62,026 bases of DNA from Halovenus aranensis (GTDB taxonomy: Archaea; Halobacteriota; Halobacteria; Halobacteriales; Haloarculaceae), in NCBI RefSeq assembly GCF_900100385.1, contig NZ_FNFC01000017.1:1-62026 (forward strand). Reading direction: 5' to 3'. Positions 1-62,026 of the stretch are shown piece by piece. Each line of letters starts with the position of its first letter. The stretch's first letter is position 1. The notes under the pieces are model-generated. The model was not told the DNA's origin. It ran no database searches and worked only from the letters and a program-made list of their open reading frames with translations. The position numbers and the translations under genes were made by a program.

Positions 1-241
1 CAAACTGCTCGGTGAGATGTCCCCGGACGGTATTGGCGTGTGGCGAGTCGCCGGTCGTTTCGCAGACGTGGTTGATTGAGGTCCCGCCGGCGCTGGCGCC
101 GGCGAGGACCTCGTACAACGTCTCTGTCGTGACCTTGACGTCATCACCGAGGTCTATCGCAAGCTCTTCGTCGAGGCTGTTGACGACAAAATTAAGCAGG
201 TGCTCTTCCTCTATTTCGCTGTCTGCTTCGGGTTGTTGCAC
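1..241 (-). CDS. ISH3-like insertion sequence transposase, N-terminal part (cut by window edge)
   Basis: Reading the minus strand from a GTG at 241 gives about 80 residues beginning VQQPEADSEI and continuing with HLLNFVVNSLDEE and LAGASAGGTS, then NTVRGHL. This matches my memory of the conserved start of haloarchaeal ISH3-family (IS4-like, DDE) transposases, which open with a short acidic leader, then LLNFLVN-LDEE, an EDIYEVL-type helix and a GTSV motif. The catalytic DDE part would lie beyond the left edge. The frame stays open upstream of the GTG only to about 256, so the start is fairly constrained. A GGGAGG stretch sits too close to the GTG to be an ideal ribosome site. Whether the element is complete cannot be judged. 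Confidence 0.75.
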   Translation of the reverse strand, partial: MQQPEADSEIEEEHLLNFVVNSLDEELAIDLGDDVKVTTETLYEVLAGASAGGTSINHVCETTGDSPHANTVRGHLTEQF

Positions 242-280
242 ATCCTCCCAAAGCAGACACTTCCTCTAACCCGATGTGAT

Positions 281-313
281 CGACTGATACTCGGTGTCCG
301 AGTATATCAGTCG
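281..313. repeat. long imperfect hairpin next to the transposase start
   Basis: CGACTGATA then CTCGG, a TGT loop, CCGAG, a 2-nt bulge (TA) and TATCAGTCG: 14 paired bases with one bulge. It lies about 40 bp outside the transposase start. It could be part of an IS end, a transcription stop protecting the transposase from read-through, or an operator. The pairing is read directly; the role is unknown. Confidence 0.7.
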
Positions 314-412
314 TTGGTAATACGGTTTTGTTATTCAGAAATCTGCCTGTAATGAAGCTGTCTACAGGTTTATTTCAGGATGAATCGTGAATAAAACTTC
401 TGTGTTACGATC

Positions 413-426
413 TAGTGATATCACTA
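413..426. promoter_or_regulatory. perfect 14-bp palindrome TAGTGATATCACTA
   Basis: A perfect dyad of 14 bases in the AT-rich gap, 60 bp before the rhomboid start. It could be an operator for the rhomboid gene or mark an IS boundary. No function can be assigned from sequence alone. Confidence 0.5.
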
Positions 427-485
427 ACTGATCCTTATTGAACCTGTGTAGAATCATGGATATCTAATGAAACAGCGGGTAGCTA

Positions 486-2249
486 GTGAACTCGTCGCAC
501 GGCAGCGACGGTTTGTCTAGACACTATCGGGCCACTGGTGCGGTGATATTTATTACCATTCCCGCCTTGACTCTACTCGTGTCAGCGTATCCCGCCCTGC
601 TCTCGTCCGAGGCTGTTACACTGATAGAACAGGCTAGCTTGGCACTGCTCGTGGGGGCACTCGTCCTCTCGTATCTCGTGATTTATCGCGTCGGTGAGCG
701 CCAGTCGCCGTTCGTGCGGCTGCGAAAGCGATTCGTGGTCGGTGTCCCGTGGGGAACTGTTCTCGCTGTCGCCTGCGTCTACGTCGTCTATCACGTCGTC
801 CAGGGGGCCGGTAACCCCGGGGGACCGAACGTTATCGGCTTTCGTTCTTGGTCGCTGTGGTATCCCGAAAGCATCGTGTTCGCGTGGCTTTCACATGCGA
901 GTAGCTCGCACCTTACCGGAAACGTACTCGCGACGCTCGTTTTCGGGAGTATCGCCGAGTATGCCTGGAGCCACTACCCGACGGTGACCGGCCAGCACTC
1001 GTTCTCGTCTTTGCGAACCAATCCCTTCGCTCGTATCGCGATGTTCATCGTCGGACTCTCTCTGGTCGGTATCGCGGGCTCTCTCTTCGTTCCCGGCGCG
1101 ATAATTGGCTTTTCTGGAGTCGTCTTCGCACTTGCGGGGTTCGCAATCGTCACCCGGCCACTGGTGACAGTAGGCGGTATCCTTGGGCTAGACGGCTTAG
1201 ATTTGGTCTACAGCGGCTTTCAGAGCCCGGTCGGATTTGCCGAAGCCAGGCCCGAGTTTACGTTTCCATACTGGGCCGATACGGCACTACAGGGGCACCT
1301 TTTCGGCCTGGTCCTCGGGGTATTGCTCGCGGTGTGGGTCGTACGGAGGAGAAGCAGGTCACCGAACGTCGGGCACGTCTGGTTTGCGGCGCTCGTCTTC
1401 GCTGTGACGCGGTCGATGTGGACGATTTTCTGGTTTCTCAGCGATACGGAGTTCGTCCTGTTCAGAGGACTCGGTGCGGCGTCGGTCGCAGTGTTGGCAT
1501 CGGTCATTGCCGTCGCGAGTCTCTCTGACGGTCGCCCGCTACTACAAGACAGAATCGAGATTCAGGCCAGGACAGTTGGTGTTGTCATCCTCGTTGGTAT
1601 CGCGGTCCTCGTCGCACTCGCGGGCGTGCCGTACAATCTCGCCGACGTTTCACCCGGTGAGGAGGCTAGCGACGGTATCGAAATCGACGGTTACACCGTC
1701 ACCTACGCCGAGAACGTCGAAGACCAGTACACAGCTCTCGACCTGCCCGTCGTCGGAGACGCGCTCTCTGTCGAGACCAGCGGCGTCATCGTCACGAGCG
1801 ACGAGCGCAACGTCTGGTCACTCGAAACACCCCGTGACGAGTTGGCCCTGAACGGCTTTTCGGTCGTCGTCGTCGGCGACACGACCTGGCGCGAGGTCGT
1901 CCTCGTGAATCACACACAGTGGCAACTTGCTGGTGGGAATACCACCTACAAAGTCTACGGACAGCACTGGGGCGAGATGGACGACCAGCGACTTCTCTTT
2001 TCTGCACCGCTGGGCGAGGGACAGCCGACAATCAACGGACAGCGATTTGGCATCGTTCCCTCGAAGAGGTTCTACGATATCGCAGTTCTCGACGCGAACG
2101 GAACCCGAAAGCAGGTTAGAGTCCCCGCTCACAACGAAAGTGTCGAACTTGGGGGTGTAACGTTTACGCGAACCGATAACACGCTCGTCGCACGACACAA
2201 TCGAACGGAGCTCCTGTTTGCCGAGTACCGAACCGAGCGAGAGCAGTGA
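486..2249 (+). CDS. rhomboid-family intramembrane serine protease with C-terminal ectodomain
   Basis: A 587-residue polytopic membrane protein. Rhomboid signatures are in place: H142-LTG-N146 in the second core helix, the catalytic GFSG with S210, and the partner histidine H271 in a QGH-F-G motif of the last core helix. Known rhomboids cleave substrates within the membrane using a Ser-His dyad. After a further membrane helix (about 362-382) comes an unusual tail of about 200 residues with five N-X-S/T sequons (N475, N485, N538, N550, N572), suggesting a glycosylated domain outside the cell. The start is GTG at 486; a later GTG before the first helix is also possible. It stands alone, between the IS and dph2. 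Confidence 0.85.
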   Translation: MNSSHGSDGLSRHYRATGAVIFITIPALTLLVSAYPALLSSEAVTLIEQASLALLVGALVLSYLVIYRVGERQSPFVRLRKRFVVGVPWGTVLAVACVYVVYHVVQGAGNPGGPNVIGFRSWSLWYPESIVFAWLSHASSSHLTGNVLATLVFGSIAEYAWSHYPTVTGQHSFSSLRTNPFARIAMFIVGLSLVGIAGSLFVPGAIIGFSGVVFALAGFAIVTRPLVTVGGILGLDGLDLVYSGFQSPVGFAEARPEFTFPYWADTALQGHLFGLVLGVLLAVWVVRRRSRSPNVGHVWFAALVFAVTRSMWTIFWFLSDTEFVLFRGLGAASVAVLASVIAVASLSDGRPLLQDRIEIQARTVGVVILVGIAVLVALAGVPYNLADVSPGEEASDGIEIDGYTVTYAENVEDQYTALDLPVVGDALSVETSGVIVTSDERNVWSLETPRDELALNGFSVVVVGDTTWREVVLVNHTQWQLAGGNTTYKVYGQHWGEMDDQRLLFSAPLGEGQPTINGQRFGIVPSKRFYDIAVLDANGTRKQVRVPAHNESVELGGVTFTRTDNTLVARHNRTELLFAEYRTEREQ

Positions 2250-2317
2250 GCTCCCTGGCGGTCACCCCTCACGCCGAAACGCCGCTGTTATACGCCCACA
2301 CTGGGTAGTAGGTTGCA

Positions 2318-3373
2318 ATGAGTCAGCCATCTGACGACCGACCGGACGGCGACCTCCGCAACACCGGCATGTCGCTCAAACACGACAGGGAATGGGATTA
2401 CGAGCTCGACCGCATCGTCGAGGCAGTCCAAGAACGTGACGCAGAGACCGTCGGATTGCAGTTCCCCGAGGGACTCAAACGCCGGGGCCCCGGCGTCGCC
2501 GACGACCTCCGGGAATCGCTGCCAGACGGTGTTTCCGTGATGATTTCGGGCCAGCCGTGTTACGGTGCCTGCGACCTCGATACCTATCTGATGAAACGGA
2601 CCGACGTATTCGTTCACTTCGGCCACTCTCCGATGAAAGATTCGGACAAGATTCTCTACGTCCCGCTGTTCTCGAATGTCGATGTCTTCCCGATTATCAA
2701 GGAGGCAATCGACGACCAGCTCGCCGCTCCCGAGGACGACCCCGACGTTGGACTCGTGACGACGGCACAGCACATGAACAAGTTCGAGGAGATGCGCGAG
2801 TTCCTCGAAGACGAGGGATACAACGTTCACACGCGGCGCGGCGACGAGCGCCTGACAAACGAAGGACAGGTGTTGGGCTGTAACTACGAGTCCGCCGACA
2901 TCGACGCAGAGCAGGTGCTGTATGTCGGTGGCGGGAAATTCCATCCGCTCGGACTGGCGATGGAACACCAGGAGAAAAACGTCGTCATCGCTGACCCAGT
3001 CAACAACGCAGTCACCATCGCAGACGCAGAACAGTTCCTGAAAGAGCGGTACGCTGCGGTCCATAAGGCGATGGACGCCGAATCATGGGGCGTCATCTTC
3101 TGTACCAAGATTGGACAGGGGCGCTGGGAGACAGCCCAGGAAATCGTCGACAACAACGAGAACGCCTACCTCATCACGATGGACGAGGTAACCCCGGACC
3201 GGTTGTTGAACTTCGGGATGGACGCCTACGTCAACACGGGCTGTCCGCGAATCACCACGGACGACGGCCCGCAGTTCCACGCGCCGATGCTCACGCCCGG
3301 CGAGTACAAAATCGCTATCGGCGAGAAGCCGCTTGACGAACTCGAGTTCGACACCTTCCACGGCACCTGGTAG
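2318..3373 (+). CDS. dph2: diphthamide biosynthesis enzyme Dph2 (3-amino-3-carboxypropyl transfer to EF-2 histidine)
   Basis: A 351-residue protein of the Dph1/Dph2 family, which uses an unusual radical-SAM [4Fe-4S] chemistry to attach the 3-amino-3-carboxypropyl group of S-adenosylmethionine to a histidine of elongation factor 2. Three spaced cysteines expected for the cluster are visible: CYGAC (C85 most likely), LGCNYE (C188) and NTGCPRI (C309), with intervals close to those I recall for the archaeal enzyme. The conserved QFPEGL near residue 50 also fits. It is 10 bp upstream of the methyltransferase gene, so the two are probably co-transcribed. A TATA-like GTTATAC lies about 25 nt before the ATG. 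Confidence 0.92.
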   Translation: MSQPSDDRPDGDLRNTGMSLKHDREWDYELDRIVEAVQERDAETVGLQFPEGLKRRGPGVADDLRESLPDGVSVMISGQPCYGACDLDTYLMKRTDVFVHFGHSPMKDSDKILYVPLFSNVDVFPIIKEAIDDQLAAPEDDPDVGLVTTAQHMNKFEEMREFLEDEGYNVHTRRGDERLTNEGQVLGCNYESADIDAEQVLYVGGGKFHPLGLAMEHQEKNVVIADPVNNAVTIADAEQFLKERYAAVHKAMDAESWGVIFCTKIGQGRWETAQEIVDNNENAYLITMDEVTPDRLLNFGMDAYVNTGCPRITTDDGPQFHAPMLTPGEYKIAIGEKPLDELEFDTFHGTW

Positions 3374-3382
3374 GCCTGTGGT

Positions 3383-4003
3383 ATGACGGGCAAACGCGAG
3401 CTTGCAAGACAGCTCTCGCAGGTGGCCGGTTTCGAGAATCCAGCCGCCGCCCTCGAACAGTACGCTACGCCAGCAGCAATTGCTGCCACGCTCGTCCACA
3501 CTGCCGGCTTACACGACGATATCGGCACCAGACTGGTCGTCGACCTGGGCTGTGGGACCGGGATGCTCGCGCTCGCGAGTGCGGTTGCCGGTGCCGCTGA
3601 GGTGGTCGGCATCGATATTGACCCCGATGCACTCGCGGTCGCCCGGGACAACGAGCGAGCGGTCGGCCCGGAGACGGCTGTCTCCTGGGTTCGAGGAGAG
3701 ATTCCCCGCGTACCGTTTGCCCCCACTCGTGACGTGACGGTGCTGATGAATCCGCCTTTTGGCGCACAGTCCGGCAACGAACACGCCGACAGGGCGTTTC
3801 TGGAAACGGCTGCTTCTCTCGCTGTGGTTTCGTACTCGATTCACAACGCAGGCAGTGCGGCCTTCGTCGAGTCGTACGCGACCGACCACGGGGGCGAGGT
3901 GACACACGCCTTCGAGGCAACCTTCGAGTTACCCAGAACCTTCGACTTTCACGACCACGACTCGCGCAGTATCGACGCCGAGGTTTTCCGCATCTCGTGG
4001 TGA
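3383..4003 (+). CDS. METTL5-type N6-adenine methyltransferase (probably rRNA)
   Basis: A 206-residue class I SAM-dependent methyltransferase. Motif I DLGCGTG is followed by GIDIDPDA (acidic motif II) and the NPPFGAQ signature of N6-adenine methyltransferases. The length, and the NPPF followed by H-A-D-R-AFL, match archaeal homologues of METTL5, which modifies 18S rRNA in eukaryotes. In archaea the rRNA substrate is inferred. It is the second gene after dph2, so this unit modifies the translation apparatus. Its stop codon is 2 bp from that of mutL, which converges on it. Confidence 0.8.
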   Translation: MTGKRELARQLSQVAGFENPAAALEQYATPAAIAATLVHTAGLHDDIGTRLVVDLGCGTGMLALASAVAGAAEVVGIDIDPDALAVARDNERAVGPETAVSWVRGEIPRVPFAPTRDVTVLMNPPFGAQSGNEHADRAFLETAASLAVVSYSIHNAGSAAFVESYATDHGGEVTHAFEATFELPRTFDFHDHDSRSIDAEVFRISW

Positions 4004-4005
4004 GT

Positions 4006-5997
4006 TCACTGGTGGCCCGGGTAGTCCCGCTCGAACCGGTTTTCGATTTCCTCGGTGTCGAACTCGACGACGACGGGCCGCCCGTGGGGGCAGGCGTAGG
4101 GGTTCTCACAGGAATCGAGCCGCGCGAGCAGGTCCACGACAGAGCCTTCGGTCAGCGACGTGTTCCCGGTAATCGAGGGGTAACACGCCAGGTCGGCGAG
4201 CAGGTCGTCGACCGCAGCCTCGACGGTGTCGGCCGCGCGTTTCCGACCCTGGACGAACTCTGAGAGCACGTCACGAATCAGTGCCGGGCCGGCGCTCCCG
4301 GCGACCATCGTCGGCACGGTCTGTACTTCGACGGTCCTGTCGCCGACGAGACGCGCCCGGAATCCCAGCCGTGCCAACGCATCCGTGTGAGAGTCGAACA
4401 GCTCGGCCTCTCGGGCCGTCAGTTCGAGCTCGACGGGTTCGGCCAGCGCCTGTGTCGTCGTTTCGCCGCTGAAGTCCTCTCTGAGCCGTTCGTAGTTGAT
4501 GCGTTCGTCCGCCGCGTGCTGGTCGACGAGAACGAGACCGTCTGTCGTCTCGGCGACGATGTACGTCTCCTGGTACTGGCCGAGGACGCGCATCGAGGGC
4601 AGACTTTCGAATTGTTCTGTCTCTGTCGATGCCGTGAGACGCGACTGTGTCCCGGTGTCCTGGAACTTGCGTCGGTCGTCGTCTCGCTCAGATGTGTCGT
4701 TCGAGGCAATTTCCTCAGTGTCCGAGGACCCCTGGGACCTGGTATCGGTACTGTCGCCCGCCGCCGACGGCCCGGCCTCGATGCTCGTCGACGCTCCCGT
4801 CTCTGAGTTGTCGCCTCGGCGGCTCGTGGTTCTCTGCTGTCGGTCTGGCTCGTCGGGGCCGTCGTCTCGACGGCTCGTGATGTTCTGCTGTGTTTCGGGC
4901 TCGTCGGTCTCCGGTTCGGTCGTGTCCGGCTGAATCTCGGTCTGGTCGGGCGCGGACCGACCGCGCGGGGCCGAGGTGCGGACGAGCCCCTCCTCCAGCA
5001 GGGCCTGCTCGACTGCATGCTCGACCTGCTTTTTGACCGCGGCCTCGTCAGCAAATCGGACCTCCATCTTGCGGGGATGGACGTTCACGTCGACAGTTGC
5101 GGGGTCGACTTCCAGAAAGAGGACGGCAAAGGGATAGCGGTCCGGCGCGAGTTGGGTGTCGTAGGCGTCGACGACCGCCTCGCGAGCGACGCTCGCGGTC
5201 ACGTACCGGCCGTTGACGAACGTCGAGAGGTACTCCCGCGATGCCCGGTTCGTCTCCGGGTGACTCACGAGTCCACGCACCGAATCCAGCGGCCCGTCCG
5301 GGATATCCTCCCCCGAGACGGTCCGCATCGCCTGGGCCACCTCGCGGCCGTAGACCGCCATGACCGTCTCCTGTAAGTCGCCACTCCCGGTCGTGGCGAA
5401 CGTCTCCCTGTCGTCGTGTTCCAGCGTGACGGCTACGTCGGGGTTCGCCAGGGCGTAGCTCGTCGTGACCGTGTTGACGTGGTCGAACTCGGTCGAGGGC
5501 TGTTTGAGATACTTCTGGCGGGCGGGCACGTTGTAGAACAGGTCGTCAACTTCGACTGTCGTTCCCGACGGGTGGCCCGCGGGCCGCACGTCTGTCACGT
5601 TACCGCCAGCGACGGTGAGCTCGGTCGCCTCGCCCCCGGCCCTCGGTCTCGTGGTAATGGTTAGCCGCGAGACGGCCCCGATTGCGTGGAGTGCTTCCCC
5701 TCTGAACCCGAGCGTGGCGACGCCGGATTCGAGGTCGTCGATATCTGCTATCTTGCTCGTCGTGTGTTCGTCGACCGCGCGTTCGAGTTCGCCTCGGGCC
5801 ATGCCGACGCCGTCGTCGCGGACCCTGATGCCGTCGATACCCCCGTTTTCGACGGCGACGGTCACCCTAGAGGCGTCAGCGTCGATGCTGTTCTCGATGA
5901 GTTCTTTAACCGCCGACGCCGGTCGCTCGACGACTTCACCCGCAGCGATGCGTTCGACCGTCTGTGGGTCGAGTTCCCGTATCTCCGAGGCCGTCAT
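4006..5997 (-). CDS. mutL: DNA mismatch repair endonuclease MutL
   Basis: A 663-residue MutL. The N-terminal GHKL ATPase has ELIENSIDAD, DDGVGM and LGFRGEAL; a transducer domain follows, then an acidic, low-complexity linker of about 130 residues. The C-terminal domain carries the metal-binding endonuclease motif DQHAADERINYE (about 492-503), matching DQHA-X2-E-X4-E, and a CPHGRP motif (about 636-641). This predicts a nicking MutL rather than the E. coli type that lacks the nuclease. No mutS is present in the window. The gene is divergent from the FKBP gene, with a 78-bp shared promoter region. Confidence 0.95.
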   Translation of the reverse strand: MTASEIRELDPQTVERIAAGEVVERPASAVKELIENSIDADASRVTVAVENGGIDGIRVRDDGVGMARGELERAVDEHTTSKIADIDDLESGVATLGFRGEALHAIGAVSRLTITTRPRAGGEATELTVAGGNVTDVRPAGHPSGTTVEVDDLFYNVPARQKYLKQPSTEFDHVNTVTTSYALANPDVAVTLEHDDRETFATTGSGDLQETVMAVYGREVAQAMRTVSGEDIPDGPLDSVRGLVSHPETNRASREYLSTFVNGRYVTASVAREAVVDAYDTQLAPDRYPFAVLFLEVDPATVDVNVHPRKMEVRFADEAAVKKQVEHAVEQALLEEGLVRTSAPRGRSAPDQTEIQPDTTEPETDEPETQQNITSRRDDGPDEPDRQQRTTSRRGDNSETGASTSIEAGPSAAGDSTDTRSQGSSDTEEIASNDTSERDDDRRKFQDTGTQSRLTASTETEQFESLPSMRVLGQYQETYIVAETTDGLVLVDQHAADERINYERLREDFSGETTTQALAEPVELELTAREAELFDSHTDALARLGFRARLVGDRTVEVQTVPTMVAGSAGPALIRDVLSEFVQGRKRAADTVEAAVDDLLADLACYPSITGNTSLTEGSVVDLLARLDSCENPYACPHGRPVVVEFDTEEIENRFERDYPGHQ

Positions 5998-6075
5998 CTA
6001 CGCGTTCGTACCGGAGCGAGCAACTTCACTCCAGCGACCGACAGCCTAAGGGAGCCCCGTCTCCGACTGTGTGGT

Positions 6076-6546
6076 ATGCCAATCAGTGAAGGCGATTCGG
6101 TCACGATATCGTACGTCGGTCGACTCGAGGACGGCACCGTCTTCGATACTTCTGACGAGGAACTGGCCCGTGAGGCCGGCGTCGACGAGGAGTACCCCGA
6201 ACGAAGCTTCAAGCCGCTTGAGGTAAAGCTTGGGAGCGACCGCGTCATCGAGGGACTCGCGGAGGAACTGGTCGGAATGGAGGTCGGCGAGGAGAAGACG
6301 ATTACGATTCCCCCGGAGAAGGCCTACGGCCCACACACAGAGGACCGCGTTGCGGAGTACGACAGAGCGGACTTCGACGAGATGATAGGCGACCGCGAAC
6401 TCGCTGAAGGCTTCGAAGTCGAAACCGAAGACGGGCTTCCCGGTGAAGTCGTCGACTTCGACGCCGGCAGTGTCACCGTCGATTTTAATCACGAACTCGC
6501 CGGCGAGACGCTCACGTTCGAAATCGAAGTGCTCGCAGTCGAGTAG
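6076..6546 (+). CDS. FKBP-type peptidyl-prolyl cis-trans isomerase
   Basis: A 156-residue protein starting MPISEGDSV. It has the FKBP fold motifs VTISYVGRLEDGTVFDTS, VIEGLAEEL-GM-VGE and PPEKAYG, and an insert from about residue 85 like the IF chaperone flap of archaeal and SlyD-type FKBPs. It should catalyse proline isomerisation and assist folding in the cytoplasm. The ATG at 6076 was chosen because FKBP homology begins there; the frame is open much further upstream, but that part is antisense to mutL. Its stop codon directly abuts the stop of the convergent lipoprotein gene with no spacer. Confidence 0.92.
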   Translation: MPISEGDSVTISYVGRLEDGTVFDTSDEELAREAGVDEEYPERSFKPLEVKLGSDRVIEGLAEELVGMEVGEEKTITIPPEKAYGPHTEDRVAEYDRADFDEMIGDRELAEGFEVETEDGLPGEVVDFDAGSVTVDFNHELAGETLTFEIEVLAVE

Positions 6547-7320
6547 CTACCGCATCCCCGGCGGCGGCCCGTCGTCGCCAGGGTCGTCGTCGGTCTCTAC
6601 GTCGAGACCGACCTCCTCGCGCTTTGTCTGTGCAGCCCGGACGCCACGGAGATAGTAGATAGCGCCGCCACCGCCGACGAGGAGCGCAACGGCACCAATC
6701 CCGCCGAACAGATAGAGGTCACGGACGAGGTAGTACCGAACTGCGATGCTCCCGCCGTCGATGTCGTCGTAGTACAGCGTCATCTGGTCGTTCTCGACGC
6801 TCGACTCGTCGGGGTCTGGACTCGTCCGTGAGAGAAGCGGGATGCCGACCCGACTGGAGTTCGAGAGCCGAACCTCGTGTGACCCCTCGGCCACGACGGG
6901 CACGCTCCACTGTTTTCCGCTTCTGGACTCTACCCAGGCGACGGTCCCGTTTCTCGCCGGAAGCTGGATCTCTGTCTCGTCAGAGCCTTTCTCTGCTGTC
7001 AGTCCGGGGTGTGTCGCGTTTACCACGGTGCCGTTGACGAACTGGAACTTGAGGTCGGCGACGGACACAGACTGGTCGCCGCGGAACGCGGTCGACTGTG
7101 ACACCGCTATCGAGGAGCGGTTCTGAGCGGCGACGACTGCGGCGAACGAATCAGAAGACACCGACAGGTCGTAGGTAGCGTTTGCCGTCGTGTTCCAGTC
7201 GTATTCCTGGTCGCCGAGCAGGTCGTCCTCGTCTATCTCGCCGCCACCGCCGAGTATCGAACACCCGGAAAGGAAGACGAGCGCCGCGAGTGCGACGATA
7301 GCGAGGACACGCCTGTTCAT
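6547..7320 (-). CDS. DUF5803-like membrane-anchored lipoprotein
   Basis: A 257-residue protein with a lipoprotein signal peptide (lipobox LSGC, Cys at about 20), an extracellular region with several N-X-S/T sequons, one membrane helix near residues 205-225 (LFGGIGAVALLVGGGG) and a short acidic cytoplasmic tail ending in PPPGMR. It resembles the haloarchaeal DUF5803 family, from memory. Its start overlaps the DUF2110 gene by 4 nt, and tfe lies just upstream, so it appears to be the last gene of a tfe operon. Function is unknown; two membrane attachments (lipid and helix) would leave the middle domain on the cell surface. Confidence 0.75.
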   Translation of the reverse strand: MNRRVLAIVALAALVFLSGCSILGGGGEIDEDDLLGDQEYDWNTTANATYDLSVSSDSFAAVVAAQNRSSIAVSQSTAFRGDQSVSVADLKFQFVNGTVVNATHPGLTAEKGSDETEIQLPARNGTVAWVESRSGKQWSVPVVAEGSHEVRLSNSSRVGIPLLSRTSPDPDESSVENDQMTLYYDDIDGGSIAVRYYLVRDLYLFGGIGAVALLVGGGGAIYYLRGVRAAQTKREEVGLDVETDDDPGDDGPPPGMR

Positions 7321-7982
7321 GGAACGACACAGAGCAGTTCCGCCCGGAGGTAGTCGCCGACGCTGGCGAGCAGTCCGGGGGGGTCCGTGTTCGGCTTGCA
7401 GACGATGCTCTGTTCGAGCAGGCCCAGTCGCTCCACCGTGACGATATCCTCCGCGTGGCCGGCCCGGTTGACGGTCGCGCGCACCTCTGCGCGGGTGGCG
7501 CTGTTGACGTTGAGCCGACCGTCACCACGCGTCCACTCGTAGAGGGTGTCCTGTGTTTCGGGCGCCAGACTCGGCGGGTCACCGTAGACAAAGTGCAACG
7601 GCGCGTGCTGGACGAGCCCGAACCGCGTCCGAATCTGCTCTGGCGTTCCCTGTCCGAGCCCTAACTCGTCACGGGGAATCCGGATTTCCCGACCCGCATC
7701 GAGAACGAAGCCGTCGTCGTCCCAGCCTTCGAGAGTGCCGACGTAGGTCTTGCCGTCCTCGAAGTGTGGCGTAATTTCTCCCCAACGAGAGCGCAGGAGA
7801 TTTCGCGCTGCAGTCGCGTCTGGTCCCTCGACTGTGACCGACGGGAACCCGTCGTCTCGCAGCCCGACATCGCTTTCGACATCGAGGTCGCCGATATCGT
7901 CGGCTATCATCGACGACAGCGAGTCGAGCGTCCGCTCGCGTGCCTCTCCGTCGACGTAACATTTGGTCGCCAGTACTACCAT
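7317..7982 (-). CDS. DUF2110 family protein (conserved partner of transcription factor E)
   Basis: A 221-residue soluble protein. The N-terminal half is alpha/beta with VTVEGPDATAARNLLR. The middle holds an IPRDELGLG-GTPEQIRTRFGLVQH segment and the C-terminal half a helix-hairpin-helix-like stretch LNVNSATRAEVRATVNRAGH before VERLGLLEQSIVC. This matches the archaeal DUF2110 family. It lies 28 bp downstream of tfe on the same strand and overlaps the lipoprotein gene by 4 nt. From memory the tfe-DUF2110 pairing recurs in archaea, which suggests a role with the transcription machinery. This is inference from context only. Confidence 0.8.
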   Translation of the reverse strand: MVVLATKCYVDGEARERTLDSLSSMIADDIGDLDVESDVGLRDDGFPSVTVEGPDATAARNLLRSRWGEITPHFEDGKTYVGTLEGWDDDGFVLDAGREIRIPRDELGLGQGTPEQIRTRFGLVQHAPLHFVYGDPPSLAPETQDTLYEWTRGDGRLNVNSATRAEVRATVNRAGHAEDIVTVERLGLLEQSIVCKPNTDPPGLLASVGDYLRAELLCVVP

Positions 7983-8010
7983 CGTCGGTGTGCCTCCAGT
8001 GTGTCAGCCA

Positions 8011-8544
8011 TCAGACCTCGACTTCCGCGGTTTCGACGTTTAGTTCCTCGCGAAGCTCCTCGATGCGCGTCTCCATGGCATCGACGAGCCGCGTGTTCTC
8101 CATGGCGTCGACCGGCGAGCCACATTCGGGGCATTCGAAGCCAAACTCCATGGCCTCGTCGAACTCGAAGCGGATGCCACAGCGCTCACAGAGATAAAAT
8201 TCGTTGTCTCCCTCGTACTCGTAGCGGTCTTCGAGTGCGGCAAGCAGTCGCTGCATCTCGGTTTCGAGTTGCTCGGGAATCTTCTCGTACTCGAATGTCC
8301 AGAGATAGGTAAGCCAGCCAGAATCCTCGTCCCGGAGCCGCCGGTAGCTCGCCAGGTCGTTCTCGTAGAGAATAAACAGCGCCCGCCGAACGTCGTTCAA
8401 CTCGAGTCCCAGCTCTTCGGCCAGTTCCTCGTCTGTCACTTCGCCGTCCGGCGGCGCTGCCGCGACGGGCATCCCCTTCGGACCGACGAGTTCGTGGAGG
8501 TACTTCTGTATGACTGGGTCTTCCAGTAACTCCTCAAAAGCCAT
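8011..8544 (-). CDS. tfe: transcription factor E (TFIIE-alpha homologue)
   Basis: A 177-residue protein with the two-domain layout of archaeal TFE. An N-terminal winged helix (about 1-95, with TDEELAEELGLELNDVRRALF) binds the polymerase clamp. A short coiled region leads to a zinc ribbon with C-X2-C-X15-C-X2-C (CERC and CPEC), then an acidic helix-forming tail. TFE assists promoter opening with TBP and TFB. It is the first gene of the minus-strand unit with DUF2110 and the lipoprotein gene. Confidence 0.95.
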   Translation of the reverse strand: MAFEELLEDPVIQKYLHELVGPKGMPVAAAPPDGEVTDEELAEELGLELNDVRRALFILYENDLASYRRLRDEDSGWLTYLWTFEYEKIPEQLETEMQRLLAALEDRYEYEGDNEFYLCERCGIRFEFDEAMEFGFECPECGSPVDAMENTRLVDAMETRIEELREELNVETAEVEV

Positions 8545-8617
8545 TACGAGAAGGTGGGGGAGTCAGGTGGTTAAATCCATCGGAAGGCCCGTTCCCGCCG
8601 TCCGCGCCGCTCCAGGC

Positions 8618-10303
8618 CTAAACCAGGTCGCTGGATTCGAGGTGGTCGTACAACACCGGGTGTAACAGGCCGTTCGAGCCAAGCAGCGACCGCCGCTCGT
8701 CGACACCGAATTCGACGGTATAGGGCTCGTTGTAGCGGTCTGTTACTGTCGCTCCGGCTGCCCGAGCGATGACGAGGCCGGCTGCTACGTCCCACGGATA
8801 GGTGTCGTACTCCCAGACGGCGTCCGCGCTGCCATTTGCCAGGTAACAGAGATTCAGCGCGGCCGACCCGAGTGAGCGTACGCCCTGTGTCTGGTCGTAG
8901 AAATGCGTGAGAAAGCCGCCGTCGGGGTCGTATCCCGACAGCAGCATGCTCTCGTCGAGCGAGTCTCGGTCTGTGGTCACGATTTTCGTCTCTCCCTTGT
9001 AGGCGTCTCCGCTCTCGATGGCGTGGAAGGTCTCGTCTGTCTCTGGGACGTAGACGACACCCAGCACGGGGGTGTCGTTCTCCAACAGGGCAATCGAGAC
9101 CGAGTACTGGGGATTTCCGTGAGCGAAGTTGCCGGTCCCGTCGACGGGGTCGATGACCCAGGTGTACGGGCCAGAGCCGTCGACGAATTCGCTTTCCTCC
9201 GAGAAGATGCTGTGGTCGGGAAACTCGTTTTCGATGACCGTGGTGATGATGCGGTTGGCCCGGTGGTCTGCTTCGGTGACGATATCGGATTTATCGCTCT
9301 TGTACGTGATGTCCTCGACCCGACCATGAAGCTCTCGCAGCGGTTCGCCGACGCTCTCTGCGGCCTCGATTGCGATATCGCGGGCGTGTTCGAGGAACGT
9401 CGGCTCTCTGGGTGGAATATCATCGGCGAGGAGGTCCCGGGGGCCGTCGCTGGTGTCTCGTAGTCCCCACCCGAGTTTCTCGGTTATCGCGGTCATAAAC
9501 TGGTCGTCGTAGCTCGTCCGGACGACGTGGGCCTTTTCCTCGGCACCGGTGATGCGGACGACGCTCTCTTCGCTCAATACCTTCTGTGCCCGCCCGCCGT
9601 CGACGAGCAGGCTCGCCTGGCCGCGCGTGACAACTTCGATTTCTGTCGAGGCTGCCATCACCAGGGGCCGAGAGCCGAGGCGATGGGTGTGCAACGGGAC
9701 AATCTGGAGGGAGTGATTGTCTCCGGGCATGTGGACTGGGCCACCGGCCGACAGCGAGAGACCGGTCGACCCGGTCGGCGTCGAAACCGCGACACCGTTT
9801 CCCTCGTACTGGCCGACGTACTCGTCGTCGGCGAACACTTCCAGGCGCGTGACCTTGCGGTCGAACGGGTTCTCTGGCGGTACCCGCTCGACGGTCACCT
9901 CGTTGATACCGGTGGTGTCCAGACCACTGGAATCGACGTGGAGCTGTTGGCGGCTGTCGACAGTTGCCCGGCCTCGAATCACTTCCTCCAGCGCCGCCTC
10001 GATATCGTCGGTCTCGACCCTGGCGAGAAAGGAGAGCGTGCCCGCGTTGACTCCAAGCTGTGGGATGCCGTGGGTCGTGAACTGCTTGATGCCTTCGAGA
10101 AAGGTCCCGTCGCCCCCGAGCGTGATACCGAGTGTCGGGGCGTCGGGGTCGTAGACCTCGGTGATGTCGTTCCCGATGTCGACCACAGACACATCGATTG
10201 CGTGCTTGTCGGCCCACTCACGGATTCGGTCCAGCCCCTCGCCACAGTCGGGGCTGGCCAGGACGATGAGCCGGTCTGTCGTCGCTAGCCTCCGCCCATG
10301 CAT
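8618..10303 (-). CDS. NAD kinase fused to inositol-monophosphatase-like phosphatase
   Basis: A 561-residue fusion. Residues 1-290 are an NAD kinase with GGDGT (63-67), NEVTVER and the STPTGSTGLSLSAGGP nucleotide loop. Residues 300-561 are an IMPase/FBPase-family phosphatase with TEAD (343-346), SEES (368-371), DPVDGTGNF (385-393) and PWD (503-505), all metal ligands present. An NADP phosphatase/NAD kinase fusion is known in Methanocaldococcus jannaschii with, as I recall, the opposite domain order. The likely job is setting NADP levels, though the phosphatase substrate could instead be inositol phosphate or fructose bisphosphate. The ATG at 10303 is followed directly by a typical kinase start. 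Confidence 0.88.
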   Translation of the reverse strand: MHGRRLATTDRLIVLASPDCGEGLDRIREWADKHAIDVSVVDIGNDITEVYDPDAPTLGITLGGDGTFLEGIKQFTTHGIPQLGVNAGTLSFLARVETDDIEAALEEVIRGRATVDSRQQLHVDSSGLDTTGINEVTVERVPPENPFDRKVTRLEVFADDEYVGQYEGNGVAVSTPTGSTGLSLSAGGPVHMPGDNHSLQIVPLHTHRLGSRPLVMAASTEIEVVTRGQASLLVDGGRAQKVLSEESVVRITGAEEKAHVVRTSYDDQFMTAITEKLGWGLRDTSDGPRDLLADDIPPREPTFLEHARDIAIEAAESVGEPLRELHGRVEDITYKSDKSDIVTEADHRANRIITTVIENEFPDHSIFSEESEFVDGSGPYTWVIDPVDGTGNFAHGNPQYSVSIALLENDTPVLGVVYVPETDETFHAIESGDAYKGETKIVTTDRDSLDESMLLSGYDPDGGFLTHFYDQTQGVRSLGSAALNLCYLANGSADAVWEYDTYPWDVAAGLVIARAAGATVTDRYNEPYTVEFGVDERRSLLGSNGLLHPVLYDHLESSDLV

Positions 10304-10354
10304 TGCCTGCAGTGAAGGCTGGCTGGCGTTTAACGGTTGTCCCTTTCGGCGGTG

Positions 10355-11047
10355 TCAGTCAGCCCGGACTGCGCTGGCTCTCGCAACCTCGGTGAACCGT
10401 TCGAACAGTTGTTTGACCGCACAGGCGTTCTGGTGTGTCTCCTCGTCGATGCCGTCGAGAACGCGCTCGACTTTCGCGGCCGGAACGCTGTCTTTGCCTT
10501 CGGTCACTTCGCGCGCCGTCTGCCGGTCGTATTCCGGGTGGAACTGGACCGTATACACCGAGTCTGTCTCGAAGCCCTGGATTCCGTACTCGTTTGTGGC
10601 GGTTTGGCGTGCCCCCTCCGGCAGCGAAACCACTCTATCTGAGTGTGTCTCGAAGACCGTGAACTCCTCGGGCAGGTCGGTGAGGAGCGTGGAATCGCCG
10701 GTCCGGGAAACGGTTCTGTAGCCGAGTTCGTACCCGTCCATCCCCTCGACCTCGCCGCCCAGGACGTGTGCGAGAAACTGGTGGCCGAAACAGACGCCGA
10801 GCGCCGGTATCCCGCGGTCGACCGCCTCCGCGACCCACGGTTCGAGGTCGCTAATCCACGCTTCGTCCCAGTAGACAGAGGCACGAGAGCCGGTGACGAC
10901 AAACCCGTCTACGTCGAACGTCTCCGGGATGTCGCCATCTGTCACGTTGTACTCGACGAGGTCTGCATCGAGTTCTCGCCTGAAGTTCCGCCGCGTGTTG
11001 TACGCGTTATAGGATGCGTTCAACAACGCAATCCGGGGTCGTGTCAT
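10355..11047 (-). CDS. class I glutamine amidotransferase-like protein
   Basis: A 230-residue single-domain protein. GVCFGHQ holds the nucleophilic cysteine and QFHPEYD the catalytic His and Glu, so the triad is complete. It resembles the stand-alone GuaA-N-like group that contains GMP synthase amidotransferase homologues and gamma-glutamyl hydrolase relatives. No synthetase partner is adjacent, so the substrate is not clear. The start at 11047 follows an upstream GGGTAAAAGC stretch. It lies 51 bp upstream of the NAD kinase fusion on the same strand and may be co-transcribed with it. Confidence 0.82.
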   Translation of the reverse strand: MTRPRIALLNASYNAYNTRRNFRRELDADLVEYNVTDGDIPETFDVDGFVVTGSRASVYWDEAWISDLEPWVAEAVDRGIPALGVCFGHQFLAHVLGGEVEGMDGYELGYRTVSRTGDSTLLTDLPEEFTVFETHSDRVVSLPEGARQTATNEYGIQGFETDSVYTVQFHPEYDRQTAREVTEGKDSVPAAKVERVLDGIDEETHQNACAVKQLFERFTEVARASAVRAD

Positions 11048-11085
11048 TGTCCCGAATTACCGGCGGGAGGGTAAAAGCTACCCGC

Positions 11086-12132
11086 TCACCCGAGCCATTC
11101 GAGCACGGTCGCGGCCCAGGTGTAGCCAGTCCCGGCCGCCAGAAAGAGCACGACATCGCCCGGTTCGACGCGCCCGCGCTCGTGTCCTTCGTCGAGAGCG
11201 AGAATCTGGTCGACGCTCTGGACGTGGCCGTACTCGTCGAGGTAGTAGCCGTCGGTCCCGGGGTCGACCCCCAGCCTGTCGAGGAGCAGCTCGTGAAACG
11301 ACCGCTTCATGTGGGTGACCGCGACGAAATCGATATCGTCTGTCTCGTATCCCGACGACTCGAGTGCCCCCTCTGCGACGGCGAGGTAGTTGTCGAGACT
11401 CACCTCGGCGAGACGTTCTTTCATTCCGTCGGGGTCCGGCACGTCGAGCGTGTGGGCGTTCGCATCGACGGTCTCGTGGGACGGCGGTGCGACGGAACCG
11501 CCTGCAGGCATTACGACGTCCTCCGAGAAGGACCCGTCGGTAATGGCATCGCTCCCGCGAACGCGTGCACGTGCCCGGTCTCGCTCTGGCTCACGTTCGA
11601 GAACGGCGGCCGAGGCTCCGCTTCCGAAGTTGAACATAAACGAGGAGTCTTCGTTGGCGTAATCGACGAGGTCCTCCTCGCGGCTGGCCGAGACCAGCAA
11701 TGCTGTCTCGATATCGCCGGTGCGAAGCTGGGACGTGACCTGCCGGAACGCCACGGGCGCGCCGGCACACAGCGTGTAGCTCTCGGTCGCGTAGGCGTTC
11801 GTTGCGCCGAGTCTGTCGGCGATGTTCGCCGCCGCCGACCAGACGATGTGGTCTTTGAACTCGCTGCCGTGATACAGAACGAGGTCGATAGCCGTCGGTT
11901 CGATGTCGGCCTCGGCGATGGCTCCTTCGGCAGCCTCGAGACACATGTCGGTCGCGTGGTCCTCATCGGGCGGGCAGACTCGCTTCTCGACGAGGCCCAT
12001 CTTCTCGACGACGACCTCCTCGGGAATCCCGCTTGCCTCGGCAATCTCCTCGCCCGTGACTACCGTCTCTGGGACGTAGTAGTCGTACCCCGTGAGTCCA
12101 ACTGTCGTCACACTGCCTTCCGAATCAGCCAT
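11086..12132 (-). CDS. 3-oxoacyl-ACP synthase III-like (thiolase-fold) enzyme with Cys-His-His active site
   Basis: A 348-residue thiolase-fold protein of the KASIII/FabH superfamily. The nucleophile is C122 in YTLCAGAP, and H274 lies in VTHMKRS at the usual histidine position. The third residue, normally Asn in a GN-TS-AS motif, appears to be H303 in EYGHVQSVDQI. KASIII condenses acyl-CoA with malonyl-ACP, but haloarchaea lack classical fatty acid synthesis, so the substrate may be an acyl-CoA in another pathway. A perfect 17-bp palindrome overlaps the start codon. The alpha/beta hydrolase-fold gene lies 41 bp upstream on the same strand. Confidence 0.8.
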   Translation of the reverse strand: MADSEGSVTTVGLTGYDYYVPETVVTGEEIAEASGIPEEVVVEKMGLVEKRVCPPDEDHATDMCLEAAEGAIAEADIEPTAIDLVLYHGSEFKDHIVWSAAANIADRLGATNAYATESYTLCAGAPVAFRQVTSQLRTGDIETALLVSASREEDLVDYANEDSSFMFNFGSGASAAVLEREPERDRARARVRGSDAITDGSFSEDVVMPAGGSVAPPSHETVDANAHTLDVPDPDGMKERLAEVSLDNYLAVAEGALESSGYETDDIDFVAVTHMKRSFHELLLDRLGVDPGTDGYYLDEYGHVQSVDQILALDEGHERGRVEPGDVVLFLAAGTGYTWAATVLEWLG

Positions 12133-12148
12133 ACATGACAGTCATGTA
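12132..12148. promoter_or_regulatory. perfect 17-bp palindrome TACATGACAGTCATGTA at the KASIII-like gene start
   Basis: Eight-base arms around a central A. The dyad begins at the first base of the ATG (plus-strand CAT, 12130-12132) and covers the 16 bases before it, which is the probable transcription start of a leaderless message. A bound protein would block initiation, so an operator is the simplest reading. An RNA hairpin occluding the start is an alternative. Confidence 0.6.
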
Positions 12149-12173
12149 AACTGCATCAAAGTGTCTTGTGGCT

Positions 12174-12950
12174 TCACGACGGGTCAGCCGCGTCGATGAA
12201 GTCGAGCAGCCGGTCGGTGACCGGACGGGAGTGTTCGAAAAAGCAGAGGTGTCGTCCTTCGACGGGGACGTGGGTGCCCCGGGGTAGGTCTGTAGCCAGC
12301 GCCTCGCCGACGGATGCGTCGACGACCGGGTCGTCCGCGCCGTGACAGACCAGCGTCGGTACGGTCAGTTCATACAGCGGTCCGGCGTCGAACCCCTCGA
12401 CTGCGGCGACCTGCTGGTCGAACGCCGTCGTGTCGGCGTCTTCTTCGCGTCGCCACCCCGAGATGCGGTCCAGCACCTCCGGGTTCGCGTCGCGAAACGC
12501 TGCCGAAAAGGCCACCGAAAGAGGGTCTGCGTGCCGTCCGTCGGCTCTACAGAGCACCCCGAGCGCGTCGGTATCGACGGCATCACCGCTCGGCGCAGTG
12601 TTAAACAGCGTCAGCGTCCGGGCTCGGTCGAACGCGCGGGCATACCGCAGGCAGACCATCCCACCGAGCCCAGCACCCACGAGGTGGCAGTTTTTTACCC
12701 CCGTGGCAGCGAGCACCGCCTCTAGGTCCCGGCTCAGACGGTCGACAGCCAAATCGTCGGCGGGCGACTCCGAGCGGCCGGTACCCGGCAGGTCCCAAGT
12801 AATTGTCCGATAGGAGCCGGGAACGGCCGTGTACTGTGGCCCCCATTGCCACGCGCCGAGTCCCGCCTCGCCGATGAACGCAATCGTCTCCCCCGAACCG
12901 TCGACTTCGTAGTACAGTTCCGTCCCGTCGTCGGCGCTCGTCGTCGGCAC
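12174..12950 (-). CDS. alpha/beta hydrolase-fold protein lacking the nucleophilic serine
   Basis: A 258-residue protein with the order of an alpha/beta hydrolase: TWDLPGTGRS oxyanion and turn region (51-60), nucleophile elbow LVGAGLGGM (90-98), acid HGADDPVVD (203-211) and histidine EGRHLCFF (231-238). At the elbow, where GHSLGG is expected, the sequence reads GAGLGG, so position 94 is Gly instead of Ser. Either the protein is not a classical hydrolase or it uses other chemistry, as in fold members that act without a nucleophile. It sits between alaS and the KASIII-like gene on the minus strand, which hints at acyl-CoA or polyketide-like metabolism. Confidence 0.78.
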   Translation of the reverse strand: MPTTSADDGTELYYEVDGSGETIAFIGEAGLGAWQWGPQYTAVPGSYRTITWDLPGTGRSESPADDLAVDRLSRDLEAVLAATGVKNCHLVGAGLGGMVCLRYARAFDRARTLTLFNTAPSGDAVDTDALGVLCRADGRHADPLSVAFSAAFRDANPEVLDRISGWRREEDADTTAFDQQVAAVEGFDAGPLYELTVPTLVCHGADDPVVDASVGEALATDLPRGTHVPVEGRHLCFFEHSRPVTDRLLDFIDAADPS

Positions 12951-12987
12951 AGTTACACGTACAGGTGGGCAGAATAAACGCGTTACG

Positions 12988-15765
12988 TCAGGCGTCCAGT
13001 GCCTGTTTCAGAATCTCCGGGGCGTCATCGAGCGCGTCGTCGACCTTCTCTGCGTCGGGGCCGCCACCCTGTGCGAAGTCGGCTGGACCGCCGCCGCCGC
13101 CGCCGACACGCTGTGAGAGTTCACCGACGACGTGGCCCGCGTCGACGGGGCAGTCGTCCGGAACGGCGACGACAAACTGCGCGCCCGATGCACCTGAGCC
13201 GAGGACGGCAATCGAGTCGTCCTCGACCAGCGCGTTCGCGGTCGCCCGTAGCTCGTCCATGTCGCCGTCGAGGCGCTGGATAACTGCCGGCGTCCCCTCG
13301 ATATCGACCTCCTCGCCGTCACCGCCACCGCTGGCACGGACGGCGGCGAGTTCCTCTTTCAGTTCCTCGATGCGCTTGCCGCGTTCTTTCCACTCCCGGA
13401 AAAATCGTTCTGCGGTCTCTGGCACCTCGTCGTGGCTCACGTCGAAGAGGTCTGCCGTCTCTGAGAGCAGCCGCTCGGTTCGCTGTGTCGCCTCGATAGC
13501 CGCTTCCCCGGCGGCGAAGGTGAGTCTGACGACGCCATCCTGCACTCGTTCGGTACCGAGTAGCTTTATGACACCGACCTCGCCGGTTCGAGAGACGTGA
13601 GTGCCGCCACAGGCCTGGGTGTCCTCACTCGCGTGAATCAACCGTATCTGCTCGCCTTCCGGAATACCGCCCTGGTAGATGTCAAAGCCGTGTTCGGCCT
13701 CGGCCTCGTTTCTGTCGACCCACTCTTGGTCGACGGCCTCGTTTTCGGTCACTATCTCGTTTGCGACCCGCTCGATTGTCTCCAGTTCGTCCGCCGAGAC
13801 GGACTCGTAGTGTGACACGTCGAGTCGCGCGCTGTCGGTACTCTTCTGTGCGCCGGCCTGTCTGATGTGGTCGCCGAGCACCTGTCTGGTCGCGTGCCCG
13901 ACGATGTGGGTCGCGGTGTGGTGGCGCATGTGGCGGCGACGCCGGTTCGCGTCGACCTGCCCGCGTGCGAATTCGCCCTTGCCGGGATTGCTGTCCGTGT
14001 GATGGACGATAACGTCGCCGACCTGCTGTACGTCGAGTACTTCTGCGGTCTCCTCGTCTGTCGAGATACTACCGTGGTCGGCCGGCTGTCCACCGCCCTC
14101 GGGGTAGAACATCGTCTGGTCGAGGACCACGTCGTATCCGTCCTCGTGTTCGAACACTTCGAGTACCATCGCCTCGAACTCCATCCGGCTCTGGTCTTCG
14201 TAGTAGAGGCGCTCGGTCGCGGGCAGTTCGGCGTACCGCTCGCTGTCACGCCCCGCTTCGCTCTCGCTGTCTGTCTCGGTCTCGTCGTTGTGCCGTTGAG
14301 CGACCAGCGAGTAGAAGTCGTCGGGAACCGCGACATCTGCCCCGTGTTCGGTCGCAATCTCTTCGACCATATCCGGCTGGATGCCATGTGAGTCGTAGAG
14401 TTCGACGAGTTCGCTGCTCGGAACCGGCTCGCCCTCCTGTGCGTACTCCTCGGCAAGTTGTTCGACACGCCGAGAGCCTCTGTCGAGGGTCTCTCTGTAT
14501 CGCTCGACTTCGGTCCGTACGACATCCCGAATCGTATCTCTGTTCTCGTAGCTCAGTCGCTTTGCCTGCATATCGACCAGTTCGTCGAGCGGCGCGTCGA
14601 CGCCGACGTTATCGACGAGTCGTTTCGTCCGGCGTAGTACCATCCGAGCGAGGTAGCCGGTCCCGACGTTCGAGGGGACGATTTCGTCGCCGAGCATGTA
14701 GGCCAGCGTCCGACAGTGGTCTGCGATGGCGTAGATATCTTCGAGGGGTTCGAGCAGCGTTCGCAGGCGCTCGACATCGACGCCCAACTCTGCCGCGATA
14801 TCGCCCCGGGCGGCCTCTACGTCGTCGACATCGTCGATATCGAGATTCCCGGACAGGCGAGCGGCGTCGTGGATAATCGCCTCCTCCTCGTCGGTGTACT
14901 CGATGCCGGCGTTGTCTTTGAGGAACGCTATCATCTCCGGATAGATTGCCTCGTAGACCGTCGGCGTCCCCTGGCTCATCCAGGTCCAGCGTTCGAGCCC
15001 GTACCCGGTGTCGACGACGTAGGTGTCCATCTTCGAGTACCGGTTGCCGTCTTTGAGTTCGTACTCGCCGTCGGGGTCTTGCTCCATCGACATGAACACG
15101 AGCGTCGCCAGTTCGAGCCCCCGATAGATGACCTCGATTGCCGGTCCGGCGTTGCCGCCGCCGACCCACGGGTCCTCGATGTAGGTCACCTCTTCGAGGT
15201 CTGCCCCCATCTCACCGAGCAGTGTGTCACAGTGCTCGACGGTCTTGCTCTTCCAGTAGACCTCACCCTCGTAAGCGTAATCGTCGGCGTCCTCGCGGGT
15301 GTTGAACGCGTGGTGGGCCATCATCTCGAAGGCCATCGTGTGCCGACCGGTCTTGCCGACGTTGTCGATATCCTGCATTCGGATACAGGGCTGGCTGATG
15401 GTCAGCGGATTGGCCGGCGGCGGCGTCTCGCCGGAGGTAACCAGCGGCTGAAAGTCGTAAATCGACGCTTGGGTCAACAACACATCGTCGCGCCAGCGGT
15501 TTGCTGCCACCGGATACGGGGCGATACGGTCGTGGCCGTGTTCCTCGAAAAACGAGAGAAACGCCTCGCGCATTTCTTCGACGGTGTAGGACTCGTCGAA
15601 GCCCGGATTGTCGATAAAGCTGTACGTGTCACACGGCGGTTCTCCGCAAGTCGTCCGCCCCTCGTCTCGCGTCCAGAAGGCGCCCCCACACTCCACACAC
15701 TCCTTGCGAGTGAACCCATTCTCAGTGAAATAGCCGAGTTGATACTCCTCCTCCAAGTCGCTCAT
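12988..15765 (-). CDS. alaS: alanyl-tRNA synthetase, archaeal type
   Basis: A 925-residue enzyme that charges tRNA-Ala. It opens with the archaeal N-terminal zinc-binding extension ([18 protein letters not shown] and EPPC), then the class II catalytic core ([38 protein letters not shown]). The editing domain has HTATH (HxxxH) and CGGTH metal ligands, and a C-terminal C-Ala domain includes a glycine-rich [16 protein letters not shown]. The length is usual for archaeal AlaRS. The tRNA-Ala(GGC) gene is at the other end of this window. Confidence 0.97.
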
Positions 15766-15894
15766 CTGTTGATGTAAGGTGGCCCATCTGTCCGTAAAAC
15801 GTTTCCGAGTCAGTGCTATGACCAGTCAGAGACCGACGACACCGAGTCAGGTCATGTACGGGGGTTGTCCGATGCCGATTTTATCTTTCGGCGC

Positions 15895-16866
15895 TCAGTC
15901 GAGTGCGACCGAAGCAAGCAGCGCTTCGAGCTGTATCCGCTCGTTCGCGCCGGCGGTAATACGGTAGTCAGTCTCGCCGATTCTGTCCAGTAGCTTGACT
16001 GCCGCCTCGTCGTCAAGGTCGAACTCCCAGACAGAGCGATGTAGCTGGTCGATAACGTCGCCGCCGGCGATTCCTTCGTCGGTCAACAGCCGGTCTAACT
16101 GCGTCCGCGCGGCGGTGAAGTCGCCGTCGAGGGCGAGTGTCACCATCTCCTCGATATCCTCGGGCCGGGCGGTGCTCGTAATCTCGAAGACTGCTTCCTC
16201 GTCGACGGTCGAGCCGGTGACGGCGGCGGCTTGGAGCCCGTTGATTGCCGCGCGCATGTCGCCCCCGGCGACGTAGACCAGCGCCTCGATGCCGTCGTCC
16301 GTTATCTCGATACCCTCGTTGTCGGCGATTTTCCGGGTCTGTTCTTCGATTGCCTCGTCGGGGAGCGGCGAGAACCGGAACACCGCACAGCGGGACTGAA
16401 TCGGGTCGATAATCTGCGAGGAGTAGTTACACGAGAGGATAAACCGGACGTTGTTCGAGAACTGCTCCATCGTCCGGCGAAGCGCAGACTGGGCGTCACT
16501 GGTCAGGGCGTCGGCCTCGTCGAGAAAGATGATACGGTAGTTGTGCCCGCCGAAGGACGTGCGGGCGAAACTCTTGACCCGGTCTCGTACCACGTCGATA
16601 CCGCGCTCGTCAGATGCGTTCAGTTCGAGGAAGTTCTCCTCCCACTCCTCGCCGTAGAGTTCTCTAGCGATGGCGACAGCGCTCGTCGTCTTGCCGACGC
16701 CGGCAGGCCCGGCAAACAGCATGTGGCTCAGGTCGTCGCGGTCGACGTAGCTCTGGAGGCGCTCGACAATTGTCTCTTGGCCCACCACGTCGTAGAGTCG
16801 CTGCGGGCGGTACTTCTCCAGCCAGATTTCCTCGCGTCCGGTCTCGGACTGGTCGGCCTCACTCAT
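15895..16866 (-). CDS. replication factor C small subunit (clamp loader ATPase)
   Basis: A 323-residue AAA+ protein of the RfcS group that helps load the PCNA clamp. It has GPAGVGKTT (Walker A), FLDEADAL (DEAD-type Walker B), the arginine-finger motif SRC (QSRCAVF), LRRTMEQ, and a C-terminal collar domain. The ATG at 16866 opens MSEADQSE just before [10 protein letters not shown], the usual RfcS start; the frame is open for 37 more codons upstream but without homology. No intein is present. Haloarchaea carry more than one RfcS, so I do not assign a letter. A 128-bp gap to alaS holds nothing recognisable. Confidence 0.93.
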
Positions 16867-16958
16867 GCCAGAGCGAAGGCGCGGCCGAGTGATAAACCCC
16901 CCGAGAACCGGTCGGGAGTCAGTACGTTTTTTCAGGTTGGGCGGAGACACCTCGGATA

Positions 16959-17288
16959 ATGGCTGCCCGTCCACCATCGAACGATATCGACGACGAACCG
17001 GACGCCACCGAGTTTGGTATCGTCGCCCTCGACGCCGCTGTCGACGACTGGGACGTTTCGTTCCCGATTACCCGCCGGGAGCTCGCCGACAGCTACGGCG
17101 AGAAACGCCTGGCTGTCGGCCCCAGTGGGCACGAGGTCTCGCTCGATTCGATTCTGGCCGACTGTCCGCGCGAGACCTTCGAGCGCAAACAGGAACTCCT
17201 CAACGAACTCCACCCGATTTTCGAGGAGCGACGCGAGCGCATCTCGGGGTCGATTCTGAGCCGACTCCGGGCGATGGTTCCCTTCTAG
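16959..17288 (+). CDS. small DUF5789-like protein
   Basis: A 109-residue acidic protein. The central part reads [15 protein letters not shown] followed by [11 protein letters not shown], reminiscent of the haloarchaeal DUF5789 family (Y/F-P-I-T, DEYGDRE, L-E-L), and it ends in a basic helix. There are no membrane segments. It is divergent from rfcS and converges on aglJ with a 5-bp gap. Function is unknown; the family assignment is from memory of the motif pattern. Confidence 0.6.
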
Positions 17289-17293
17289 TCCGG

Positions 17294-18316
17294 TCAGTTC
17301 TCGTTGAGGTGGCCGGCGTTGTCGGTCACGTCTGGGTCGTCGGTCTCGTCTCCCGCCTGGCGCGAGTTGTCTGTCCCGGCCGGCTCTTCGATTGTGTGTA
17401 TCTCGTCGATGAGGTGTTCGATGCGCTGACTCTGCTCTCGGTTCGAGGTCAGGATGAGGTCAGAGAGGACGCCGAACATCACCATCTGCACGCCGAACAG
17501 GAGCGATACGCCTGCGGCGAGTGCGAGAACCTCGTGTGAGATGCCGGCAGCGACCCACCGGTAGACGACGAACGTCGCAAGTCCCGCGGCGGCGAGGATA
17601 CTCAGCCCGCCGATGCTCCCGAAATAAAAGAGCGGATTGTTCTTTTTCGCGAGGCGATACAGCGTCACGATGATGTTGCCTCCGTCACGGAACGGCCGTA
17701 GGTTCGTTTCCGACTCCGCTGGCCGTGGCTCGTAGGTGATTGGAACGACCTCCGTCCGGATGTTGTTGCGGACACACTCGACGGACATCTCGGTCTCGAT
17801 ACCGAACCCGTCTGCCGACAGCGAGAGTCGCTCGAACGACTCCCGCGTGAACGCGCGGTAGCCGCTGAGAATGTCGACCAGATTCCGGCCGTGAACCGTC
17901 CTGAACACGCTGTTGATGATACCGTTACCAATCTGGTTGAGACGAGTCATCGCCCCGGACTCCATGTCGGCGAACCGGTTGCCGATGACGTGTTCGGCTT
18001 CGCCGGTAAACAACGGTGCGAGGACCCTGCCAGCCTCCTCGGGGCGGTACGTCGAGTCGCCGTCGACGAGCAGAACGTACGGCTGTGAGATGTAGTTAAT
18101 TGCCTCGCGAACCGCCTGCCCTTTCCCGTCGCCGCTCTGGATGTGGACCGTCGCGCCCAGGTCTTCGGCAACCTGTCTGGTGCCGTCTTCTGAGCCGCCG
18201 TCGATGACGAGGATGTGCTCGAAGCCGACGGCGTTGAACCGCTCTATCACGTCGCCAATCGTCTCGGCTTCGTTGTACGTCGGGATGAGTACACAGACAT
18301 CCTCGTGGCGAATCAT
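17294..18316 (-). CDS. aglJ: S-layer glycoprotein N-glycosyltransferase AglJ-like (dolichol-phosphate hexose transfer)
   Basis: A 340-residue GT2-family glycosyltransferase: IPTYNEAETIG, VIDGGSEDGT, VDGDSTYRPEEA (metal-binding DxD region) and GNRFADMESGAMT, followed by two C-terminal membrane helices (about 228-250 and 260-285) and an acidic tail. The layout matches AglJ, which in Haloferax volcanii adds the first hexose to dolichol phosphate for S-layer N-glycosylation. No other agl genes are nearby, so assignment rests on sequence alone; a DPM1-like dolichol-phosphate mannosyltransferase is the alternative. A GGTTAAAAAAC element upstream (about 18346-18356) is the likely TATA box. Confidence 0.8.
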   Translation of the reverse strand: MIRHEDVCVLIPTYNEAETIGDVIERFNAVGFEHILVIDGGSEDGTRQVAEDLGATVHIQSGDGKGQAVREAINYISQPYVLLVDGDSTYRPEEAGRVLAPLFTGEAEHVIGNRFADMESGAMTRLNQIGNGIINSVFRTVHGRNLVDILSGYRAFTRESFERLSLSADGFGIETEMSVECVRNNIRTEVVPITYEPRPAESETNLRPFRDGGNIIVTLYRLAKKNNPLFYFGSIGGLSILAAAGLATFVVYRWVAAGISHEVLALAAGVSLLFGVQMVMFGVLSDLILTSNREQSQRIEHLIDEIHTIEEPAGTDNSRQAGDETDDPDVTDNAGHLNEN

Positions 18317-18437
18317 CTGGCTGTGGTCTACTACGCCGGTCGGGGGTTAAAAAACGTGGGTGTTCGTGAGTGTTGATAGGTCTGCCAGAACCACCGGGTC
18401 ACAAGCCGTTTGTACGCCTGCCGCTAAGGAACTACCA

Positions 18438-20270
18438 GTGACCAGCGAGGATTCAAATACGGACGAACACAGCGACACCGAGCTGTACGATACGCTCGAA
18501 GACCTGGGCCGCCCGGTGGTCAGCGCGACCCGGTACGCACAGGCAAACGACATCTCACAGGATGCGGCCACCGAACGGCTGGACAAGCTGACAGCAGAGG
18601 GCGTCGCACAGCGACTCGACGTGTCGACCGACCCCGTGGTCTGGTATCCCAGCGACTGGGCACGGATGACCGACCGCGAGCGCGTCGTCGTCTTTCCGGA
18701 GCGTCGCGAGCTGGTCGTCGACCATCCGACACAGCTCACCCGCGCACAGCTCTCGCAGTTCGCCCATCTCGTCGAGACGACCGGCTCCGGTGCGTACATG
18801 TACGAGATTCGCCAGGAAGATATCTGGCAGGCACCCTACGAGGCGTTCGAGGCGTTGCTGGAGACGGTCAGGGACGTGCTCCCCGAGCGTTACCCACACC
18901 TCGAAGAGTGGCTCGAAAGCCAGTACAAGCGAGCGAACCGGTTCACGATGTACACTCACGAGGACGGCTACGTCGTGCTGGCGGCCGAAACTGATGACCT
19001 CATGGGGAACGTCGCCCGGCAGAAACTCGACGACGACCAGTTGCGGGCACCCCTCTCTGAGACCGAAAGCTGGGTCGCAGAGGAGAGTGTTGCCGAGGTA
19101 AAGCGGGTCCTCTACGAAGCGGGGTATCCGGTACGTGACGAGCGCGACCTCGACAGCGGGGAGACTCTCCCCGTCGAGTTAGAACTCGATTTGCGGACCT
19201 ACCAGCAGGAGTGGCTCTCGAATTTCCTCGAAAGTCGCTCTGGCGTGCTGGTGGGACCGCCTGGAAGTGGGAAGACAGTCACTGCGCTGGCGGTGCTGGC
19301 TGCTGTCGAGGGCGAGACACTCATTCTGGTGCCGGGACGAGAGCTCGCGAGCCAGTGGCGCGAGGAGATTCTCGCACACACCTCGCTCACCGAGGAACAG
19401 GTCGGCGAGTATCACGGCGGCGAGAAGGAAATACGTCCGGTCACGATTGGGACCTACCGCACCGCGGGCATGGACCGACACAGACAGCTCTTTGGCAGCC
19501 GCGAGTGGGGACTCATCGTCTACGACGAGGTCCATCACATCAGCGCCCCAATCTATCGCCGCAGCACCGACCTCCAGACGCGCCACCGACTCGGGCTCTC
19601 CTCGAGTCCGGTGCGAGAAGACGACATGGAGAAAGACATCTATACACTTATCGGGCCGCCAATCGGGACCGACTGGGACTCCCTGTTCGAGGCCGGCTAC
19701 GTCGCCGAGCCGGAGGTCGAGATTCGATACGTCCCCTGGGACTCCGAGGACACGCAAAACGAATACGTCAGCACGGAGGGACACGCCCGACGCCAGGCTG
19801 CGGCGACGAATCCGGCGAAGCTGTCTGAACTCGAATACCTTCTCTCGTATCATCCAGACGAGCAAGCCCTGGTGTTCGTCGAGTATCTCGACCAGGGGCA
19901 GGCCTACGCCGACGCGCTCGACGCTCCGTTCATCAGCGGCGAGATGCCCCACGCCAGACGCGAGAAGCTATTCGAACAGTTCCGAAACGGGACGCTCTCG
20001 ACGCTCGTCGTCTCCCGCGTCGGCGACGAGGGTATCGACCTGCCGAGTGCGGAACTCGCTGTGGTCGCCTCTGGGCTCGGCGGGTCAAGGCGTCAGGGCA
20101 CCCAGCGTGCGGGCCGGACGATGCGACCGACCGGCCGCGCGCGGATGTACGTACTCGCGACCCGTGGGACACGAGAAGAGGAGTTCGCCCGCCAGCGGAT
20201 GCGGTATCTCGCACAAAAAGGGGTTCGTGTGACCGAGCGCGACGCCGAAGCGTTTGAGGCCGACAGTTAG
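18438..20270 (+). CDS. rad25: XPB/Rad25-type DNA repair helicase
   Basis: A 610-residue SF2 helicase. The N-terminal third is a damage-recognition-like domain; the helicase core has LVGPPGSGKT (271-280), VYDEVHH (DEVH box, 363-366), LGLSSSPVRED and a motif VI QRAGRTMRP near the C-terminus. Archaeal XPB homologues act in DNA repair, often with Bax1-type nucleases, none of which is seen here. I chose the GTG at 18438 (VTSEDSN); an ATG 26 codons upstream precedes a non-conserved stretch inside the promoter region shared with aglJ. The last four bases TTAG are shared with the stop codon of the convergent DUF373 gene. Confidence 0.88.
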   Translation: MTSEDSNTDEHSDTELYDTLEDLGRPVVSATRYAQANDISQDAATERLDKLTAEGVAQRLDVSTDPVVWYPSDWARMTDRERVVVFPERRELVVDHPTQLTRAQLSQFAHLVETTGSGAYMYEIRQEDIWQAPYEAFEALLETVRDVLPERYPHLEEWLESQYKRANRFTMYTHEDGYVVLAAETDDLMGNVARQKLDDDQLRAPLSETESWVAEESVAEVKRVLYEAGYPVRDERDLDSGETLPVELELDLRTYQQEWLSNFLESRSGVLVGPPGSGKTVTALAVLAAVEGETLILVPGRELASQWREEILAHTSLTEEQVGEYHGGEKEIRPVTIGTYRTAGMDRHRQLFGSREWGLIVYDEVHHISAPIYRRSTDLQTRHRLGLSSSPVREDDMEKDIYTLIGPPIGTDWDSLFEAGYVAEPEVEIRYVPWDSEDTQNEYVSTEGHARRQAAATNPAKLSELEYLLSYHPDEQALVFVEYLDQGQAYADALDAPFISGEMPHARREKLFEQFRNGTLSTLVVSRVGDEGIDLPSAELAVVASGLGGSRRQGTQRAGRTMRPTGRARMYVLATRGTREEEFARQRMRYLAQKGVRVTERDAEAFEADS

Positions 20271-21391
20271 CCTCGGTGTTCGAGGTTGTCGTACCCGACA
20301 CTGTTGACGTAGGCCGCGACACGAACGCCGACCAGACTGACAACGATACTGCTGAGGATGAACACTGCAAGCAGCGTCTCTGGCGCGACCGAGAACTGCT
20401 CGACCTCCAGCGGGCCGTAACTCATCGTCGGCACGACGAACGGGCCCGATACGTCCGAGCGCTGGATGACATAGGCCGCGAACCCGCGGACTGCGAGGCC
20501 GACCGCGACTGCGACGAACGGGAGGTTGATGTACGCCGACCCGATGTCGTCGTCGCGGATGACCTCATCGAGCAGGCGACCGGCGCTGGCGATGAGGGCT
20601 GCGCCAGTGAGCCACGGGATGCTGTCGTAGAGGAACTGCATCGACAACACCAACTCGCCGGCAGTGGCTCTGTCGAGCGACGACGCACCCAGCGCACCGA
20701 CGAACAGCCCCACCAACGCGAGCCCGCCGGCTACGACGTAGGTGACAAGCGAAACCTTGCCAGCGTACAGCGCGTCTCTGATGCTGGTCGACAGCGTGGC
20801 GAGCAGTGCGTCGATGTTGAGGCCCTTGTAGAGGAGAAAAAGCCCGACGACGGCGGCAATCGCACCGAACGAGACGGTGATACTGTCGAAGACCGCAAGC
20901 AGCGCCGGGAAGGCAAGGAGCGTCAACCCCAGTGGCACGAGTACCGTCTTCCGTAACTCCTCGTCTGCGAGGAACTGTTTGAGCAGATAGTACGTCGACT
21001 CGATGTCGCGAGCCTGTCTGACGACAACCCGGTCGATGGCGTCGACAGCTATCCGGCTCTCGATGATGGGAACGAGTCGCTCGTCTTCGGCGCTATCGAC
21101 GACGGCGACGGCCGAATCCGGCGAGTACATTTCCACGAGGTCGTCGACCTGTGCGGCGATAGCGCGGTTGAACGTGACCGTATCACCCTCGCCACACAGC
21201 ACCGCCAGCACCGTTTCGTCGTCGAGGTCGCGTGTGACCCGAAGCCCTTCGAGCAGACAGTTGACCCGGCTGTCCTCCGGGTCGTCGACGCCGACGGTCG
21301 TCACGAGGTCCTCGACTGCCTCGGCACCCACCACTGGCGGGTCAGCGTCGAGGTCGTCTCCCCGGTAGATACAGAGGACGAGGGTACTCAC
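20267..21391 (-). CDS. DUF373 family membrane protein
   Basis: A 374-residue protein of the archaeal DUF373 family. The N-terminal 135 residues are soluble and Rossmann-like (LVLCIYRGDDL, AEAVEDLVTT and DETVLAVLCGEGDTV). Then come about seven membrane helices, starting near KTVLVPLGLTLLAFPALLAV and ending with LLAVFILSSIVVSLVGV. Function is unknown. It is separated by 55 bp from the eIF2B-like gene upstream on the same strand. Its stop codon overlaps the stop of the XPB helicase gene. Confidence 0.82.
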   Translation of the reverse strand: MSTLVLCIYRGDDLDADPPVVGAEAVEDLVTTVGVDDPEDSRVNCLLEGLRVTRDLDDETVLAVLCGEGDTVTFNRAIAAQVDDLVEMYSPDSAVAVVDSAEDERLVPIIESRIAVDAIDRVVVRQARDIESTYYLLKQFLADEELRKTVLVPLGLTLLAFPALLAVFDSITVSFGAIAAVVGLFLLYKGLNIDALLATLSTSIRDALYAGKVSLVTYVVAGGLALVGLFVGALGASSLDRATAGELVLSMQFLYDSIPWLTGAALIASAGRLLDEVIRDDDIGSAYINLPFVAVAVGLAVRGFAAYVIQRSDVSGPFVVPTMSYGPLEVEQFSVAPETLLAVFILSSIVVSLVGVRVAAYVNSVGYDNLEHRG

Positions 21392-21446
21392 ACCTCCACC
21401 AATACGTGCCCGAAATAAAAATCCCTACAATCGTTTAAGCGACGAT

Positions 21447-22310
21447 TTACCCGAGTGATGCCGGGTCGATTGTCTCCTCGTCGGTCACGATACGGTCGAG
21501 CAACGCGACGGGCGTGGCGTCGTAAGCCGGATTCTCGATTTCGAACCCGTCGGCCGGCTCGCGCATCACTTCGCTCGTCGCTCGGTGTTCGTTCTCGAAT
21601 CGGAAACCGCCCTCGATGAGCTTCGCCCCGGAGCCGACAGAGACGACCGGAACGTCGGCGTCGGCTGCCGTCGCGGTCAGGGGATAGGTCCCGACTCGAT
21701 TGTACAGCGTTCGGTCGACGATGCAGGTCATCCCCACGACGACGCGGTCACACGCCGAGAGATAGCTCCCGGCAGCGCTGTCGACCACCAGCGTCGCTTC
21801 GACGCCGTCGGTCTCGGCCAGCCGACGGGCGGTCTTCCGACCGAGGTACCGCGGTCGGGATTCGGTCACGTAAACTGTGTACTCGCCCCCGTCTTCGACG
21901 GCTGTCTCTATCGCCGAGAGCACTGTCGTCGAGTAATCGTGTGTCAACAGCGTCTCCCGGTCGCCAAGCTGGTCAGCGAGTCGCCGGGCGGCCGCGTCTT
22001 TCCCTTGCTCGACGCGGTCGATGACCTCGTCGATGATTTTGGTCGTCCGTCGCTGTGTCGCGCTCACGGTGTCTGTGTCGCTCTCGTCGACTCTGCGGAC
22101 GATTTCTCGCTGCGTGTTGTGAAGCGAGGCGTGTGAGGGATTCGCCCGGCGGAGTGCGTTGCTGTTGCGTTCGAGGTTTCGTTTGTAATCGCCAATAGAG
22201 GGAAACTCTCTGTCGGTGACCGCACGGAGCGCTCGCGCGGCCTTGATTGCCACCTCCGAGGAACTGTGGGTCTGCATCTCGGCAATCTCCTCGGCTGTCT
22301 CGTCTATCAT
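21447..22310 (-). CDS. eIF2B alpha/beta/delta-like protein
   Basis: A 287-residue member of the eIF2B/MtnA/ribose-1,5-bisphosphate isomerase fold family. The C-terminal Rossmann part has YVTESRPRYLGRKTA, SACDRVVVGMTCI, YNRVGTYPLT and VPVVSVGSGAKL. In the isomerases of this family a catalytic Cys and an Asp (GAD-I) are expected. Here the first region reads LTHDYST, without Cys, and the second GMTCI, without Asp. An isomerase role is therefore unlikely, and a regulatory, eIF2B-like binding role is more plausible. Haloarchaeal genomes commonly label this family as translation initiation factor eIF-2B. Confidence 0.78.
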   Translation of the reverse strand: MIDETAEEIAEMQTHSSSEVAIKAARALRAVTDREFPSIGDYKRNLERNSNALRRANPSHASLHNTQREIVRRVDESDTDTVSATQRRTTKIIDEVIDRVEQGKDAAARRLADQLGDRETLLTHDYSTTVLSAIETAVEDGGEYTVYVTESRPRYLGRKTARRLAETDGVEATLVVDSAAGSYLSACDRVVVGMTCIVDRTLYNRVGTYPLTATAADADVPVVSVGSGAKLIEGGFRFENEHRATSEVMREPADGFEIENPAYDATPVALLDRIVTDEETIDPASLG

Positions 22311-22408
22311 ACCCGGACAAAGACACCCCTCGACAAAGGACTTTCTGGGTTCGACACCGTGTCGGCGAAACCCAACCCTATTAGACCGTCGCCGTCCCGT
22401 CTCTATCT

Positions 22409-22948
22409 ATGCTGGGTCGATTGGTCGAGTTCGGACTGATTCCCGTCTTCCTGTGGGCCGTCGCGATTGTACACCAGTTCGGGCACTACTACAGCGGGGG
22501 ACGTATCGTCAGTATCCCTCGCTCTGAGATGCGACTCGTCAGCCCGCTCGTGCCCCGGTATCTCGCCCTGCGAGGCGACGAGGGGTGGGTTCCGCCGTAC
22601 GATTTCGACCGATACCGGGCCTGTTACGAGCGCCACGAGCCGAGCTACGAGAACCTGGAACGGTTCGTTACCGGCGGTGAGATTATTCAGACGCTCGTGG
22701 TCGTCCCCGTTGCCCTTGTCTTGGGTGTCGCGGGCTTTCGTGGCCCTGCTGAGCTGTTGCTGATGAGTTCGATTGCGGTGACGCTGTTGTACGTGGCCGT
22801 CGACGCTGTCCGAACCTGGCGGAGCAACAGCCTCTCCGGTGATTACTCGGCGCTGTGGCACGTCTCCGCGCGAGTCCCGATTTTGCTGTTAGTCGCTTTT
22901 CTCTCGGTCCATCTGAGTGCGTTCTTCCTCCTCGCCCAAGTCGGGTGA
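22409..22948 (+). CDS. membrane protein resembling an M50 site-2 protease with altered HExxH
   Basis: A 179-residue protein with three or four membrane helices. The first helix contains AVAIVHQFGHYYSGG, which looks like the HEFGH zinc site of M50 site-2 proteases except that the catalytic Glu is Gln (H22-Q23-x-x-H26). After a soluble middle (about 33-85) come three more hydrophobic segments, with GDYSALWHVSARVP before the last. I do not recognise an M50 LDG motif. It could be a proteolytically dead relative, a metal-binding membrane protein, or chance similarity. The three genes that follow point the same way. Confidence 0.65.
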   Translation: MLGRLVEFGLIPVFLWAVAIVHQFGHYYSGGRIVSIPRSEMRLVSPLVPRYLALRGDEGWVPPYDFDRYRACYERHEPSYENLERFVTGGEIIQTLVVVPVALVLGVAGFRGPAELLLMSSIAVTLLYVAVDAVRTWRSNSLSGDYSALWHVSARVPILLLVAFLSVHLSAFFLLAQVG

Positions 22949-22989
22949 CTCGCCACGCCTATGGTTCTCGGTCTCTCAGAGGAGTCTGT

Positions 22990-23685
22990 ATGGACGCACT
23001 CTCGGCCGTCTCCGTGCGTGACAGGGCAATCTACCTCGACGGTATCCTCGTCGTCGCCGACCTCCACGTCGGGCGAGGCTCTGCCTCGAACGTCGAGTTT
23101 CCGGTCGGGGATGGAACCGAGATGGTCGAGCGCCTGGCCGGGCTCTGCGACGAGTTCGAACCCGAGACGGTGGTCTTTGCGGGCGACTTGCTTCACTCGT
23201 TCCGGACGGTTCCACGACAGGTCGAGGCGACCGTCGAGGGTCTGTGTGCAGCGGCACGGGATGCCGGGGCCGATACACTCGTGACACCTGGCAACCACGA
23301 TACGATGCTCGACGCCGTCTGGTCCGGCGAGACGACCGCCGAGTGCCAGATTACGGGCGAGACGGTCGTCTGTCACGGCCACGCTGCGCCGACGGCCGAC
23401 GCAGAGCGGTATATCGTCGGCCACGACCACCCGACAATCACCATCGAGGGCAAGCGTCGACCCTGTCTGCTCGCCGGTGACGACGTCTACGACGGCGCAG
23501 ACCTGCTGATGCTCCCGTCGTTTAACAGGCTCGTCAGGGGTGTCGAAATCAACGACATGGGAGCCAGCGACTTCATGTCACCACTCGTCCGGGACGTAGA
23601 CGCACTCGCCCCGGTCGTCCGAGACACCACGGCCGAAGAGACGCTGACGTTCCCGGTGCTTGGCGAACTTCGACACCGACTTTGA
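22990..23685 (+). CDS. calcineurin-like metallophosphoesterase
   Basis: A 231-residue phosphoesterase. All five family blocks are visible in order: DLHVG (D-x-H), GDLLHS, GNHDT, CHGHA and GHDHP, which together bind the two-metal centre. It resembles the archaeal ICC/YkuE-like single-domain group (COG1407 type). The substrate is unknown. The ATG at 22990 was chosen because VRDRAIYLDGILVVADLHVG follows closely; the upstream extension overlaps the previous gene in another frame. Spacing to the membrane gene before it is 41 bp, so the two may be co-transcribed. Confidence 0.88.
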   Translation: MDALSAVSVRDRAIYLDGILVVADLHVGRGSASNVEFPVGDGTEMVERLAGLCDEFEPETVVFAGDLLHSFRTVPRQVEATVEGLCAAARDAGADTLVTPGNHDTMLDAVWSGETTAECQITGETVVCHGHAAPTADAERYIVGHDHPTITIEGKRRPCLLAGDDVYDGADLLMLPSFNRLVRGVEINDMGASDFMSPLVRDVDALAPVVRDTTAEETLTFPVLGELRHRL

Positions 23686-23747
23686 CGGCGACAGCGGGCG
23701 CGTGCCCGTGAAGAAACACCTATAGCGCCACCGTCCGAGTGACAGAT

Positions 23748-24707
23748 ATGAGCAATCAGTCCCTGCGGACGCCCGCGAAGACGGCAGTCGAACAGTGCAT
23801 GGACCTCGACGCTGGCGAATCATTCCTCGTCGTCACCGACGAGAAACGCCAGGCAATCGGTGAAGCGCTCTACAGCGTCGCAAACGAAATTACCGACGAC
23901 ACCGCCATCGTCCGGTACCCTGTTGGCTCACAGCACGGCGAGGAGCCGCCCGAGGCGGTCGCGGCGGCAATGACTGGGGCTGACGTGGTCCTCGCACCGA
24001 CGACGAAGAGCCTGAGTCATACGACCGCTCGACAGGAAGCGACAGACGCCGGCGCACGCGCCGCGACGCTTCCCGGCATCACGGATGGCGTGTTCCTGAT
24101 GGGGCTCGACGCCGATTACGAGGCCATCCGCGAGGAGTGTGTGGCGATTTACGAACAAGTAGCTGACGCCGACGAGATTCGCGTGACATCTCCACAGGGG
24201 ACGGACATCACGCTCGAAGTCGGCGAACGCGACTGGCGAGAAGACACCGGCATCGTCCACGAGCCGGGCGCGTTCTCGAACCTCCCGGCGGGCGAGGTGT
24301 TCGTCAGTCCCGTCTCTGGTGACGGTACGGTCGTCGTCGACGGGACGATGATGCCCCACGGCGAGCTCACCGACGGGCAAACGGTCAGATTCGAGGTCGA
24401 AGACGGCTACGTGACTGACATCGACGACGAGGAAATCAGCGACCAGGTCGAGACGGCCGCTCAGGAGGTCGGTGACGCGGCCTACAACCTGGCCGAAATC
24501 GGCATCGGGACCAACACTGCTGTCACCGAACTCGTCGGCTCAGTCCTCCTCGACGAGAAAGCCGGCGGGACAGTCCACCTTGCTATCGGCGACAACCACG
24601 CCATCGGCGGCGACGTCGAGGCACCGCTGCACCTCGATGGAATCCTGCGAGAGCCGACCGTCTTCGCGGACGGGAGTCAGATTGCCCTGCCCGATTCGAA
24701 CGTATAA
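23748..24707 (+). CDS. M29-like aminopeptidase
   Basis: A 319-residue protein with hallmarks of the thermophilic/leucyl aminopeptidase M29 family: FSNLPAGEVFVSP (Glu ligand), GTMMPHGEL, YNLAEIGIGTN and LLDEKAGGTVHLAIGDNHAIGG (His ligand and the active-site helix). Such enzymes remove N-terminal residues from peptides using two metals in the cytoplasm. The ATG at 23748 is preferred; a GTG at 23739 would add three residues. It could finish degradation of peptides taken up by the Dpp-type importer elsewhere in the window. That link is inference. Confidence 0.85.
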   Translation: MSNQSLRTPAKTAVEQCMDLDAGESFLVVTDEKRQAIGEALYSVANEITDDTAIVRYPVGSQHGEEPPEAVAAAMTGADVVLAPTTKSLSHTTARQEATDAGARAATLPGITDGVFLMGLDADYEAIREECVAIYEQVADADEIRVTSPQGTDITLEVGERDWREDTGIVHEPGAFSNLPAGEVFVSPVSGDGTVVVDGTMMPHGELTDGQTVRFEVEDGYVTDIDDEEISDQVETAAQEVGDAAYNLAEIGIGTNTAVTELVGSVLLDEKAGGTVHLAIGDNHAIGGDVEAPLHLDGILREPTVFADGSQIALPDSNV

Positions 24708-24727
24708 CTCGGGACCGACTCCGACTA

Positions 24728-24733
24728 TTTATA
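24728..24733 (+). promoter_or_regulatory. TATA box TTTATA before the pilin-like membrane-anchored gene
   Basis: The box in ACTATTTATACC is centred 29 nt before the ATG at 24759, the spacing expected for a nearly leaderless haloarchaeal transcript. It indicates that this gene can be transcribed separately from the aminopeptidase gene. Confidence 0.6.
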
Positions 24734-24758
24734 CCGGAAGCCGGGACCAGAGCGGCGT

Positions 24759-25202
24759 ATGCGGGAAACATCTCTGCAGGCGGACAACCGCGCAATCGAA
24801 GGGTTGCCGATTCGGCTGGTCATCGCACTGGTGGTCGGCGTCGCCAGCCTCGCGGTGATGATGAACGTCATCTCGGGGCTGAACACCTTTGGCACGACCG
24901 AACTCGACACCAGCCCGGAGCCGGAAATCATCGAAGAAGAGACGACACAGGTGAACGTCACTGTGCTCGACCCCGACGGTCAACCCATCTCGAATGCGAC
25001 GGTCGTTGCAAAGAGCGATACGGCGATGCTCGACTCCACCTCATACGCGAAGACAGACGGCGACGGAGTCGCGACGCTCACCCTCGACCCCGAGCTACGG
25101 CCAAATCAGGGTGAAGGGACGATAGCGCTCGACATCAGGCCACCGGACGGCGATTACGCCGACAAGCAGGAGAACACCGGGATACTGGTCATCGACCCGT
25201 AG
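24759..25202 (+). CDS. membrane-anchored protein with Ig-like/carboxypeptidase-regulatory domain
   Basis: A 147-residue protein with a short charged N-terminus (MRETSLQADNRAIEGLP), one helix (IRLVIALVVGVASLAVMM), an acidic spacer and a beta-sandwich domain (VNVTVLDPDGQPISNATVVAKS, TDGDGVATLTL) like the carboxypeptidase-regulatory fold. The N-terminal anchor with G-L-P-I before the helix is pilin-like, but I cannot confirm a peptidase site. The domain should face outside. Its stop codon abuts that of the convergent methyltransferase gene (25203). It resembles a haloarchaeal DUF of unknown function. Confidence 0.7.
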   Translation: MRETSLQADNRAIEGLPIRLVIALVVGVASLAVMMNVISGLNTFGTTELDTSPEPEIIEEETTQVNVTVLDPDGQPISNATVVAKSDTAMLDSTSYAKTDGDGVATLTLDPELRPNQGEGTIALDIRPPDGDYADKQENTGILVIDP

Positions 25203-25934
25203 TCAGTCCCAGTCTATCCAGTCGAGCTCCCAGCCGCGTTTGCGGCGGGCGTCTCGCTGTGCGAACTCGCGGTCTTCGCGGTGGGTCCGGTTGCGCTCGA
25301 CGGAGCCGGCCTCCTCGCCGTCGACAAGCAGCGGCGCGAACGCGCACGTTCCGTGACGTTCGATGCCGCCGTTTGCGTCGACGACTGCAAGCGCCTGCTC
25401 GTGGGTGCCGTGAGGCATGACGAGTCTGCCGTCTTCGCTGAGTTGGTCGACTAACGCCTGGGGTGGGTTGACAGCTGCGGCTTCGACGAGAACTCTGTCG
25501 TAGGGGGCGTACTCCGGGAGACCGTCGGCGCCGTCTCGACAGTCGACGAGTACCTCGTCGTAGCCGGCGGCAGAGAGGTTCTCTCGGGCCTCGTAGACGA
25601 GCTTGCGGGTGATGTCGATGGCGTGAACGTGTCGGCTACCGACCATCTCGGCGGCGACAGCAGCCGTGTAGCCGACCCCGACACCGACGACCAGTACCGA
25701 GTCGTCAGCGTCCGGTGCCAGCAGTTCATACAGCCGGCCGACAGTGCTGGGTGCCAGCACACGGGTGCCAAACCGCTGGAATGGCCTGTCCGCATACGCA
25801 CCCCGGTCGTCGTCGATGAACTCGTGGCGGGGGACAGCACGCATCGCAACAGAGACAGCCTCACTCCGGACACACGCTTTGCTCTCGTGTTCGAGGCTGT
25901 CGACCATGTCGTCTCTGAGGACCGCGGCGTCCAT
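25203..25934 (-). CDS. diverged protein-L-isoaspartate O-methyltransferase paralogue
   Basis: A 243-residue class I methyltransferase of the PCMT group. It keeps VPRHEF, VVGVGVGYTAAVAAE (motif I, with GVGVGY instead of GTGCGY), HAIDITRKL and LVMPHGTHEQ. The substrate loop that reads GEGQTISAP in true isoaspartyl methyltransferases is RFGTRVLAP here, so isoaspartate specificity is doubtful. A charged C-terminal tail (EDREFAQRDARRKRGWELDWIDWD) is extra. It is the third gene of a minus-strand set after the zinc protein and the canonical pcm. Confidence 0.82.
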   Translation of the reverse strand: MDAAVLRDDMVDSLEHESKACVRSEAVSVAMRAVPRHEFIDDDRGAYADRPFQRFGTRVLAPSTVGRLYELLAPDADDSVLVVGVGVGYTAAVAAEMVGSRHVHAIDITRKLVYEARENLSAAGYDEVLVDCRDGADGLPEYAPYDRVLVEAAAVNPPQALVDQLSEDGRLVMPHGTHEQALAVVDANGGIERHGTCAFAPLLVDGEEAGSVERNRTHREDREFAQRDARRKRGWELDWIDWD

Positions 25935-25999
25935 ATCCCACCGTCGGTTTGCAACGTAATGAATCGTGCGCTCCTGGGGCGATTAGGCGGCCCACTCGC

Positions 26000-26620
26000 T
26001 CACTTGAGCGGGACGAACCGTACCTGGCCGTGCGTTTCGCGTTGCAACGACCCGTCGGTCTTTCGACCCTCGGTGAGGACCTGTGTGTCGCCCCCGAGTG
26101 GCCCGAGAATCATACCGCCCTCGCGGAGCTGCTCGACGAGCGGTGTTGGGAAATCGCCTGCGGCACAGGTCAGATACACCGCCTCGAAGGGAGCGTTCGC
26201 CTTCCACCCGTCTTTCCCGTCGCCACAGCGGACCGACACCTCGCCGTAGCCGACCGCTTCCAGTGTCGACCGCGCTCGCGCCGCGAGACTGTCGTGGTAT
26301 TCGACGCTGTAGACGTGTTCGGGGCCGACCACTTCGGCAGTTACAGCCGCGTGATACCCACAGCCGGTTCCAATTTCAAGTACCCGCTCTCCGGGTGAGA
26401 GCGACAGCAAGTCCGTCATGATAGCGACCATATGTGGAGCGCTAATCGTCTGACCCTCGCCGATTGGCAACGGCCTGTCCCGGTAGGCATCCTCGGCCCG
26501 CGAGTCGGGAACGAACGCGTGGCGGGGAACCGCCCGGAGTGCCGCCTCCGTCTGCTCGTCGAGACGCTCGCGCTCGACGAGACGGTCGACCAGCGCGTGC
26601 CGTTGCTCCTGGGCTGTCAT
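26000..26620 (-). CDS. pcm: protein-L-isoaspartate O-methyltransferase
   Basis: A 206-residue PCMT that methylates isoaspartyl residues to start repair of aged proteins. It has AVPRHAFVP, PLPIGEGQTISAPHMVA (the substrate-binding signature), VLEIGTGCGYHAAVTAE (motif I), YSVEYH and GPLGG near the C-terminus, all as in the family. Its ATG is separated by one base from the stop of the zinc protein gene upstream, so they form one transcript. The diverged paralogue follows 65 bp downstream. Confidence 0.93.
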   Translation of the reverse strand: MTAQEQRHALVDRLVERERLDEQTEAALRAVPRHAFVPDSRAEDAYRDRPLPIGEGQTISAPHMVAIMTDLLSLSPGERVLEIGTGCGYHAAVTAEVVGPEHVYSVEYHDSLAARARSTLEAVGYGEVSVRCGDGKDGWKANAPFEAVYLTCAAGDFPTPLVEQLREGGMILGPLGGDTQVLTEGRKTDGSLQRETHGQVRFVPLK

Positions 26621-26621
26621 C

Positions 26622-27269
26622 TCACCAGGCCGACCACGCCGACGTGGTCTCGTCCCGGACGTAGAGGCGCTTGATGTCTTTCGCGACTGCCTCGTCGCCG
26701 TCGTGGTCGAGTTTGTCGAAGTCGTAGCCGGTGGCGTCGTCGCGGATGAGGACGCCCTCGACAGTGAACTCTTCGCCGCCGAGTTCGTCGGTTTCGCCGA
26801 CGGTGAACTCGTAATCGCCGGGCACCTGCAGGTCGAAGCTTCGGGTTTCGTCGTGTTCGCCAGATTTCGGGTGGGCGGTCACGCTGACAGAGACGTTCCC
26901 AACGGCCCGGCCCCAGATGGTGTCGACCGTCTCGGCCTCGGCCTCGTCGGTACGACCCTCCTCGTATTCGAGGCTGGTGATACGAACTGTGACGATTGCC
27001 TCCTCGGTTTCGAGCAGGAACTCCTCGCCGACCGCGAGCGTCTCCTCGGCTGGCACGTCGACCGAGTCCGAAAACGAGTCGCCGCCCTGTGAGACGACGA
27101 CCTTGCGCTCGAGTGTACGCTCCTCTGGTAATTCCTCCTTGTGTACGTGACTGCAGTCGATACATCGAACCGTGGCGCGCCCGCCTTCCGAGAGTACCTC
27201 GTGGACGGTCTCCCTGTGGGGCGAACACGCTGGGCACGGGAGTGCGACCCGCGCTGTCGTCTCATCCAT
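26622..27269 (-). CDS. HVO_0476-like zinc finger protein
   Basis: A 215-residue protein with an N-terminal zinc ribbon (C-P-A-C near residue 12 and C-I-D-C near residue 36) followed by beta-rich domains with EFLLETEEAIVTVRITSLEYEEGR, WGRAVGNVSVSVTAHPKSG and a C-terminal FTVEGVLIRDDATGYDF. This matches the haloarchaeal family named after HVO_0476, function unknown. The ATG at 27269 starts MDETTARVALPCPAC; an earlier frame extension is non-conserved. It leads the unit with the two isoaspartyl methyltransferases. A CCTTTTGTACC element upstream on this strand is the likely TATA region. Confidence 0.8.
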   Translation of the reverse strand: MDETTARVALPCPACSPHRETVHEVLSEGGRATVRCIDCSHVHKEELPEERTLERKVVVSQGGDSFSDSVDVPAEETLAVGEEFLLETEEAIVTVRITSLEYEEGRTDEAEAETVDTIWGRAVGNVSVSVTAHPKSGEHDETRSFDLQVPGDYEFTVGETDELGGEEFTVEGVLIRDDATGYDFDKLDHDGDEAVAKDIKRLYVRDETTSAWSAW

Positions 27270-27374
27270 GCCCGACCTTAGACGGTTCGGGTACAAAAGG
27301 CGTGGGTACCACGGTCGCCCACCGACAGATGCAGAATCGCGCGACTTAACAATCCGTGGCCGGATATAGATGTA

Positions 27375-27737
27375 ATGAGTGAGAACGTCCAATCGGACGG
27401 TGACCTCCCGGACCGCGAGGGGCGACCTCTCGAAGTGTACGAGTGGGGCGGCGGTATCGCTGCCGGCCTCGGCTTCTTTCTGACGCCGTTTGTAACTGCT
27501 TTCCCGGTCCTCTACTGTGCGCTGAAGATTCGAGCCGAGAAGCCACTGGCGGCTACGGGTATCGGTGTGGCCTATCTCGGCACGTTCGTCTTCTGGAGCG
27601 GGTTCCTGTTCGGAGACCAGGCGACAAAAATATTCGAGAACAGCTCGGCTCAGGTGTTGAGTATCGGTATCGCCTTCTTGCTCATCATCATCCTCCCGGT
27701 CGCCGGATTCGTCGGTTATCTACTCTCTCGGCGGTGA
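27375..27737 (+). CDS. small membrane protein, two to three helices
   Basis: A 120-residue protein with a charged N-terminus (about 25 residues) and hydrophobic segments near 27-50, 58-75 and 92-117, ending in SRR. No recognisable family. It is divergent from the zinc protein gene and 48 bp upstream of gatD on the same strand. A CTTAAC element about 28 nt before the ATG could be its promoter. Confidence 0.6.
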   Translation: MSENVQSDGDLPDREGRPLEVYEWGGGIAAGLGFFLTPFVTAFPVLYCALKIRAEKPLAATGIGVAYLGTFVFWSGFLFGDQATKIFENSSAQVLSIGIAFLLIIILPVAGFVGYLLSRR

Positions 27738-27785
27738 CCACGAGAGAAAGATGCTTTCAAGTCAGCGCCTCCGGTACTCTGTGGT

Positions 27786-29030
27786 ATGAACACCGGAGAC
27801 AGGATACGCGCCGAACGAGACGGCGAAACCTTCGAGGGAGTGCTCCTCCCGTCCTCGACCGCCGATAACCTCGTCCTCAAACTCGACAGCGGCTATAACG
27901 TCGGTATCGACCGCGCCGAGGCCGCGACGACCGTGCTCGAAGTCGACGCCTACGACATCGGCGACGACGCTGACGAGTCCGATACCTCGGAAATCGAGTT
28001 CGAGGACGACCTCCCGACTATCTCTCTTATCTCGACGGGTGGGACGATTGCTTCGACTGTCGATTACCGAACCGGCGCAGTGACCGCACAGTTCGACGCC
28101 GAGGACATCCTGCGCGCTGTTCCAGACCTCGCTGGCATGGCGAACTACCGGGGCCGAGTCGTGGCGAACATTCTCTCTGAGAACATGCGCCCGTCGGTCT
28201 GGCAGGACCTCGCCCACGCCGTCCACGAGGAAATCGAGGCCGGTGCTGACGGTATCGTCGTCATGCACGGGACGGATACGATGCAGTTCACCGCCAGCGC
28301 GCTCTCGTTTATGTTGGATACGCCGGTCCCGATTGTCTTCACTGGGAGCCAGCGCTCGGCAGACCGTCCCTCCTCTGACAACGTAATGAACGCCGTCTGT
28401 GCTGTCGAGGCTGCGATGAGTGACTGTGCAGAAGTGCTCGTCTGTATGCACGCCGACGAATCCGACGACAGATGTGCGCTGCATCGCGGGACGCGCGTCC
28501 GCAAGAACCACACGTCCCGCCGGGACGCATTCGAGACTGTCGGCGCAGAGCCTCTCGGCGAGGTCGATTACGAGAGCCAGAGTGTCTCCTTCCGACGCGA
28601 ATACCAGGAACGCGGCGCGGTCGCCCTCGATATTCAGCCGGCTATCGAGGGCGACGTGTCGCTGCTCAAGTACACGCCGGGAATGGACAAAGAGATACTC
28701 GAACTAGCCGGCGAGAACGATGGGCTCGTCCTCGAAGGGACCGGCCTCGGCCACGTTCATTCGGCGTGGATTGACGACATTGCAGACCTCGTCGATGAGG
28801 GAACACACGTCGTCATGACGAGCCAGTGTCTCGATGGACGGGTCTGTGACCGCGTCTACGACACCGGCCGCGACTTGCTCGATGCGGGTGTCATCGAGGG
28901 CGAGGACATGCTTCCCGGCACAGCGAAGGTGAAACTGATGTGGACGCTCGCAAACGCCGAGGATGTCGCTGCGGCGATGCGCGAACCCCTGGCAGGTGAA
29001 CTGACCGAGCGGTCCACGCCGCGGCAGTGA
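27786..29030 (+). CDS. gatD: glutamyl-tRNA(Gln) amidotransferase subunit D
   Basis: A 414-residue archaeal GatD. The N-terminal beta-barrel (MNTGDRIRAERDGETFEGVLLPSS) is followed by an L-asparaginase-like domain with ISTGGTIAS (catalytic Thr) and MHGTDTMQFTA (second Thr and Asp), then DGLVLEGTGLGHVHS. With GatE it releases ammonia from glutamine and converts Glu-tRNA(Gln) to Gln-tRNA(Gln). gatE is not in the window. Its stop TGA overlaps a possible GTG start of the acetyltransferase gene that follows. Confidence 0.96.
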   Translation: MNTGDRIRAERDGETFEGVLLPSSTADNLVLKLDSGYNVGIDRAEAATTVLEVDAYDIGDDADESDTSEIEFEDDLPTISLISTGGTIASTVDYRTGAVTAQFDAEDILRAVPDLAGMANYRGRVVANILSENMRPSVWQDLAHAVHEEIEAGADGIVVMHGTDTMQFTASALSFMLDTPVPIVFTGSQRSADRPSSDNVMNAVCAVEAAMSDCAEVLVCMHADESDDRCALHRGTRVRKNHTSRRDAFETVGAEPLGEVDYESQSVSFRREYQERGAVALDIQPAIEGDVSLLKYTPGMDKEILELAGENDGLVLEGTGLGHVHSAWIDDIADLVDEGTHVVMTSQCLDGRVCDRVYDTGRDLLDAGVIEGEDMLPGTAKVKLMWTLANAEDVAAAMREPLAGELTERSTPRQ

Positions 29031-29032
29031 CC

Positions 29033-29974
29033 ATGTCCGAGACAGAGTACTCGGGCTTCGAGATTCGCGAGGCGACCCACGACGACTACGAGGGGGTCGC
29101 CGCCATCGCCGCACAAACCTGGGACGGCGACGACTACCTGACCGACGTGTATCACGACTGGCTCGACGGCGAACAGCGACACACACTCGTAGGAACCGTC
29201 GGTGACGACGTGGCGGGAATCGCACAGATTGTTATGCTTTCGCCACACGAGGCCTGGGGACAGGGTCTTCGCACCGCGCCGGCACACCGAGGAAAAGGCA
29301 TCAGCGAAGCAATCACCTACGAACTGTTCGACTGGGCCCGCGAACAGGGCGCCGTCGTTTCCCGAGCGATGGTGTACTCCTGGAATCAGGCCGGCCTCGG
29401 CCAGTCACGGTCGACTGGATACGAACCGGTCACCGAGTTCCGCTGGATTCGCCCGGAACCGATGTCGGGAGCGCTCCCGGCGTCGGTCTCCTGTGACCCC
29501 GACGCCGCCTGGGGATACTGGACCGGGAGCGACGCCGCGCAGTCGCTGTCTGGTCTCACACTTTCGATGGACGAATCCTGGGCAGTCCAGGAACTCACGC
29601 CGGCCCTGCTCGACCGCGCCGCCGACGAAACGTCTGTCCTCACGGTTGCCGACGGCGACGGCACTCACGGGTTCGCCTACCGGAGCAGGACATTCGAGCG
29701 CGAAACCGACGGTGGTGAGGTCGAGACGTGGGCGGAGTACGGAGTGGCTGCCTGGGACAGCCTCGACAGCGCCCGGACAGTCGTCGAAGCCATCCGTGTC
29801 GATGCTGCCGACTGTGGCGCAGACCGGACGCGGGTTCTGATTCCCGAGACTGCAGGCTACGTCTCTGACGGAGCCTATATCAGGGCAAACATCGGTGACG
29901 AGCCGGATTTTGTCGTCGCGGCGGACCTCACCGCCGATTACCGCCGGGACCGTCCGACTCCGCGGTCGCGCTGA
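29033..29974 (+). CDS. GNAT-family N-acetyltransferase
   Basis: A 313-residue protein with an N-terminal GNAT domain: FEIREATHDDYEGVAAIAAQTW, VAGIAQIVML, and the acetyl-CoA loop APAHRGKGISEAI (R/Q-x-x-G-x-G/A type). The C-terminal half (about 155-313) is less conserved and may be a second, degenerate GNAT domain, with DSLDSARTVVEAIRVDAADCG. The substrate is unknown. The start ATG at 29033 is 2 bp after the gatD stop. Its last 47 bp overlap the convergent nicotinate phosphoribosyltransferase gene. Confidence 0.82.
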   Translation: MSETEYSGFEIREATHDDYEGVAAIAAQTWDGDDYLTDVYHDWLDGEQRHTLVGTVGDDVAGIAQIVMLSPHEAWGQGLRTAPAHRGKGISEAITYELFDWAREQGAVVSRAMVYSWNQAGLGQSRSTGYEPVTEFRWIRPEPMSGALPASVSCDPDAAWGYWTGSDAAQSLSGLTLSMDESWAVQELTPALLDRAADETSVLTVADGDGTHGFAYRSRTFERETDGGEVETWAEYGVAAWDSLDSARTVVEAIRVDAADCGADRTRVLIPETAGYVSDGAYIRANIGDEPDFVVAADLTADYRRDRPTPRSR

Positions 29975-31103
29975 AGCCGACACTCGCCGCGTCCGTTCTG
30001 GCCCGTTCGGCGGCGACCTCGGTGTCGAACGACGCCACAATCTCGCCGTCCTCGACAACGCGTTCGAACAGCGCTTTGCCGTCGCCGTCCTCGTCGGCAG
30101 GTCGTATCTCGTGTTCGCCTGTTGGGGTTCTGTACACCTCCTTTTTGCCGTCGAGTTTGCCACGCTTGGCCGCCAAATCGCCGTCGACTTCGGCGATATC
30201 CAGCGCGAAATCGAGCGGGTCGGCGTTGCTGATGTAGCTACCGACCCCGAATCCTTCGACGATATCCCGCAGCTCACGCATCGCCGCTGGGTCGATGCCA
30301 CCGCTCGCGAAGATACCGACATCCTCGTGACCGCGTCGGTCGAGTTTCCAGCGCAGTTCTCGAAGGATATGTTCGAAATCGCCCCGACGTGACCCAGTCG
30401 TATCGATGCGGACACTCTCCAGGTCTGGGACGGCCGCGGCCGCGCGAAGCGCCTCCTCGATTTCGTCGTCGTAGGTGTCACAGAGCGCGACTCGTGGAAC
30501 GTCATCGTCGACGGCCTCATCGAACGCTTGCCAGGCCGCCTCCTGATTGCCGCGACCGAAGCTGATGACGAGCGCGTGGGGCATCGTTCCGCCGGCCTCC
30601 GCACCGATAACGTCGCCGGCAGCGACGTTCGAGATGCCGTCCAGTCCGGCCAGCAGCGCACAGCGTTCGAGCATCGCCCCGAGCGAGGGGTGCACGTGGC
30701 GACTTCCAAAGCTCAACACGACCGAGTCCGGTGCGGCCGTGCGCGCTTCCAGTGCCGCAGTCGCCATCCCTGTTGCGTGTGAGAGAAAGCCGAGCAACGA
30801 CGTTTCGAGCCGACAGAACTCCAGATACGGCCCCGTTATCCGCATCACCGGACCGCCGTCGAACAGCCGCCCTTCGGGGATGGCGTCGACGGTAACGTCC
30901 CGGCCCTCGAATAGCTGGACGGCGTCTTTGAGACCCGCAAACAAGTACCAGTCGTCGGAGGGGAACTGAGAGGCGGTCACCTCGGCGACAACCGTCGGAT
31001 TCTTTCCGGCGTGTTCGAGTGTCTCGACGGTCCGGTCGAAGTACGCGTCAGTTGCGTCCCCGGCCGCAATCGCGGCTGGTGGGACGATATCGAAGTTTGA
31101 CAT
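29928..31103 (-). CDS. pncB: nicotinate phosphoribosyltransferase
   Basis: A 391-residue enzyme converting nicotinate and PRPP to nicotinate mononucleotide in NAD salvage. Family features: MRITGPYLEFCRLETSLLGFLSHATG, VLSFGSRHVHPSLG (active-site His), IGAEAGGTMPHAL, RIDTTGSRRGDF and FASGGIDP with VGSYISNAD near the C-terminus. A nicotinamidase-type gene (32513) supplies the preceding step nearby. The 3' end overlaps the convergent acetyltransferase gene by 47 bp. Confidence 0.92.
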   Translation of the reverse strand: MSNFDIVPPAAIAAGDATDAYFDRTVETLEHAGKNPTVVAEVTASQFPSDDWYLFAGLKDAVQLFEGRDVTVDAIPEGRLFDGGPVMRITGPYLEFCRLETSLLGFLSHATGMATAALEARTAAPDSVVLSFGSRHVHPSLGAMLERCALLAGLDGISNVAAGDVIGAEAGGTMPHALVISFGRGNQEAAWQAFDEAVDDDVPRVALCDTYDDEIEEALRAAAAVPDLESVRIDTTGSRRGDFEHILRELRWKLDRRGHEDVGIFASGGIDPAAMRELRDIVEGFGVGSYISNADPLDFALDIAEVDGDLAAKRGKLDGKKEVYRTPTGEHEIRPADEDGDGKALFERVVEDGEIVASFDTEVAAERARTDAASVGFSATAESDGPGGNRR

Positions 31104-31148
31104 GCTATCGGATTCGGCCTGTGCTGTCGAAAAGATTGCCCATCCAGC

Positions 31149-32438
31149 TCAGCCCTCGATGTGGTGAATCCGGGTTAGCGAATCGATATCTGGACCCCGA
31201 ACAATGGTGACGGCCGTTCCGTCGTGATAGACATCGTAGGCTCCCGCGTACGGTCCCTCGCTGATGACGAACTGGCGTGGTCCGCGCTCCATCCCGCCGT
31301 GTTCGGCCAACAGGTCGCGGTACGTCTCGGCGAACTGGGTCGCGTGCTTGACGTTTTCCCACTCCAGTTGCCAGACGTAGCCCGAGGCGTCACCGTTCTC
31401 GTAGGGTACGAGCTCGTCACCAGCCCACCCCTCGGAGATGTCGTCCCTGTAGCTGTAGGGCGTGTCGATATCGATGACGCCGTTTTGCCAGAGCATGACG
31501 TGTATCGCGGCCTGTCCGACCGTCTCGCCCTCTGGTGTGTGGTCCAGCCGCTCCCAGTCTTCGCCCGACCGGTCTGGGACACTGACGTTCACCGGTGTGT
31601 CGTCGGGATATGTCTCGGGATAGCTAATCTGGGCCGTGCTTTCGGGGTAGCTATCGTGGAGGTCGCTCACCGCTTCCCACCCGCCGCGCTCGACGGTGTG
31701 CTCGATGAAGGCCGCCCCGGACTGATAGGGGTGGAGTAACACGCGGAGGATGCCGGGGTCGACGTTCGAGGAGTCCCCACCCGGCGAACCGCGGTCGACA
31801 CATGACCACTCACTCCCACAGCGCTCGAAGTACCGTTCGGTGACGACCTCTGCTTCACCCTCGACGACGCCGTCGCGGGCCATCCTCGGGTCGCGGCGCT
31901 GGCGGACTGTATCGAGTCCGAACTGCTGGTCTTGAAACGCATGGACGAGTTCGTGGACGAGCGTCTCCGTGCCGAGGCTCGCGGCATCGCCGTCGGTGAT
32001 GACGACGATTTTCTCGTCGGTCGGGGTGTAATACCCCTGAACCGATTCGCCACGCGTCCGGTCCATCACGGCAGTCACGTCTCTATCTTGGCCCACGAGA
32101 AAGAGCGCCTGCCAGACCTGGTTTCGCCAGCGAACGTCGACCGGGTCTCGCTCCCTGCTCGAAGACCGGTAGTCCTCGCGCGTTCGGACGGCTATCTCGA
32201 CGTCCTTGTCGAACGCTTGCCCCCGGATAACCTCGATTCGAGCCATCGCTCGGTCAGCCAGCACAGCCAGTTCGGATTGATTGAGGCCGTCTTGGGTGGT
32301 GACAGCGACTGCCTCGTCGTAGCTGACGTTGTCGACGACGCCGACATCATCGGGCAGTTGCATATCGTCGTCGGTAGCGATACCAGAACAGCCCGCAAGG
32401 AGGGCGACAACCGCGACGACGACGAGTACACGACGCAT
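31149..32438 (-). CDS. Hvo_1808-like surface lipoprotein with gluzincin metalloprotease motif
   Basis: A 429-residue secreted lipoprotein (lipobox LAGC, Cys17). Residues 162-166 read HELVH in TLVHELVHAFQDQQFG, and about 27 residues later comes VVEGEAEVVTERY, giving the Glu of a HExxH-plus-E zinc site. It matches the haloarchaeal Hvo_1808 surface-protein family, to which I would assign probable metalloprotease activity from these motifs. A C-terminal part (AGAYDVYHDGTAVTIVRG) is beta-rich. It lies between pncB (45 bp downstream, same strand) and the divergent nicotinamidase-type gene. Confidence 0.82.
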   Translation of the reverse strand: MRRVLVVVAVVALLAGCSGIATDDDMQLPDDVGVVDNVSYDEAVAVTTQDGLNQSELAVLADRAMARIEVIRGQAFDKDVEIAVRTREDYRSSSRERDPVDVRWRNQVWQALFLVGQDRDVTAVMDRTRGESVQGYYTPTDEKIVVITDGDAASLGTETLVHELVHAFQDQQFGLDTVRQRRDPRMARDGVVEGEAEVVTERYFERCGSEWSCVDRGSPGGDSSNVDPGILRVLLHPYQSGAAFIEHTVERGGWEAVSDLHDSYPESTAQISYPETYPDDTPVNVSVPDRSGEDWERLDHTPEGETVGQAAIHVMLWQNGVIDIDTPYSYRDDISEGWAGDELVPYENGDASGYVWQLEWENVKHATQFAETYRDLLAEHGGMERGPRQFVISEGPYAGAYDVYHDGTAVTIVRGPDIDSLTRIHHIEG

Positions 32439-32512
32439 ACTTTCCCTACGGAAGCAGCACCCAAAAATCGACAGGTCCCAACATTTCTATGCAGTTCCCC
32501 CCTACAAACAGT

Positions 32513-33085
32513 ATGGAGTTCGACCCCGAGCGCACGGCAGTCGTTATCGTCGACATGCAAAACGGGTTCTGTCACCCCGACGGGAGTCTGTACGCGCCAC
32601 CGAGCGAGGAAGCCATCGAACCGTGTACTACGCTTGTCGACCGGGCGCGAGACGCGGGGGCGGCCGTGGTCTACACCAAGGACGTGCACCCGCCCGACCA
32701 GTTCGAGGACGCTCACTACTACGACGAGTTCGACCGGTGGGGCGAACACGTAGTCGAGGGCGACTGGGAGGCCGAAATCATCGAAGAGTTGTCACCACGC
32801 GATGACGAACTGGTCGTCGTCAAACACACGTACAACGCCTTCTATCAGACACAACTCGAAGGATGGCTAAACGCCCACGGCATCGACGACCTCGTCTTCG
32901 CTGGCACACTCGCGAACGTCTGCGTACTTCACACTGCGAGCGCGGCTGGCTTCCGCGATTACCGGCCGGTGGTCGTCGACGACGCAGTGGGCTATCTCGA
33001 ACCCGACGACCGCAAGTACGCAGTCGAACACGCTGACTGGCTGTTTGGCGAACGCGCGACCATCGACGACGTACAGTTCGAGTAG
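32513..33085 (+). CDS. isochorismatase-family cysteine hydrolase, probable nicotinamidase
   Basis: A 190-residue protein with the Asp-Lys-Cys triad of the family: D14 (VIVDMQNGF), K104 (VVVKHTYNAF) and C137 (GTLANVCVLHTA). A metal-site pattern fits DVHPPDQ. Family members hydrolyse nicotinamide, isochorismate or related amides. Because pncB lies close by, nicotinamide to nicotinate is the best guess. I chose the ATG at 32513, where homology begins; an ATG eight codons earlier (32489) is possible. Confidence 0.85.
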   Translation: MEFDPERTAVVIVDMQNGFCHPDGSLYAPPSEEAIEPCTTLVDRARDAGAAVVYTKDVHPPDQFEDAHYYDEFDRWGEHVVEGDWEAEIIEELSPRDDELVVVKHTYNAFYQTQLEGWLNAHGIDDLVFAGTLANVCVLHTASAAGFRDYRPVVVDDAVGYLEPDDRKYAVEHADWLFGERATIDDVQFE

Positions 33086-33165
33086 CCGACGCCAGAGTGT
33101 CGCTTTGGTTACAGAATTGTTGTTCTGGAGAAGTTTATGCAGGTGGCGGCACAGCTACTGTATGT

Positions 33166-35064
33166 ATGAGCGGAGCCGAAGTCACCGAAGAACTGCTCGA
33201 AGAGCTTGCGGCACTACCCACGCTTGCCCACCCGACTACCTCCTCCGACGGCGACGAAATCGCCTTCTATTATGACATCACCGGCCGGAACGAGTTGCAC
33301 GTCCTCGATGTCGAGACTGGTGAGGGGAGCCAGTGGAGCGACGGCGAGGTACCACGAAACGCCCGATGGCCGGTCGACTGGGCCGCCGACGGGAATGCGG
33401 TGTATTTCCACCTCGACGACGACGGCAACGAACAGAACGACATCTACCGCCTCTCCCGAGACGGCGAGGCCGAGCCAGTCATCGAGATGGAGGGACAGGT
33501 CACCCTCAGCGACGTTGGCGAAGACGGCGAAACGTTGATCGTCGGCTCCAGCCGGGACGGTCAGATGAACCTCTACCGCCACGACCTACCCTCTGGTGAG
33601 ACGACGAAGATTACCGATTACGAGCGGGCCGTTGGCGGCGCAATCCTCTCGCAAGACTGTGAACGAGTCGCCTACTCGACAAACGAGAGCGACGACTTCG
33701 ACAATCGGGACGTCTACGTCGCAAACGCGGACGGCTCGGACCCCCGCAATCTCGAAATCGGGGACACCGGTGCAGAGTCCTCGCCCGCCGACTGGGGGCC
33801 GGACGGTGAGCGTCTTCTGGTTAGCGATAACTCGACGGACCTCGGCCGTCTCGGCGTCTACGAGCTCGAAAGCGACGACATCACATGGCTCGGCGACGGG
33901 GAATACGAGGAAAGTCCCAGTGCGTTCATGCCAGACGGCGAGCGCGTTATCGGCGTCCGCCTGCGAGACGCCGAGACGGTCCCGATAGTGTACGACCTCG
34001 AGACAGGCGATGTCGAGGAGTTCGACCTCCCGGACGGTGTCGCCGGTTTCGGGGGAGAAAACGCTATTCTCGACGAGAACCGAGTCATTCTGACTCACAC
34101 GACACCCACGCGGCGCTCTGAATTACTCGTGTACGACCTCTCGACACACGAGAGTGAGACGCTCGTCGAGGCCGAGTACGGTCCCTTCGACCCAGAGGAC
34201 TTCGCCGACGCCGAGTACTTCACCGTCGAGTCCGACGGTGTTCCCGAGACCGACCAGGCCGCAATCGACCACGCCCCCTACGACGAACTCGAAATCGGCG
34301 CGCTGCTGTATGACTCTGGCCAGCGACCGTCACCGCTCATCGTAAATCCCCACGGCGGTCCGCGCTCTGCCGACTTGAAAAACTTCGACCTTTACACGCA
34401 GGTGCTTGTCTCGCTTGGATTCTCGGTGTTGAAGGTGAACTACCGCGGGTCGATTGGCAAGGGCCGAGAGTTCGTCGAGGAGCTGTACGACGACTGGGGC
34501 GGTGCCGAACAGGGCGACGTGGTCATCGCTGCCGAACACGTTCTCGACAAGTACGACTGGCTCGACGACGACCAGGTTGTCGTCTTCGGCGGTTCGTACG
34601 GCGGCTACTCGGCGTACTGGCAGATGGTCCAGTACCCCGATTTCTACGAGGCCGGCATCGCCTGGATTGGGCTGACCGACCTCGAAGATATGTACGAGAA
34701 CACCATGCCTCATTTCAAGACCGAACTGATGGAGAAGTACCTCGGCACGCCAGAGGAGAACCCCGACCTCTACGAGGAGCGCTCGCCGGTGAACTACGTC
34801 GAGAACCTCGACGCTCCGATTTTCCTGATCCATGGGGTCAACGACCGTCGTGTCCCCGTCTCACAGGCGCGCATCTTCAGCGAGGCACTCGACGAACACG
34901 GATTCGAACAGGGCGAAGACGGCGACTACGAATACAAGGAACTTGGCGAAGAAGGACACGCCTCTTCCGACCAGGCCCAGAAGCTCCGGGCATTCCAGGC
35001 GTTCGCTGGCTTCCTCGACCGCCGTGTCGGCACAGAGCCAAAAGCAATCGTCGGGGACGACTAA
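33166..35064 (+). CDS. S9-family serine peptidase (prolyl oligopeptidase / acylaminoacyl peptidase type)
   Basis: A 632-residue enzyme: N-terminal seven-bladed beta-propeller (about 1-360, repeated WSPDG-like strands such as WAADGNAVYF and WGPDGERLLV) and a C-terminal alpha/beta hydrolase domain. The catalytic triad is S477 (GGSYGGYSA), D560 (HGVNDRRVP) and H598 (EEGHAS). There is no signal peptide, so it acts in the cytoplasm, degrading short peptides. A GTTTATGC box (about 33132-33139) precedes the ATG at 33166. It ends 26 bp from the convergent peptide importer operon. Confidence 0.92.
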   Translation: MSGAEVTEELLEELAALPTLAHPTTSSDGDEIAFYYDITGRNELHVLDVETGEGSQWSDGEVPRNARWPVDWAADGNAVYFHLDDDGNEQNDIYRLSRDGEAEPVIEMEGQVTLSDVGEDGETLIVGSSRDGQMNLYRHDLPSGETTKITDYERAVGGAILSQDCERVAYSTNESDDFDNRDVYVANADGSDPRNLEIGDTGAESSPADWGPDGERLLVSDNSTDLGRLGVYELESDDITWLGDGEYEESPSAFMPDGERVIGVRLRDAETVPIVYDLETGDVEEFDLPDGVAGFGGENAILDENRVILTHTTPTRRSELLVYDLSTHESETLVEAEYGPFDPEDFADAEYFTVESDGVPETDQAAIDHAPYDELEIGALLYDSGQRPSPLIVNPHGGPRSADLKNFDLYTQVLVSLGFSVLKVNYRGSIGKGREFVEELYDDWGGAEQGDVVIAAEHVLDKYDWLDDDQVVVFGGSYGGYSAYWQMVQYPDFYEAGIAWIGLTDLEDMYENTMPHFKTELMEKYLGTPEENPDLYEERSPVNYVENLDAPIFLIHGVNDRRVPVSQARIFSEALDEHGFEQGEDGDYEYKELGEEGHASSDQAQKLRAFQAFAGFLDRRVGTEPKAIVGDD

Positions 35065-35089
35065 GCGACACCCACCTCTCTCTGGTCCC

Positions 35090-36408
<1,319 letters not shown>

Positions 36409-36412
<4 letters not shown>

Positions 36413-37593
36413 GTGTCACCTCCGCCGAAGTGGCTATCTCCCAACGCCTGGGACTCGTCGTACTCGGTCTGGGCGAGGACACATTTTACCTCGTGGTCTG
36501 TGCCCCCGTCGACACTGGCGTCGTCGGGTTCTTCGAGACACTGCTCCATCGCCTTCGGACACCGGTCTGCGAAGTAACAGCGGTCCCCCATCTCTTCGTC
36601 CATGAGACTCGGGACGTTCCCGTCGATTGGCTGGAGGCGGCCGCCGGTCGTGTCCAGGTCGGGAATCGAGCCCAGCAGCCCCTTCGTATACGGGTGGACG
36701 GGCGTGTCGAAGATATCAGAGAGGGTCCCACGCTCGACCACTTCGCCGGCGTACATGACGCCGACGCGGTCACACATCCGCGCGATGACGCCGAGGTTGT
36801 GAGTAATGAGCAACACAGTCATCCCGGTTTCGTCCTGAATCTCGCGAAGCAGATTCAACACCTGTGCCTGGATGGTCACGTCGAGCGCCGTCGTGGGCTC
36901 GTCTGCGATGAGGATGTCGGGCTCTCCCGCCAGCGCCTGGGCAATCATCGCCCGCTGGAGCATGCCGCCGGAGTACTCGTGTGGGTACTCGTCGACACGT
37001 TCCTCGGGGTCGGGAATGCCGACCTGCTGGAGGAGCTCTATCGCGCGGTCTTTGCTCTTGGAACTCACGAAGCTACGGTTTGGCATCACCGCCCCGTACG
37101 CATACGACCCCAGCGAGTACTCGCTGGAACTCGTGCGGGCTTTTGTCGACCGCGGATTCGAACTCGCCCGGCGCTGTACTTCGACGGCTTCTGCAATCTG
37201 CTCGCCGACGGTGAGCGTGGGGTTGAAACTGCTCTCGGGGTCCTGGAAAATCATGCTGAACGAAGGGCCCCGGAGCGACCTGACTGCCTCCTCTGGAAGT
37301 GACCGGAGGTCGACGTAGTCGCCGTTGACGGCGTCAGGGTGAGCGTCGCGGAACTCGTCGGCCAGTGGCGCGTTCCGGTACTCGATTTTGCCGCCGGTAA
37401 TCTGCCCGGGCGACTCGATGAGCCCAATGATAGAGCGTGCCAACACGCTCTTACCACTGCCACTCTCGCCGACGATGCCGAATATCTCCCCTTCGTCTAT
37501 CGAGACTGAAAGGGACTCCACCGCGTTGACCTGTCCCGACTTCGTGAAAAACCGGGTGCTGAGGTCGGAGATGCGAAGTATCGGCTCGCTCAT
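36409..37593 (-). CDS. oligopeptide/dipeptide ABC transporter ATPase (DppD-like)
   Basis: A 394-residue ABC ATPase: [11 protein letters not shown] (Walker A), [12 protein letters not shown] (Q-loop), [12 protein letters not shown] (signature), [12 protein letters not shown] (Walker B), ITHNLGVIA and the C-terminal [14 protein letters not shown] of peptide transporters. About 40 extra residues rich in Ser and Arg sit after the Q-loop (around 142-175). Pairs with the DppF-like ATPase to power import. It starts directly after the permease stop (37594) and overlaps the next gene by 4 nt. Confidence 0.94.
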
Positions 37594-38598
37594 CTACATC
37601 CCACCTCGTTCGCCCCCGATATCGGGGTCAAGTGCGTCCCGAAGCCAGTCACCGACGAGGTTGATTCCGATGACTGCCAGGACAATTGCAAGTCCTGGGA
37701 CAGTCGAAATCCACCACGACGTGGCAAGCAGGTCACGGCCCTGGTTGATGTCGAATCCCCACGAGAGGTTCGTCCCCGAGAAACCCAGGAACGACAGCGA
37801 GCTTTCGAGCAGGATGATGACCGCGACCTGTATCGTCGCGAGGACGATAATCGGAGTCAGGCTGTTTGGCAACACGTGTTTCAACATGAGTCGCCTGTTG
37901 CTGGCTCCCAGGCTCCGAGAGGCTTTGACGTAGTTTTTCTCGCGCACAGTGAGTGCCTCACCCCGTGCGATGCGGGCGAACCACACCCAGTTGACCAGTG
38001 CGACGACGAGCGTGACGGTCAACGGAAGCGTAAACGTCTCGGGCATTCCATCGGCCAGTCCCGCCGCGACAAAGGGGTCAGGTATCTCAAGCGTTCTCGG
38101 CCCGAGCAGCCCGATGAGCGCAATCGCTAACACGAGTGCCGGGAACGCGAGCATGATATCGGCAAAACGCATCAGCCCGTCGTCGACGCGGCCGCCGTAG
38201 AAACCGGCGATGAGACCGACGGTCACCCCCGAGAGCAGTGCAATAACCGTCCCGAGGACGCCGACTGCCAGCGACGTGCGTGCGCCGTACAGTGTCCGCG
38301 AGTATATGTCCTGTCCGAGCTGGTTCGTTCCAAGCGGGTGGTCGAGTGACCCCTGAACGGTGTTTGTCACTGTCTGGCGCTCTCCGTCGACGAACGCAAT
38401 TTCCTCGCTCGAATACGTGAGGCCGGCTGGCGGAATGTTCGAATCTTCTAGGTTCTGCTCTTGGGGGGGTTGAGTCGCCAAGAATGGGGCGAACGTCGCC
38501 ACCAGGATTACCCCGACGAGCAGGACGATGCCGACTTTGGCCATCAAGCTGCGACGCAGTTCCGCTCGCAGGCTCTGTCGAACTCTGTCAGATAACAT
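37594..38598 (-). CDS. peptide ABC transporter permease (DppC-like)
   Basis: A 334-residue permease with about six membrane helices. The N-terminal helix (VGIVLLVGVILVATFAPFLA) is followed by the DppC-type HPLGTNQLGQDIYSR motif and the EAA loop (RSLGASNRRLMLKHVLPNS), which contacts the ATPases. An external loop of about 45 residues between helix 1 and the HPLGT motif is normal for this family. It forms the channel together with the DppB-like permease. Confidence 0.94.
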   Translation of the reverse strand: MLSDRVRQSLRAELRRSLMAKVGIVLLVGVILVATFAPFLATQPPQEQNLEDSNIPPAGLTYSSEEIAFVDGERQTVTNTVQGSLDHPLGTNQLGQDIYSRTLYGARTSLAVGVLGTVIALLSGVTVGLIAGFYGGRVDDGLMRFADIMLAFPALVLAIALIGLLGPRTLEIPDPFVAAGLADGMPETFTLPLTVTLVVALVNWVWFARIARGEALTVREKNYVKASRSLGASNRRLMLKHVLPNSLTPIIVLATIQVAVIILLESSLSFLGFSGTNLSWGFDINQGRDLLATSWWISTVPGLAIVLAVIGINLVGDWLRDALDPDIGGERGGM

Positions 38599-38617
38599 AG
38601 CTACTGCTTTCCTCCAT

Positions 38618-39607
38618 TCATTCTAGCTCCACCCGTGGGTTGAGATACGCATACAGCGCGTCGACGATGACGTTTATCACCACGAATCCGAGGCCGATGA
38701 CGATAATGGCTCCTTGGATGACCGGCCAGTCACGCTGTCGTATCGACTCGATGACAAGCGTCCCCAGACCTGGCCAGTCGAAGACCGATTCGGTGATAAC
38801 CGCACCCCCGATGAGTGTCCCCAGCTGGAGACCAAGCACGGTGATGATCGGTATCATCGTGTTCCGTAGCACGTGTTTGTACGTGACGAGCGTCTCGGGA
38901 AGTCCCTTCGCGCGGGACGCCTCGACGTATGATTTCCCGAGCTCTTCGAGCATCCCGCTTCTGGTCAATCTGACGATGAGTGCCGTGAAGTACGTTCCCA
39001 GCGTCACTGCTGGCAGGATAATGTGTGATAGCCACACGCGCAACCCGAGGAAGTTCTGTTCTGTGACTAGCAGTTCTAGTGCGCCACCGAATCCGATAAT
39101 CCGGCGACTCGTCGGCAGGAACTCGACTTGAACGCCGACGACCAGAATCAGCATGATACCCAGCCAGAAGTTCGGGGTGCTGATGCCGACCAGCGAGAAT
39201 CCCGTCGACACGTAGTCAACCGGTTCGTTTCGCCGGGTTGCGCTGATGACTCCTAGCGGAATCGAGAACGTGATTGCCACGACAGTCGCGGCAATCGCCA
39301 GCTCCAGCGTCGCGGGCAGCCGGCGGAAGATTATTTCACTGGCCGGCAGCCCGCGCTGGAAGGAGTAGCCCATATCACCCTGAATCAGGTTGAATATGTA
39401 CTCGCCGTACTGCTGGTATATCGGCTTGTCGAGGCCGAGATTCTCGGCGAGTGATTGCCGTAACTCTGGAGAGGCATCGATAGGCGCGACGAAGTCGATG
39501 GGGCTTCCCGGCGTGATAAACCGCAACAGGAAGACGATAGTAACCACTCCCCAGATGACCAAGATACCCTGCAGCGTCCGTCGTATGAAGAACCGAGTCA
39601 GTCGCAT
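38618..39607 (-). CDS. peptide ABC transporter permease (DppB-like)
   Basis: A 329-residue permease with about six helices: N-terminal FFIRRTLQGILVIWGVVTIVF, GDMGYSFQRGLPASEII, an EAA loop (YVEASRAKGLPETLVTYKHVLRN) and C-terminal RDWPVIQGAIIVIGL. These are DppB features. Spacing is 19 bp to the DppC-like gene and 22 bp to the binding protein upstream, consistent with one operon. Confidence 0.94.
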   Translation of the reverse strand: MRLTRFFIRRTLQGILVIWGVVTIVFLLRFITPGSPIDFVAPIDASPELRQSLAENLGLDKPIYQQYGEYIFNLIQGDMGYSFQRGLPASEIIFRRLPATLELAIAATVVAITFSIPLGVISATRRNEPVDYVSTGFSLVGISTPNFWLGIMLILVVGVQVEFLPTSRRIIGFGGALELLVTEQNFLGLRVWLSHIILPAVTLGTYFTALIVRLTRSGMLEELGKSYVEASRAKGLPETLVTYKHVLRNTMIPIITVLGLQLGTLIGGAVITESVFDWPGLGTLVIESIRQRDWPVIQGAIIVIGLGFVVINVIVDALYAYLNPRVELE

Positions 39608-39629
39608 AAACCAACGCCTCGACTCGTCT

Positions 39630-41342
39630 TTATTCAGACCGTTCCATGCCCTGTGCCAGGAAGAACTCGTCCGGGCGAGGCTCCCATTCGATGCGCTCGT
39701 TGATGCCGTAGACGAGGAACTCCTGGTTCAGGAATACCCACACGGCGTCCTCGTGTGCCAGCTGGTTTGCGTCTTGGAGGAGCTGCTCTCGCGTGTCAGC
39801 GTCGGCCTCGCTTGCCTGGTCTGACATGAGCTGTTCCATCTCCTCTGAGACGTAGTGGGTCTGGGAGGTGCCCTCAGTGAGCCACGGGAGCATCGTCTGG
39901 GAGGCGTCGAAGGTCGTGTTCCCCCAGCCGATGTTGTAAAACGGCGGCTGGGTCGTGATGTCGCCGTCGAGCAACTCGCCCGCGAGCGTCCCGAAGTCGC
40001 GGCTGACGGCCTCACATGTGACGTTTTCGAGGTCGTCGATGAACCCGGCCGCCGCCTGCACAATCTCGTCGTTCAGGAGGTACCGGCCGGCGGGATACTC
40101 GATTTGAATTTCCGCGCCAGCGTGGCCGCTCTCCTCGACGAGCTGTTCGGCCTGTTCTGGGTCGTAAGGGTAGGGGTCGAGGTCGGGGTTGTGACCGAAA
40201 AAGCTCGGTAGCGTCGGCTGTGCGGTGGGTTGTCCGAACCCGCTGAGAATCTCGCTTATAATCTGGTCGAGGTCGATTGCGTAGTTCATTGCCTGCCGGA
40301 ACTCCACGCTCGAGAACGGCTCGACGTCGTACCGCATCGGCAAGAACAGAATACGCGTACTCCCCTTGTTAGCGATATAGAGGTCCTCGCTCCCCTCGAT
40401 ACGGCCCGCGTCGGCTGGCGGCACTGCCGAGACGATATCTGTCTCTCCGGATTCGAGCTGGCCAACGCGGGTACTGTCCTCGCTGGCGGCGATAATCTCG
40501 ACCTGCGTGGCGTCGGGCATCTCACCCCAGTAGTTGTCGTACCGCTCGAAGACTGCCGACTCGCCTTCGGTGTAGTTGGTAAGCTGGTAGGGCCCAGTCC
40601 CGTTCATACTGGTCGCGATGTCCTCGCTGGCGGTGTTGTTTATCCACTCCTCGCTGACGACCGAACAGTACGAGGCGATTTCCTGAAAGACCAGAGGGTT
40701 CACGCCGTCAGAGTGGACGATAATCGCGTTCTCGTCCTCGACGACTTCCGCGTCGACGATGCCCGCGAGCTGGTCGCGCTGTGGGCTTTCGAGGTCACCG
40801 ACCTCCGGATCGACGACACGGCGAACACTGAACGCACAGTCACTCGGCGAGAGTTCGGTCCCGTCGTGGAACTCGACGCCCTCGCGGATGGTGAACTTGT
40901 GGCGGTCTGGTGCCAGTTGCTCCCACTCGGTGGCGAGACTCTCGATGATGCCGCCGTCCGGGCCACGCCAGAGGATACCCTCGTAGGCGTGCAGGATGAC
41001 GTTGTCTGTCGTCGTCTCCCGGTGGTCGTGTGGGTCGAGCGTCGTCGGGTCCTGACGCTGGGTCATCGTAATCTCGAAGGGCTCGTCACTGCCGTCCTCG
41101 CCGTCTTCCCCGTCTTCGCCATCGCTTCCGTCGCTTCCGTCACTGCCGTCCTCGCCGTCACTGCCGTCTTCACCATCGCTTCCGTCGCTACCGTCCTCGC
41201 CGTCGCTGCCGTCCTCGTCGTCTTCGAGGTCTTCCTCACCCCCAGAACAGCCCGCGAGTGCGAAACTCGTGACTGCCGCCCCGGTCGCACCCGCATACTG
41301 TAGGAACCCTCTTCTGTTCATGTCATCTGACTCTTCTGCCAT
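39630..41342 (-). CDS. peptide ABC transporter substrate-binding lipoprotein (DppA-like), Tat-exported
   Basis: A 570-residue family 5 solute-binding protein. The N-terminus has a twin-arginine signal (NRRGFLQYAG) with lipobox ALAGC (Cys32), so it is folded before export and lipid-anchored. A 42-residue Gly/Ser/Asp/Glu repeat linker (45-86) follows, then the binding domain with PTTLDPHDHRETTTDNV, YEGILWRG, FHDGTELSPSDCAFSVRR and FFGHNPDLDPYPYDPEQA. It captures peptides (or another solute) for the permeases. First gene of the five-gene operon; the ATG is 26 nt after a clear TATA box. Confidence 0.93.
   Translation of the reverse strand: MAEESDDMNRRGFLQYAGATGAAVTSFALAGCSGGEEDLEDDEDGSDGEDGSDGSDGEDGSDGEDGSDGSDGSDGEDGEDGEDGSDEPFEITMTQRQDPTTLDPHDHRETTTDNVILHAYEGILWRGPDGGIIESLATEWEQLAPDRHKFTIREGVEFHDGTELSPSDCAFSVRRVVDPEVGDLESPQRDQLAGIVDAEVVEDENAIIVHSDGVNPLVFQEIASYCSVVSEEWINNTASEDIATSMNGTGPYQLTNYTEGESAVFERYDNYWGEMPDATQVEIIAASEDSTRVGQLESGETDIVSAVPPADAGRIEGSEDLYIANKGSTRILFLPMRYDVEPFSSVEFRQAMNYAIDLDQIISEILSGFGQPTAQPTLPSFFGHNPDLDPYPYDPEQAEQLVEESGHAGAEIQIEYPAGRYLLNDEIVQAAAGFIDDLENVTCEAVSRDFGTLAGELLDGDITTQPPFYNIGWGNTTFDASQTMLPWLTEGTSQTHYVSEEMEQLMSDQASEADADTREQLLQDANQLAHEDAVWVFLNQEFLVYGINERIEWEPRPDEFFLAQGMERSE
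41085..41210 (-). repeat. GC-rich tandem repeat coding the GSDG/GEDG linker
   Basis: Tandem units of about 9-12 bp encode alternating Gly-Ser-Asp and Gly-Glu-Asp in the substrate-binding protein linker (residues 45-86). Such tracts can vary in copy number by slippage. The encoded stretch is strongly acidic and flexible and should hold the binding domain off the membrane. It is not a CRISPR array, as the units are contiguous and in frame. Confidence 0.85.
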
Positions 41343-41363
41343 AGCGTGTCAAAACACCACCAC

Positions 41364-41373
41364 CTATATAAAA
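41364..41373 (-). promoter_or_regulatory. TATA box of the peptide importer operon
   Basis: Minus-strand TTTTTATATAGG. Its centre is about 26 nt from the ATG at 41342, predicting transcription starting at or next to the start codon, i.e. a leaderless message. It is one of the clearest promoters in the window. Confidence 0.75.
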
Positions 41374-41479
41374 ACTGGGGCCTCGTCGATAGTTGTCAGA
41401 CGCCACCCAGCGCAACCGCTGGCTGTGATGGCCTGGTGTGGACAGACAGCTTTTTTTCGGCACTCCTGCAACGGCCCGT

Positions 41480-41953
41480 ATGGATACGCTAGGCGAGGAT
41501 TCTCCGTTCGACGGGTACTGGCAGGACCTCCTCGACGACACGGCAGCCACGGCAAACGAGTACGAGGAAAACGGGTGGGACACTCTGGCGCTCACGCCGG
41601 GAGACGTGACACCCCGGTACGACAGTGAGAAACCCGACGGACTGAGCGTCCTCGTTCCCGACTCAGAGTACGACCACCTGGCTGACCTCACGGAGCAGAA
41701 AACGTTCGACAGCGTCGAAGTCTACAAGAACACGGGCGGCCCGATGGTGTTTCTCCTCGTCGTCGAGAAAGACGTGGCCGCGGAGACGGCAGTCCTTATT
41801 CCCGCCTACTACAACGCCGGCGCACACGCCGAATTTGTCGAGACTATCGAGTCACTCGGTGAGATGCCGATTCACGTCCGGGCACTCGGCGGCGACGAAG
41901 CTCTCCGATTCGTTCACGACTCCGTTCCGCTGTTCACTCCCGACGAAGAGTAA
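41480..41953 (+). CDS. conserved haloarchaeal protein of unknown function
   Basis: A 157-residue soluble acidic protein starting MDTLGEDSPFDGYWQDLLDD. It has a central FDSVEVYKNTGGPMVFLLVVEKDVAAETAVLIPAYYNAGAH and a C-terminal MPIHVRALGGDEALRFVHDSVPLF. I recognise the type from haloarchaeal genomes but not a function. The ATG at 41480 was preferred over an upstream frame extension that overlaps the importer promoter region. It is divergent from the importer and converges on the next gene. Confidence 0.6.
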   Translation: MDTLGEDSPFDGYWQDLLDDTAATANEYEENGWDTLALTPGDVTPRYDSEKPDGLSVLVPDSEYDHLADLTEQKTFDSVEVYKNTGGPMVFLLVVEKDVAAETAVLIPAYYNAGAHAEFVETIESLGEMPIHVRALGGDEALRFVHDSVPLFTPDEE

Positions 41954-41965
41954 GGCCCCGGGAAC

Positions 41966-42589
41966 TCAGTCCTGTTCTCGTTCGTAGGCGACACTCCAGG
42001 CTGCCTCGGGCGGGTCGGGTGTCTCTTTTTCGACAGTCAGCGGGAGCTCCTCACGAGCCCATCTGACGCCCTTGGCGATGTTCTGGCCGTTTCCGTCGAC
42101 GTGGTCGGCACCCATGCGAGGGTTCACGCTCGAGGCTTCCTCGTGGGCGTAGATGTGGGTCCGTGCGTCGCCGGCCTCAAACAGCATGACGTGGTGTTGT
42201 CGTGGCGCGAGCGACGACTCTCTGTACACCCACGACCCACATTCCGGCTGTCCGTCGAGTGTCTTCAGCCGCGAAAAGGGGTTTCGGACGAACCCTTCTT
42301 CCCAGAGGTATTCGTCGACCAGTGCCGGTGGCATGTCGACGGTTCCAGCGTACTCTGCGCCGGTAATCGGCCGCGGTCCGATTCGTTCGTCGACGACCCC
42401 CCCGAGTTCCGATAGCTCTCGCCGGACCGTCTCCCACCAGCGCCCTTCTGGACCGATGTTGTACCGGCAGGGGGCACCGTAGGTCAACGCTAGTCCCATG
42501 CCTGCACCGAGGTTGACCACAGGGTCGGGGAGTTGGATGCCCATCGTTCTGTCCGGACGGACTGGCGGGTCCGTCTTGAGCTTTCCCAA
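41966..42589 (-). CDS. conserved hypothetical protein
   Basis: A 207-residue soluble protein. Visible features are LGAGMGLALTYGAPCRYNIGPEGRWW, GPRPITGAEYAGTVDMPP, SSLAPRQHHVMLFEAGDARTHIYAHEE and a C-terminal acidic part. Several Trp and His residues but no recognisable catalytic motif. An internal ATG (42544, MGIQLPDPVVN) is an equally plausible start, as the first 15 residues are unlike the rest. It ends 12 bp from the convergent gene. Confidence 0.6.
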   Translation of the reverse strand: MGKLKTDPPVRPDRTMGIQLPDPVVNLGAGMGLALTYGAPCRYNIGPEGRWWETVRRELSELGGVVDERIGPRPITGAEYAGTVDMPPALVDEYLWEEGFVRNPFSRLKTLDGQPECGSWVYRESSLAPRQHHVMLFEAGDARTHIYAHEEASSVNPRMGADHVDGNGQNIAKGVRWAREELPLTVEKETPDPPEAAWSVAYEREQD

Positions 42590-42645
42590 TTCGAGCGCCG
42601 CCCGAAACCACGAAACTTACCACGGAGAACAACGAGGGGTTAGGT

Positions 42646-42879
42646 ATGAATCCGTTCACGTACGAAGACAAACTCGAATTCATCGGCCTTCTCGCCGGTG
42701 GGTTCGTGATTATCGTCGCTCTCGGGACGCTGCTCGAACCGCCGTGGACGACAAACGAAGATACGGCCGCAGCGATGCTCCAGACCCTCGGTGTCGTTCT
42801 CTCTGTTTTCGTGGGACTCGCGCTGATACACTTTACCTACAGCGGCGGGCTGCGCGGGCTGATTCCCGGCGGCGAGTAG
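42646..42879 (+). CDS. small membrane protein, two helices
   Basis: A 77-residue protein: short polar start (MNPFTYEDKLEF), a helix near 12-28 (GLLAGGFVIIVALGTLL), a polar loop with TTNEDTAAA and a second helix near 45-63 (LGVVLSVFVGLALIHFTY), ending in GLIPGGE. No known function. It lies 48 bp before cdc48 on the same strand, though a separate TATA-like ACATATAC precedes cdc48. Confidence 0.6.
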   Translation: MNPFTYEDKLEFIGLLAGGFVIIVALGTLLEPPWTTNEDTAAAMLQTLGVVLSVFVGLALIHFTYSGGLRGLIPGGE

Positions 42880-42927
42880 CCGACTGGTCTCCGAAAACAT
42901 ATACTTCGTTCGTCCGTATCAGTGTCT

Positions 42928-45033
42928 ATGACAGACGACGGTACCGTCGACGTCAGAGTCGAGGGTGCACGAAAGGCCGACGCCGGCCGCGGCCGAGCAC
43001 GTGTATCTGACAGTGTCCAGAGCGAACTTGGCGTCCTAAGCGGCGACGCAGTCATTATCGAAGGGTCACGTCTCACTGTCGCCAAGGTCTGGCCCAGCGA
43101 CGAGGACGGCAGATTCGTCCGCATCGACGCCGACACGCGAAAGAGCGCAGGCGTCAACATCGGCGACACCGTCCACCTCAGAAGCGGCAGCGTCAACGAC
43201 GCCAAGCGCGTCACCCTCCAGCCGGCTAGCGAACACGCAAACGAGACAGCCTCCGAAGAGGCGCTGCGCGAACAGCTCAGGGACGACCTCGTGCGCCAGG
43301 GAAAACAGATTCGCGTCGAGGGATACGGTCCGTACGTCGTCACCGAGACCGACCCCAGCGGCTCTGTCAAAATCACCGGCTCGACGGTCGTCAGTCTCGA
43401 CCCCACCCTCGCGTCGGTCGAGGAGAGCGCGCCCGCAACGAGTGAGGACTCTGGCGGACCCGGAGAGGCGGCGACGACGTACGAAGACATCGGCGGCCTC
43501 GACGAGGAACTGGACCTCGTCAGAGAGATGATAGAGCTCCCGCTTTCCGAGCCAGAGCTGTTCACCAGACTCGGTATCGACCCGCCAAAGGGTGTGTTAC
43601 TCCACGGGCCGCCGGGCACCGGGAAGACACTCATCGCCCGGGCGGTGGCAAACGAGGTGGACGCTTACTTCGATACCATCTCTGGCCCCGAAATCGTCTC
43701 GAAGTACAAAGGCGAGTCCGAAGAGCGACTCCGACAGGCCTTCGAGAAGGCGAGCAGAGAGGCCCCTGCAATTCTGTTCATCGACGAAATCGATTCGATA
43801 GCCGGTGCCCGCGACGAGGACGCAGACATGGAGAATCGCGTCGTCGCACAGCTGTTGACGTTACTCGACGGCCTCGAAGCCACAGACGAAGTTATCGTCA
43901 TCGGCGCGACGAACCGGGTCGATGACATCGACGACGCAATTCGGCGCGGGGGTCGGTTCGACCGCGAGATAGAGATTGGCGTTCCGGACGTCAGTGGCAG
44001 AGAAGAGATTCTCGCGGTCCATACGCGCGATATGCCACTGGCAGACGATATCGAGCTTGCGACGATAGCCGACCGGACTCACGGGTTTGTCGGGGCTGAT
44101 ATCGCCTCGCTCTGTCGGGAAGCCGGGATGGCGGCACTCCGTCGGGGCGGCCACGACGCCGCCGAGTTGACAGTGACATACGCAGACTTCGAGACGGCGA
44201 TGACAGGCGTCGAGCCGTCGGGGATGCGGGAGTATGTTGCCGAGCAGCCCGAAACCACCTTCGCGGATGTCGGTGGCCTCGACGCGACAAAAAACAGGTT
44301 GACAGAGGCAGTCGAGTGGCCGCTGTCGTACGGACCACTGTTCGAACAGGCGGGCTCTGACCCGCCTTCGGGTGTCCTCCTGCACGGGCCACCCGGAACC
44401 GGGAAGACCCTCCTAGCGGAGGGCATCGCCGGCGAGAGCGGCGTCAACTTCGTCCGGGTCAACGGGCCGGAGATACTCGACAAGTACGTCGGCGAATCCG
44501 AGCAGGCGATTCGCGAGCTGTTCGAGCGAGCGCGTCAGGCGGCTCCCGCTATCGTCTTCCTGGACGAAATCGACGCAATCGCCAGCAGCCGCGGCCAAGG
44601 CAACGAGGTCTCCGAACGTGTCGTCTCACAGCTTCTCACGGAACTCGACCGAGCGGCCAGCCACCCGAAACTCGTCGTCCTCGCGGCCACAAACCGGAAA
44701 GACGGCATCGACCCCGCGCTGCTCAGGCCGGGTCGGCTCGAACAGCACATCGAGGTGCCAAACCCCGACCAAGAGGCCCGCCGCGAGATTCTGGCAGTCC
44801 ACACCGAGGGTGCTCCCCTCGGCGAGGATGTCGACCTCGACGACCTCGCTGGCTCGACCGCCGGCTACTCCGGTGCTGACATCGAGGCACTCGCCCGCGA
44901 GGCGTCGATGCGGGCGATTCGCACGATAGCGACGGACATCGACCCCGACGAAGTCACCGACCATGCAGACGACGTCGTCATCACCGCGACAGATTTCGAG
45001 CAGGCTAAACAGACCCTCGACGACAGGACGTAG
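42928..45033 (+). CDS. CDC48/VAT-type AAA+ ATPase, two ATPase domains
   Basis: A 701-residue unfoldase. The N-domain (1-180) has the double-psi barrel start VDVRVEGARKADAGRGRARV. D1 has GPPGTGKTLIARAVANE, FIDEIDSIAG, GATNRVDDID and RGGRFDREIEIG. D2 has GPPGTGKTLLAEGIAGE, FLDEIDAIASSRG, AATNRKDGID and RPGRLEQHIEVP. It should act as a hexamer that unfolds proteins for the archaeal proteasome. It is somewhat shorter than the 740-750-residue CdcH proteins I recall, so it may be a second paralogue. The ATG at 42928 is used; a GTG two codons earlier is possible. Confidence 0.94.
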   Translation: MTDDGTVDVRVEGARKADAGRGRARVSDSVQSELGVLSGDAVIIEGSRLTVAKVWPSDEDGRFVRIDADTRKSAGVNIGDTVHLRSGSVNDAKRVTLQPASEHANETASEEALREQLRDDLVRQGKQIRVEGYGPYVVTETDPSGSVKITGSTVVSLDPTLASVEESAPATSEDSGGPGEAATTYEDIGGLDEELDLVREMIELPLSEPELFTRLGIDPPKGVLLHGPPGTGKTLIARAVANEVDAYFDTISGPEIVSKYKGESEERLRQAFEKASREAPAILFIDEIDSIAGARDEDADMENRVVAQLLTLLDGLEATDEVIVIGATNRVDDIDDAIRRGGRFDREIEIGVPDVSGREEILAVHTRDMPLADDIELATIADRTHGFVGADIASLCREAGMAALRRGGHDAAELTVTYADFETAMTGVEPSGMREYVAEQPETTFADVGGLDATKNRLTEAVEWPLSYGPLFEQAGSDPPSGVLLHGPPGTGKTLLAEGIAGESGVNFVRVNGPEILDKYVGESEQAIRELFERARQAAPAIVFLDEIDAIASSRGQGNEVSERVVSQLLTELDRAASHPKLVVLAATNRKDGIDPALLRPGRLEQHIEVPNPDQEARREILAVHTEGAPLGEDVDLDDLAGSTAGYSGADIEALAREASMRAIRTIATDIDPDEVTDHADDVVITATDFEQAKQTLDDRT

Positions 45034-45195
45034 CTCTGTCCCAGACGGAGTGACAAAACATCGTACCACGGTCGTCAACTTCGTCTGCTATCGGTCCGCT
45101 GTATCGGCTTCCGAGATGGATTCCCGGCTATCGTATTGGCCACGGATTTAAGTGACCCGCCATCATCCGGACGGACAGCCGCACAGAGGAGAGGT

Positions 45196-46224
45196 ATGAG
45201 CGACGACATCGACAGCGCAGAGAGCCGGTACGCCTATCTGGTCGAACAGGCAGAGGACGGGCTGTACATGATGGACAAATCGGGGGAGTTTACCGTGGTC
45301 AACGAGGCGTTCGTCGAGTTGACCGGCTACGACCGCGAGGAAATCGTCGGGAGCGGACCAGCGTTGCTGCTGGAAGACGACGACCTCGAAGAGCTGAACA
45401 CCCACATCAGAGGAGCACTACGCACGGATGGAGACGCCGGCGCGGTACTCACGACCATCGTGGCAAAATCAGGCAAGCGCAAGCCGGTCGAAATCCGGTT
45501 CAATCTGTTGCCGGCAGACGAGCGCTACAACGGACTGACGGGCGTGGTTCGGGATGTGCGCGCCAGACGGCACCGCGAACAGAAACTCGACGTGTTGAGT
45601 CGGGTGCTCAGACACAACGTCCGGAACAAACTGAACCTTATTTTCGGCCACGCACAGGTCATACAGGGAGCCGAAAACGGCCAGTACGCCGAGGCGGCGA
45701 GTCAGATAGAGGAGGCCGCAAACGACCTCATGGAGTTGAGCGAGAAAGCCCGCACTGCACAGACGGAGGTGGGATTCAACCCGTCGGTCGAGGGACAGAC
45801 CGACCTCGTCGAACTCGTCGAACACCTCGCCGTGCAGTTTCGCCGGGAACACCCCGCGGCCGAGATTACGACGGCGCTCCCCGAGCAACTGGTCGCCAAC
45901 GTGCCCAAATCCTACCGGATTGCCGTCTCTGAACTCGTTGAGAACGCAATCGAACACAATCCGGCCGAGGAGCCGTCTGTCCGTCTCACTCTCGACCGGA
46001 CTGACCACAGCGTCGTCACCGCGGTCGAAGATGGCTGTCCTTCGATACCCGAGACCGACCTCCGGGCTATCAACGAGGGCGAGGAGACGCCACTCGTCCA
46101 CTCGATGGGTATCGGTCTCTGGCTCGCAAACTGGGTCGCCGACACAGTCGGCGGAGAGCTCCGGTTCGAACGGCTTCCCGACGACTCCGGGAACAGAGCA
46201 AAAATCGTGTTACGTGGCCTCTAG
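45196..46224 (+). CDS. PAS-domain sensor histidine kinase
   Basis: A 342-residue soluble kinase: PAS domain (about 12-130, GLYMMDKSGEFTVVNEAFVELTGYDREE), an H-box with H140 (VLRHNVRNKLNLIFGHAQVI) of the haloarchaeal HNVRN type and a HATPase domain with ELVENAIEHN (N-box), GIGLWLANWV and a final GGELRFE. No membrane helix and no receiver domain, so it senses a cytoplasmic signal. No response regulator is adjacent. The ATG at 45196 follows GAGGAGAGG (45186-45194). Its stop TAG is within the CTAG shared with the carbonic anhydrase stop. Confidence 0.88.
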   Translation: MSDDIDSAESRYAYLVEQAEDGLYMMDKSGEFTVVNEAFVELTGYDREEIVGSGPALLLEDDDLEELNTHIRGALRTDGDAGAVLTTIVAKSGKRKPVEIRFNLLPADERYNGLTGVVRDVRARRHREQKLDVLSRVLRHNVRNKLNLIFGHAQVIQGAENGQYAEAASQIEEAANDLMELSEKARTAQTEVGFNPSVEGQTDLVELVEHLAVQFRREHPAAEITTALPEQLVANVPKSYRIAVSELVENAIEHNPAEEPSVRLTLDRTDHSVVTAVEDGCPSIPETDLRAINEGEETPLVHSMGIGLWLANWVADTVGGELRFERLPDDSGNRAKIVLRGL

Positions 46225-46901
46225 TACACCCACAGCCGTCGGATACGCTCGGCAAGCTCTGGATACTGCGCTGCGAGCGCAGATTCGCCTCGCTGCCCGT
46301 CGACGTTGACCAAGTGTGCCCCGCCCCGCTTGTCTGAGTACACGTCGTGAAAATCGTAGACGACGCCGACCGCCGTGACTGCTTCGGGGACATCCGCGCT
46401 GTCACAGAGGTGCTCGATTTGCCTGTCGACGTTGTACTCGACGAGCCGGTTCACGGCGTTCTCCTCGGCGATGTCTCCTGGAAGTGAGTCGACGGCCTCG
46501 GCGAGGTCGTCTTCGAGCAACCGAACACAGTGTTCGATTCCAGGTCTGTCCGTGAACCCGTCTGTGAGGCTCTGATACGCGGCCGTGACCGCACCGCAGC
46601 CGGTGTGCCCGACGACGAGGACAGTCTCCGTGCCGGTGTGGACCAGCGGATACAGCACGTCGCCTGCGACGACGGTTCCGCTCTCTGTTCGCTGTCTGAC
46701 GCGGTTGCCGATGTTGCTGTGTGTGAAGATGTGGCCGGGCGGTCTGTCGTCCCACATCCCGTCTTGTAACACGCGCGAGTCACCACAGGAAACCGTGAGG
46801 ACTTCGGGCTGCTGTTTCTCCTGTAACGTGCCCAGGTCGTCGCCTCTGGCCGTGACGTGGTGGTCGTTGGCTCGGAACAGTTCGCGCACTATCTCCTCCA
46901 T
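46221..46901 (-). CDS. beta-class carbonic anhydrase
   Basis: A 226-residue enzyme interconverting CO2 and bicarbonate. Zinc ligands and the Asp-Arg dyad are at C39-D41-R43 (SCGDSR) and H99-C102 (GHTGCGAV), with THSNIGNRV before them, as in beta carbonic anhydrases. The ATG at 46901 (MEEIVRELFRAND) is chosen; the open frame upstream lacks homology. A perfect dyad (46907-46922) lies just before the start. It converges on the kinase gene, sharing a 4-bp stop overlap. Confidence 0.9.
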   Translation of the reverse strand: MEEIVRELFRANDHHVTARGDDLGTLQEKQQPEVLTVSCGDSRVLQDGMWDDRPPGHIFTHSNIGNRVRQRTESGTVVAGDVLYPLVHTGTETVLVVGHTGCGAVTAAYQSLTDGFTDRPGIEHCVRLLEDDLAEAVDSLPGDIAEENAVNRLVEYNVDRQIEHLCDSADVPEAVTAVGVVYDFHDVYSDKRGGAHLVNVDGQRGESALAAQYPELAERIRRLWVY

Positions 46902-47115
46902 GTTTCCCAGCGCGAGCGCTGGTGTGACAAACCTTTTCCCAGTCCAAAGAGAGGAGTCGAGGCCCGGGAGAGAGGAGGAGTGGTCGTCCGGACGACCGTG
47001 GGTGCCCGCCGCCGAGGTTGGAGTGGTCGGAGTTAGTGCCGGTGCGACGTGAAAAGCGTCTCCCGGCACCCTATTATTGGGGGTGATAGGGTTTAAAACT
47101 CCCGACTGGGGCGAC
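46902..47115. other. intergenic region before carbonic anhydrase with three dyads
   Basis: No gene is apparent. It combines the 3' end of the nitrilase unit and the leader of the carbonic anhydrase gene. It holds CCAGCGCGAGCGCTGG (46907-46922), GGTCGTCCGGACGACC (46982-46997) and an inverted repeat CCCTAT/ATAGGG (47069-47074, 47086-47091) followed by TTTAAAA. Being unusually long for this compact genome, it probably carries regulatory sites and perhaps a terminator. Confidence 0.55.
46907..46922. promoter_or_regulatory. perfect dyad CCAGCGCGAGCGCTGG before carbonic anhydrase
   Basis: Seven-base arms around GA, lying 6-21 nt before the ATG of the carbonic anhydrase gene. It could be an operator, or a GC-rich hairpin in a short 5' leader hindering ribosome access. 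Direct reading; role inferred. Confidence 0.5.
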
Positions 47116-47931
47116 TCAGAGCCGCCTGTCCTCCAGTGCCGGAAACGCCCCTCGCCGTCGCTCGACTTCCTGGGGGTCGATACGTGCTGTCACGAGGCCC
47201 GGCTCTTCGCCGAGACCGGCGACAGTCGTTCCCCATGGGTCGTACACCGTCGAGCGACCCAGCAGGGTCGCGTCGTCGAACGAGCCGGCGCCGTTAATCG
47301 TGGCCACATAACAGAGATTCTCTACTGCCCGAGCCTGGGGTAGCAAGCGCCAGTGTTCGACGCGGGGATAGGGCCAGGCACTCGGCACCAAGACGAGCGA
47401 CGCCCCCTTCTCGACCAGCCGTCGGTACAGTTCGGGAAAGCGGAGGTCGTAACACGTCGTCATCCCGATCGTGAAGCCGCCAAAGTCCACCGTCGGCAGC
47501 GATTCACCGGGAGTCAACAGCTCCTGCTCTGCTGAATCGTACCCAAAGAGGTGCTGTTTCCGGTAGACAGCGTGACGGTGGCCCTCGTCGTCGATGAAGA
47601 CCGAGGCGTTGGCGTACCCCTCCGTTGCCGGTGTCTCGGAGCCGGCGTCTGTCGACGCCGCTAGGTCCTCGACAATACTGCCCGCCAGAACGGCGATATC
47701 GCACTCCTCGGCCACAGATTGGAGGCGAGTAACCGTCTCGCCGTTCAGGGGCTCGGCGTATTCGGCGTAGCTGTCGAACGCGAAGTACCCGACTGTGAAT
47801 ATTTCGGGAAGCGCGACCAGGTCGACACCCCGGTCGGCGGCCGAACGGACCGCCTCGACCGCGCGCTGCCTGTTTGTGGCCGGTTCAGCGCCTTCTACCT
47901 CGATTTGGGCGAGACCGAGTGACAGAGCCAT
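47116..47931 (-). CDS. nitrilase-superfamily carbon-nitrogen hydrolase
   Basis: A 271-residue hydrolase with the Glu-Lys-Cys triad of the nitrilase superfamily: E43 (VALPEIFTVGY), K125 (YRKQHLFGYD) and C160 (MTTCYDLRFPELYR). The RKQHLFGYD and YDLRFPELYR blocks are typical of omega-amidase/Nit2-like members, which hydrolyse deaminated glutamine products. A true substrate cannot be fixed. The ATG at 47931 starts MALSLGLAQIEVEG; a start three codons earlier is possible. First of a minus-strand run going towards carbonic anhydrase. Confidence 0.88.
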   Translation of the reverse strand: MALSLGLAQIEVEGAEPATNRQRAVEAVRSAADRGVDLVALPEIFTVGYFAFDSYAEYAEPLNGETVTRLQSVAEECDIAVLAGSIVEDLAASTDAGSETPATEGYANASVFIDDEGHRHAVYRKQHLFGYDSAEQELLTPGESLPTVDFGGFTIGMTTCYDLRFPELYRRLVEKGASLVLVPSAWPYPRVEHWRLLPQARAVENLCYVATINGAGSFDDATLLGRSTVYDPWGTTVAGLGEEPGLVTARIDPQEVERRRGAFPALEDRRL

Positions 47932-47973
47932 ACACGACACCAGCAGTGAGACCGATAAAGAGGTTCCGCCAGC

Positions 47974-48225
47974 CTAGCTCTGCGTGACACGCCAGGTCGT
48001 CGAACGCGCACGCCCCCATTTTTCTATCTCGACGTCGTCGGTTTCTTCGTCGAGTTTCGGGAGGCGTGCGCCGACCTGCTTCGAGGAGAGGCCGATGTGG
48101 TTCGCGATGTTCTTCGAGCGGAAGTAACTCTCTCCCCTAGAGACCTGTTCGCGGAGATAGTCGAGGATTTGCCTATCCTCTTCGCTGAGGTCGGCTTGCG
48201 CCTGGTCCTCGCTACTATCAGTCAT
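47974..48225 (-). CDS. small winged-helix-like protein (DUF7123 type)
   Basis: An 83-residue protein with DRQILDYLREQVSRGESYFRSKNIA, HIGLSSKQVGARL and VEIEKWGRARSTTWRV, a winged-helix pattern. It matches, from memory, a small haloarchaeal family with conserved YF-SK-IA, GLS-K-VG and IEKW-STTWRV, labelled DUF7123. It may bind DNA or another partner; no evidence decides. It lies 42 bp upstream of the nitrilase gene on the same strand. Confidence 0.65.
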   Translation of the reverse strand: MTDSSEDQAQADLSEEDRQILDYLREQVSRGESYFRSKNIANHIGLSSKQVGARLPKLDEETDDVEIEKWGRARSTTWRVTQS

Positions 48226-48284
48226 TACAACAACGTAGGTGATGCAGCGTATTAACGGTTATCAGTGAACACACCGCCGCGCGC

Positions 48285-48500
48285 TCACTCGTAGACGTGG
48301 ATGGCGACGACTGCCAGACAGCCACCGACCAGCGCCACTGTCAGCGCAAGTCCGGAGAGAATTTGCATCGTGTCGCTGTGGTCGCCGAGAAACGAGACGT
48401 ACGCGGTTCCCGCGGTCGCAACTGATGCAATCACCGCGATAAGACCCAACAGTAGTCCGAGTCCGGTCGCCATGTCCGACCCGTGAGTAGTCTCTGCCAT
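48285..48500 (-). CDS. small membrane protein, two helices
   Basis: A 71-residue protein: polar start (MAETTHGSDMATG), helix LGLLLGLIAVIASVATAGTAYV, a short loop LGDHSDTMQ and helix LSGLALTVALVGGCLAVVAIHVYE. This two-helix hairpin pattern is common among haloarchaeal small proteins of unknown function. The ATG at 48500 is preferred; 48509 gives three extra residues. It sits between the PhoU-like gene and the winged-helix gene. Confidence 0.6.
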   Translation of the reverse strand: MAETTHGSDMATGLGLLLGLIAVIASVATAGTAYVSFLGDHSDTMQILSGLALTVALVGGCLAVVAIHVYE

Positions 48501-48558
48501 GCACGACAATTTGCCTGTTCGGTACTTAGTTTGTGCGGAACTGCCCCGAGAGCGTGGC

Positions 48559-49593
48559 TCACTGAATCGTGATGTGGTCGGACTCCTCGTCGAGTGCGAG
48601 GTTCGTCGCGATTTCGGCGTTCCGGACGGCGTAGTTCGCAGTTTCGTCGAGGCTAACCAGAACCTCTCGAATCTGGAGCAGCTGCTCGTTTTGCATCTCG
48701 GGCAGGTCTGCGAGTATCTCCTGTTCGCGGCTCTCGATGTCGTTGAACAGCGTCTTGACCTCGATTGCCGTCTCGTAGTCTCGTTCGACAGCCGCCTCGA
48801 CGGCCAGCTCGGTGAGCTGGTCCACCTCCTCGGTGTACTCTCGGATGCGCCGCATCGTCTCGGTCTCGACGTTGAGCGCGTGCCCCTCGGCGCTCAGCGC
48901 AGTCTCGGCGATGTCTTCGGCGTTATCGGCGGTCAGTTCGAGGTTTTTCGCAACCGAGCGATAGCCAATAAGCGGGAAGCTGTCGTCCAGACCGACTGAC
49001 CGGGCCAGGTTCGGATTCTGGTACGATGTAAAGAGCAACCGCAAGAGAAGGACGAATATCTTGTTTGCCTGCCGCTCGCGGTTGAGCGCACGCTGGGCGA
49101 GGTCGGGGTTCTGGTGGGCGAGCGACCGGACGGCCTCGTTTCGCATCGTTTTCCCGGTTGACGCCAGCCGTTCGAGGAGATTATCGAGCGTGAAATCCTC
49201 CGGGTCGACCGAACACCGTATCGTGATACGGGCAGGCGTCTCTTCGACGACACCGAGTCCCATCAGCTGTGTCTCGGCGTTGTAGACCGCGTTGATGTGG
49301 TTACTCGGAAGCGTCGCCTCCTCGCCGGACTCGACGTGAATTACTCGACGGCCGAGCACGTACTGCGCGATGATGGCGCGCTCGACGGCATCTGCCTCCA
49401 GTCCGTCGGTCGTGATAACGACCTCTGTCCCCTCCTTGTGCGCCGCTTCCGGTAACACTGTGAGCGTTCCCTTCCCCCCGAGCCGTATCGACACCTCGTC
49501 GCCCTTCTCGACATCGTACTCGCCGGCCCACTCTGCCGGCAGTGTCATCGCCAGCGTCGACGGCCCAAGTCGCTGAACCTTGCGCGTCTCCAT
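48559..49593 (-). CDS. PhoU-family phosphate regulator with AbrB-type N-terminal domain
   Basis: A 344-residue cytoplasmic protein. Residues 1-50 form an AbrB/SpoVT-like swapped-hairpin domain (VQRLGPSTLAMTLPAEWAGEYDVEKGDEVSIRL). The rest has two PhoU-like helical repeats (DPEDFTLDNLLERLASTGKTMRNEA and NAEDIAETALSAEGHAL). PhoU proteins report phosphate status to the Pst transporter. No pst genes are in the window, so the partner is elsewhere. An ATATGCATAT palindrome (49625-49634) sits 32 nt upstream of the ATG, in the promoter. Confidence 0.88.
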   Translation of the reverse strand: METRKVQRLGPSTLAMTLPAEWAGEYDVEKGDEVSIRLGGKGTLTVLPEAAHKEGTEVVITTDGLEADAVERAIIAQYVLGRRVIHVESGEEATLPSNHINAVYNAETQLMGLGVVEETPARITIRCSVDPEDFTLDNLLERLASTGKTMRNEAVRSLAHQNPDLAQRALNRERQANKIFVLLLRLLFTSYQNPNLARSVGLDDSFPLIGYRSVAKNLELTADNAEDIAETALSAEGHALNVETETMRRIREYTEEVDQLTELAVEAAVERDYETAIEVKTLFNDIESREQEILADLPEMQNEQLLQIREVLVSLDETANYAVRNAEIATNLALDEESDHITIQ

Positions 49594-49624
49594 GCTCCTT
49601 TATTATCGTCCACTCTCCTTAAGG

Positions 49625-49634
49625 ATATGCATAT
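49625..49634. promoter_or_regulatory. palindrome ATATGCATAT upstream of the PhoU-like gene
   Basis: Perfect 10-bp palindrome, 32-41 nt before the ATG on the minus strand. It overlaps where a TATA box would lie for a short-leader transcript, so it may be the core promoter itself or an operator within it. Confidence 0.4.
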
Positions 49635-49706
49635 TCGCAACTGTTAGAACATCTAATGGGGTTTGTCGGGCTTTGGAGGTACTGATTGGCATTTTGTGCA
49701 GCAGCG

Positions 49707-50774
49707 TTACACAACTTCCATCAGTCTGCGTTCGTGGCGGCCGACCCGGACGCGCTGCCAGCCCCGGAGAGACTCGTCGAGGTCGGAGTCTCCGGTATCG
49801 ACGCGGAGAACGCCGATATCGTCGAGTTTGCGACGTGAGGCGACGATTTCGACGGCGGCCTCGCGGATGACCGCGGGTGAAATCTGTTGGTTGCCCCGTC
49901 CGAAAATGAAGCCCTGGCCACCGATAGGTGAGACGACGATGACGTTCTCGTCGCCGAGCGCCCCGAGAATATCCTCGGCAGCGCCGTCCGTGACCACGAG
50001 CTCGCCGTCGCGGTAGACGTCGACGCCGAGAGCAGTCCCCTCGACGCCCAAGGCGTCGGCGACTGCACCGACTGTACTGCCCGGTGCGAGAACGTACGTG
50101 GTCCCGCGTGTCACCTCCTCAGCGAACCCCTCGGCGATTCCCTCGACGGAGCCCCCTCCGAGTTGCTTGCTCGACTGTCGCTGTTCCGCAGCGGGCACCG
50201 TCGCCAGTGCCCGTAGCTCTGTTTTGACTTCGCCGTCCCTGTACTCGTCTTCGTCGATGTCGTTTACCTCCGCCGACTCGGTGGTTTCGAAGGCCCCAGC
50301 GATGTGGCCGGCGGCCTCAGGCGAGACGCCGAATACCTCGGAGTAAACCTTCACGCCGGCCGGAACGCCGAGAATCGGAACCGACTCGGCTGCGTCCTCG
50401 ACACGCTGGGCAACATCGACAGCAGTTCCGTCACCGCCGACGAACAGTATCAAATCGACGCCCCGGTCGATAAAGGCCGCGACCGCCTCTCGGGTGTCGG
50501 CTGCGCTCGTCCCGTCACCGGCGGGGTCGCCGACCACGACAGGGTCGAAGCCGACGGTACGGGCCTGGTCTGTGCCCATGACGCCACCGTAGGTGAGGAG
50601 TTCGATGTCTTCTGTCGTGTCTGCCAGCGCGACGAGGGCATCCCGGGCTCGCGACGGCGCGCGTCGCTTTGCGCCGCGTTCGAGGGCCTCTTCGACCTTT
50701 CCGTCAGTTCCCTTCAGGCCGACACGACCGCCCATCCCAGCGATAGGGTTGACGACGAATCCGATTCGGCGCAT
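49707..50774 (-). CDS. ATP-NAD kinase-family protein (COG3199 type)
   Basis: A 355-residue protein related to NAD and diacylglycerol kinases: VVNPIAGMGGRVGLKGTDG, LILFVGGDGTAVDVAQ (GGDGT at 113-117), VPILGVPAGVKVYSEVFGVSP and VVSPIGGQGFIFGRGNQQISP. It is distinct from the NAD kinase fusion at 8618-10303. Members of this branch are annotated ATP-NAD kinases, but the substrate is uncertain and could be another small molecule. It is divergent from the small membrane protein gene. Confidence 0.8.
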   Translation of the reverse strand: MRRIGFVVNPIAGMGGRVGLKGTDGKVEEALERGAKRRAPSRARDALVALADTTEDIELLTYGGVMGTDQARTVGFDPVVVGDPAGDGTSAADTREAVAAFIDRGVDLILFVGGDGTAVDVAQRVEDAAESVPILGVPAGVKVYSEVFGVSPEAAGHIAGAFETTESAEVNDIDEDEYRDGEVKTELRALATVPAAEQRQSSKQLGGGSVEGIAEGFAEEVTRGTTYVLAPGSTVGAVADALGVEGTALGVDVYRDGELVVTDGAAEDILGALGDENVIVVSPIGGQGFIFGRGNQQISPAVIREAAVEIVASRRKLDDIGVLRVDTGDSDLDESLRGWQRVRVGRHERRLMEVV

Positions 50775-50830
50775 CTGCCGGACCTTGGTGTGGGGCGGTG
50801 AAAAACTATCGTTACGGTGAACCGGAATAC

Positions 50831-50838
50831 CTTAATTA
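50831..50838 (+). promoter_or_regulatory. TATA box CTTAATTA before a 42-residue gene
   Basis: The box is centred about 26 nt upstream of the ATG at 50860, the spacing of a leaderless haloarchaeal promoter. It supports the short gene that follows as real. Confidence 0.55.
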
Positions 50839-50859
50839 CCGCCGGTCGAACCGCCTGAT

Positions 50860-50988
50860 ATGAGTCTGCCAGTTCTGGAAGCTACCCAGGTCGGTGTCGG
50901 CGCAACGGCTGTCGACGTAGCAGCGTGGGCTATTCTCCTGAGCGGTGTCGTACTCGCGGCGCTGTGGGTAAAGCGGCTCTACGCCTGA
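50860..50988 (+). CDS. 42-residue single-helix membrane protein
   Basis: A small protein starting MSLPVLEATQVGVGATAVDV and continuing into one membrane helix (AAWAILLSGVVLAALWV) with a basic end KRLYA, so the C-terminus should lie inside by the positive-inside rule. It has a well-spaced TATA box and an acidic/polar N-terminus. It overlaps the CinA-like gene tail by 10 bp. No known family comes to mind. Similar single-helix proteins often act as small subunits or regulators of membrane complexes; that is inference. Confidence 0.65.
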   Translation: MSLPVLEATQVGVGATAVDVAAWAILLSGVVLAALWVKRLYA

Positions 50989-51671
50989 GTCAGGTCGACG
51001 CGCTCGCGCAGCCACGAGGCGGCGTCCTCGACGATATCGGGGTCCGTTCCCTCGATTCGCAGCCGGACGTTTTTTCCTGGATAACTGCCGACGGTCACGT
51101 CGTACTGTTTCTGGACCTCGGTGATGCGGTCTAGCAGATGGCTCTCTGGCTCGGGCGTGCAGACAGTCTCGACGTACCACGGGTCACCGCTGAAGTCGTC
51201 GGCGACCTGGTCGAACATCCCCTGCATCTCTGCCGGGACACCGGGCAACACGTACGTGTTGTCGATAACACAGCCCGGCGCGACGCCCTCGGGGTTTTTG
51301 AGCATCGTCGCTCGCTCTGGGATGTGTGTCGTCTCCGGCGCGAGGTCGTCGTTGCTGTACCCCTTCTCGGATTCGAGCCACTCGCTGACAGCCGCGTCGG
51401 CTTCGAGTTCCGTGCCGTAGGCCGCGGCAACCCCCTGCATCGTCACGTCGTCCGGGGTCGGCCCGAGCCCGCCCGTCACGATGACCGCGTCGTACGCTGC
51501 CTGGTACTCGTTGACGACGCGAGCGATGTCGGCTATGCGGTCTGGGACCACAGTCATCCGTTCGACCGACACACCCGATTCGCGAAGCCGCTGTCCGAGC
51601 CACGCGGCGTTCGTGTTTGTCGTCTCACCGGAGAGTATCTCGTCTCCGACGGTGACCAGCGCTACCTCCAT
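50979..51671 (-). CDS. CinA-like molybdopterin-binding domain protein
   Basis: A 230-residue protein starting MEVALVTVGDEILSGETTNTNAAWLGQ, then VVPDRIADIARVVNEY, DAVIVTGGLGPTPDDVT and VLPGVPAEMQGMFD. These are the conserved blocks of the CinA N-terminal/MoCF-like domain. Bacterial CinA proteins have been linked to ADP-ribose pyrophosphatase activity; the archaeal single-domain form is of unknown function. The ATG at 51671 is used, since the upstream extension has no homology. It converges on the 42-residue gene, overlapping 10 bp. Confidence 0.88.
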   Translation of the reverse strand: MEVALVTVGDEILSGETTNTNAAWLGQRLRESGVSVERMTVVPDRIADIARVVNEYQAAYDAVIVTGGLGPTPDDVTMQGVAAAYGTELEADAAVSEWLESEKGYSNDDLAPETTHIPERATMLKNPEGVAPGCVIDNTYVLPGVPAEMQGMFDQVADDFSGDPWYVETVCTPEPESHLLDRITEVQKQYDVTVGSYPGKNVRLRIEGTDPDIVEDAASWLRERVDLTQA

Positions 51672-51782
51672 ACCGGTGTCACGTGTGGCAGGTGTATAAG
51701 CCCACCTTCTCGCCGACTGGACGGTCAAACCGCGATTTGACACTGGCAAACGAGTTTATCAGTCACGCCCGAACTGAAGCGT

Positions 51783-53135
51783 ATGAAACGGCGACAGCTC
51801 ATGGCGGTTTCGAGCGGCTTCGTGGCCGCGGCGCTTGCCGGGTGTATCGGCAACGACAACCAAGGCGACGACGGCAGTGACGGCGGAGCCGACGGCAGTG
51901 ACGGAAACGACCCGGCCGAGTCGGAGACGCCAGACGAGACCGAAACGCCCGCGGATGTAGACGACGAGCACCTCGAGACGCTGGTCCGGGGAACGAACGG
52001 CTTCGCGTTCGACCTCTACGGAGAAGTCGTCGGTGACGAACCGGCGGCGAATGTCTTCGCCTCCCCAATCAGTGCCACCCTCGGCCTCTCGATGGCATAC
52101 GCGGGAGCGCGCGAGGATACCCGTGACCAGATGCGCGAGGTGTTGGGTTACCAGCTGGATGACAGCCTCGTCCACGCAGGGTTCGCACAGCTCCAAGAGC
52201 AGTTCGACGAACGCGGCGCGGACGGAGAGAGCGACGCCGAGGGAGAGCAGCCGTTCGAGCTCTCTGTCGTCAACTCGGCGTGGGGACAGTCGGAGTATCC
52301 CTTCGAGGAGGGGTATCTCGATACGCTCGATACACACTACGGCGGTGGCCTCCGAGAAACGGATTTCCGGGAGAATGCGCCCGCGGCACGCGCGGACATC
52401 AACGACTGGGTCGCAACCGAGACCGACGACCGCATCGAGGACCTCCTTCCGGAGGGGTCGCTCACTCCCCTGACCCGGCTCGTGTTGGTCAACGCTGTGT
52501 ACTTCATGGCGAACTGGAAACACACGTTCCCGACCGACGCCACCAGCGAGGAGACGTTCACCGCCCTCGACGGTGACGAGCACGCCGTCCAGATGATGGA
52601 ACAGGAGCAGGACTGGCAGTACGCCGAACTGGACGGTGCCCAGGCCGTCGAGTTGCCGTATGTCGGCGACGAGGTGTCGATGCTCGTCGTTCTCCCGCCC
52701 GAGGGCGAGTTCGAGAGCTACGAATCGAGCTTCGACGCGGAGACGCTCGACAGCCTCGTCGACGCCCTCGAGCGCCAGGAGGGAACGGTCTACCTTCCGC
52801 GGTTCGAATTCGACTGGCGTGTCAGGCTGAGCAAGCCGCTGAAGGCGCTTGGAATTGAGGACGCATTCGCACAGAAGGCCGCGAACTTCGACGGCATCGC
52901 CGACACCGACGAGGACCTGTACCTCCACGAAGCCTTCCACAAGACGTTCGTCGCCGTCGACGAGTCCGGGACCGAGGCAGCCGGGGCGACCGCCGCCGTC
53001 ATCGGTGATACCGCGGTGCCCGCAGACCCCTTCGAGTTCCGCGCGAACCGCCCGTTCCTCTTTGCGATTCGAGACCGGCCGACGGGATCGGTGCTCTTTC
53101 TCGGGCGCGCCGTCGACCCCGAGGGCTGGCGCTAG
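51783..53135 (+). CDS. secreted lipoprotein serpin (serine protease inhibitor)
   Basis: A 450-residue serpin. The start MKRRQLMAV with lipobox LAGC (Cys21) indicates a (likely Tat-exported) lipoprotein; an acidic Ser/Asp/Gly linker follows to about residue 60. The serpin fold has FASPISATLGLSMAYAGA, LVLVNAVYFMANWKHTFP, VELPYVGDEVSMLVVLPPEG and LYLHEAFHKTFVAVDESGTEAAGATAA. The short-side-chain hinge (GTEAAGATAA) predicts an inhibitory, loop-inserting serpin. By counting from the hinge, P1-P1' is about Thr-Ala. Likely targets are serine proteases at the cell surface. A GTTTATC box lies about 30 nt before the ATG. Its stop is shared with photolyase (CTAG). Confidence 0.92.
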   Translation: MKRRQLMAVSSGFVAAALAGCIGNDNQGDDGSDGGADGSDGNDPAESETPDETETPADVDDEHLETLVRGTNGFAFDLYGEVVGDEPAANVFASPISATLGLSMAYAGAREDTRDQMREVLGYQLDDSLVHAGFAQLQEQFDERGADGESDAEGEQPFELSVVNSAWGQSEYPFEEGYLDTLDTHYGGGLRETDFRENAPAARADINDWVATETDDRIEDLLPEGSLTPLTRLVLVNAVYFMANWKHTFPTDATSEETFTALDGDEHAVQMMEQEQDWQYAELDGAQAVELPYVGDEVSMLVVLPPEGEFESYESSFDAETLDSLVDALERQEGTVYLPRFEFDWRVRLSKPLKALGIEDAFAQKAANFDGIADTDEDLYLHEAFHKTFVAVDESGTEAAGATAAVIGDTAVPADPFEFRANRPFLFAIRDRPTGSVLFLGRAVDPEGWR

Positions 53136-54586
53136 CTGTCTCCGCGGGCCTGTTCGAACATCGAAATTGCTTGCTCTCTGCGCTCGCTGTGGTCGACGAT
53201 TGGATGAGCGTAGTCGGCTGCGTGCATCCGCCTTGTTCCCGGCTCGAGTTCGTGCCAGGAGTGGATGACATCTGCCGGCACGCCCTGGAGCTCCTCAACG
53301 TATCGCTTGATGTATTCTGCGTCCGGGTCGTAGCGCTCGCCTTGGGTCATGGGGTTGAACACCCGGAAATACGGCTGGGCGTCGGTCCCGGTCGAGGCGG
53401 CCCACTGCCAGCCGCCGTTGTCGTTTGCGGTATCGTGGTCGACGAGTTTTGTCCGGAACCAGTCGTAGCCCTCCCGCCAGTCGATGAGCAGGTCTTTGGT
53501 CAGGAACGAGGCGACAATCATCCGAACTCTGTTGTGCACGAACGCCTCCTCCCGGAGCTGTCGCATACCCGCGTCCACGATTGGGTAGCCTGTCTCCCCG
53601 TCTTTCCACGCCTGGAGGGCCGCCTCGTCCTCGCGCCAGGCCACCTCGTTTTCGTAGGATTTGAAGTTGTTCGTCACCACATCCGGCCGGTCCCAGAGAA
53701 CCTGTGTGTAGAATTCGCGCCAGGCCAGTTGGTCCTGGAACTCTTCGACAGACTCGCGTTCGTCCTCGGAGTCGGCTGCCTCGCGGGCTCGCTCGGTCGC
53801 CTCGTAGACGGTCCTGATGCCGATAGTCCCGTATTTGAGATGGACTGAGAGCCGAGAACTGCAGTCGTCGGCCGGATAGTCACGGCGCTCGGCGTACCGG
53901 TAGATATCACGTTCACAGAACGCATCGAGGAGCTCTTGGGCGCGTTCGGTCCCGCCTGCTGGGATATCGGCTTCGGGTTCCTCGAATCCGAGTTCAACCA
54001 TCGTCGGAACTTCGGCGTAGCGCTGTACTCCGTCGTGGTTGTCGATGGCGGCAGCGACCTGCTCGGCCGCAGTTCCTTCAACACCAACCAGTTCGTCGGC
54101 CGCGGGCGGGGGAGCGGCGTCGTCTTTCGCTCTGTCGTGCCACTTCCGGGAGAAGTAGGTGAACACCTTGTAGGGGTCGCCGTCGTTTGTCGTTATCTCA
54201 CCGGGGCGGTGGTGGACCGCGTCGTCGACGGACTTTCTCTCGATGCCAGCCTCGTCGAGTTCGCGACGGACAGCGACGTCACGCTCGCGTGCCAGCCCGG
54301 AGTAGTCCCGGCACCAGGTGACTGTCGAGGCATCCAGCACCTCGGCGAGGGCAGGCACCACAGTCGTCGGGGAGCCGTGTGCGAGCAGTAAATCGCTGCC
54401 GCGCTCTCGATAGTCGGCCCGGAGCGTTCGGAGCGAGTCCAGTAAGAACGCCATCCGTGGCGGAGCCGCGTGGTCGAGTACTGATGGGTCGAACACGAAC
54501 AACGGCAGTGTCTCCGAGTCGGGGCCGCCGTGTAGGCCCAGGTTATCGGAGAGACGGAGGTCCCGCCGGTGCCAGTGAAGGTGCAT
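53132..54586 (-). CDS. phr: deoxyribodipyrimidine photolyase
   Basis: A 484-residue cryptochrome/photolyase family enzyme that splits UV-induced pyrimidine dimers using light. It has the N-terminal antenna domain (MHLHWHRRDLRLSDNLGL) and the C-terminal FAD domain with SVHLKYGTIGIRTVY, WREFYTQVLW, GYPIVDAGMRQL, HNRVRMIVASFL and ASTGTDAQPYFRVFNP. These are class I CPD photolyase features; a cryptochrome role is not excluded. Its stop overlaps the serpin stop in CTAG. Confidence 0.95.
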   Translation of the reverse strand: MHLHWHRRDLRLSDNLGLHGGPDSETLPLFVFDPSVLDHAAPPRMAFLLDSLRTLRADYRERGSDLLLAHGSPTTVVPALAEVLDASTVTWCRDYSGLARERDVAVRRELDEAGIERKSVDDAVHHRPGEITTNDGDPYKVFTYFSRKWHDRAKDDAAPPPAADELVGVEGTAAEQVAAAIDNHDGVQRYAEVPTMVELGFEEPEADIPAGGTERAQELLDAFCERDIYRYAERRDYPADDCSSRLSVHLKYGTIGIRTVYEATERAREAADSEDERESVEEFQDQLAWREFYTQVLWDRPDVVTNNFKSYENEVAWREDEAALQAWKDGETGYPIVDAGMRQLREEAFVHNRVRMIVASFLTKDLLIDWREGYDWFRTKLVDHDTANDNGGWQWAASTGTDAQPYFRVFNPMTQGERYDPDAEYIKRYVEELQGVPADVIHSWHELEPGTRRMHAADYAHPIVDHSERREQAISMFEQARGDS

Positions 54587-54634
54587 GGCTGAGGGTAGGA
54601 CTCGGCGTACTTCAAGATGGGTTCTCCACGCCCG

Positions 54635-54862
54635 CTAGTGTTGCGTGTAGAGGGGGTTGCCGACAAGCAGTTCGGGGCGGTCTGTCGTCGGCGACACAGC
54701 CAGAAACGGCCGTTCGACCGGTCCGAACACGTCGACGACGGTGCCGACATCTGTTAGTGACTCGTCGACGAGGGCCGTCCCGAGGTCCGGCACAGTCTCG
54801 TCGGTGCTGCGGACGACGACCAGGCCCTGGGCGGTTCCGAGGGCGGTACCAGCGCGTTCCAT
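54635..54862 (-). CDS. gar1: H/ACA RNP protein Gar1-like
   Basis: A 75-residue beta-barrel protein, GTALGTAQGLVVVRSTDE, then DLGTALVDESLTDVGTVVDVFGPVERPFLAVSP, matching archaeal Gar1, which joins Cbf5, Nop10 and L7Ae in RNA-guided pseudouridylation. The ATG at 54862 overlaps the srp19 stop as TGATG, showing coupled translation; a GTG one codon earlier is the alternative. The srp19-gar1 order is, as I recall, common in haloarchaea. Confidence 0.85.
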   Translation of the reverse strand: MERAGTALGTAQGLVVVRSTDETVPDLGTALVDESLTDVGTVVDVFGPVERPFLAVSPTTDRPELLVGNPLYTQH

Positions 54863-55137
54863 CACCGGAGTGCGTCGAGATATGCCGCAGTCGCACCGAG
54901 GAGGTCGCTTTTCGTCGCGTCCCCGGCGTCTTTGACCAGCACTCTGCCTCTGGGTTCGTACTCTCTCGGATACACCTTCTCCCGCTCGATGACCGCGTCG
55001 TATCCGACCTGCTGAACCGCCTGTGCAATCTCGTCGACCGTCGGCTCGGAGACGGCCAACTCCATCGGGATGCGTCGTCCCTCGGAACGCGGGAGGTCAG
55101 CATCCAGGTACGCCGGCCAGATGACGTTCTCGACCAT
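54862..55137 (-). CDS. srp19: signal recognition particle protein SRP19
   Basis: A 91-residue SRP19 that binds the SRP RNA and promotes SRP54 assembly for targeting of membrane and secreted proteins. The sequence [40 protein letters not shown] and [13 protein letters not shown] are conserved. The ATG at 55137 is preferred by homology; MDD three codons earlier would also be in frame. It is the first gene of the pair with gar1 and is divergent from the zinc-ribbon gene. Confidence 0.93.
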
Positions 55138-55202
55138 ATCGTCCATTTCGTGTACGGGGATACATACCTCTTGTTTTGCACGGCCGGGCCAGTTTCATTA
55201 GG

Positions 55203-55610
55203 ATGGCTCTCGAATCTCCGTCTGTGGTCGACGAAAACTCCGACCTGGAAGCAGATACGGGCGGCTCGAACCCACAGGGCGCTAATATGGACCCGACGGT
55301 TCGCTGCTCGACGTGTGGTCGTGAGTGGCAACTCACCTACGAACTCGAAGAGCTTCACGCCGGGAACCGTGCCATCGAACAGTTCGCACTGGACCATCAC
55401 AGACATACCGGACACTACCCGGATAACGTGTCGCCTTGGACGGCCACCTGTCGGGCCTGTCCTGCCGAGGAACTGTACCTCGAAGAGCGGCCTGCGATGC
55501 GGTTCGGGCGCACTCATGCCCGTCACACGGACCACGAGGTTGTCGTCACCGGCCCTGACGGCGAGCAAGAGACCGTTGAAGGCGCACACGTCACGCATAC
55601 TGACCGATAG
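55203..55610 (+). CDS. small zinc-binding protein of unknown function
   Basis: From 55203 the protein is 135 residues: a non-conserved acidic start, then MDPTVRCSTCGREWQLTYELEEL and CRAC (TCRACPAEEL), which make a C-X2-C/C-X2-C zinc site, plus many histidines (LDHHRHTGHYP and THARHTDHE). An internal ATG at 55287 (MDPTVRC) may be the true start because homology appears to begin there. It lies 96 bp before cheF on the same strand. No function is known. Confidence 0.65.
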   Translation: MALESPSVVDENSDLEADTGGSNPQGANMDPTVRCSTCGREWQLTYELEELHAGNRAIEQFALDHHRHTGHYPDNVSPWTATCRACPAEELYLEERPAMRFGRTHARHTDHEVVVTGPDGEQETVEGAHVTHTDR

Positions 55611-55663
55611 GGCGTCAGTGGCGTCAGCCGTCCGTCCTGCAGGAGTCAGACGACGTGAGAGTG

Positions 55664-55671
55664 CTTTTATA
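55664..55671 (+). promoter_or_regulatory. TATA box CTTTTATA before the first cheF gene
   Basis: It lies about 40 nt before the ATG at 55707, implying a short leader of roughly 12-15 nt. It suggests that cheF transcription starts here rather than from the zinc-protein gene. Confidence 0.5.
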
Positions 55672-55706
55672 CCGGCCCCGCATAGCATCACATACGAGCA
55701 TTGGGT

Positions 55707-56573
55707 ATGAGCGAGGGGGAACAGAAGCTCGTCGACACAGCGGGTGACTACCTGTACGCGATAAAAAACGGCGAGCAGCTGCCAGACGCGAACTGGCGGT
55801 CCTGTCGCGTCATGCTGACCAACGAGCGACTCGTCCTCTCGACGAACGGGGGCAAGCAGGCGATTCCCTACTCGAATATCAGGCTTCTCGACGACGACGC
55901 CGTTCTGCCCGAGGAGTACAGGGACACAACGGCCACGCCGCTTCGAATCGGCAGTAACGTCATCCTCGTCGACGCCCAACAGGTCGATTCCTTCGAGGTC
56001 GAGTTCTGTCGGGCGGCACTGCACGACGAGGTGATTCTGACGAAGCATCCGGCGAAAGTCGGTGGCGTCATACAGGAGGAAGCGACCTGGTCGAAGGCCC
56101 GGTTCAGACTGGACGACGAGACGATTGTTCTCGGGTTGCCCGGAAACGAGACGGTCTCGTTCCCCATCGAGGACGTGGGTACTCTCGACACCGCACAGAA
56201 ACAGGTGATGGGTGAGCAACGAGCTGTCGTCGAGGTCGAACACACGGACGAAGAAGGTCGGAGCGTCGAGACACACTTCTCTGGCACGAACTGGCATACG
56301 GACGCGCTCGAATCGGTGTTGGCGGCCGCAATCGAGAAGCGACAAAACGACCACGAACTGACCGAGATGGAGAGCCAGGTGTTGATGGCGCTATACTCGG
56401 GCGTCTCGCCGTTCGAAATGTCGGATTTCGTCGGTATCGACGTCGAGGAGGTCGAAGAGATATACCAGCGGCTGCTCGAAACGGGTGCCGTCGACAAAGT
56501 TCGCGAGCGAACTGAGGTGTCGCTGAACGCCCACGGACGGAACCTCGCGAGTGAGGCGATGAACGAGCGATGA
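55707..56573 (+). CDS. cheF1: taxis protein CheF, first paralogue
   Basis: A 288-residue CheF-family (DUF439) protein. In Halobacterium salinarum CheF proteins bind CheY, CheD and CheC2 and are needed for archaellar rotation switching. Shared features with its neighbour are the N-terminal AGDYLYAIKNG, CRVMLTNERLVL, KHPAKVGGVIQ and the C-terminal VLMALYSGVSPFEMSDFVGIDVEEVEEIYQRLLE, a winged-helix-like end. No CheA, CheY or arl genes are adjacent. The ATG at 55707 is chosen over a TTG two codons upstream. Gene numbering is provisional. Confidence 0.88.
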   Translation: MSEGEQKLVDTAGDYLYAIKNGEQLPDANWRSCRVMLTNERLVLSTNGGKQAIPYSNIRLLDDDAVLPEEYRDTTATPLRIGSNVILVDAQQVDSFEVEFCRAALHDEVILTKHPAKVGGVIQEEATWSKARFRLDDETIVLGLPGNETVSFPIEDVGTLDTAQKQVMGEQRAVVEVEHTDEEGRSVETHFSGTNWHTDALESVLAAAIEKRQNDHELTEMESQVLMALYSGVSPFEMSDFVGIDVEEVEEIYQRLLETGAVDKVRERTEVSLNAHGRNLASEAMNER

Positions 56574-56643
56574 GGCGTCGACTCGGCGGCCACAACGTAT
56601 AATTGGGTGGGAACCCGAAATCTGAGTACGAACCCGGCGTTCT

Positions 56644-57507
56644 ATGAGCACGTCAGAAACGAAAATCGAAGATGCGCAGGGGAAGTATCTCCACGCCGTC
56701 AAAAACGGCCAGGAGCTCACGGACGCCGAGTGGCAACAGTGCCGCGTCATGCTGACGAACAAGCGAATTGCTATTGTCGGTGACGGTAAAATCTCGATTC
56801 CGCTGGGTGATATCGACCAGATGGGCGAGCGCTACGACCTGAACCAGCAGGCCGCCTCGGAGACGCGGTACACGACGCTGTATGTCGACGACGACGTTTT
56901 GCTGGTCACGACACCAGACCACGACACGTTCGAGACGAATTTCTACAGGGCGTTTCTGGACGGTGCCGTCATCTACGTCAAACATCCGGCAGTCGTCGGT
57001 GGAGTCGTTCAGGGCACAGAGTGGCAGCGCGGCCGGCTCAAGGTGACAAAAGAGAGCGTACGGATGGTGCTCGAGGACGGCCAGAAGTTCGACATCGAAC
57101 GCGACGATATCGGCGAGTTCGAGACCGACGAGCGCGGTGTCGCCGGCGAGCAGCGCAACGTCCTCGAAGTCGAACACACCGACGGCGAGGGTCGGAGTGT
57201 CCAGACCTACCTCTCGGGACGAGAACACCATATCTCCGTCCTGAAACAGCTACTCGAAGAGGGGGCAGAGCAAAACCGTGCAGACCTCGAACTCGACCCA
57301 ATCGAGCGTCGTGTGGTGATGGCGCTGTATTCGGGTGTGTCTCCGTTCGCGATTTCAGAGTTCGTCGGCATCGACGTCGAGCGAGTCGAGGAGATATACG
57401 ACCGGCTTATCGAACTCGATGTCATCGAGACCGTCCGGGAGCGCAAGGAAGTGACATTAACCGCACAAGGCCGAAAGGTAGCCGGCGAGGCGATGGGCGA
57501 CCAGTAG
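56644..57507 (+). CDS. cheF2: taxis protein CheF, second paralogue
   Basis: A 287-residue CheF-family protein 70 bp downstream of the first. Identical or similar blocks include YLHAVKNGQEL, CRVMLTNKRIAIV, KHPAVVGGVVQGTEW, VLEVEHTDGEGRSVQT and VVMALYSGVSPFAISEFVGIDVERVEEIYDRL. The N-terminal third is more divergent. Its own CGTATAATTG element (about 56597-56606) suggests a separate promoter. The pair probably arose by tandem duplication and may link different CheY or adaptor inputs to the archaellum. Confidence 0.88.
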   Translation: MSTSETKIEDAQGKYLHAVKNGQELTDAEWQQCRVMLTNKRIAIVGDGKISIPLGDIDQMGERYDLNQQAASETRYTTLYVDDDVLLVTTPDHDTFETNFYRAFLDGAVIYVKHPAVVGGVVQGTEWQRGRLKVTKESVRMVLEDGQKFDIERDDIGEFETDERGVAGEQRNVLEVEHTDGEGRSVQTYLSGREHHISVLKQLLEEGAEQNRADLELDPIERRVVMALYSGVSPFAISEFVGIDVERVEEIYDRLIELDVIETVRERKEVTLTAQGRKVAGEAMGDQ

Positions 57508-57549
57508 CGGGGACACAAACTTCATGTCTACTGGCTGTTATCGACCTGT

Positions 57550-58737
57550 ATGAACATATCAACAGCGGTCGTGTTGGCAGCCGGCGAAGGGACACGGCTC
57601 CGGCCGTTGACACACAACCGGCCGAAGCCGATGTTGCCCGCGGCAGACCAACCCATTTTGCAACACGTTCTCGATGCACTCGTCGAGGCCGGGATGCAAG
57701 AGATTATCCTGGTCGTTGGCTACCGCAAAGAGCGTGTTCAGGAGCATTTCGGGTCGCATTACCGGTCGACGCCGCTGACCTACGTCACACAGGACAAACA
57801 GCTCGGTAGTGGACACGCCCTTTTACAGGCCCGAACCGCGGTCGATGGCCCACACGTGGTTGTCAACGGAGACAAGCTCATCGACGGCGGGTCTGTGTCA
57901 CGGGTCGTCGACGCATTCGACGACGACACGATTTCGATGGCCGTCGTCGACCGGTCGAATGCTAGCCAGTACGGCGTCGTCAAACTCGACGGCGAGCAGG
58001 TGACCGAGCTACAGGAAAAGCCAGACACAGATGAACACAGGCTCATCAACGCCGGCGTCTACGCCTTCTCGGCCGAGATGTTCGAGACAATCGAAGAGAC
58101 GCCGCGGCGAGATGGAGAGCTCATTCTTTCCGATGCCATCACCGAACAGATTGGCCACGGCGACGTGCGCGCGGTCAGAATTGACGGGCTCTGGGCCGAC
58201 GCGACCTATCCCTGGGACCTCCTGCACGTCGCAAACGAGGTCTTCGAGCGTGGTCGAGTCGGAACGACGACACAGGACGACGGGCTCTGGGTCGACGAGG
58301 ATGCATCGGTCCACGAAACCGCGGTGTTACAGCCCCCGGTCGTCGTCGGTCCGGACTGCGAAGTCGGTCCATCGGCGGTCGTCGGACCGAACGTCTCGCT
58401 GGCCGAAAACACGACCATCGGGGCGAATGTCACGCTCGAACGCGCAGTCATCGACAGCGACTGCCGAATCGGCCACGGTTCAACGGTCGTCGATGCGGTC
58501 CTCGGCCAAGACGTCGACCTAGGCGTGAACGTGACAGTACCCGGTGGCCCCGGAGACGTTCGCGTCGGCAACGAGATGTTCGAATCCCAGCGGCTGGGTG
58601 CCGTCTTGGCCGACCGGGTTCGGGCGGTCGGAAACGTCGCCTTCGAACCGGGGACGCTCGTCGGCACCGGGGCCTCGATTGAGACGGGTGCGACCGTCGA
58701 CGGGCTCGTCGGTGCACAGACGGAGGTGGTGCGATAA
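57550..58737 (+). CDS. GlmU-like bifunctional sugar-1-phosphate nucleotidylyltransferase/acetyltransferase
   Basis: A 395-residue protein. The N-terminal nucleotidyltransferase (1-230) has VLAAGEGTRLRPLTHNRPKPMLP, VTQDKQLGSGHALLQA, VVVNGDKLI and EKPDTDEHRLINAGVY. The C-terminal left-handed beta-helix (240-395) has hexapeptide repeats (VGPDCEVGPSAVVGPNVSLAENTTIGANVT). Archaeal proteins of this build make UDP-GlcNAc or other NDP-sugars from sugar-1-phosphates and may acetylate glucosamine-1-phosphate. Overlap of its TAA with the glmS ATG (TAATG) shows translational coupling and supports a role in UDP-GlcNAc synthesis. Confidence 0.9.
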   Translation: MNISTAVVLAAGEGTRLRPLTHNRPKPMLPAADQPILQHVLDALVEAGMQEIILVVGYRKERVQEHFGSHYRSTPLTYVTQDKQLGSGHALLQARTAVDGPHVVVNGDKLIDGGSVSRVVDAFDDDTISMAVVDRSNASQYGVVKLDGEQVTELQEKPDTDEHRLINAGVYAFSAEMFETIEETPRRDGELILSDAITEQIGHGDVRAVRIDGLWADATYPWDLLHVANEVFERGRVGTTTQDDGLWVDEDASVHETAVLQPPVVVGPDCEVGPSAVVGPNVSLAENTTIGANVTLERAVIDSDCRIGHGSTVVDAVLGQDVDLGVNVTVPGGPGDVRVGNEMFESQRLGAVLADRVRAVGNVAFEPGTLVGTGASIETGATVDGLVGAQTEVVR

Positions 58738-60551
58738 TGTGTGGCATCATCGGCTGTATCGGTCGTGGCGACGAAACGCTTGATACGCTCGTCCACGGGC
58801 TCGAAAAGCTCGAATACCGAGGGTACGATTCCGCGGGAATTGCGCTTCTCGACGAGGAGCTGTCCACCTGCAAGACCTCGGGCAAAATCGCGGACCTCCG
58901 CGAGAAACTCGACGGCAGAGACCTCTCCGGTGAGGTCGGCATCGGCCACACCCGCTGGAGTACGCACGGACCACCGACCGACGAGAACGCCCATCCACAC
59001 GCAGACTGCACCGGCGACATAGCGGTCGTACACAACGGCATCATCGAGAACTACCAGCCGGTGCGCGACGAACTGGTCGCCGACGGCCACCGATTCACGA
59101 GCGATACCGACACCGAAGTCGTCCCACACCTCATCGAGAGCAAGCTCTCGGCGGGACTCTCACCCGATGAAGCCTTCCGAGAGACGGTCGATCGGCTCGA
59201 AGGAAGCTACGCGATTGCCGCACTCATCGAGGATGCGGACGGGCTATTCGTCGCCCGGAACGATTCGCCGCTTGTCGTCGGGCTCGGTGCGGGTGCAAGT
59301 CCCGACGCCGACGGCGGCGCGTTTTTCATCGCGAGCGACGTGCCAGCGTTCCGTGACTTTACCGGCGATGTTATCTACCTCGAAGACGGCGAGTTCGCCC
59401 GTCTGGACGGTAGGCTGACGGTAACCGACAGCCAGGGGTCCCAAGTTACGAAAGATGTTCACACCGTCGAGTGGGACGCCGAAGAGACCGGAAAGAGTGG
59501 CTACGACCACTTCATGCTCAAAGAGATTCACGAACAACCGCGGGCGCTGCGGCAATGTCTGCGGGGACGAGTCGAAGAGCAGACCGCGTCGGTCGATATC
59601 GGCGACCTCGCCGACCTGGCTCCCACGGGTGTCCAGTTCGTCGCCTGTGGCACGTCGTATCACGCTGCGATGTACGGTGCTCAGCTGTTTCGCGACGCTG
59701 GCGTTCCGGCACAGGCGTTTCTCGCCAGCGAGTACGCCACTTCACCGCCCCCTGTCGGGAACTCGCTGGTAGTCGGTATCAGCCAGAGCGGCGAGACAGC
59801 GGATACGCTTTCGGCACTCCGGGAGGCGGAGAGTCGCGGCGCGCGGACGCTCACGCTGACGAACACCGTCGGGTCGACGATGGACCGCGAGTGTGACCAC
59901 ACGCTCTATATCCGGTCAGGCCCTGAAATCGGAGTCGCCGCATCGAAGACGTTCGCCGGCCAGTTGACCGCGCTGAACCTCTTTTCGATGGCGACTGCCG
60001 AGCGAAACAGTACGCGGCGGGACGTGGTGCCGGAACTTCGTAAGCTTCCGGGAAACGTCCAGAAGATTCTGGACTCCTCGTCGGCCGAGGCTGTCGCCGA
60101 CTACTACGAAGACGCGGAGTCGTACTTCTTCATCGGCCGCGGCTATCAGTACCCGGTCGCACTCGAAGGAGCGTTGAAGCTCAAAGAGATTAGCTACGAA
60201 CACGCCGAAGGGTTCGCGGCTGGTGAACTCAAGCACGGGCCGCTGGCGCTCGTCGACGAGAACACGCCGGTGTTTGCCATGGCAGTCGGAGACGACGAGA
60301 AAGCGCGTAAGACACTCGGGAATATCAAAGAGGTCGAGGCACGTGATGCGCCAGTCGTCGCGGTCACTGACGGGCGAAACGACGCCGAACGGTACGCCGA
60401 CCACGTCCTCGAAATCCCGGAGACCCACCCACGCGCTGCTGCTGTGCTGGGCAACGTGCAGCTCCAGCTCGTGTCTTATCACATCGCCGACCAGCTGGGT
60501 CGGTCTATCGACAAGCCGCGAAACCTCGCAAAAAGCGTCACCGTCGAATAG
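58737..60551 (+). CDS. glmS: glutamine--fructose-6-phosphate aminotransferase (isomerising)
   Basis: A 604-residue enzyme making glucosamine-6-phosphate. The N-terminal amidotransferase begins MCGIIGCIG (catalytic Cys2), then YRGYDSAGIAL, GHTRWSTHG and HNGIIENY. The C-terminal half holds two SIS domains (VACGTSYHAAM, ISQSGETADT, ASKTFAGQLTALNL, KEISYEHAEGFAAGELKHG), ending with the conserved KSVTVE. With the GlmU-like protein it covers two steps of UDP-GlcNAc synthesis; GlmM is not in the window. It ends 11 bp from rpl21e, which is convergent. Confidence 0.97.
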   Translation: MCGIIGCIGRGDETLDTLVHGLEKLEYRGYDSAGIALLDEELSTCKTSGKIADLREKLDGRDLSGEVGIGHTRWSTHGPPTDENAHPHADCTGDIAVVHNGIIENYQPVRDELVADGHRFTSDTDTEVVPHLIESKLSAGLSPDEAFRETVDRLEGSYAIAALIEDADGLFVARNDSPLVVGLGAGASPDADGGAFFIASDVPAFRDFTGDVIYLEDGEFARLDGRLTVTDSQGSQVTKDVHTVEWDAEETGKSGYDHFMLKEIHEQPRALRQCLRGRVEEQTASVDIGDLADLAPTGVQFVACGTSYHAAMYGAQLFRDAGVPAQAFLASEYATSPPPVGNSLVVGISQSGETADTLSALREAESRGARTLTLTNTVGSTMDRECDHTLYIRSGPEIGVAASKTFAGQLTALNLFSMATAERNSTRRDVVPELRKLPGNVQKILDSSSAEAVADYYEDAESYFFIGRGYQYPVALEGALKLKEISYEHAEGFAAGELKHGPLALVDENTPVFAMAVGDDEKARKTLGNIKEVEARDAPVVAVTDGRNDAERYADHVLEIPETHPRAAAVLGNVQLQLVSYHIADQLGRSIDKPRNLAKSVTVE

Positions 60552-60562
60552 GCTTCGCGCCC

Positions 60563-60856
60563 TTACTCGTCTTTCAGCGTGAGGTGTGCAGGCTTTGCAA
60601 TCAGCTTCTTCTCGGTCGAACCGTCGGTAATCTCGACCTGGTAGGCTTCGCCCTGCTCACCGACGACAGTTCCGACTTCGCCGTTAAATCGAGGGTGGAA
60701 GCGACCCTCCTGCGAGGACGGGTCGAGACTCAGGTGGACCCTGTCGCCGGTCTCGAACTGCTGGACGGCCTGCTGTGGCGGTGACGTGCCACGCGAGCGT
60801 GCGTCGTTCTGTAGTTTGTGCCGGGTTCCCTGCTGTGGTCCGTTGGAGTTGGGCAT
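60563..60856 (-). CDS. rpl21e: 50S ribosomal protein L21e
   Basis: A 97-residue ribosomal protein. [34 protein letters not shown] is followed by [33 protein letters not shown], the KOW-like beta-barrel of L21e. Unlike most proteins here it keeps a basic N-terminal tail. The ATG at 60856 is used; nine extra codons upstream lack homology. A minus-strand CTTTTTTAAG element upstream is the likely TATA box. Confidence 0.95.
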
Positions 60857-60914
60857 TCGTGAGAACCCGTAATCCTGTCGCACTTAAAAAAGAAGCGTTC
60901 TCGAACCGCAGCGG

Positions 60915-61160
60915 TCAGCGTTGCCAGTAGTCGACGGTCCGGAAGAGGACATACAGCAATCCGTTGAGAAACCCAGTCGCCACAAGAACCGTCCCGAGCT
61001 GTGGGCCGAGCGTCTCGAAGAGGCTCCCAGGGCCGCCGATATCTCCGAGGCCGTGTGTTGCGACTGCCGCGAGCACGCCCCAGACGAGCAGGATTGCCGC
61101 GATGTATGCGCCTTCTTCGACGTACTCTGCTACTGGCTTTGGTGGGTCGATGGAAGGCAT
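60915..61160 (-). CDS. small membrane protein, two helices
   Basis: An 81-residue protein starting MPSIDPPKPVAEYVEEGAYIAAILLVWGVLAAVA. The second helix is TLGPQLGTVLVATGFLNGLLYVLF, ending RTVDYWQR. No family recognised. The start at 61160 is preferred, but 61202 (MTRPMWLLL) is also possible and would add a hydrophobic lead. It lies upstream of rpl21e on the same strand, 58 bp away. Confidence 0.62.
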   Translation of the reverse strand: MPSIDPPKPVAEYVEEGAYIAAILLVWGVLAAVATHGLGDIGGPGSLFETLGPQLGTVLVATGFLNGLLYVLFRTVDYWQR

Positions 61161-61248
61161 CTCGGCTGCCGATATCAACAGCAGCCACATTGGTCTTGTC
61201 ATCTGGGAACCGGGTGACCGCACAACACACTCGGTTTCATCCGATGGG

Positions 61249-61254
61249 TTTAAG
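61249..61254 (+). promoter_or_regulatory. TATA box of the tRNA-Ala gene
   Basis: TTTAAG in GGGTTTAAGC, about 35 bp before the first tRNA base, a normal archaeal spacing with a short leader. Confidence 0.5.
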
Positions 61255-61285
61255 CAAGCCCACCGAAAACCAGAGAGTGACGCGC

Positions 61286-61357
61286 GGGCTCGTAGATCAG
61301 TGGTAGATCACTCCCTTGGCATGGGAGAGGCCCCGGGTTCAAATCCCGGCGAGTCCA
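61286..61357 (+). tRNA. tRNA-Ala, anticodon GGC
   Basis: A 72-nt cloverleaf: acceptor GGGCTCG pairs CGAGTCC (one G-U), D stem GATC/GATC, anticodon stem CTCCC/GGGAG with loop TTGGCAT (anticodon GGC), T stem CCGGG/CCCGG with loop TTCAAAT, discriminator A. CCA is not encoded. It reads GCC and GCU alanine codons. The last 24 nt, plus one base, recur exactly 106 bp downstream. Confidence 0.97.
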
Positions 61358-61358
61358 T
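61334..61358 (+). repeat. 25-bp direct repeat, copy 1 (tRNA-Ala 3' end), possible att site
   Basis: From the second C of the T-stem to one base past the discriminator. It is identical over 25 bases to 61440-61464. Integrases often use the 3' half of a tRNA gene as an attachment site and rebuild the gene on insertion, so this may be an att core. No integrase is visible in the window. Confidence 0.75.
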
Positions 61359-61744
61359 CGGAGCGACCGAAGTTTTCTGAGCGAGAGCGACCGAGACGAG
61401 ATTTGAATCACGCGAGACGAGTATAGCGAGTCTCGCCATCGGGTTCAAATCCCGGCGAGTCCATTCGCTTTTCTCTTCACTCCGGTCCGGTACCCCTCCC
61501 GGAGCCACCTACGCGAATAAACGCCCGCGTTTGTGTACTGTATCGGGCCACGTTCCGGCACAGTCTGAGACAGAATACTCACAGCATCGGTGCCAAACGC
61601 GGGAGTCTTCTCCCGTAGTGACCAGTCAGACTGGTGCCCGTCGCGCTCGTCGGCGGTCTCTTTTAGTTAGTTGTCTGGAATTACCCCACGAAAATTCATT
61701 TTATATAATAAGTATTTTAAATATCAGAAGATGACGCATAGGGT
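61358..61744. other. intergenic region with tRNA repeat, hairpins and promoter of the TbsP-like gene
   Basis: A 387-bp region without a convincing gene. It starts with an 81-bp spacer between two copies of the tRNA 3' end, holding a 10-bp direct repeat GAGCGACCGA (61361-61370, 61385-61394) and a hairpin GCGAGAC/GTCTCGC (61412-61436). Further on are dyads AAACGC-CC-GCGTTT (61519-61532), CGGGAG-TCTT-CTCCCG (61600-61615) and ACCAGTC-A-GACTGGT (61621-61635), and an AT-rich promoter (about 61695-61725). A short open frame within it looks non-coding. Confidence 0.6.
61440..61464 (+). repeat. 25-bp direct repeat, copy 2 of tRNA-Ala 3' end
   Basis: Exact second copy of 61334-61358, carrying the T arm and acceptor 3' strand without the 5' half of a tRNA, so it is not a second tRNA gene. 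Preceded by a 7-bp-arm hairpin (61412-61436). Confidence 0.8.
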
Positions 61745-62026
61745 ATGGCCACTGGCGAGATTTTCGAGACGGGCGAATATATCGAGCGTCTTCTCTCTGA
61801 GACGGTAGACGGCCCGCTCCGGATAGCGACTTCGCACCCGGCGATACTGGAAGCGGTCGTATCGGCGGCCGTCGAGCGACCGCCCGAGACCGGGACTCAC
61901 GTCGAATGCGTCTCCCGAGAGTCGACAATCGAGACACTGCTCGACAACTTCGCGGTTGCGACACAGCTCTCGGAGGTCCTGAAAGACGGCTGTCTGGACT
62001 TGCGTGTGACCGCTCAGGCGGGCGAC
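61745..62026 (+). CDS. TbsP-like (DUF5821-type) transcriptional regulator, N-terminal part (cut by window edge)
   Basis: The frame from ATG 61745 stays open to the right edge, giving 94 residues: MATGEIFETGEYIERLLSET, LRIATSHPAILEAVVSAAVE and STIETLLDNFAVATQLSEVLKDG. The pattern of a Rossmann-like strand, AILEAVV helix and LLDNFAVA-SEVL resembles the haloarchaeal TbsP/DUF5821 family of glucose-responsive regulators. This is from memory and needs the missing half. AT-rich sequence (TTTATATA and TATTTTAAATA) 20-45 nt upstream is a strong promoter candidate. It follows the tRNA-Ala repeat region. Confidence 0.55.
   Translation, partial: MATGEIFETGEYIERLLSETVDGPLRIATSHPAILEAVVSAAVERPPETGTHVECVSRESTIETLLDNFAVATQLSEVLKDGCLDLRVTAQAGD

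Follow-up and report, generated by a model that had tools for sequence, protein, structure and literature searches.

A haloarchaeal family of tRNA-anchored hairpin modules that copy the 3' end of the host tRNA and may serve as att-like recombination units

The 106-bp arrangement behind the tRNA-Ala(GGC) gene of Halovenus aranensis, in the 62,026-nucleotide stretch of contig NZ_FNFC01000017.1 analyzed here (the window), belongs to a family of modules, anchored at tRNA genes, that extends across the haloarchaea. Each module follows the same plan, in which hairpin 1 is succeeded by an inverted T-arm, hairpin 2 (typically CACGCGAGACGAGCGNAGCGAGTCTCGCCATCGGG) and a copy of nucleotides (nt) 54-73 of the resident tRNA. 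We give about an even chance to the reading that the module is a T-loop-targeted, non-autonomous, att-like recombination unit that folds on the tRNA-sense strand.

The tRNA-Ala(GGC) locus carries a structured repeat unit

The tRNA-Ala gene with anticodon GGC is intact and occupies positions 61286..61357 of the plus strand (ARAGORN; Rfam RF00005, 69.2 bits). An earlier note on this DNA had described exact 25-bp repeats at its 3' end, 106 bp apart and flanking an 81-bp spacer, and both the coordinates and the repeat were confirmed. The 25-mer CGGGTTCAAATCCCGGCGAGTCCAT has two exact occurrences in the window, 106 bp apart from start to start around the 81-bp spacer, and no further match there even at 3 mismatches; two matches were seen in 0 of 100 dinucleotide shuffles. 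The first repeat (61334..61358, plus strand) takes in tRNA nt 54-73 (61338-61357) plus one base, and the second (61440..61464, plus strand) contains nt 54-73 again (61444-61463) and forms the module end, nt 54-73 being the copied segment as defined by mapping 153 modules.

The hairpin-1 region (61358..61398, plus strand) is of the Ala type (TCGGAGCGA...) and carries the 10-bp direct repeat GAGCGACCGA twice, at 61361-61370 and 61385-61394. The same Ala-type region (TCGGAGCGA...CGAG) recurs at the tRNA-Ala loci L002, L067, L084, and L206. An inverted T-arm copy at 61397..61407 (minus strand; inverted repeats I1 and I2, 91% complementary) can pair with either flanking direct copy. Hairpin 2 (61412..61436, plus strand) has the stem GCGAGAC/GTCTCGC, with arms at 61412-61418 and 61430-61436, an inner tandem G.A and an apex loop, and is nested within the inverted T-arm pair 61397-61407 / 61444-61454. 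The earlier note had seen the spacer hairpin and the two copies of GAGCGACCGA, both of which we recovered, and had missed the inverted T-arm at 61397-61407. Relative to shuffles, the 54-nt hairpin gave z -5.4 as sense RNA, z -3.1 as antisense RNA and z -3.2 as single-stranded DNA (ssDNA; about -3 on both strands), and covariance model R1 matched the window at 61399-61452 with 78.7 bits. No curated Rfam family exceeded its threshold on the module; only the tRNA passed, and two weak matches fell on the tRNA. We also rejected a ubiquitous generic hairpin, since the pattern GARCGNAGYGA is not above expectation in the window (1 match compared to 1.5 expected) and its single match lies outside the module.

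A stretch of 562 bp separates the second repeat from the contig end at 62026. The search for a downstream integrase proposed in the earlier note found none within the 81-bp unit and none up to the contig end, where the sole downstream open reading frame (61745..62026, plus strand), truncated by that end, encodes the N-terminus of a TbsP-like regulator (Pfam PF19138, E 4e-8) without a close homologue in 17 other Halovenus genomes.

The module family spans the haloarchaea

A search with the 195-bp locus in 18 Halovenus genomes returned spacer-like matches, all of the same plan, behind tRNA-Arg, Gly, Phe, Glu, Ser, and Ala. A unique scar was rejected because the spacer recurs behind many tRNA genes. 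Of the Halovenus tRNA-Ala loci that were read, most are without this module, so that the presence of the arrangement at every tRNA-Ala, which the earlier note would have taken as the mark of a processing signal, was not observed. A strict pattern scan of one genome per species, covering 84,980 species, yielded 16 stretches, all haloarchaeal, with 15 of them at most 400 bp downstream of a tRNA. The covariance model, built from 19 examples found via sequence similarity or pattern, had matches in 131 of 146 Haloarculaceae genomes, representing all 22 genera, and across the class in 218 of 292 genomes and 60 of 77 genera (E 1e-4). In a phylum-wide draw, 27 of 197 genomes were positive, all within the haloarchaeal order, and no module was seen in the non-haloarchaeal relatives among these 197. 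There was no module match in phage and plasmid collections and no exact pattern match in IMG/VR, resources of uncounted haloarchaeal content; two weak matches to bacterial plasmids were judged to be chance. On these grounds a phage or plasmid origin was rejected.

Modules follow tRNA genes and copy the host from the T-loop onward

In three complete haloarchaeal genomes, 41 of 45 full-length matches were located less than 600 bp downstream of a tRNA, a zone amounting to about 0.7% of the genome, and 39 were on the same strand. About a quarter of the tRNA genes in these genomes (35/137) carry a module. Reading 210 distinct matches in context placed a same-strand tRNA within 800 bp of 173, with 27 anticodons represented; among the rest, some were opposite-strand readings of the same palindrome and others were modules displaced by islands.

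Position by position across 153 modules, host-specific identity begins at T-loop nt 54 and ends at the discriminator, nt 73, while the 5' T-stem is barely copied; since these modules were retained at 15 or more matches of 20, only the edges of the segment are free of selection. The tail copy matches its own tRNA at a median of 20/20 (mean 18.4) compared to a mean of 12.9 for other tRNAs. Host specificity of the inverted arm is limited to nt 54 to about 63-64, and an inverted copy of the entire tRNA end was rejected because the acceptor part is barely host-specific (5.61 versus 5.32 of 11). Where the T-loop of the tRNA departs from the consensus (70 modules), the arm fitted its own tRNA better than the consensus in 61, equally well in 6 and worse in 3. 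Hairpin 1 also follows the tRNA type, its identity between families being 0.60 for the same tRNA and 0.54 for different tRNAs; none of 500 label shuffles was that high. In 44 of the 48 distal copies that depart from the tRNA in nt 66-72, pairing with the tRNA 5' strand is poorer, which indicates that the distal tail copies decay.

Covariation supports the structure, and a G.T excess suggests folding of the tRNA-sense strand

An alignment of 111 distinct rows, whose fitting to the model leans toward structure, contained 96% standard pair cells and 166 cells changed on both sides, compared to 37 in shuffles, and slid structures collapsed. An alignment of 19 sequences made without model fitting gave similar figures, with 94% standard pairs and 20 double changes versus 5. 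In hairpin-2 stems read on the sense strand, G.T exceeded A.C by 46:11 overall and by 24:2 among high scorers, although most matches come from the structure model and both the pairing and the G.T excess are in part ascertained. This excess suggests that folding takes place on the tRNA-sense strand, in the form of RNA or ssDNA, with the reservation that the model is RNA-trained and biases the G.T to A.C comparison; ssDNA predicts the same sign as RNA. Apex loops are mostly GNA triloops (93/166). Loops of this kind cap d(GCGAAGC), an exceptionally stable DNA mini-hairpin referenced in PMC10527192. The GNA triloops point to DNA, whereas the better sense-RNA fold points to RNA.

Modules are gained and lost between relatives and exchanged at T-arm copies

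The number of modules per locus ranges from 0 to about 5. In 30 Haloarcula genomes compared at tRNA-Gly(TCC), this one tRNA has 0, 1 or 2 modules behind it, some intact and some decayed, in which the types of hairpin 1 and hairpin 2 are variously combined; many of these genomes share a downstream gene. Empty and occupied alleles thus exist at one orthologous locus: genome G030 has no module and G024 has two, and the two alleles can be aligned starting at the last copy of the tRNA tail. Tandem rows occur at L246, L247, and L255, and at least three copies in a row were found at Gly(TCC), Ser(TGA), and Leu(TAG). Degenerate modules are present at L105, L107, and L124.

Hairpins are also exchanged between conserved flanks. 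At tRNA-Glu(TTC), the module of L048 combines hairpin 1 of the first module of L042 (97%) with hairpin 2 of the second (98%). At tRNA-Arg(CCT), L036 and L037 are 93% alike in hairpin 2 and 99% alike in the flank, but only 61% alike in hairpin 1. These combinations place the breakpoints at the T-arm copies.

Islands and gene cassettes use the same tRNA genes

Integrative elements lie beside modules in several relatives. In Halovenus carboxidivorans (L050), a 14-kb island, whose tyrosine integrase lies next to type I restriction genes, is situated between the tRNA and the module. A 10.4-kb island occupies the same position behind tRNA-Val CAC (L127), its tyrosine integrase adjoining the distal tRNA tail, and a 1.27-kb island does so at L131. 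Two similar modules bracket the elements at L144 (4.8 kb, broken integrase), L143/L065 (1 kb, PIN toxin pair) and L240. The elements at L131 and L240 have a longer core that spans the tRNA 3' half, and therefore use another part of the tRNA. The islands show traffic at the same tRNA genes and are not proof that their integrases move the modules.

We also observed a 1276-aa methyltransferase-like open reading frame in the L127 island, and cassettes of about 1 kb bounded by partial tRNA-Arg tails that stand in the same array as modules, with no integrase seen in them. The latter were found at L056/L133 (Halovenus carboxidivorans, tRNA-Arg TCG) and, in Haloarcula, at L065/L143 and L130; by sequence reading they encode a Doc-like toxin, or a PIN toxin with its antitoxin.

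A T-loop-targeted att-like unit and competing explanations

In the reading that we favor, each module would be a tiny att-like unit, acquired and dropped by recombination with breakpoints at the T-arm. The T-loop would be the region of strand exchange, and the T-stem and its inverted copy would be the binding sites. Insertion of one unit at T54 would rebuild the tRNA 3' end and displace the copy of nt 54-73 by about 106 bp downstream, and repeated additions would give tandem rows. The inverted binding site would have to follow its target, which would lead to target adaptation. The agent would presumably be a tyrosine recombinase acting on a sense strand folded as ssDNA, and movement would go beyond duplication by homologous recombination.

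We favor the att-like unit because it explains the nt 54 boundary, the T-arm breakpoints, the discrete gain and loss, the tandem rows and the adaptation to the target. It is supported by the agreement of the nt 54-73 limits with the T stem-loop region of tRNA used by archaeal integrases (PMC8371274), by the inverted arm that tracks the T-loop variant of its host, and by the elements bracketed by module pairs. Support also comes from the existence of a family in place of a singleton, the tRNA association, the sense-strand G.T excess and the GNA triloops. The reading is weakened by the lack of any phage or plasmid match, of any IMG/VR pattern match and of a recombinase linked to the module. Host-specific arms and a tRNA-type-specific hairpin 1 suggest long residence at one tRNA and count against it as well, as do the better fold of sense RNA (z -5.4) than of ssDNA (z -3.2), the similar units upstream of tRNA-Gly, unexpected in a 3'-end system, and the possibility that generic recombination between 25-bp repeats changes copy number. 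It was judged unlikely that one module hops conservatively from one tRNA species to another, since acceptor strands would be swapped.

The main rival, which we consider unlikely though by no means negligible, is a structured RNA: transcription would carry the module along in the pre-tRNA as its 3' trailer. The downstream T-arm copy would sequester the inverted T-arm from the tRNA, and the hairpins would direct 3' processing or termination, or yield a stable trailer RNA. The position of modules directly behind the tRNA and on its strand fits a trailer, as do the sense-strand G.T count far above A.C, the z of -5.4, a hairpin 1 that is specific to the tRNA type across families, and the leader versions immediately upstream of tRNA-Gly. 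However, just 35 of 137 tRNA genes and not all copies have a module, presence varies between orthologous loci and decayed copies are tolerated, nothing in the module is a clear partner for the copied acceptor strand (nt 64-73), and GNA triloops predominate over GNRA tetraloops.

Somewhat less likely are passive scars, that is, decaying remnants of integration or tandem duplication at tRNA 3' ends in which template switching makes the palindromes and keeps them perfect. The order direct-inverted-direct is a template-switch signature and is what the modules display; the poorer pairing of most differing distal copies with the tRNA 5' strand (44/48) and the degenerate modules at L105, L107, and L124 agree with decay. 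Random scars would not, however, converge on one covarying hairpin architecture in 60 genera and at 27 anticodons.

We regard as doubtful a more elaborate, integron-like haloarchaeal tRNA system, in which a tyrosine recombinase would act on folded ssDNA T-arm palindromes at many T-loops, stacking, swapping and excising hairpin units and occasionally small toxin-antitoxin gene cassettes. Very improbable is the proposal that the repeats are attL and attR of a single island since lost, or a single att site whose island lies beyond the right end of the contig. In relatives, islands with a tyrosine integrase are indeed found next to such modules behind tRNAs, but at L050, L127, and L131 they are to the left of the module, between it and the tRNA, and the spacer is a family member and not a unique leftover.

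The footprint of tRNA integration proposed in the earlier note stands in part: the 3' segment is duplicated from the T-loop onward and the number of units differs among relatives, but a lost-island scar is not supported as the full account of a spacer that proves to be a hairpin unit, conserved and covarying across 60 genera and 27 anticodons. Of the three options offered there, a minimal non-autonomous element fits best.

Relation to known systems

Like the tRNA att sites of tyrosine integrases, the module duplicates the tRNA 3' segment from the T-loop, restores an intact tRNA and has integrase islands at the same places. The direct repeat of the tRNA 3' end that restores the gene is present (25 bp in the window; nt 54-73 in 153 modules), and no attP on an episome was found among the phages, plasmids and IMG/VR patterns searched. 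Unlike such sites, it is a unit of about 106 bp without integrase or cargo, with an inverted T-arm, conserved hairpins, tandem rows and a spread over 27 anticodons. On paper the module resembles an integron attC site, as an imperfect palindrome with paired outer sites, an unpaired internal loop, a variable apex stem and a similar strand asymmetry, and its arrays resemble cassette arrays in their head-to-tail units, sometimes with small genes (Doc, PIN) between cores. In contrast to attC, the core is GTTC and not GTTRRRY, no integron integrase is known at these loci, the module is anchored at a tRNA, and most units have no gene.

Tandem tRNA-associated genomic islands and satellites, such as tycheposons, are kb-sized and carry a recombinase or cargo; modules share their tRNA-anchored accretion and differ as structural units of about 106 bp. 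The small non-coding mobile repeats of haloarchaea (MITE, PATE, SMR; PMC3119063) are likewise short and palindromic, but they are not described as tRNA-bound or as copying a host tRNA end. We have filed the module family neither as an integron nor under any named repeat family. No published description of it was found in the open literature searched, a scope outside which most subscription literature falls, and the family points to a DNA-shuffling (or RNA-tail) system at haloarchaeal tRNA genes that is apparently undescribed.

If the att-like reading is correct, the tRNA 3' flanks of a whole archaeal class would bear repeats that copy the host T-loop and follow its variants, that differ between relatives by discrete units and that mark the entry sites of defense and toxin-antitoxin islands. 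Haloarchaea would then have a tRNA-anchored recombination landscape. This reading would also account for recurrent tRNA-tail duplications that may be taken for single island scars, and would provide a testable link by which tRNA genes and folded DNA hairpins are tied to gene acquisition. Should the trailer-RNA reading be correct instead, the modules would be a new class of pre-tRNA trailer structures.

Related arrangements at tRNA genes

Three further arrangements were observed. On the leader side, almost confined to tRNA-Gly, copies of the 5' end occur 55-125 bp upstream of the gene, sometimes twice, together with an inverted 5' end and a hairpin of the form GAGCAAATCC-NNN-GGATTTGCGA; such units precede tRNA-Gly TCC at L106, L107, L108, L115, L116, and L121, and also occur at L090 and L092 (Gly CCC) and at L033 (Gly GCC). 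At L238, L241, L242, L244, and L249, whole tRNA genes (Asp GTC, Arg GCG) have been duplicated along with their modules, the copies lying within 0.4-1.5 kb. Finally, a second module type behind tRNA-Ala has an inverted acceptor strand in place of the inverted T-arm (e.g., GTGGACTCGTCGACCCTCGCAAACGCTACGCGTTTGCTCGGTCCCGACGAGTCCA) and was found at L014, L027, L024, L007, and L009.
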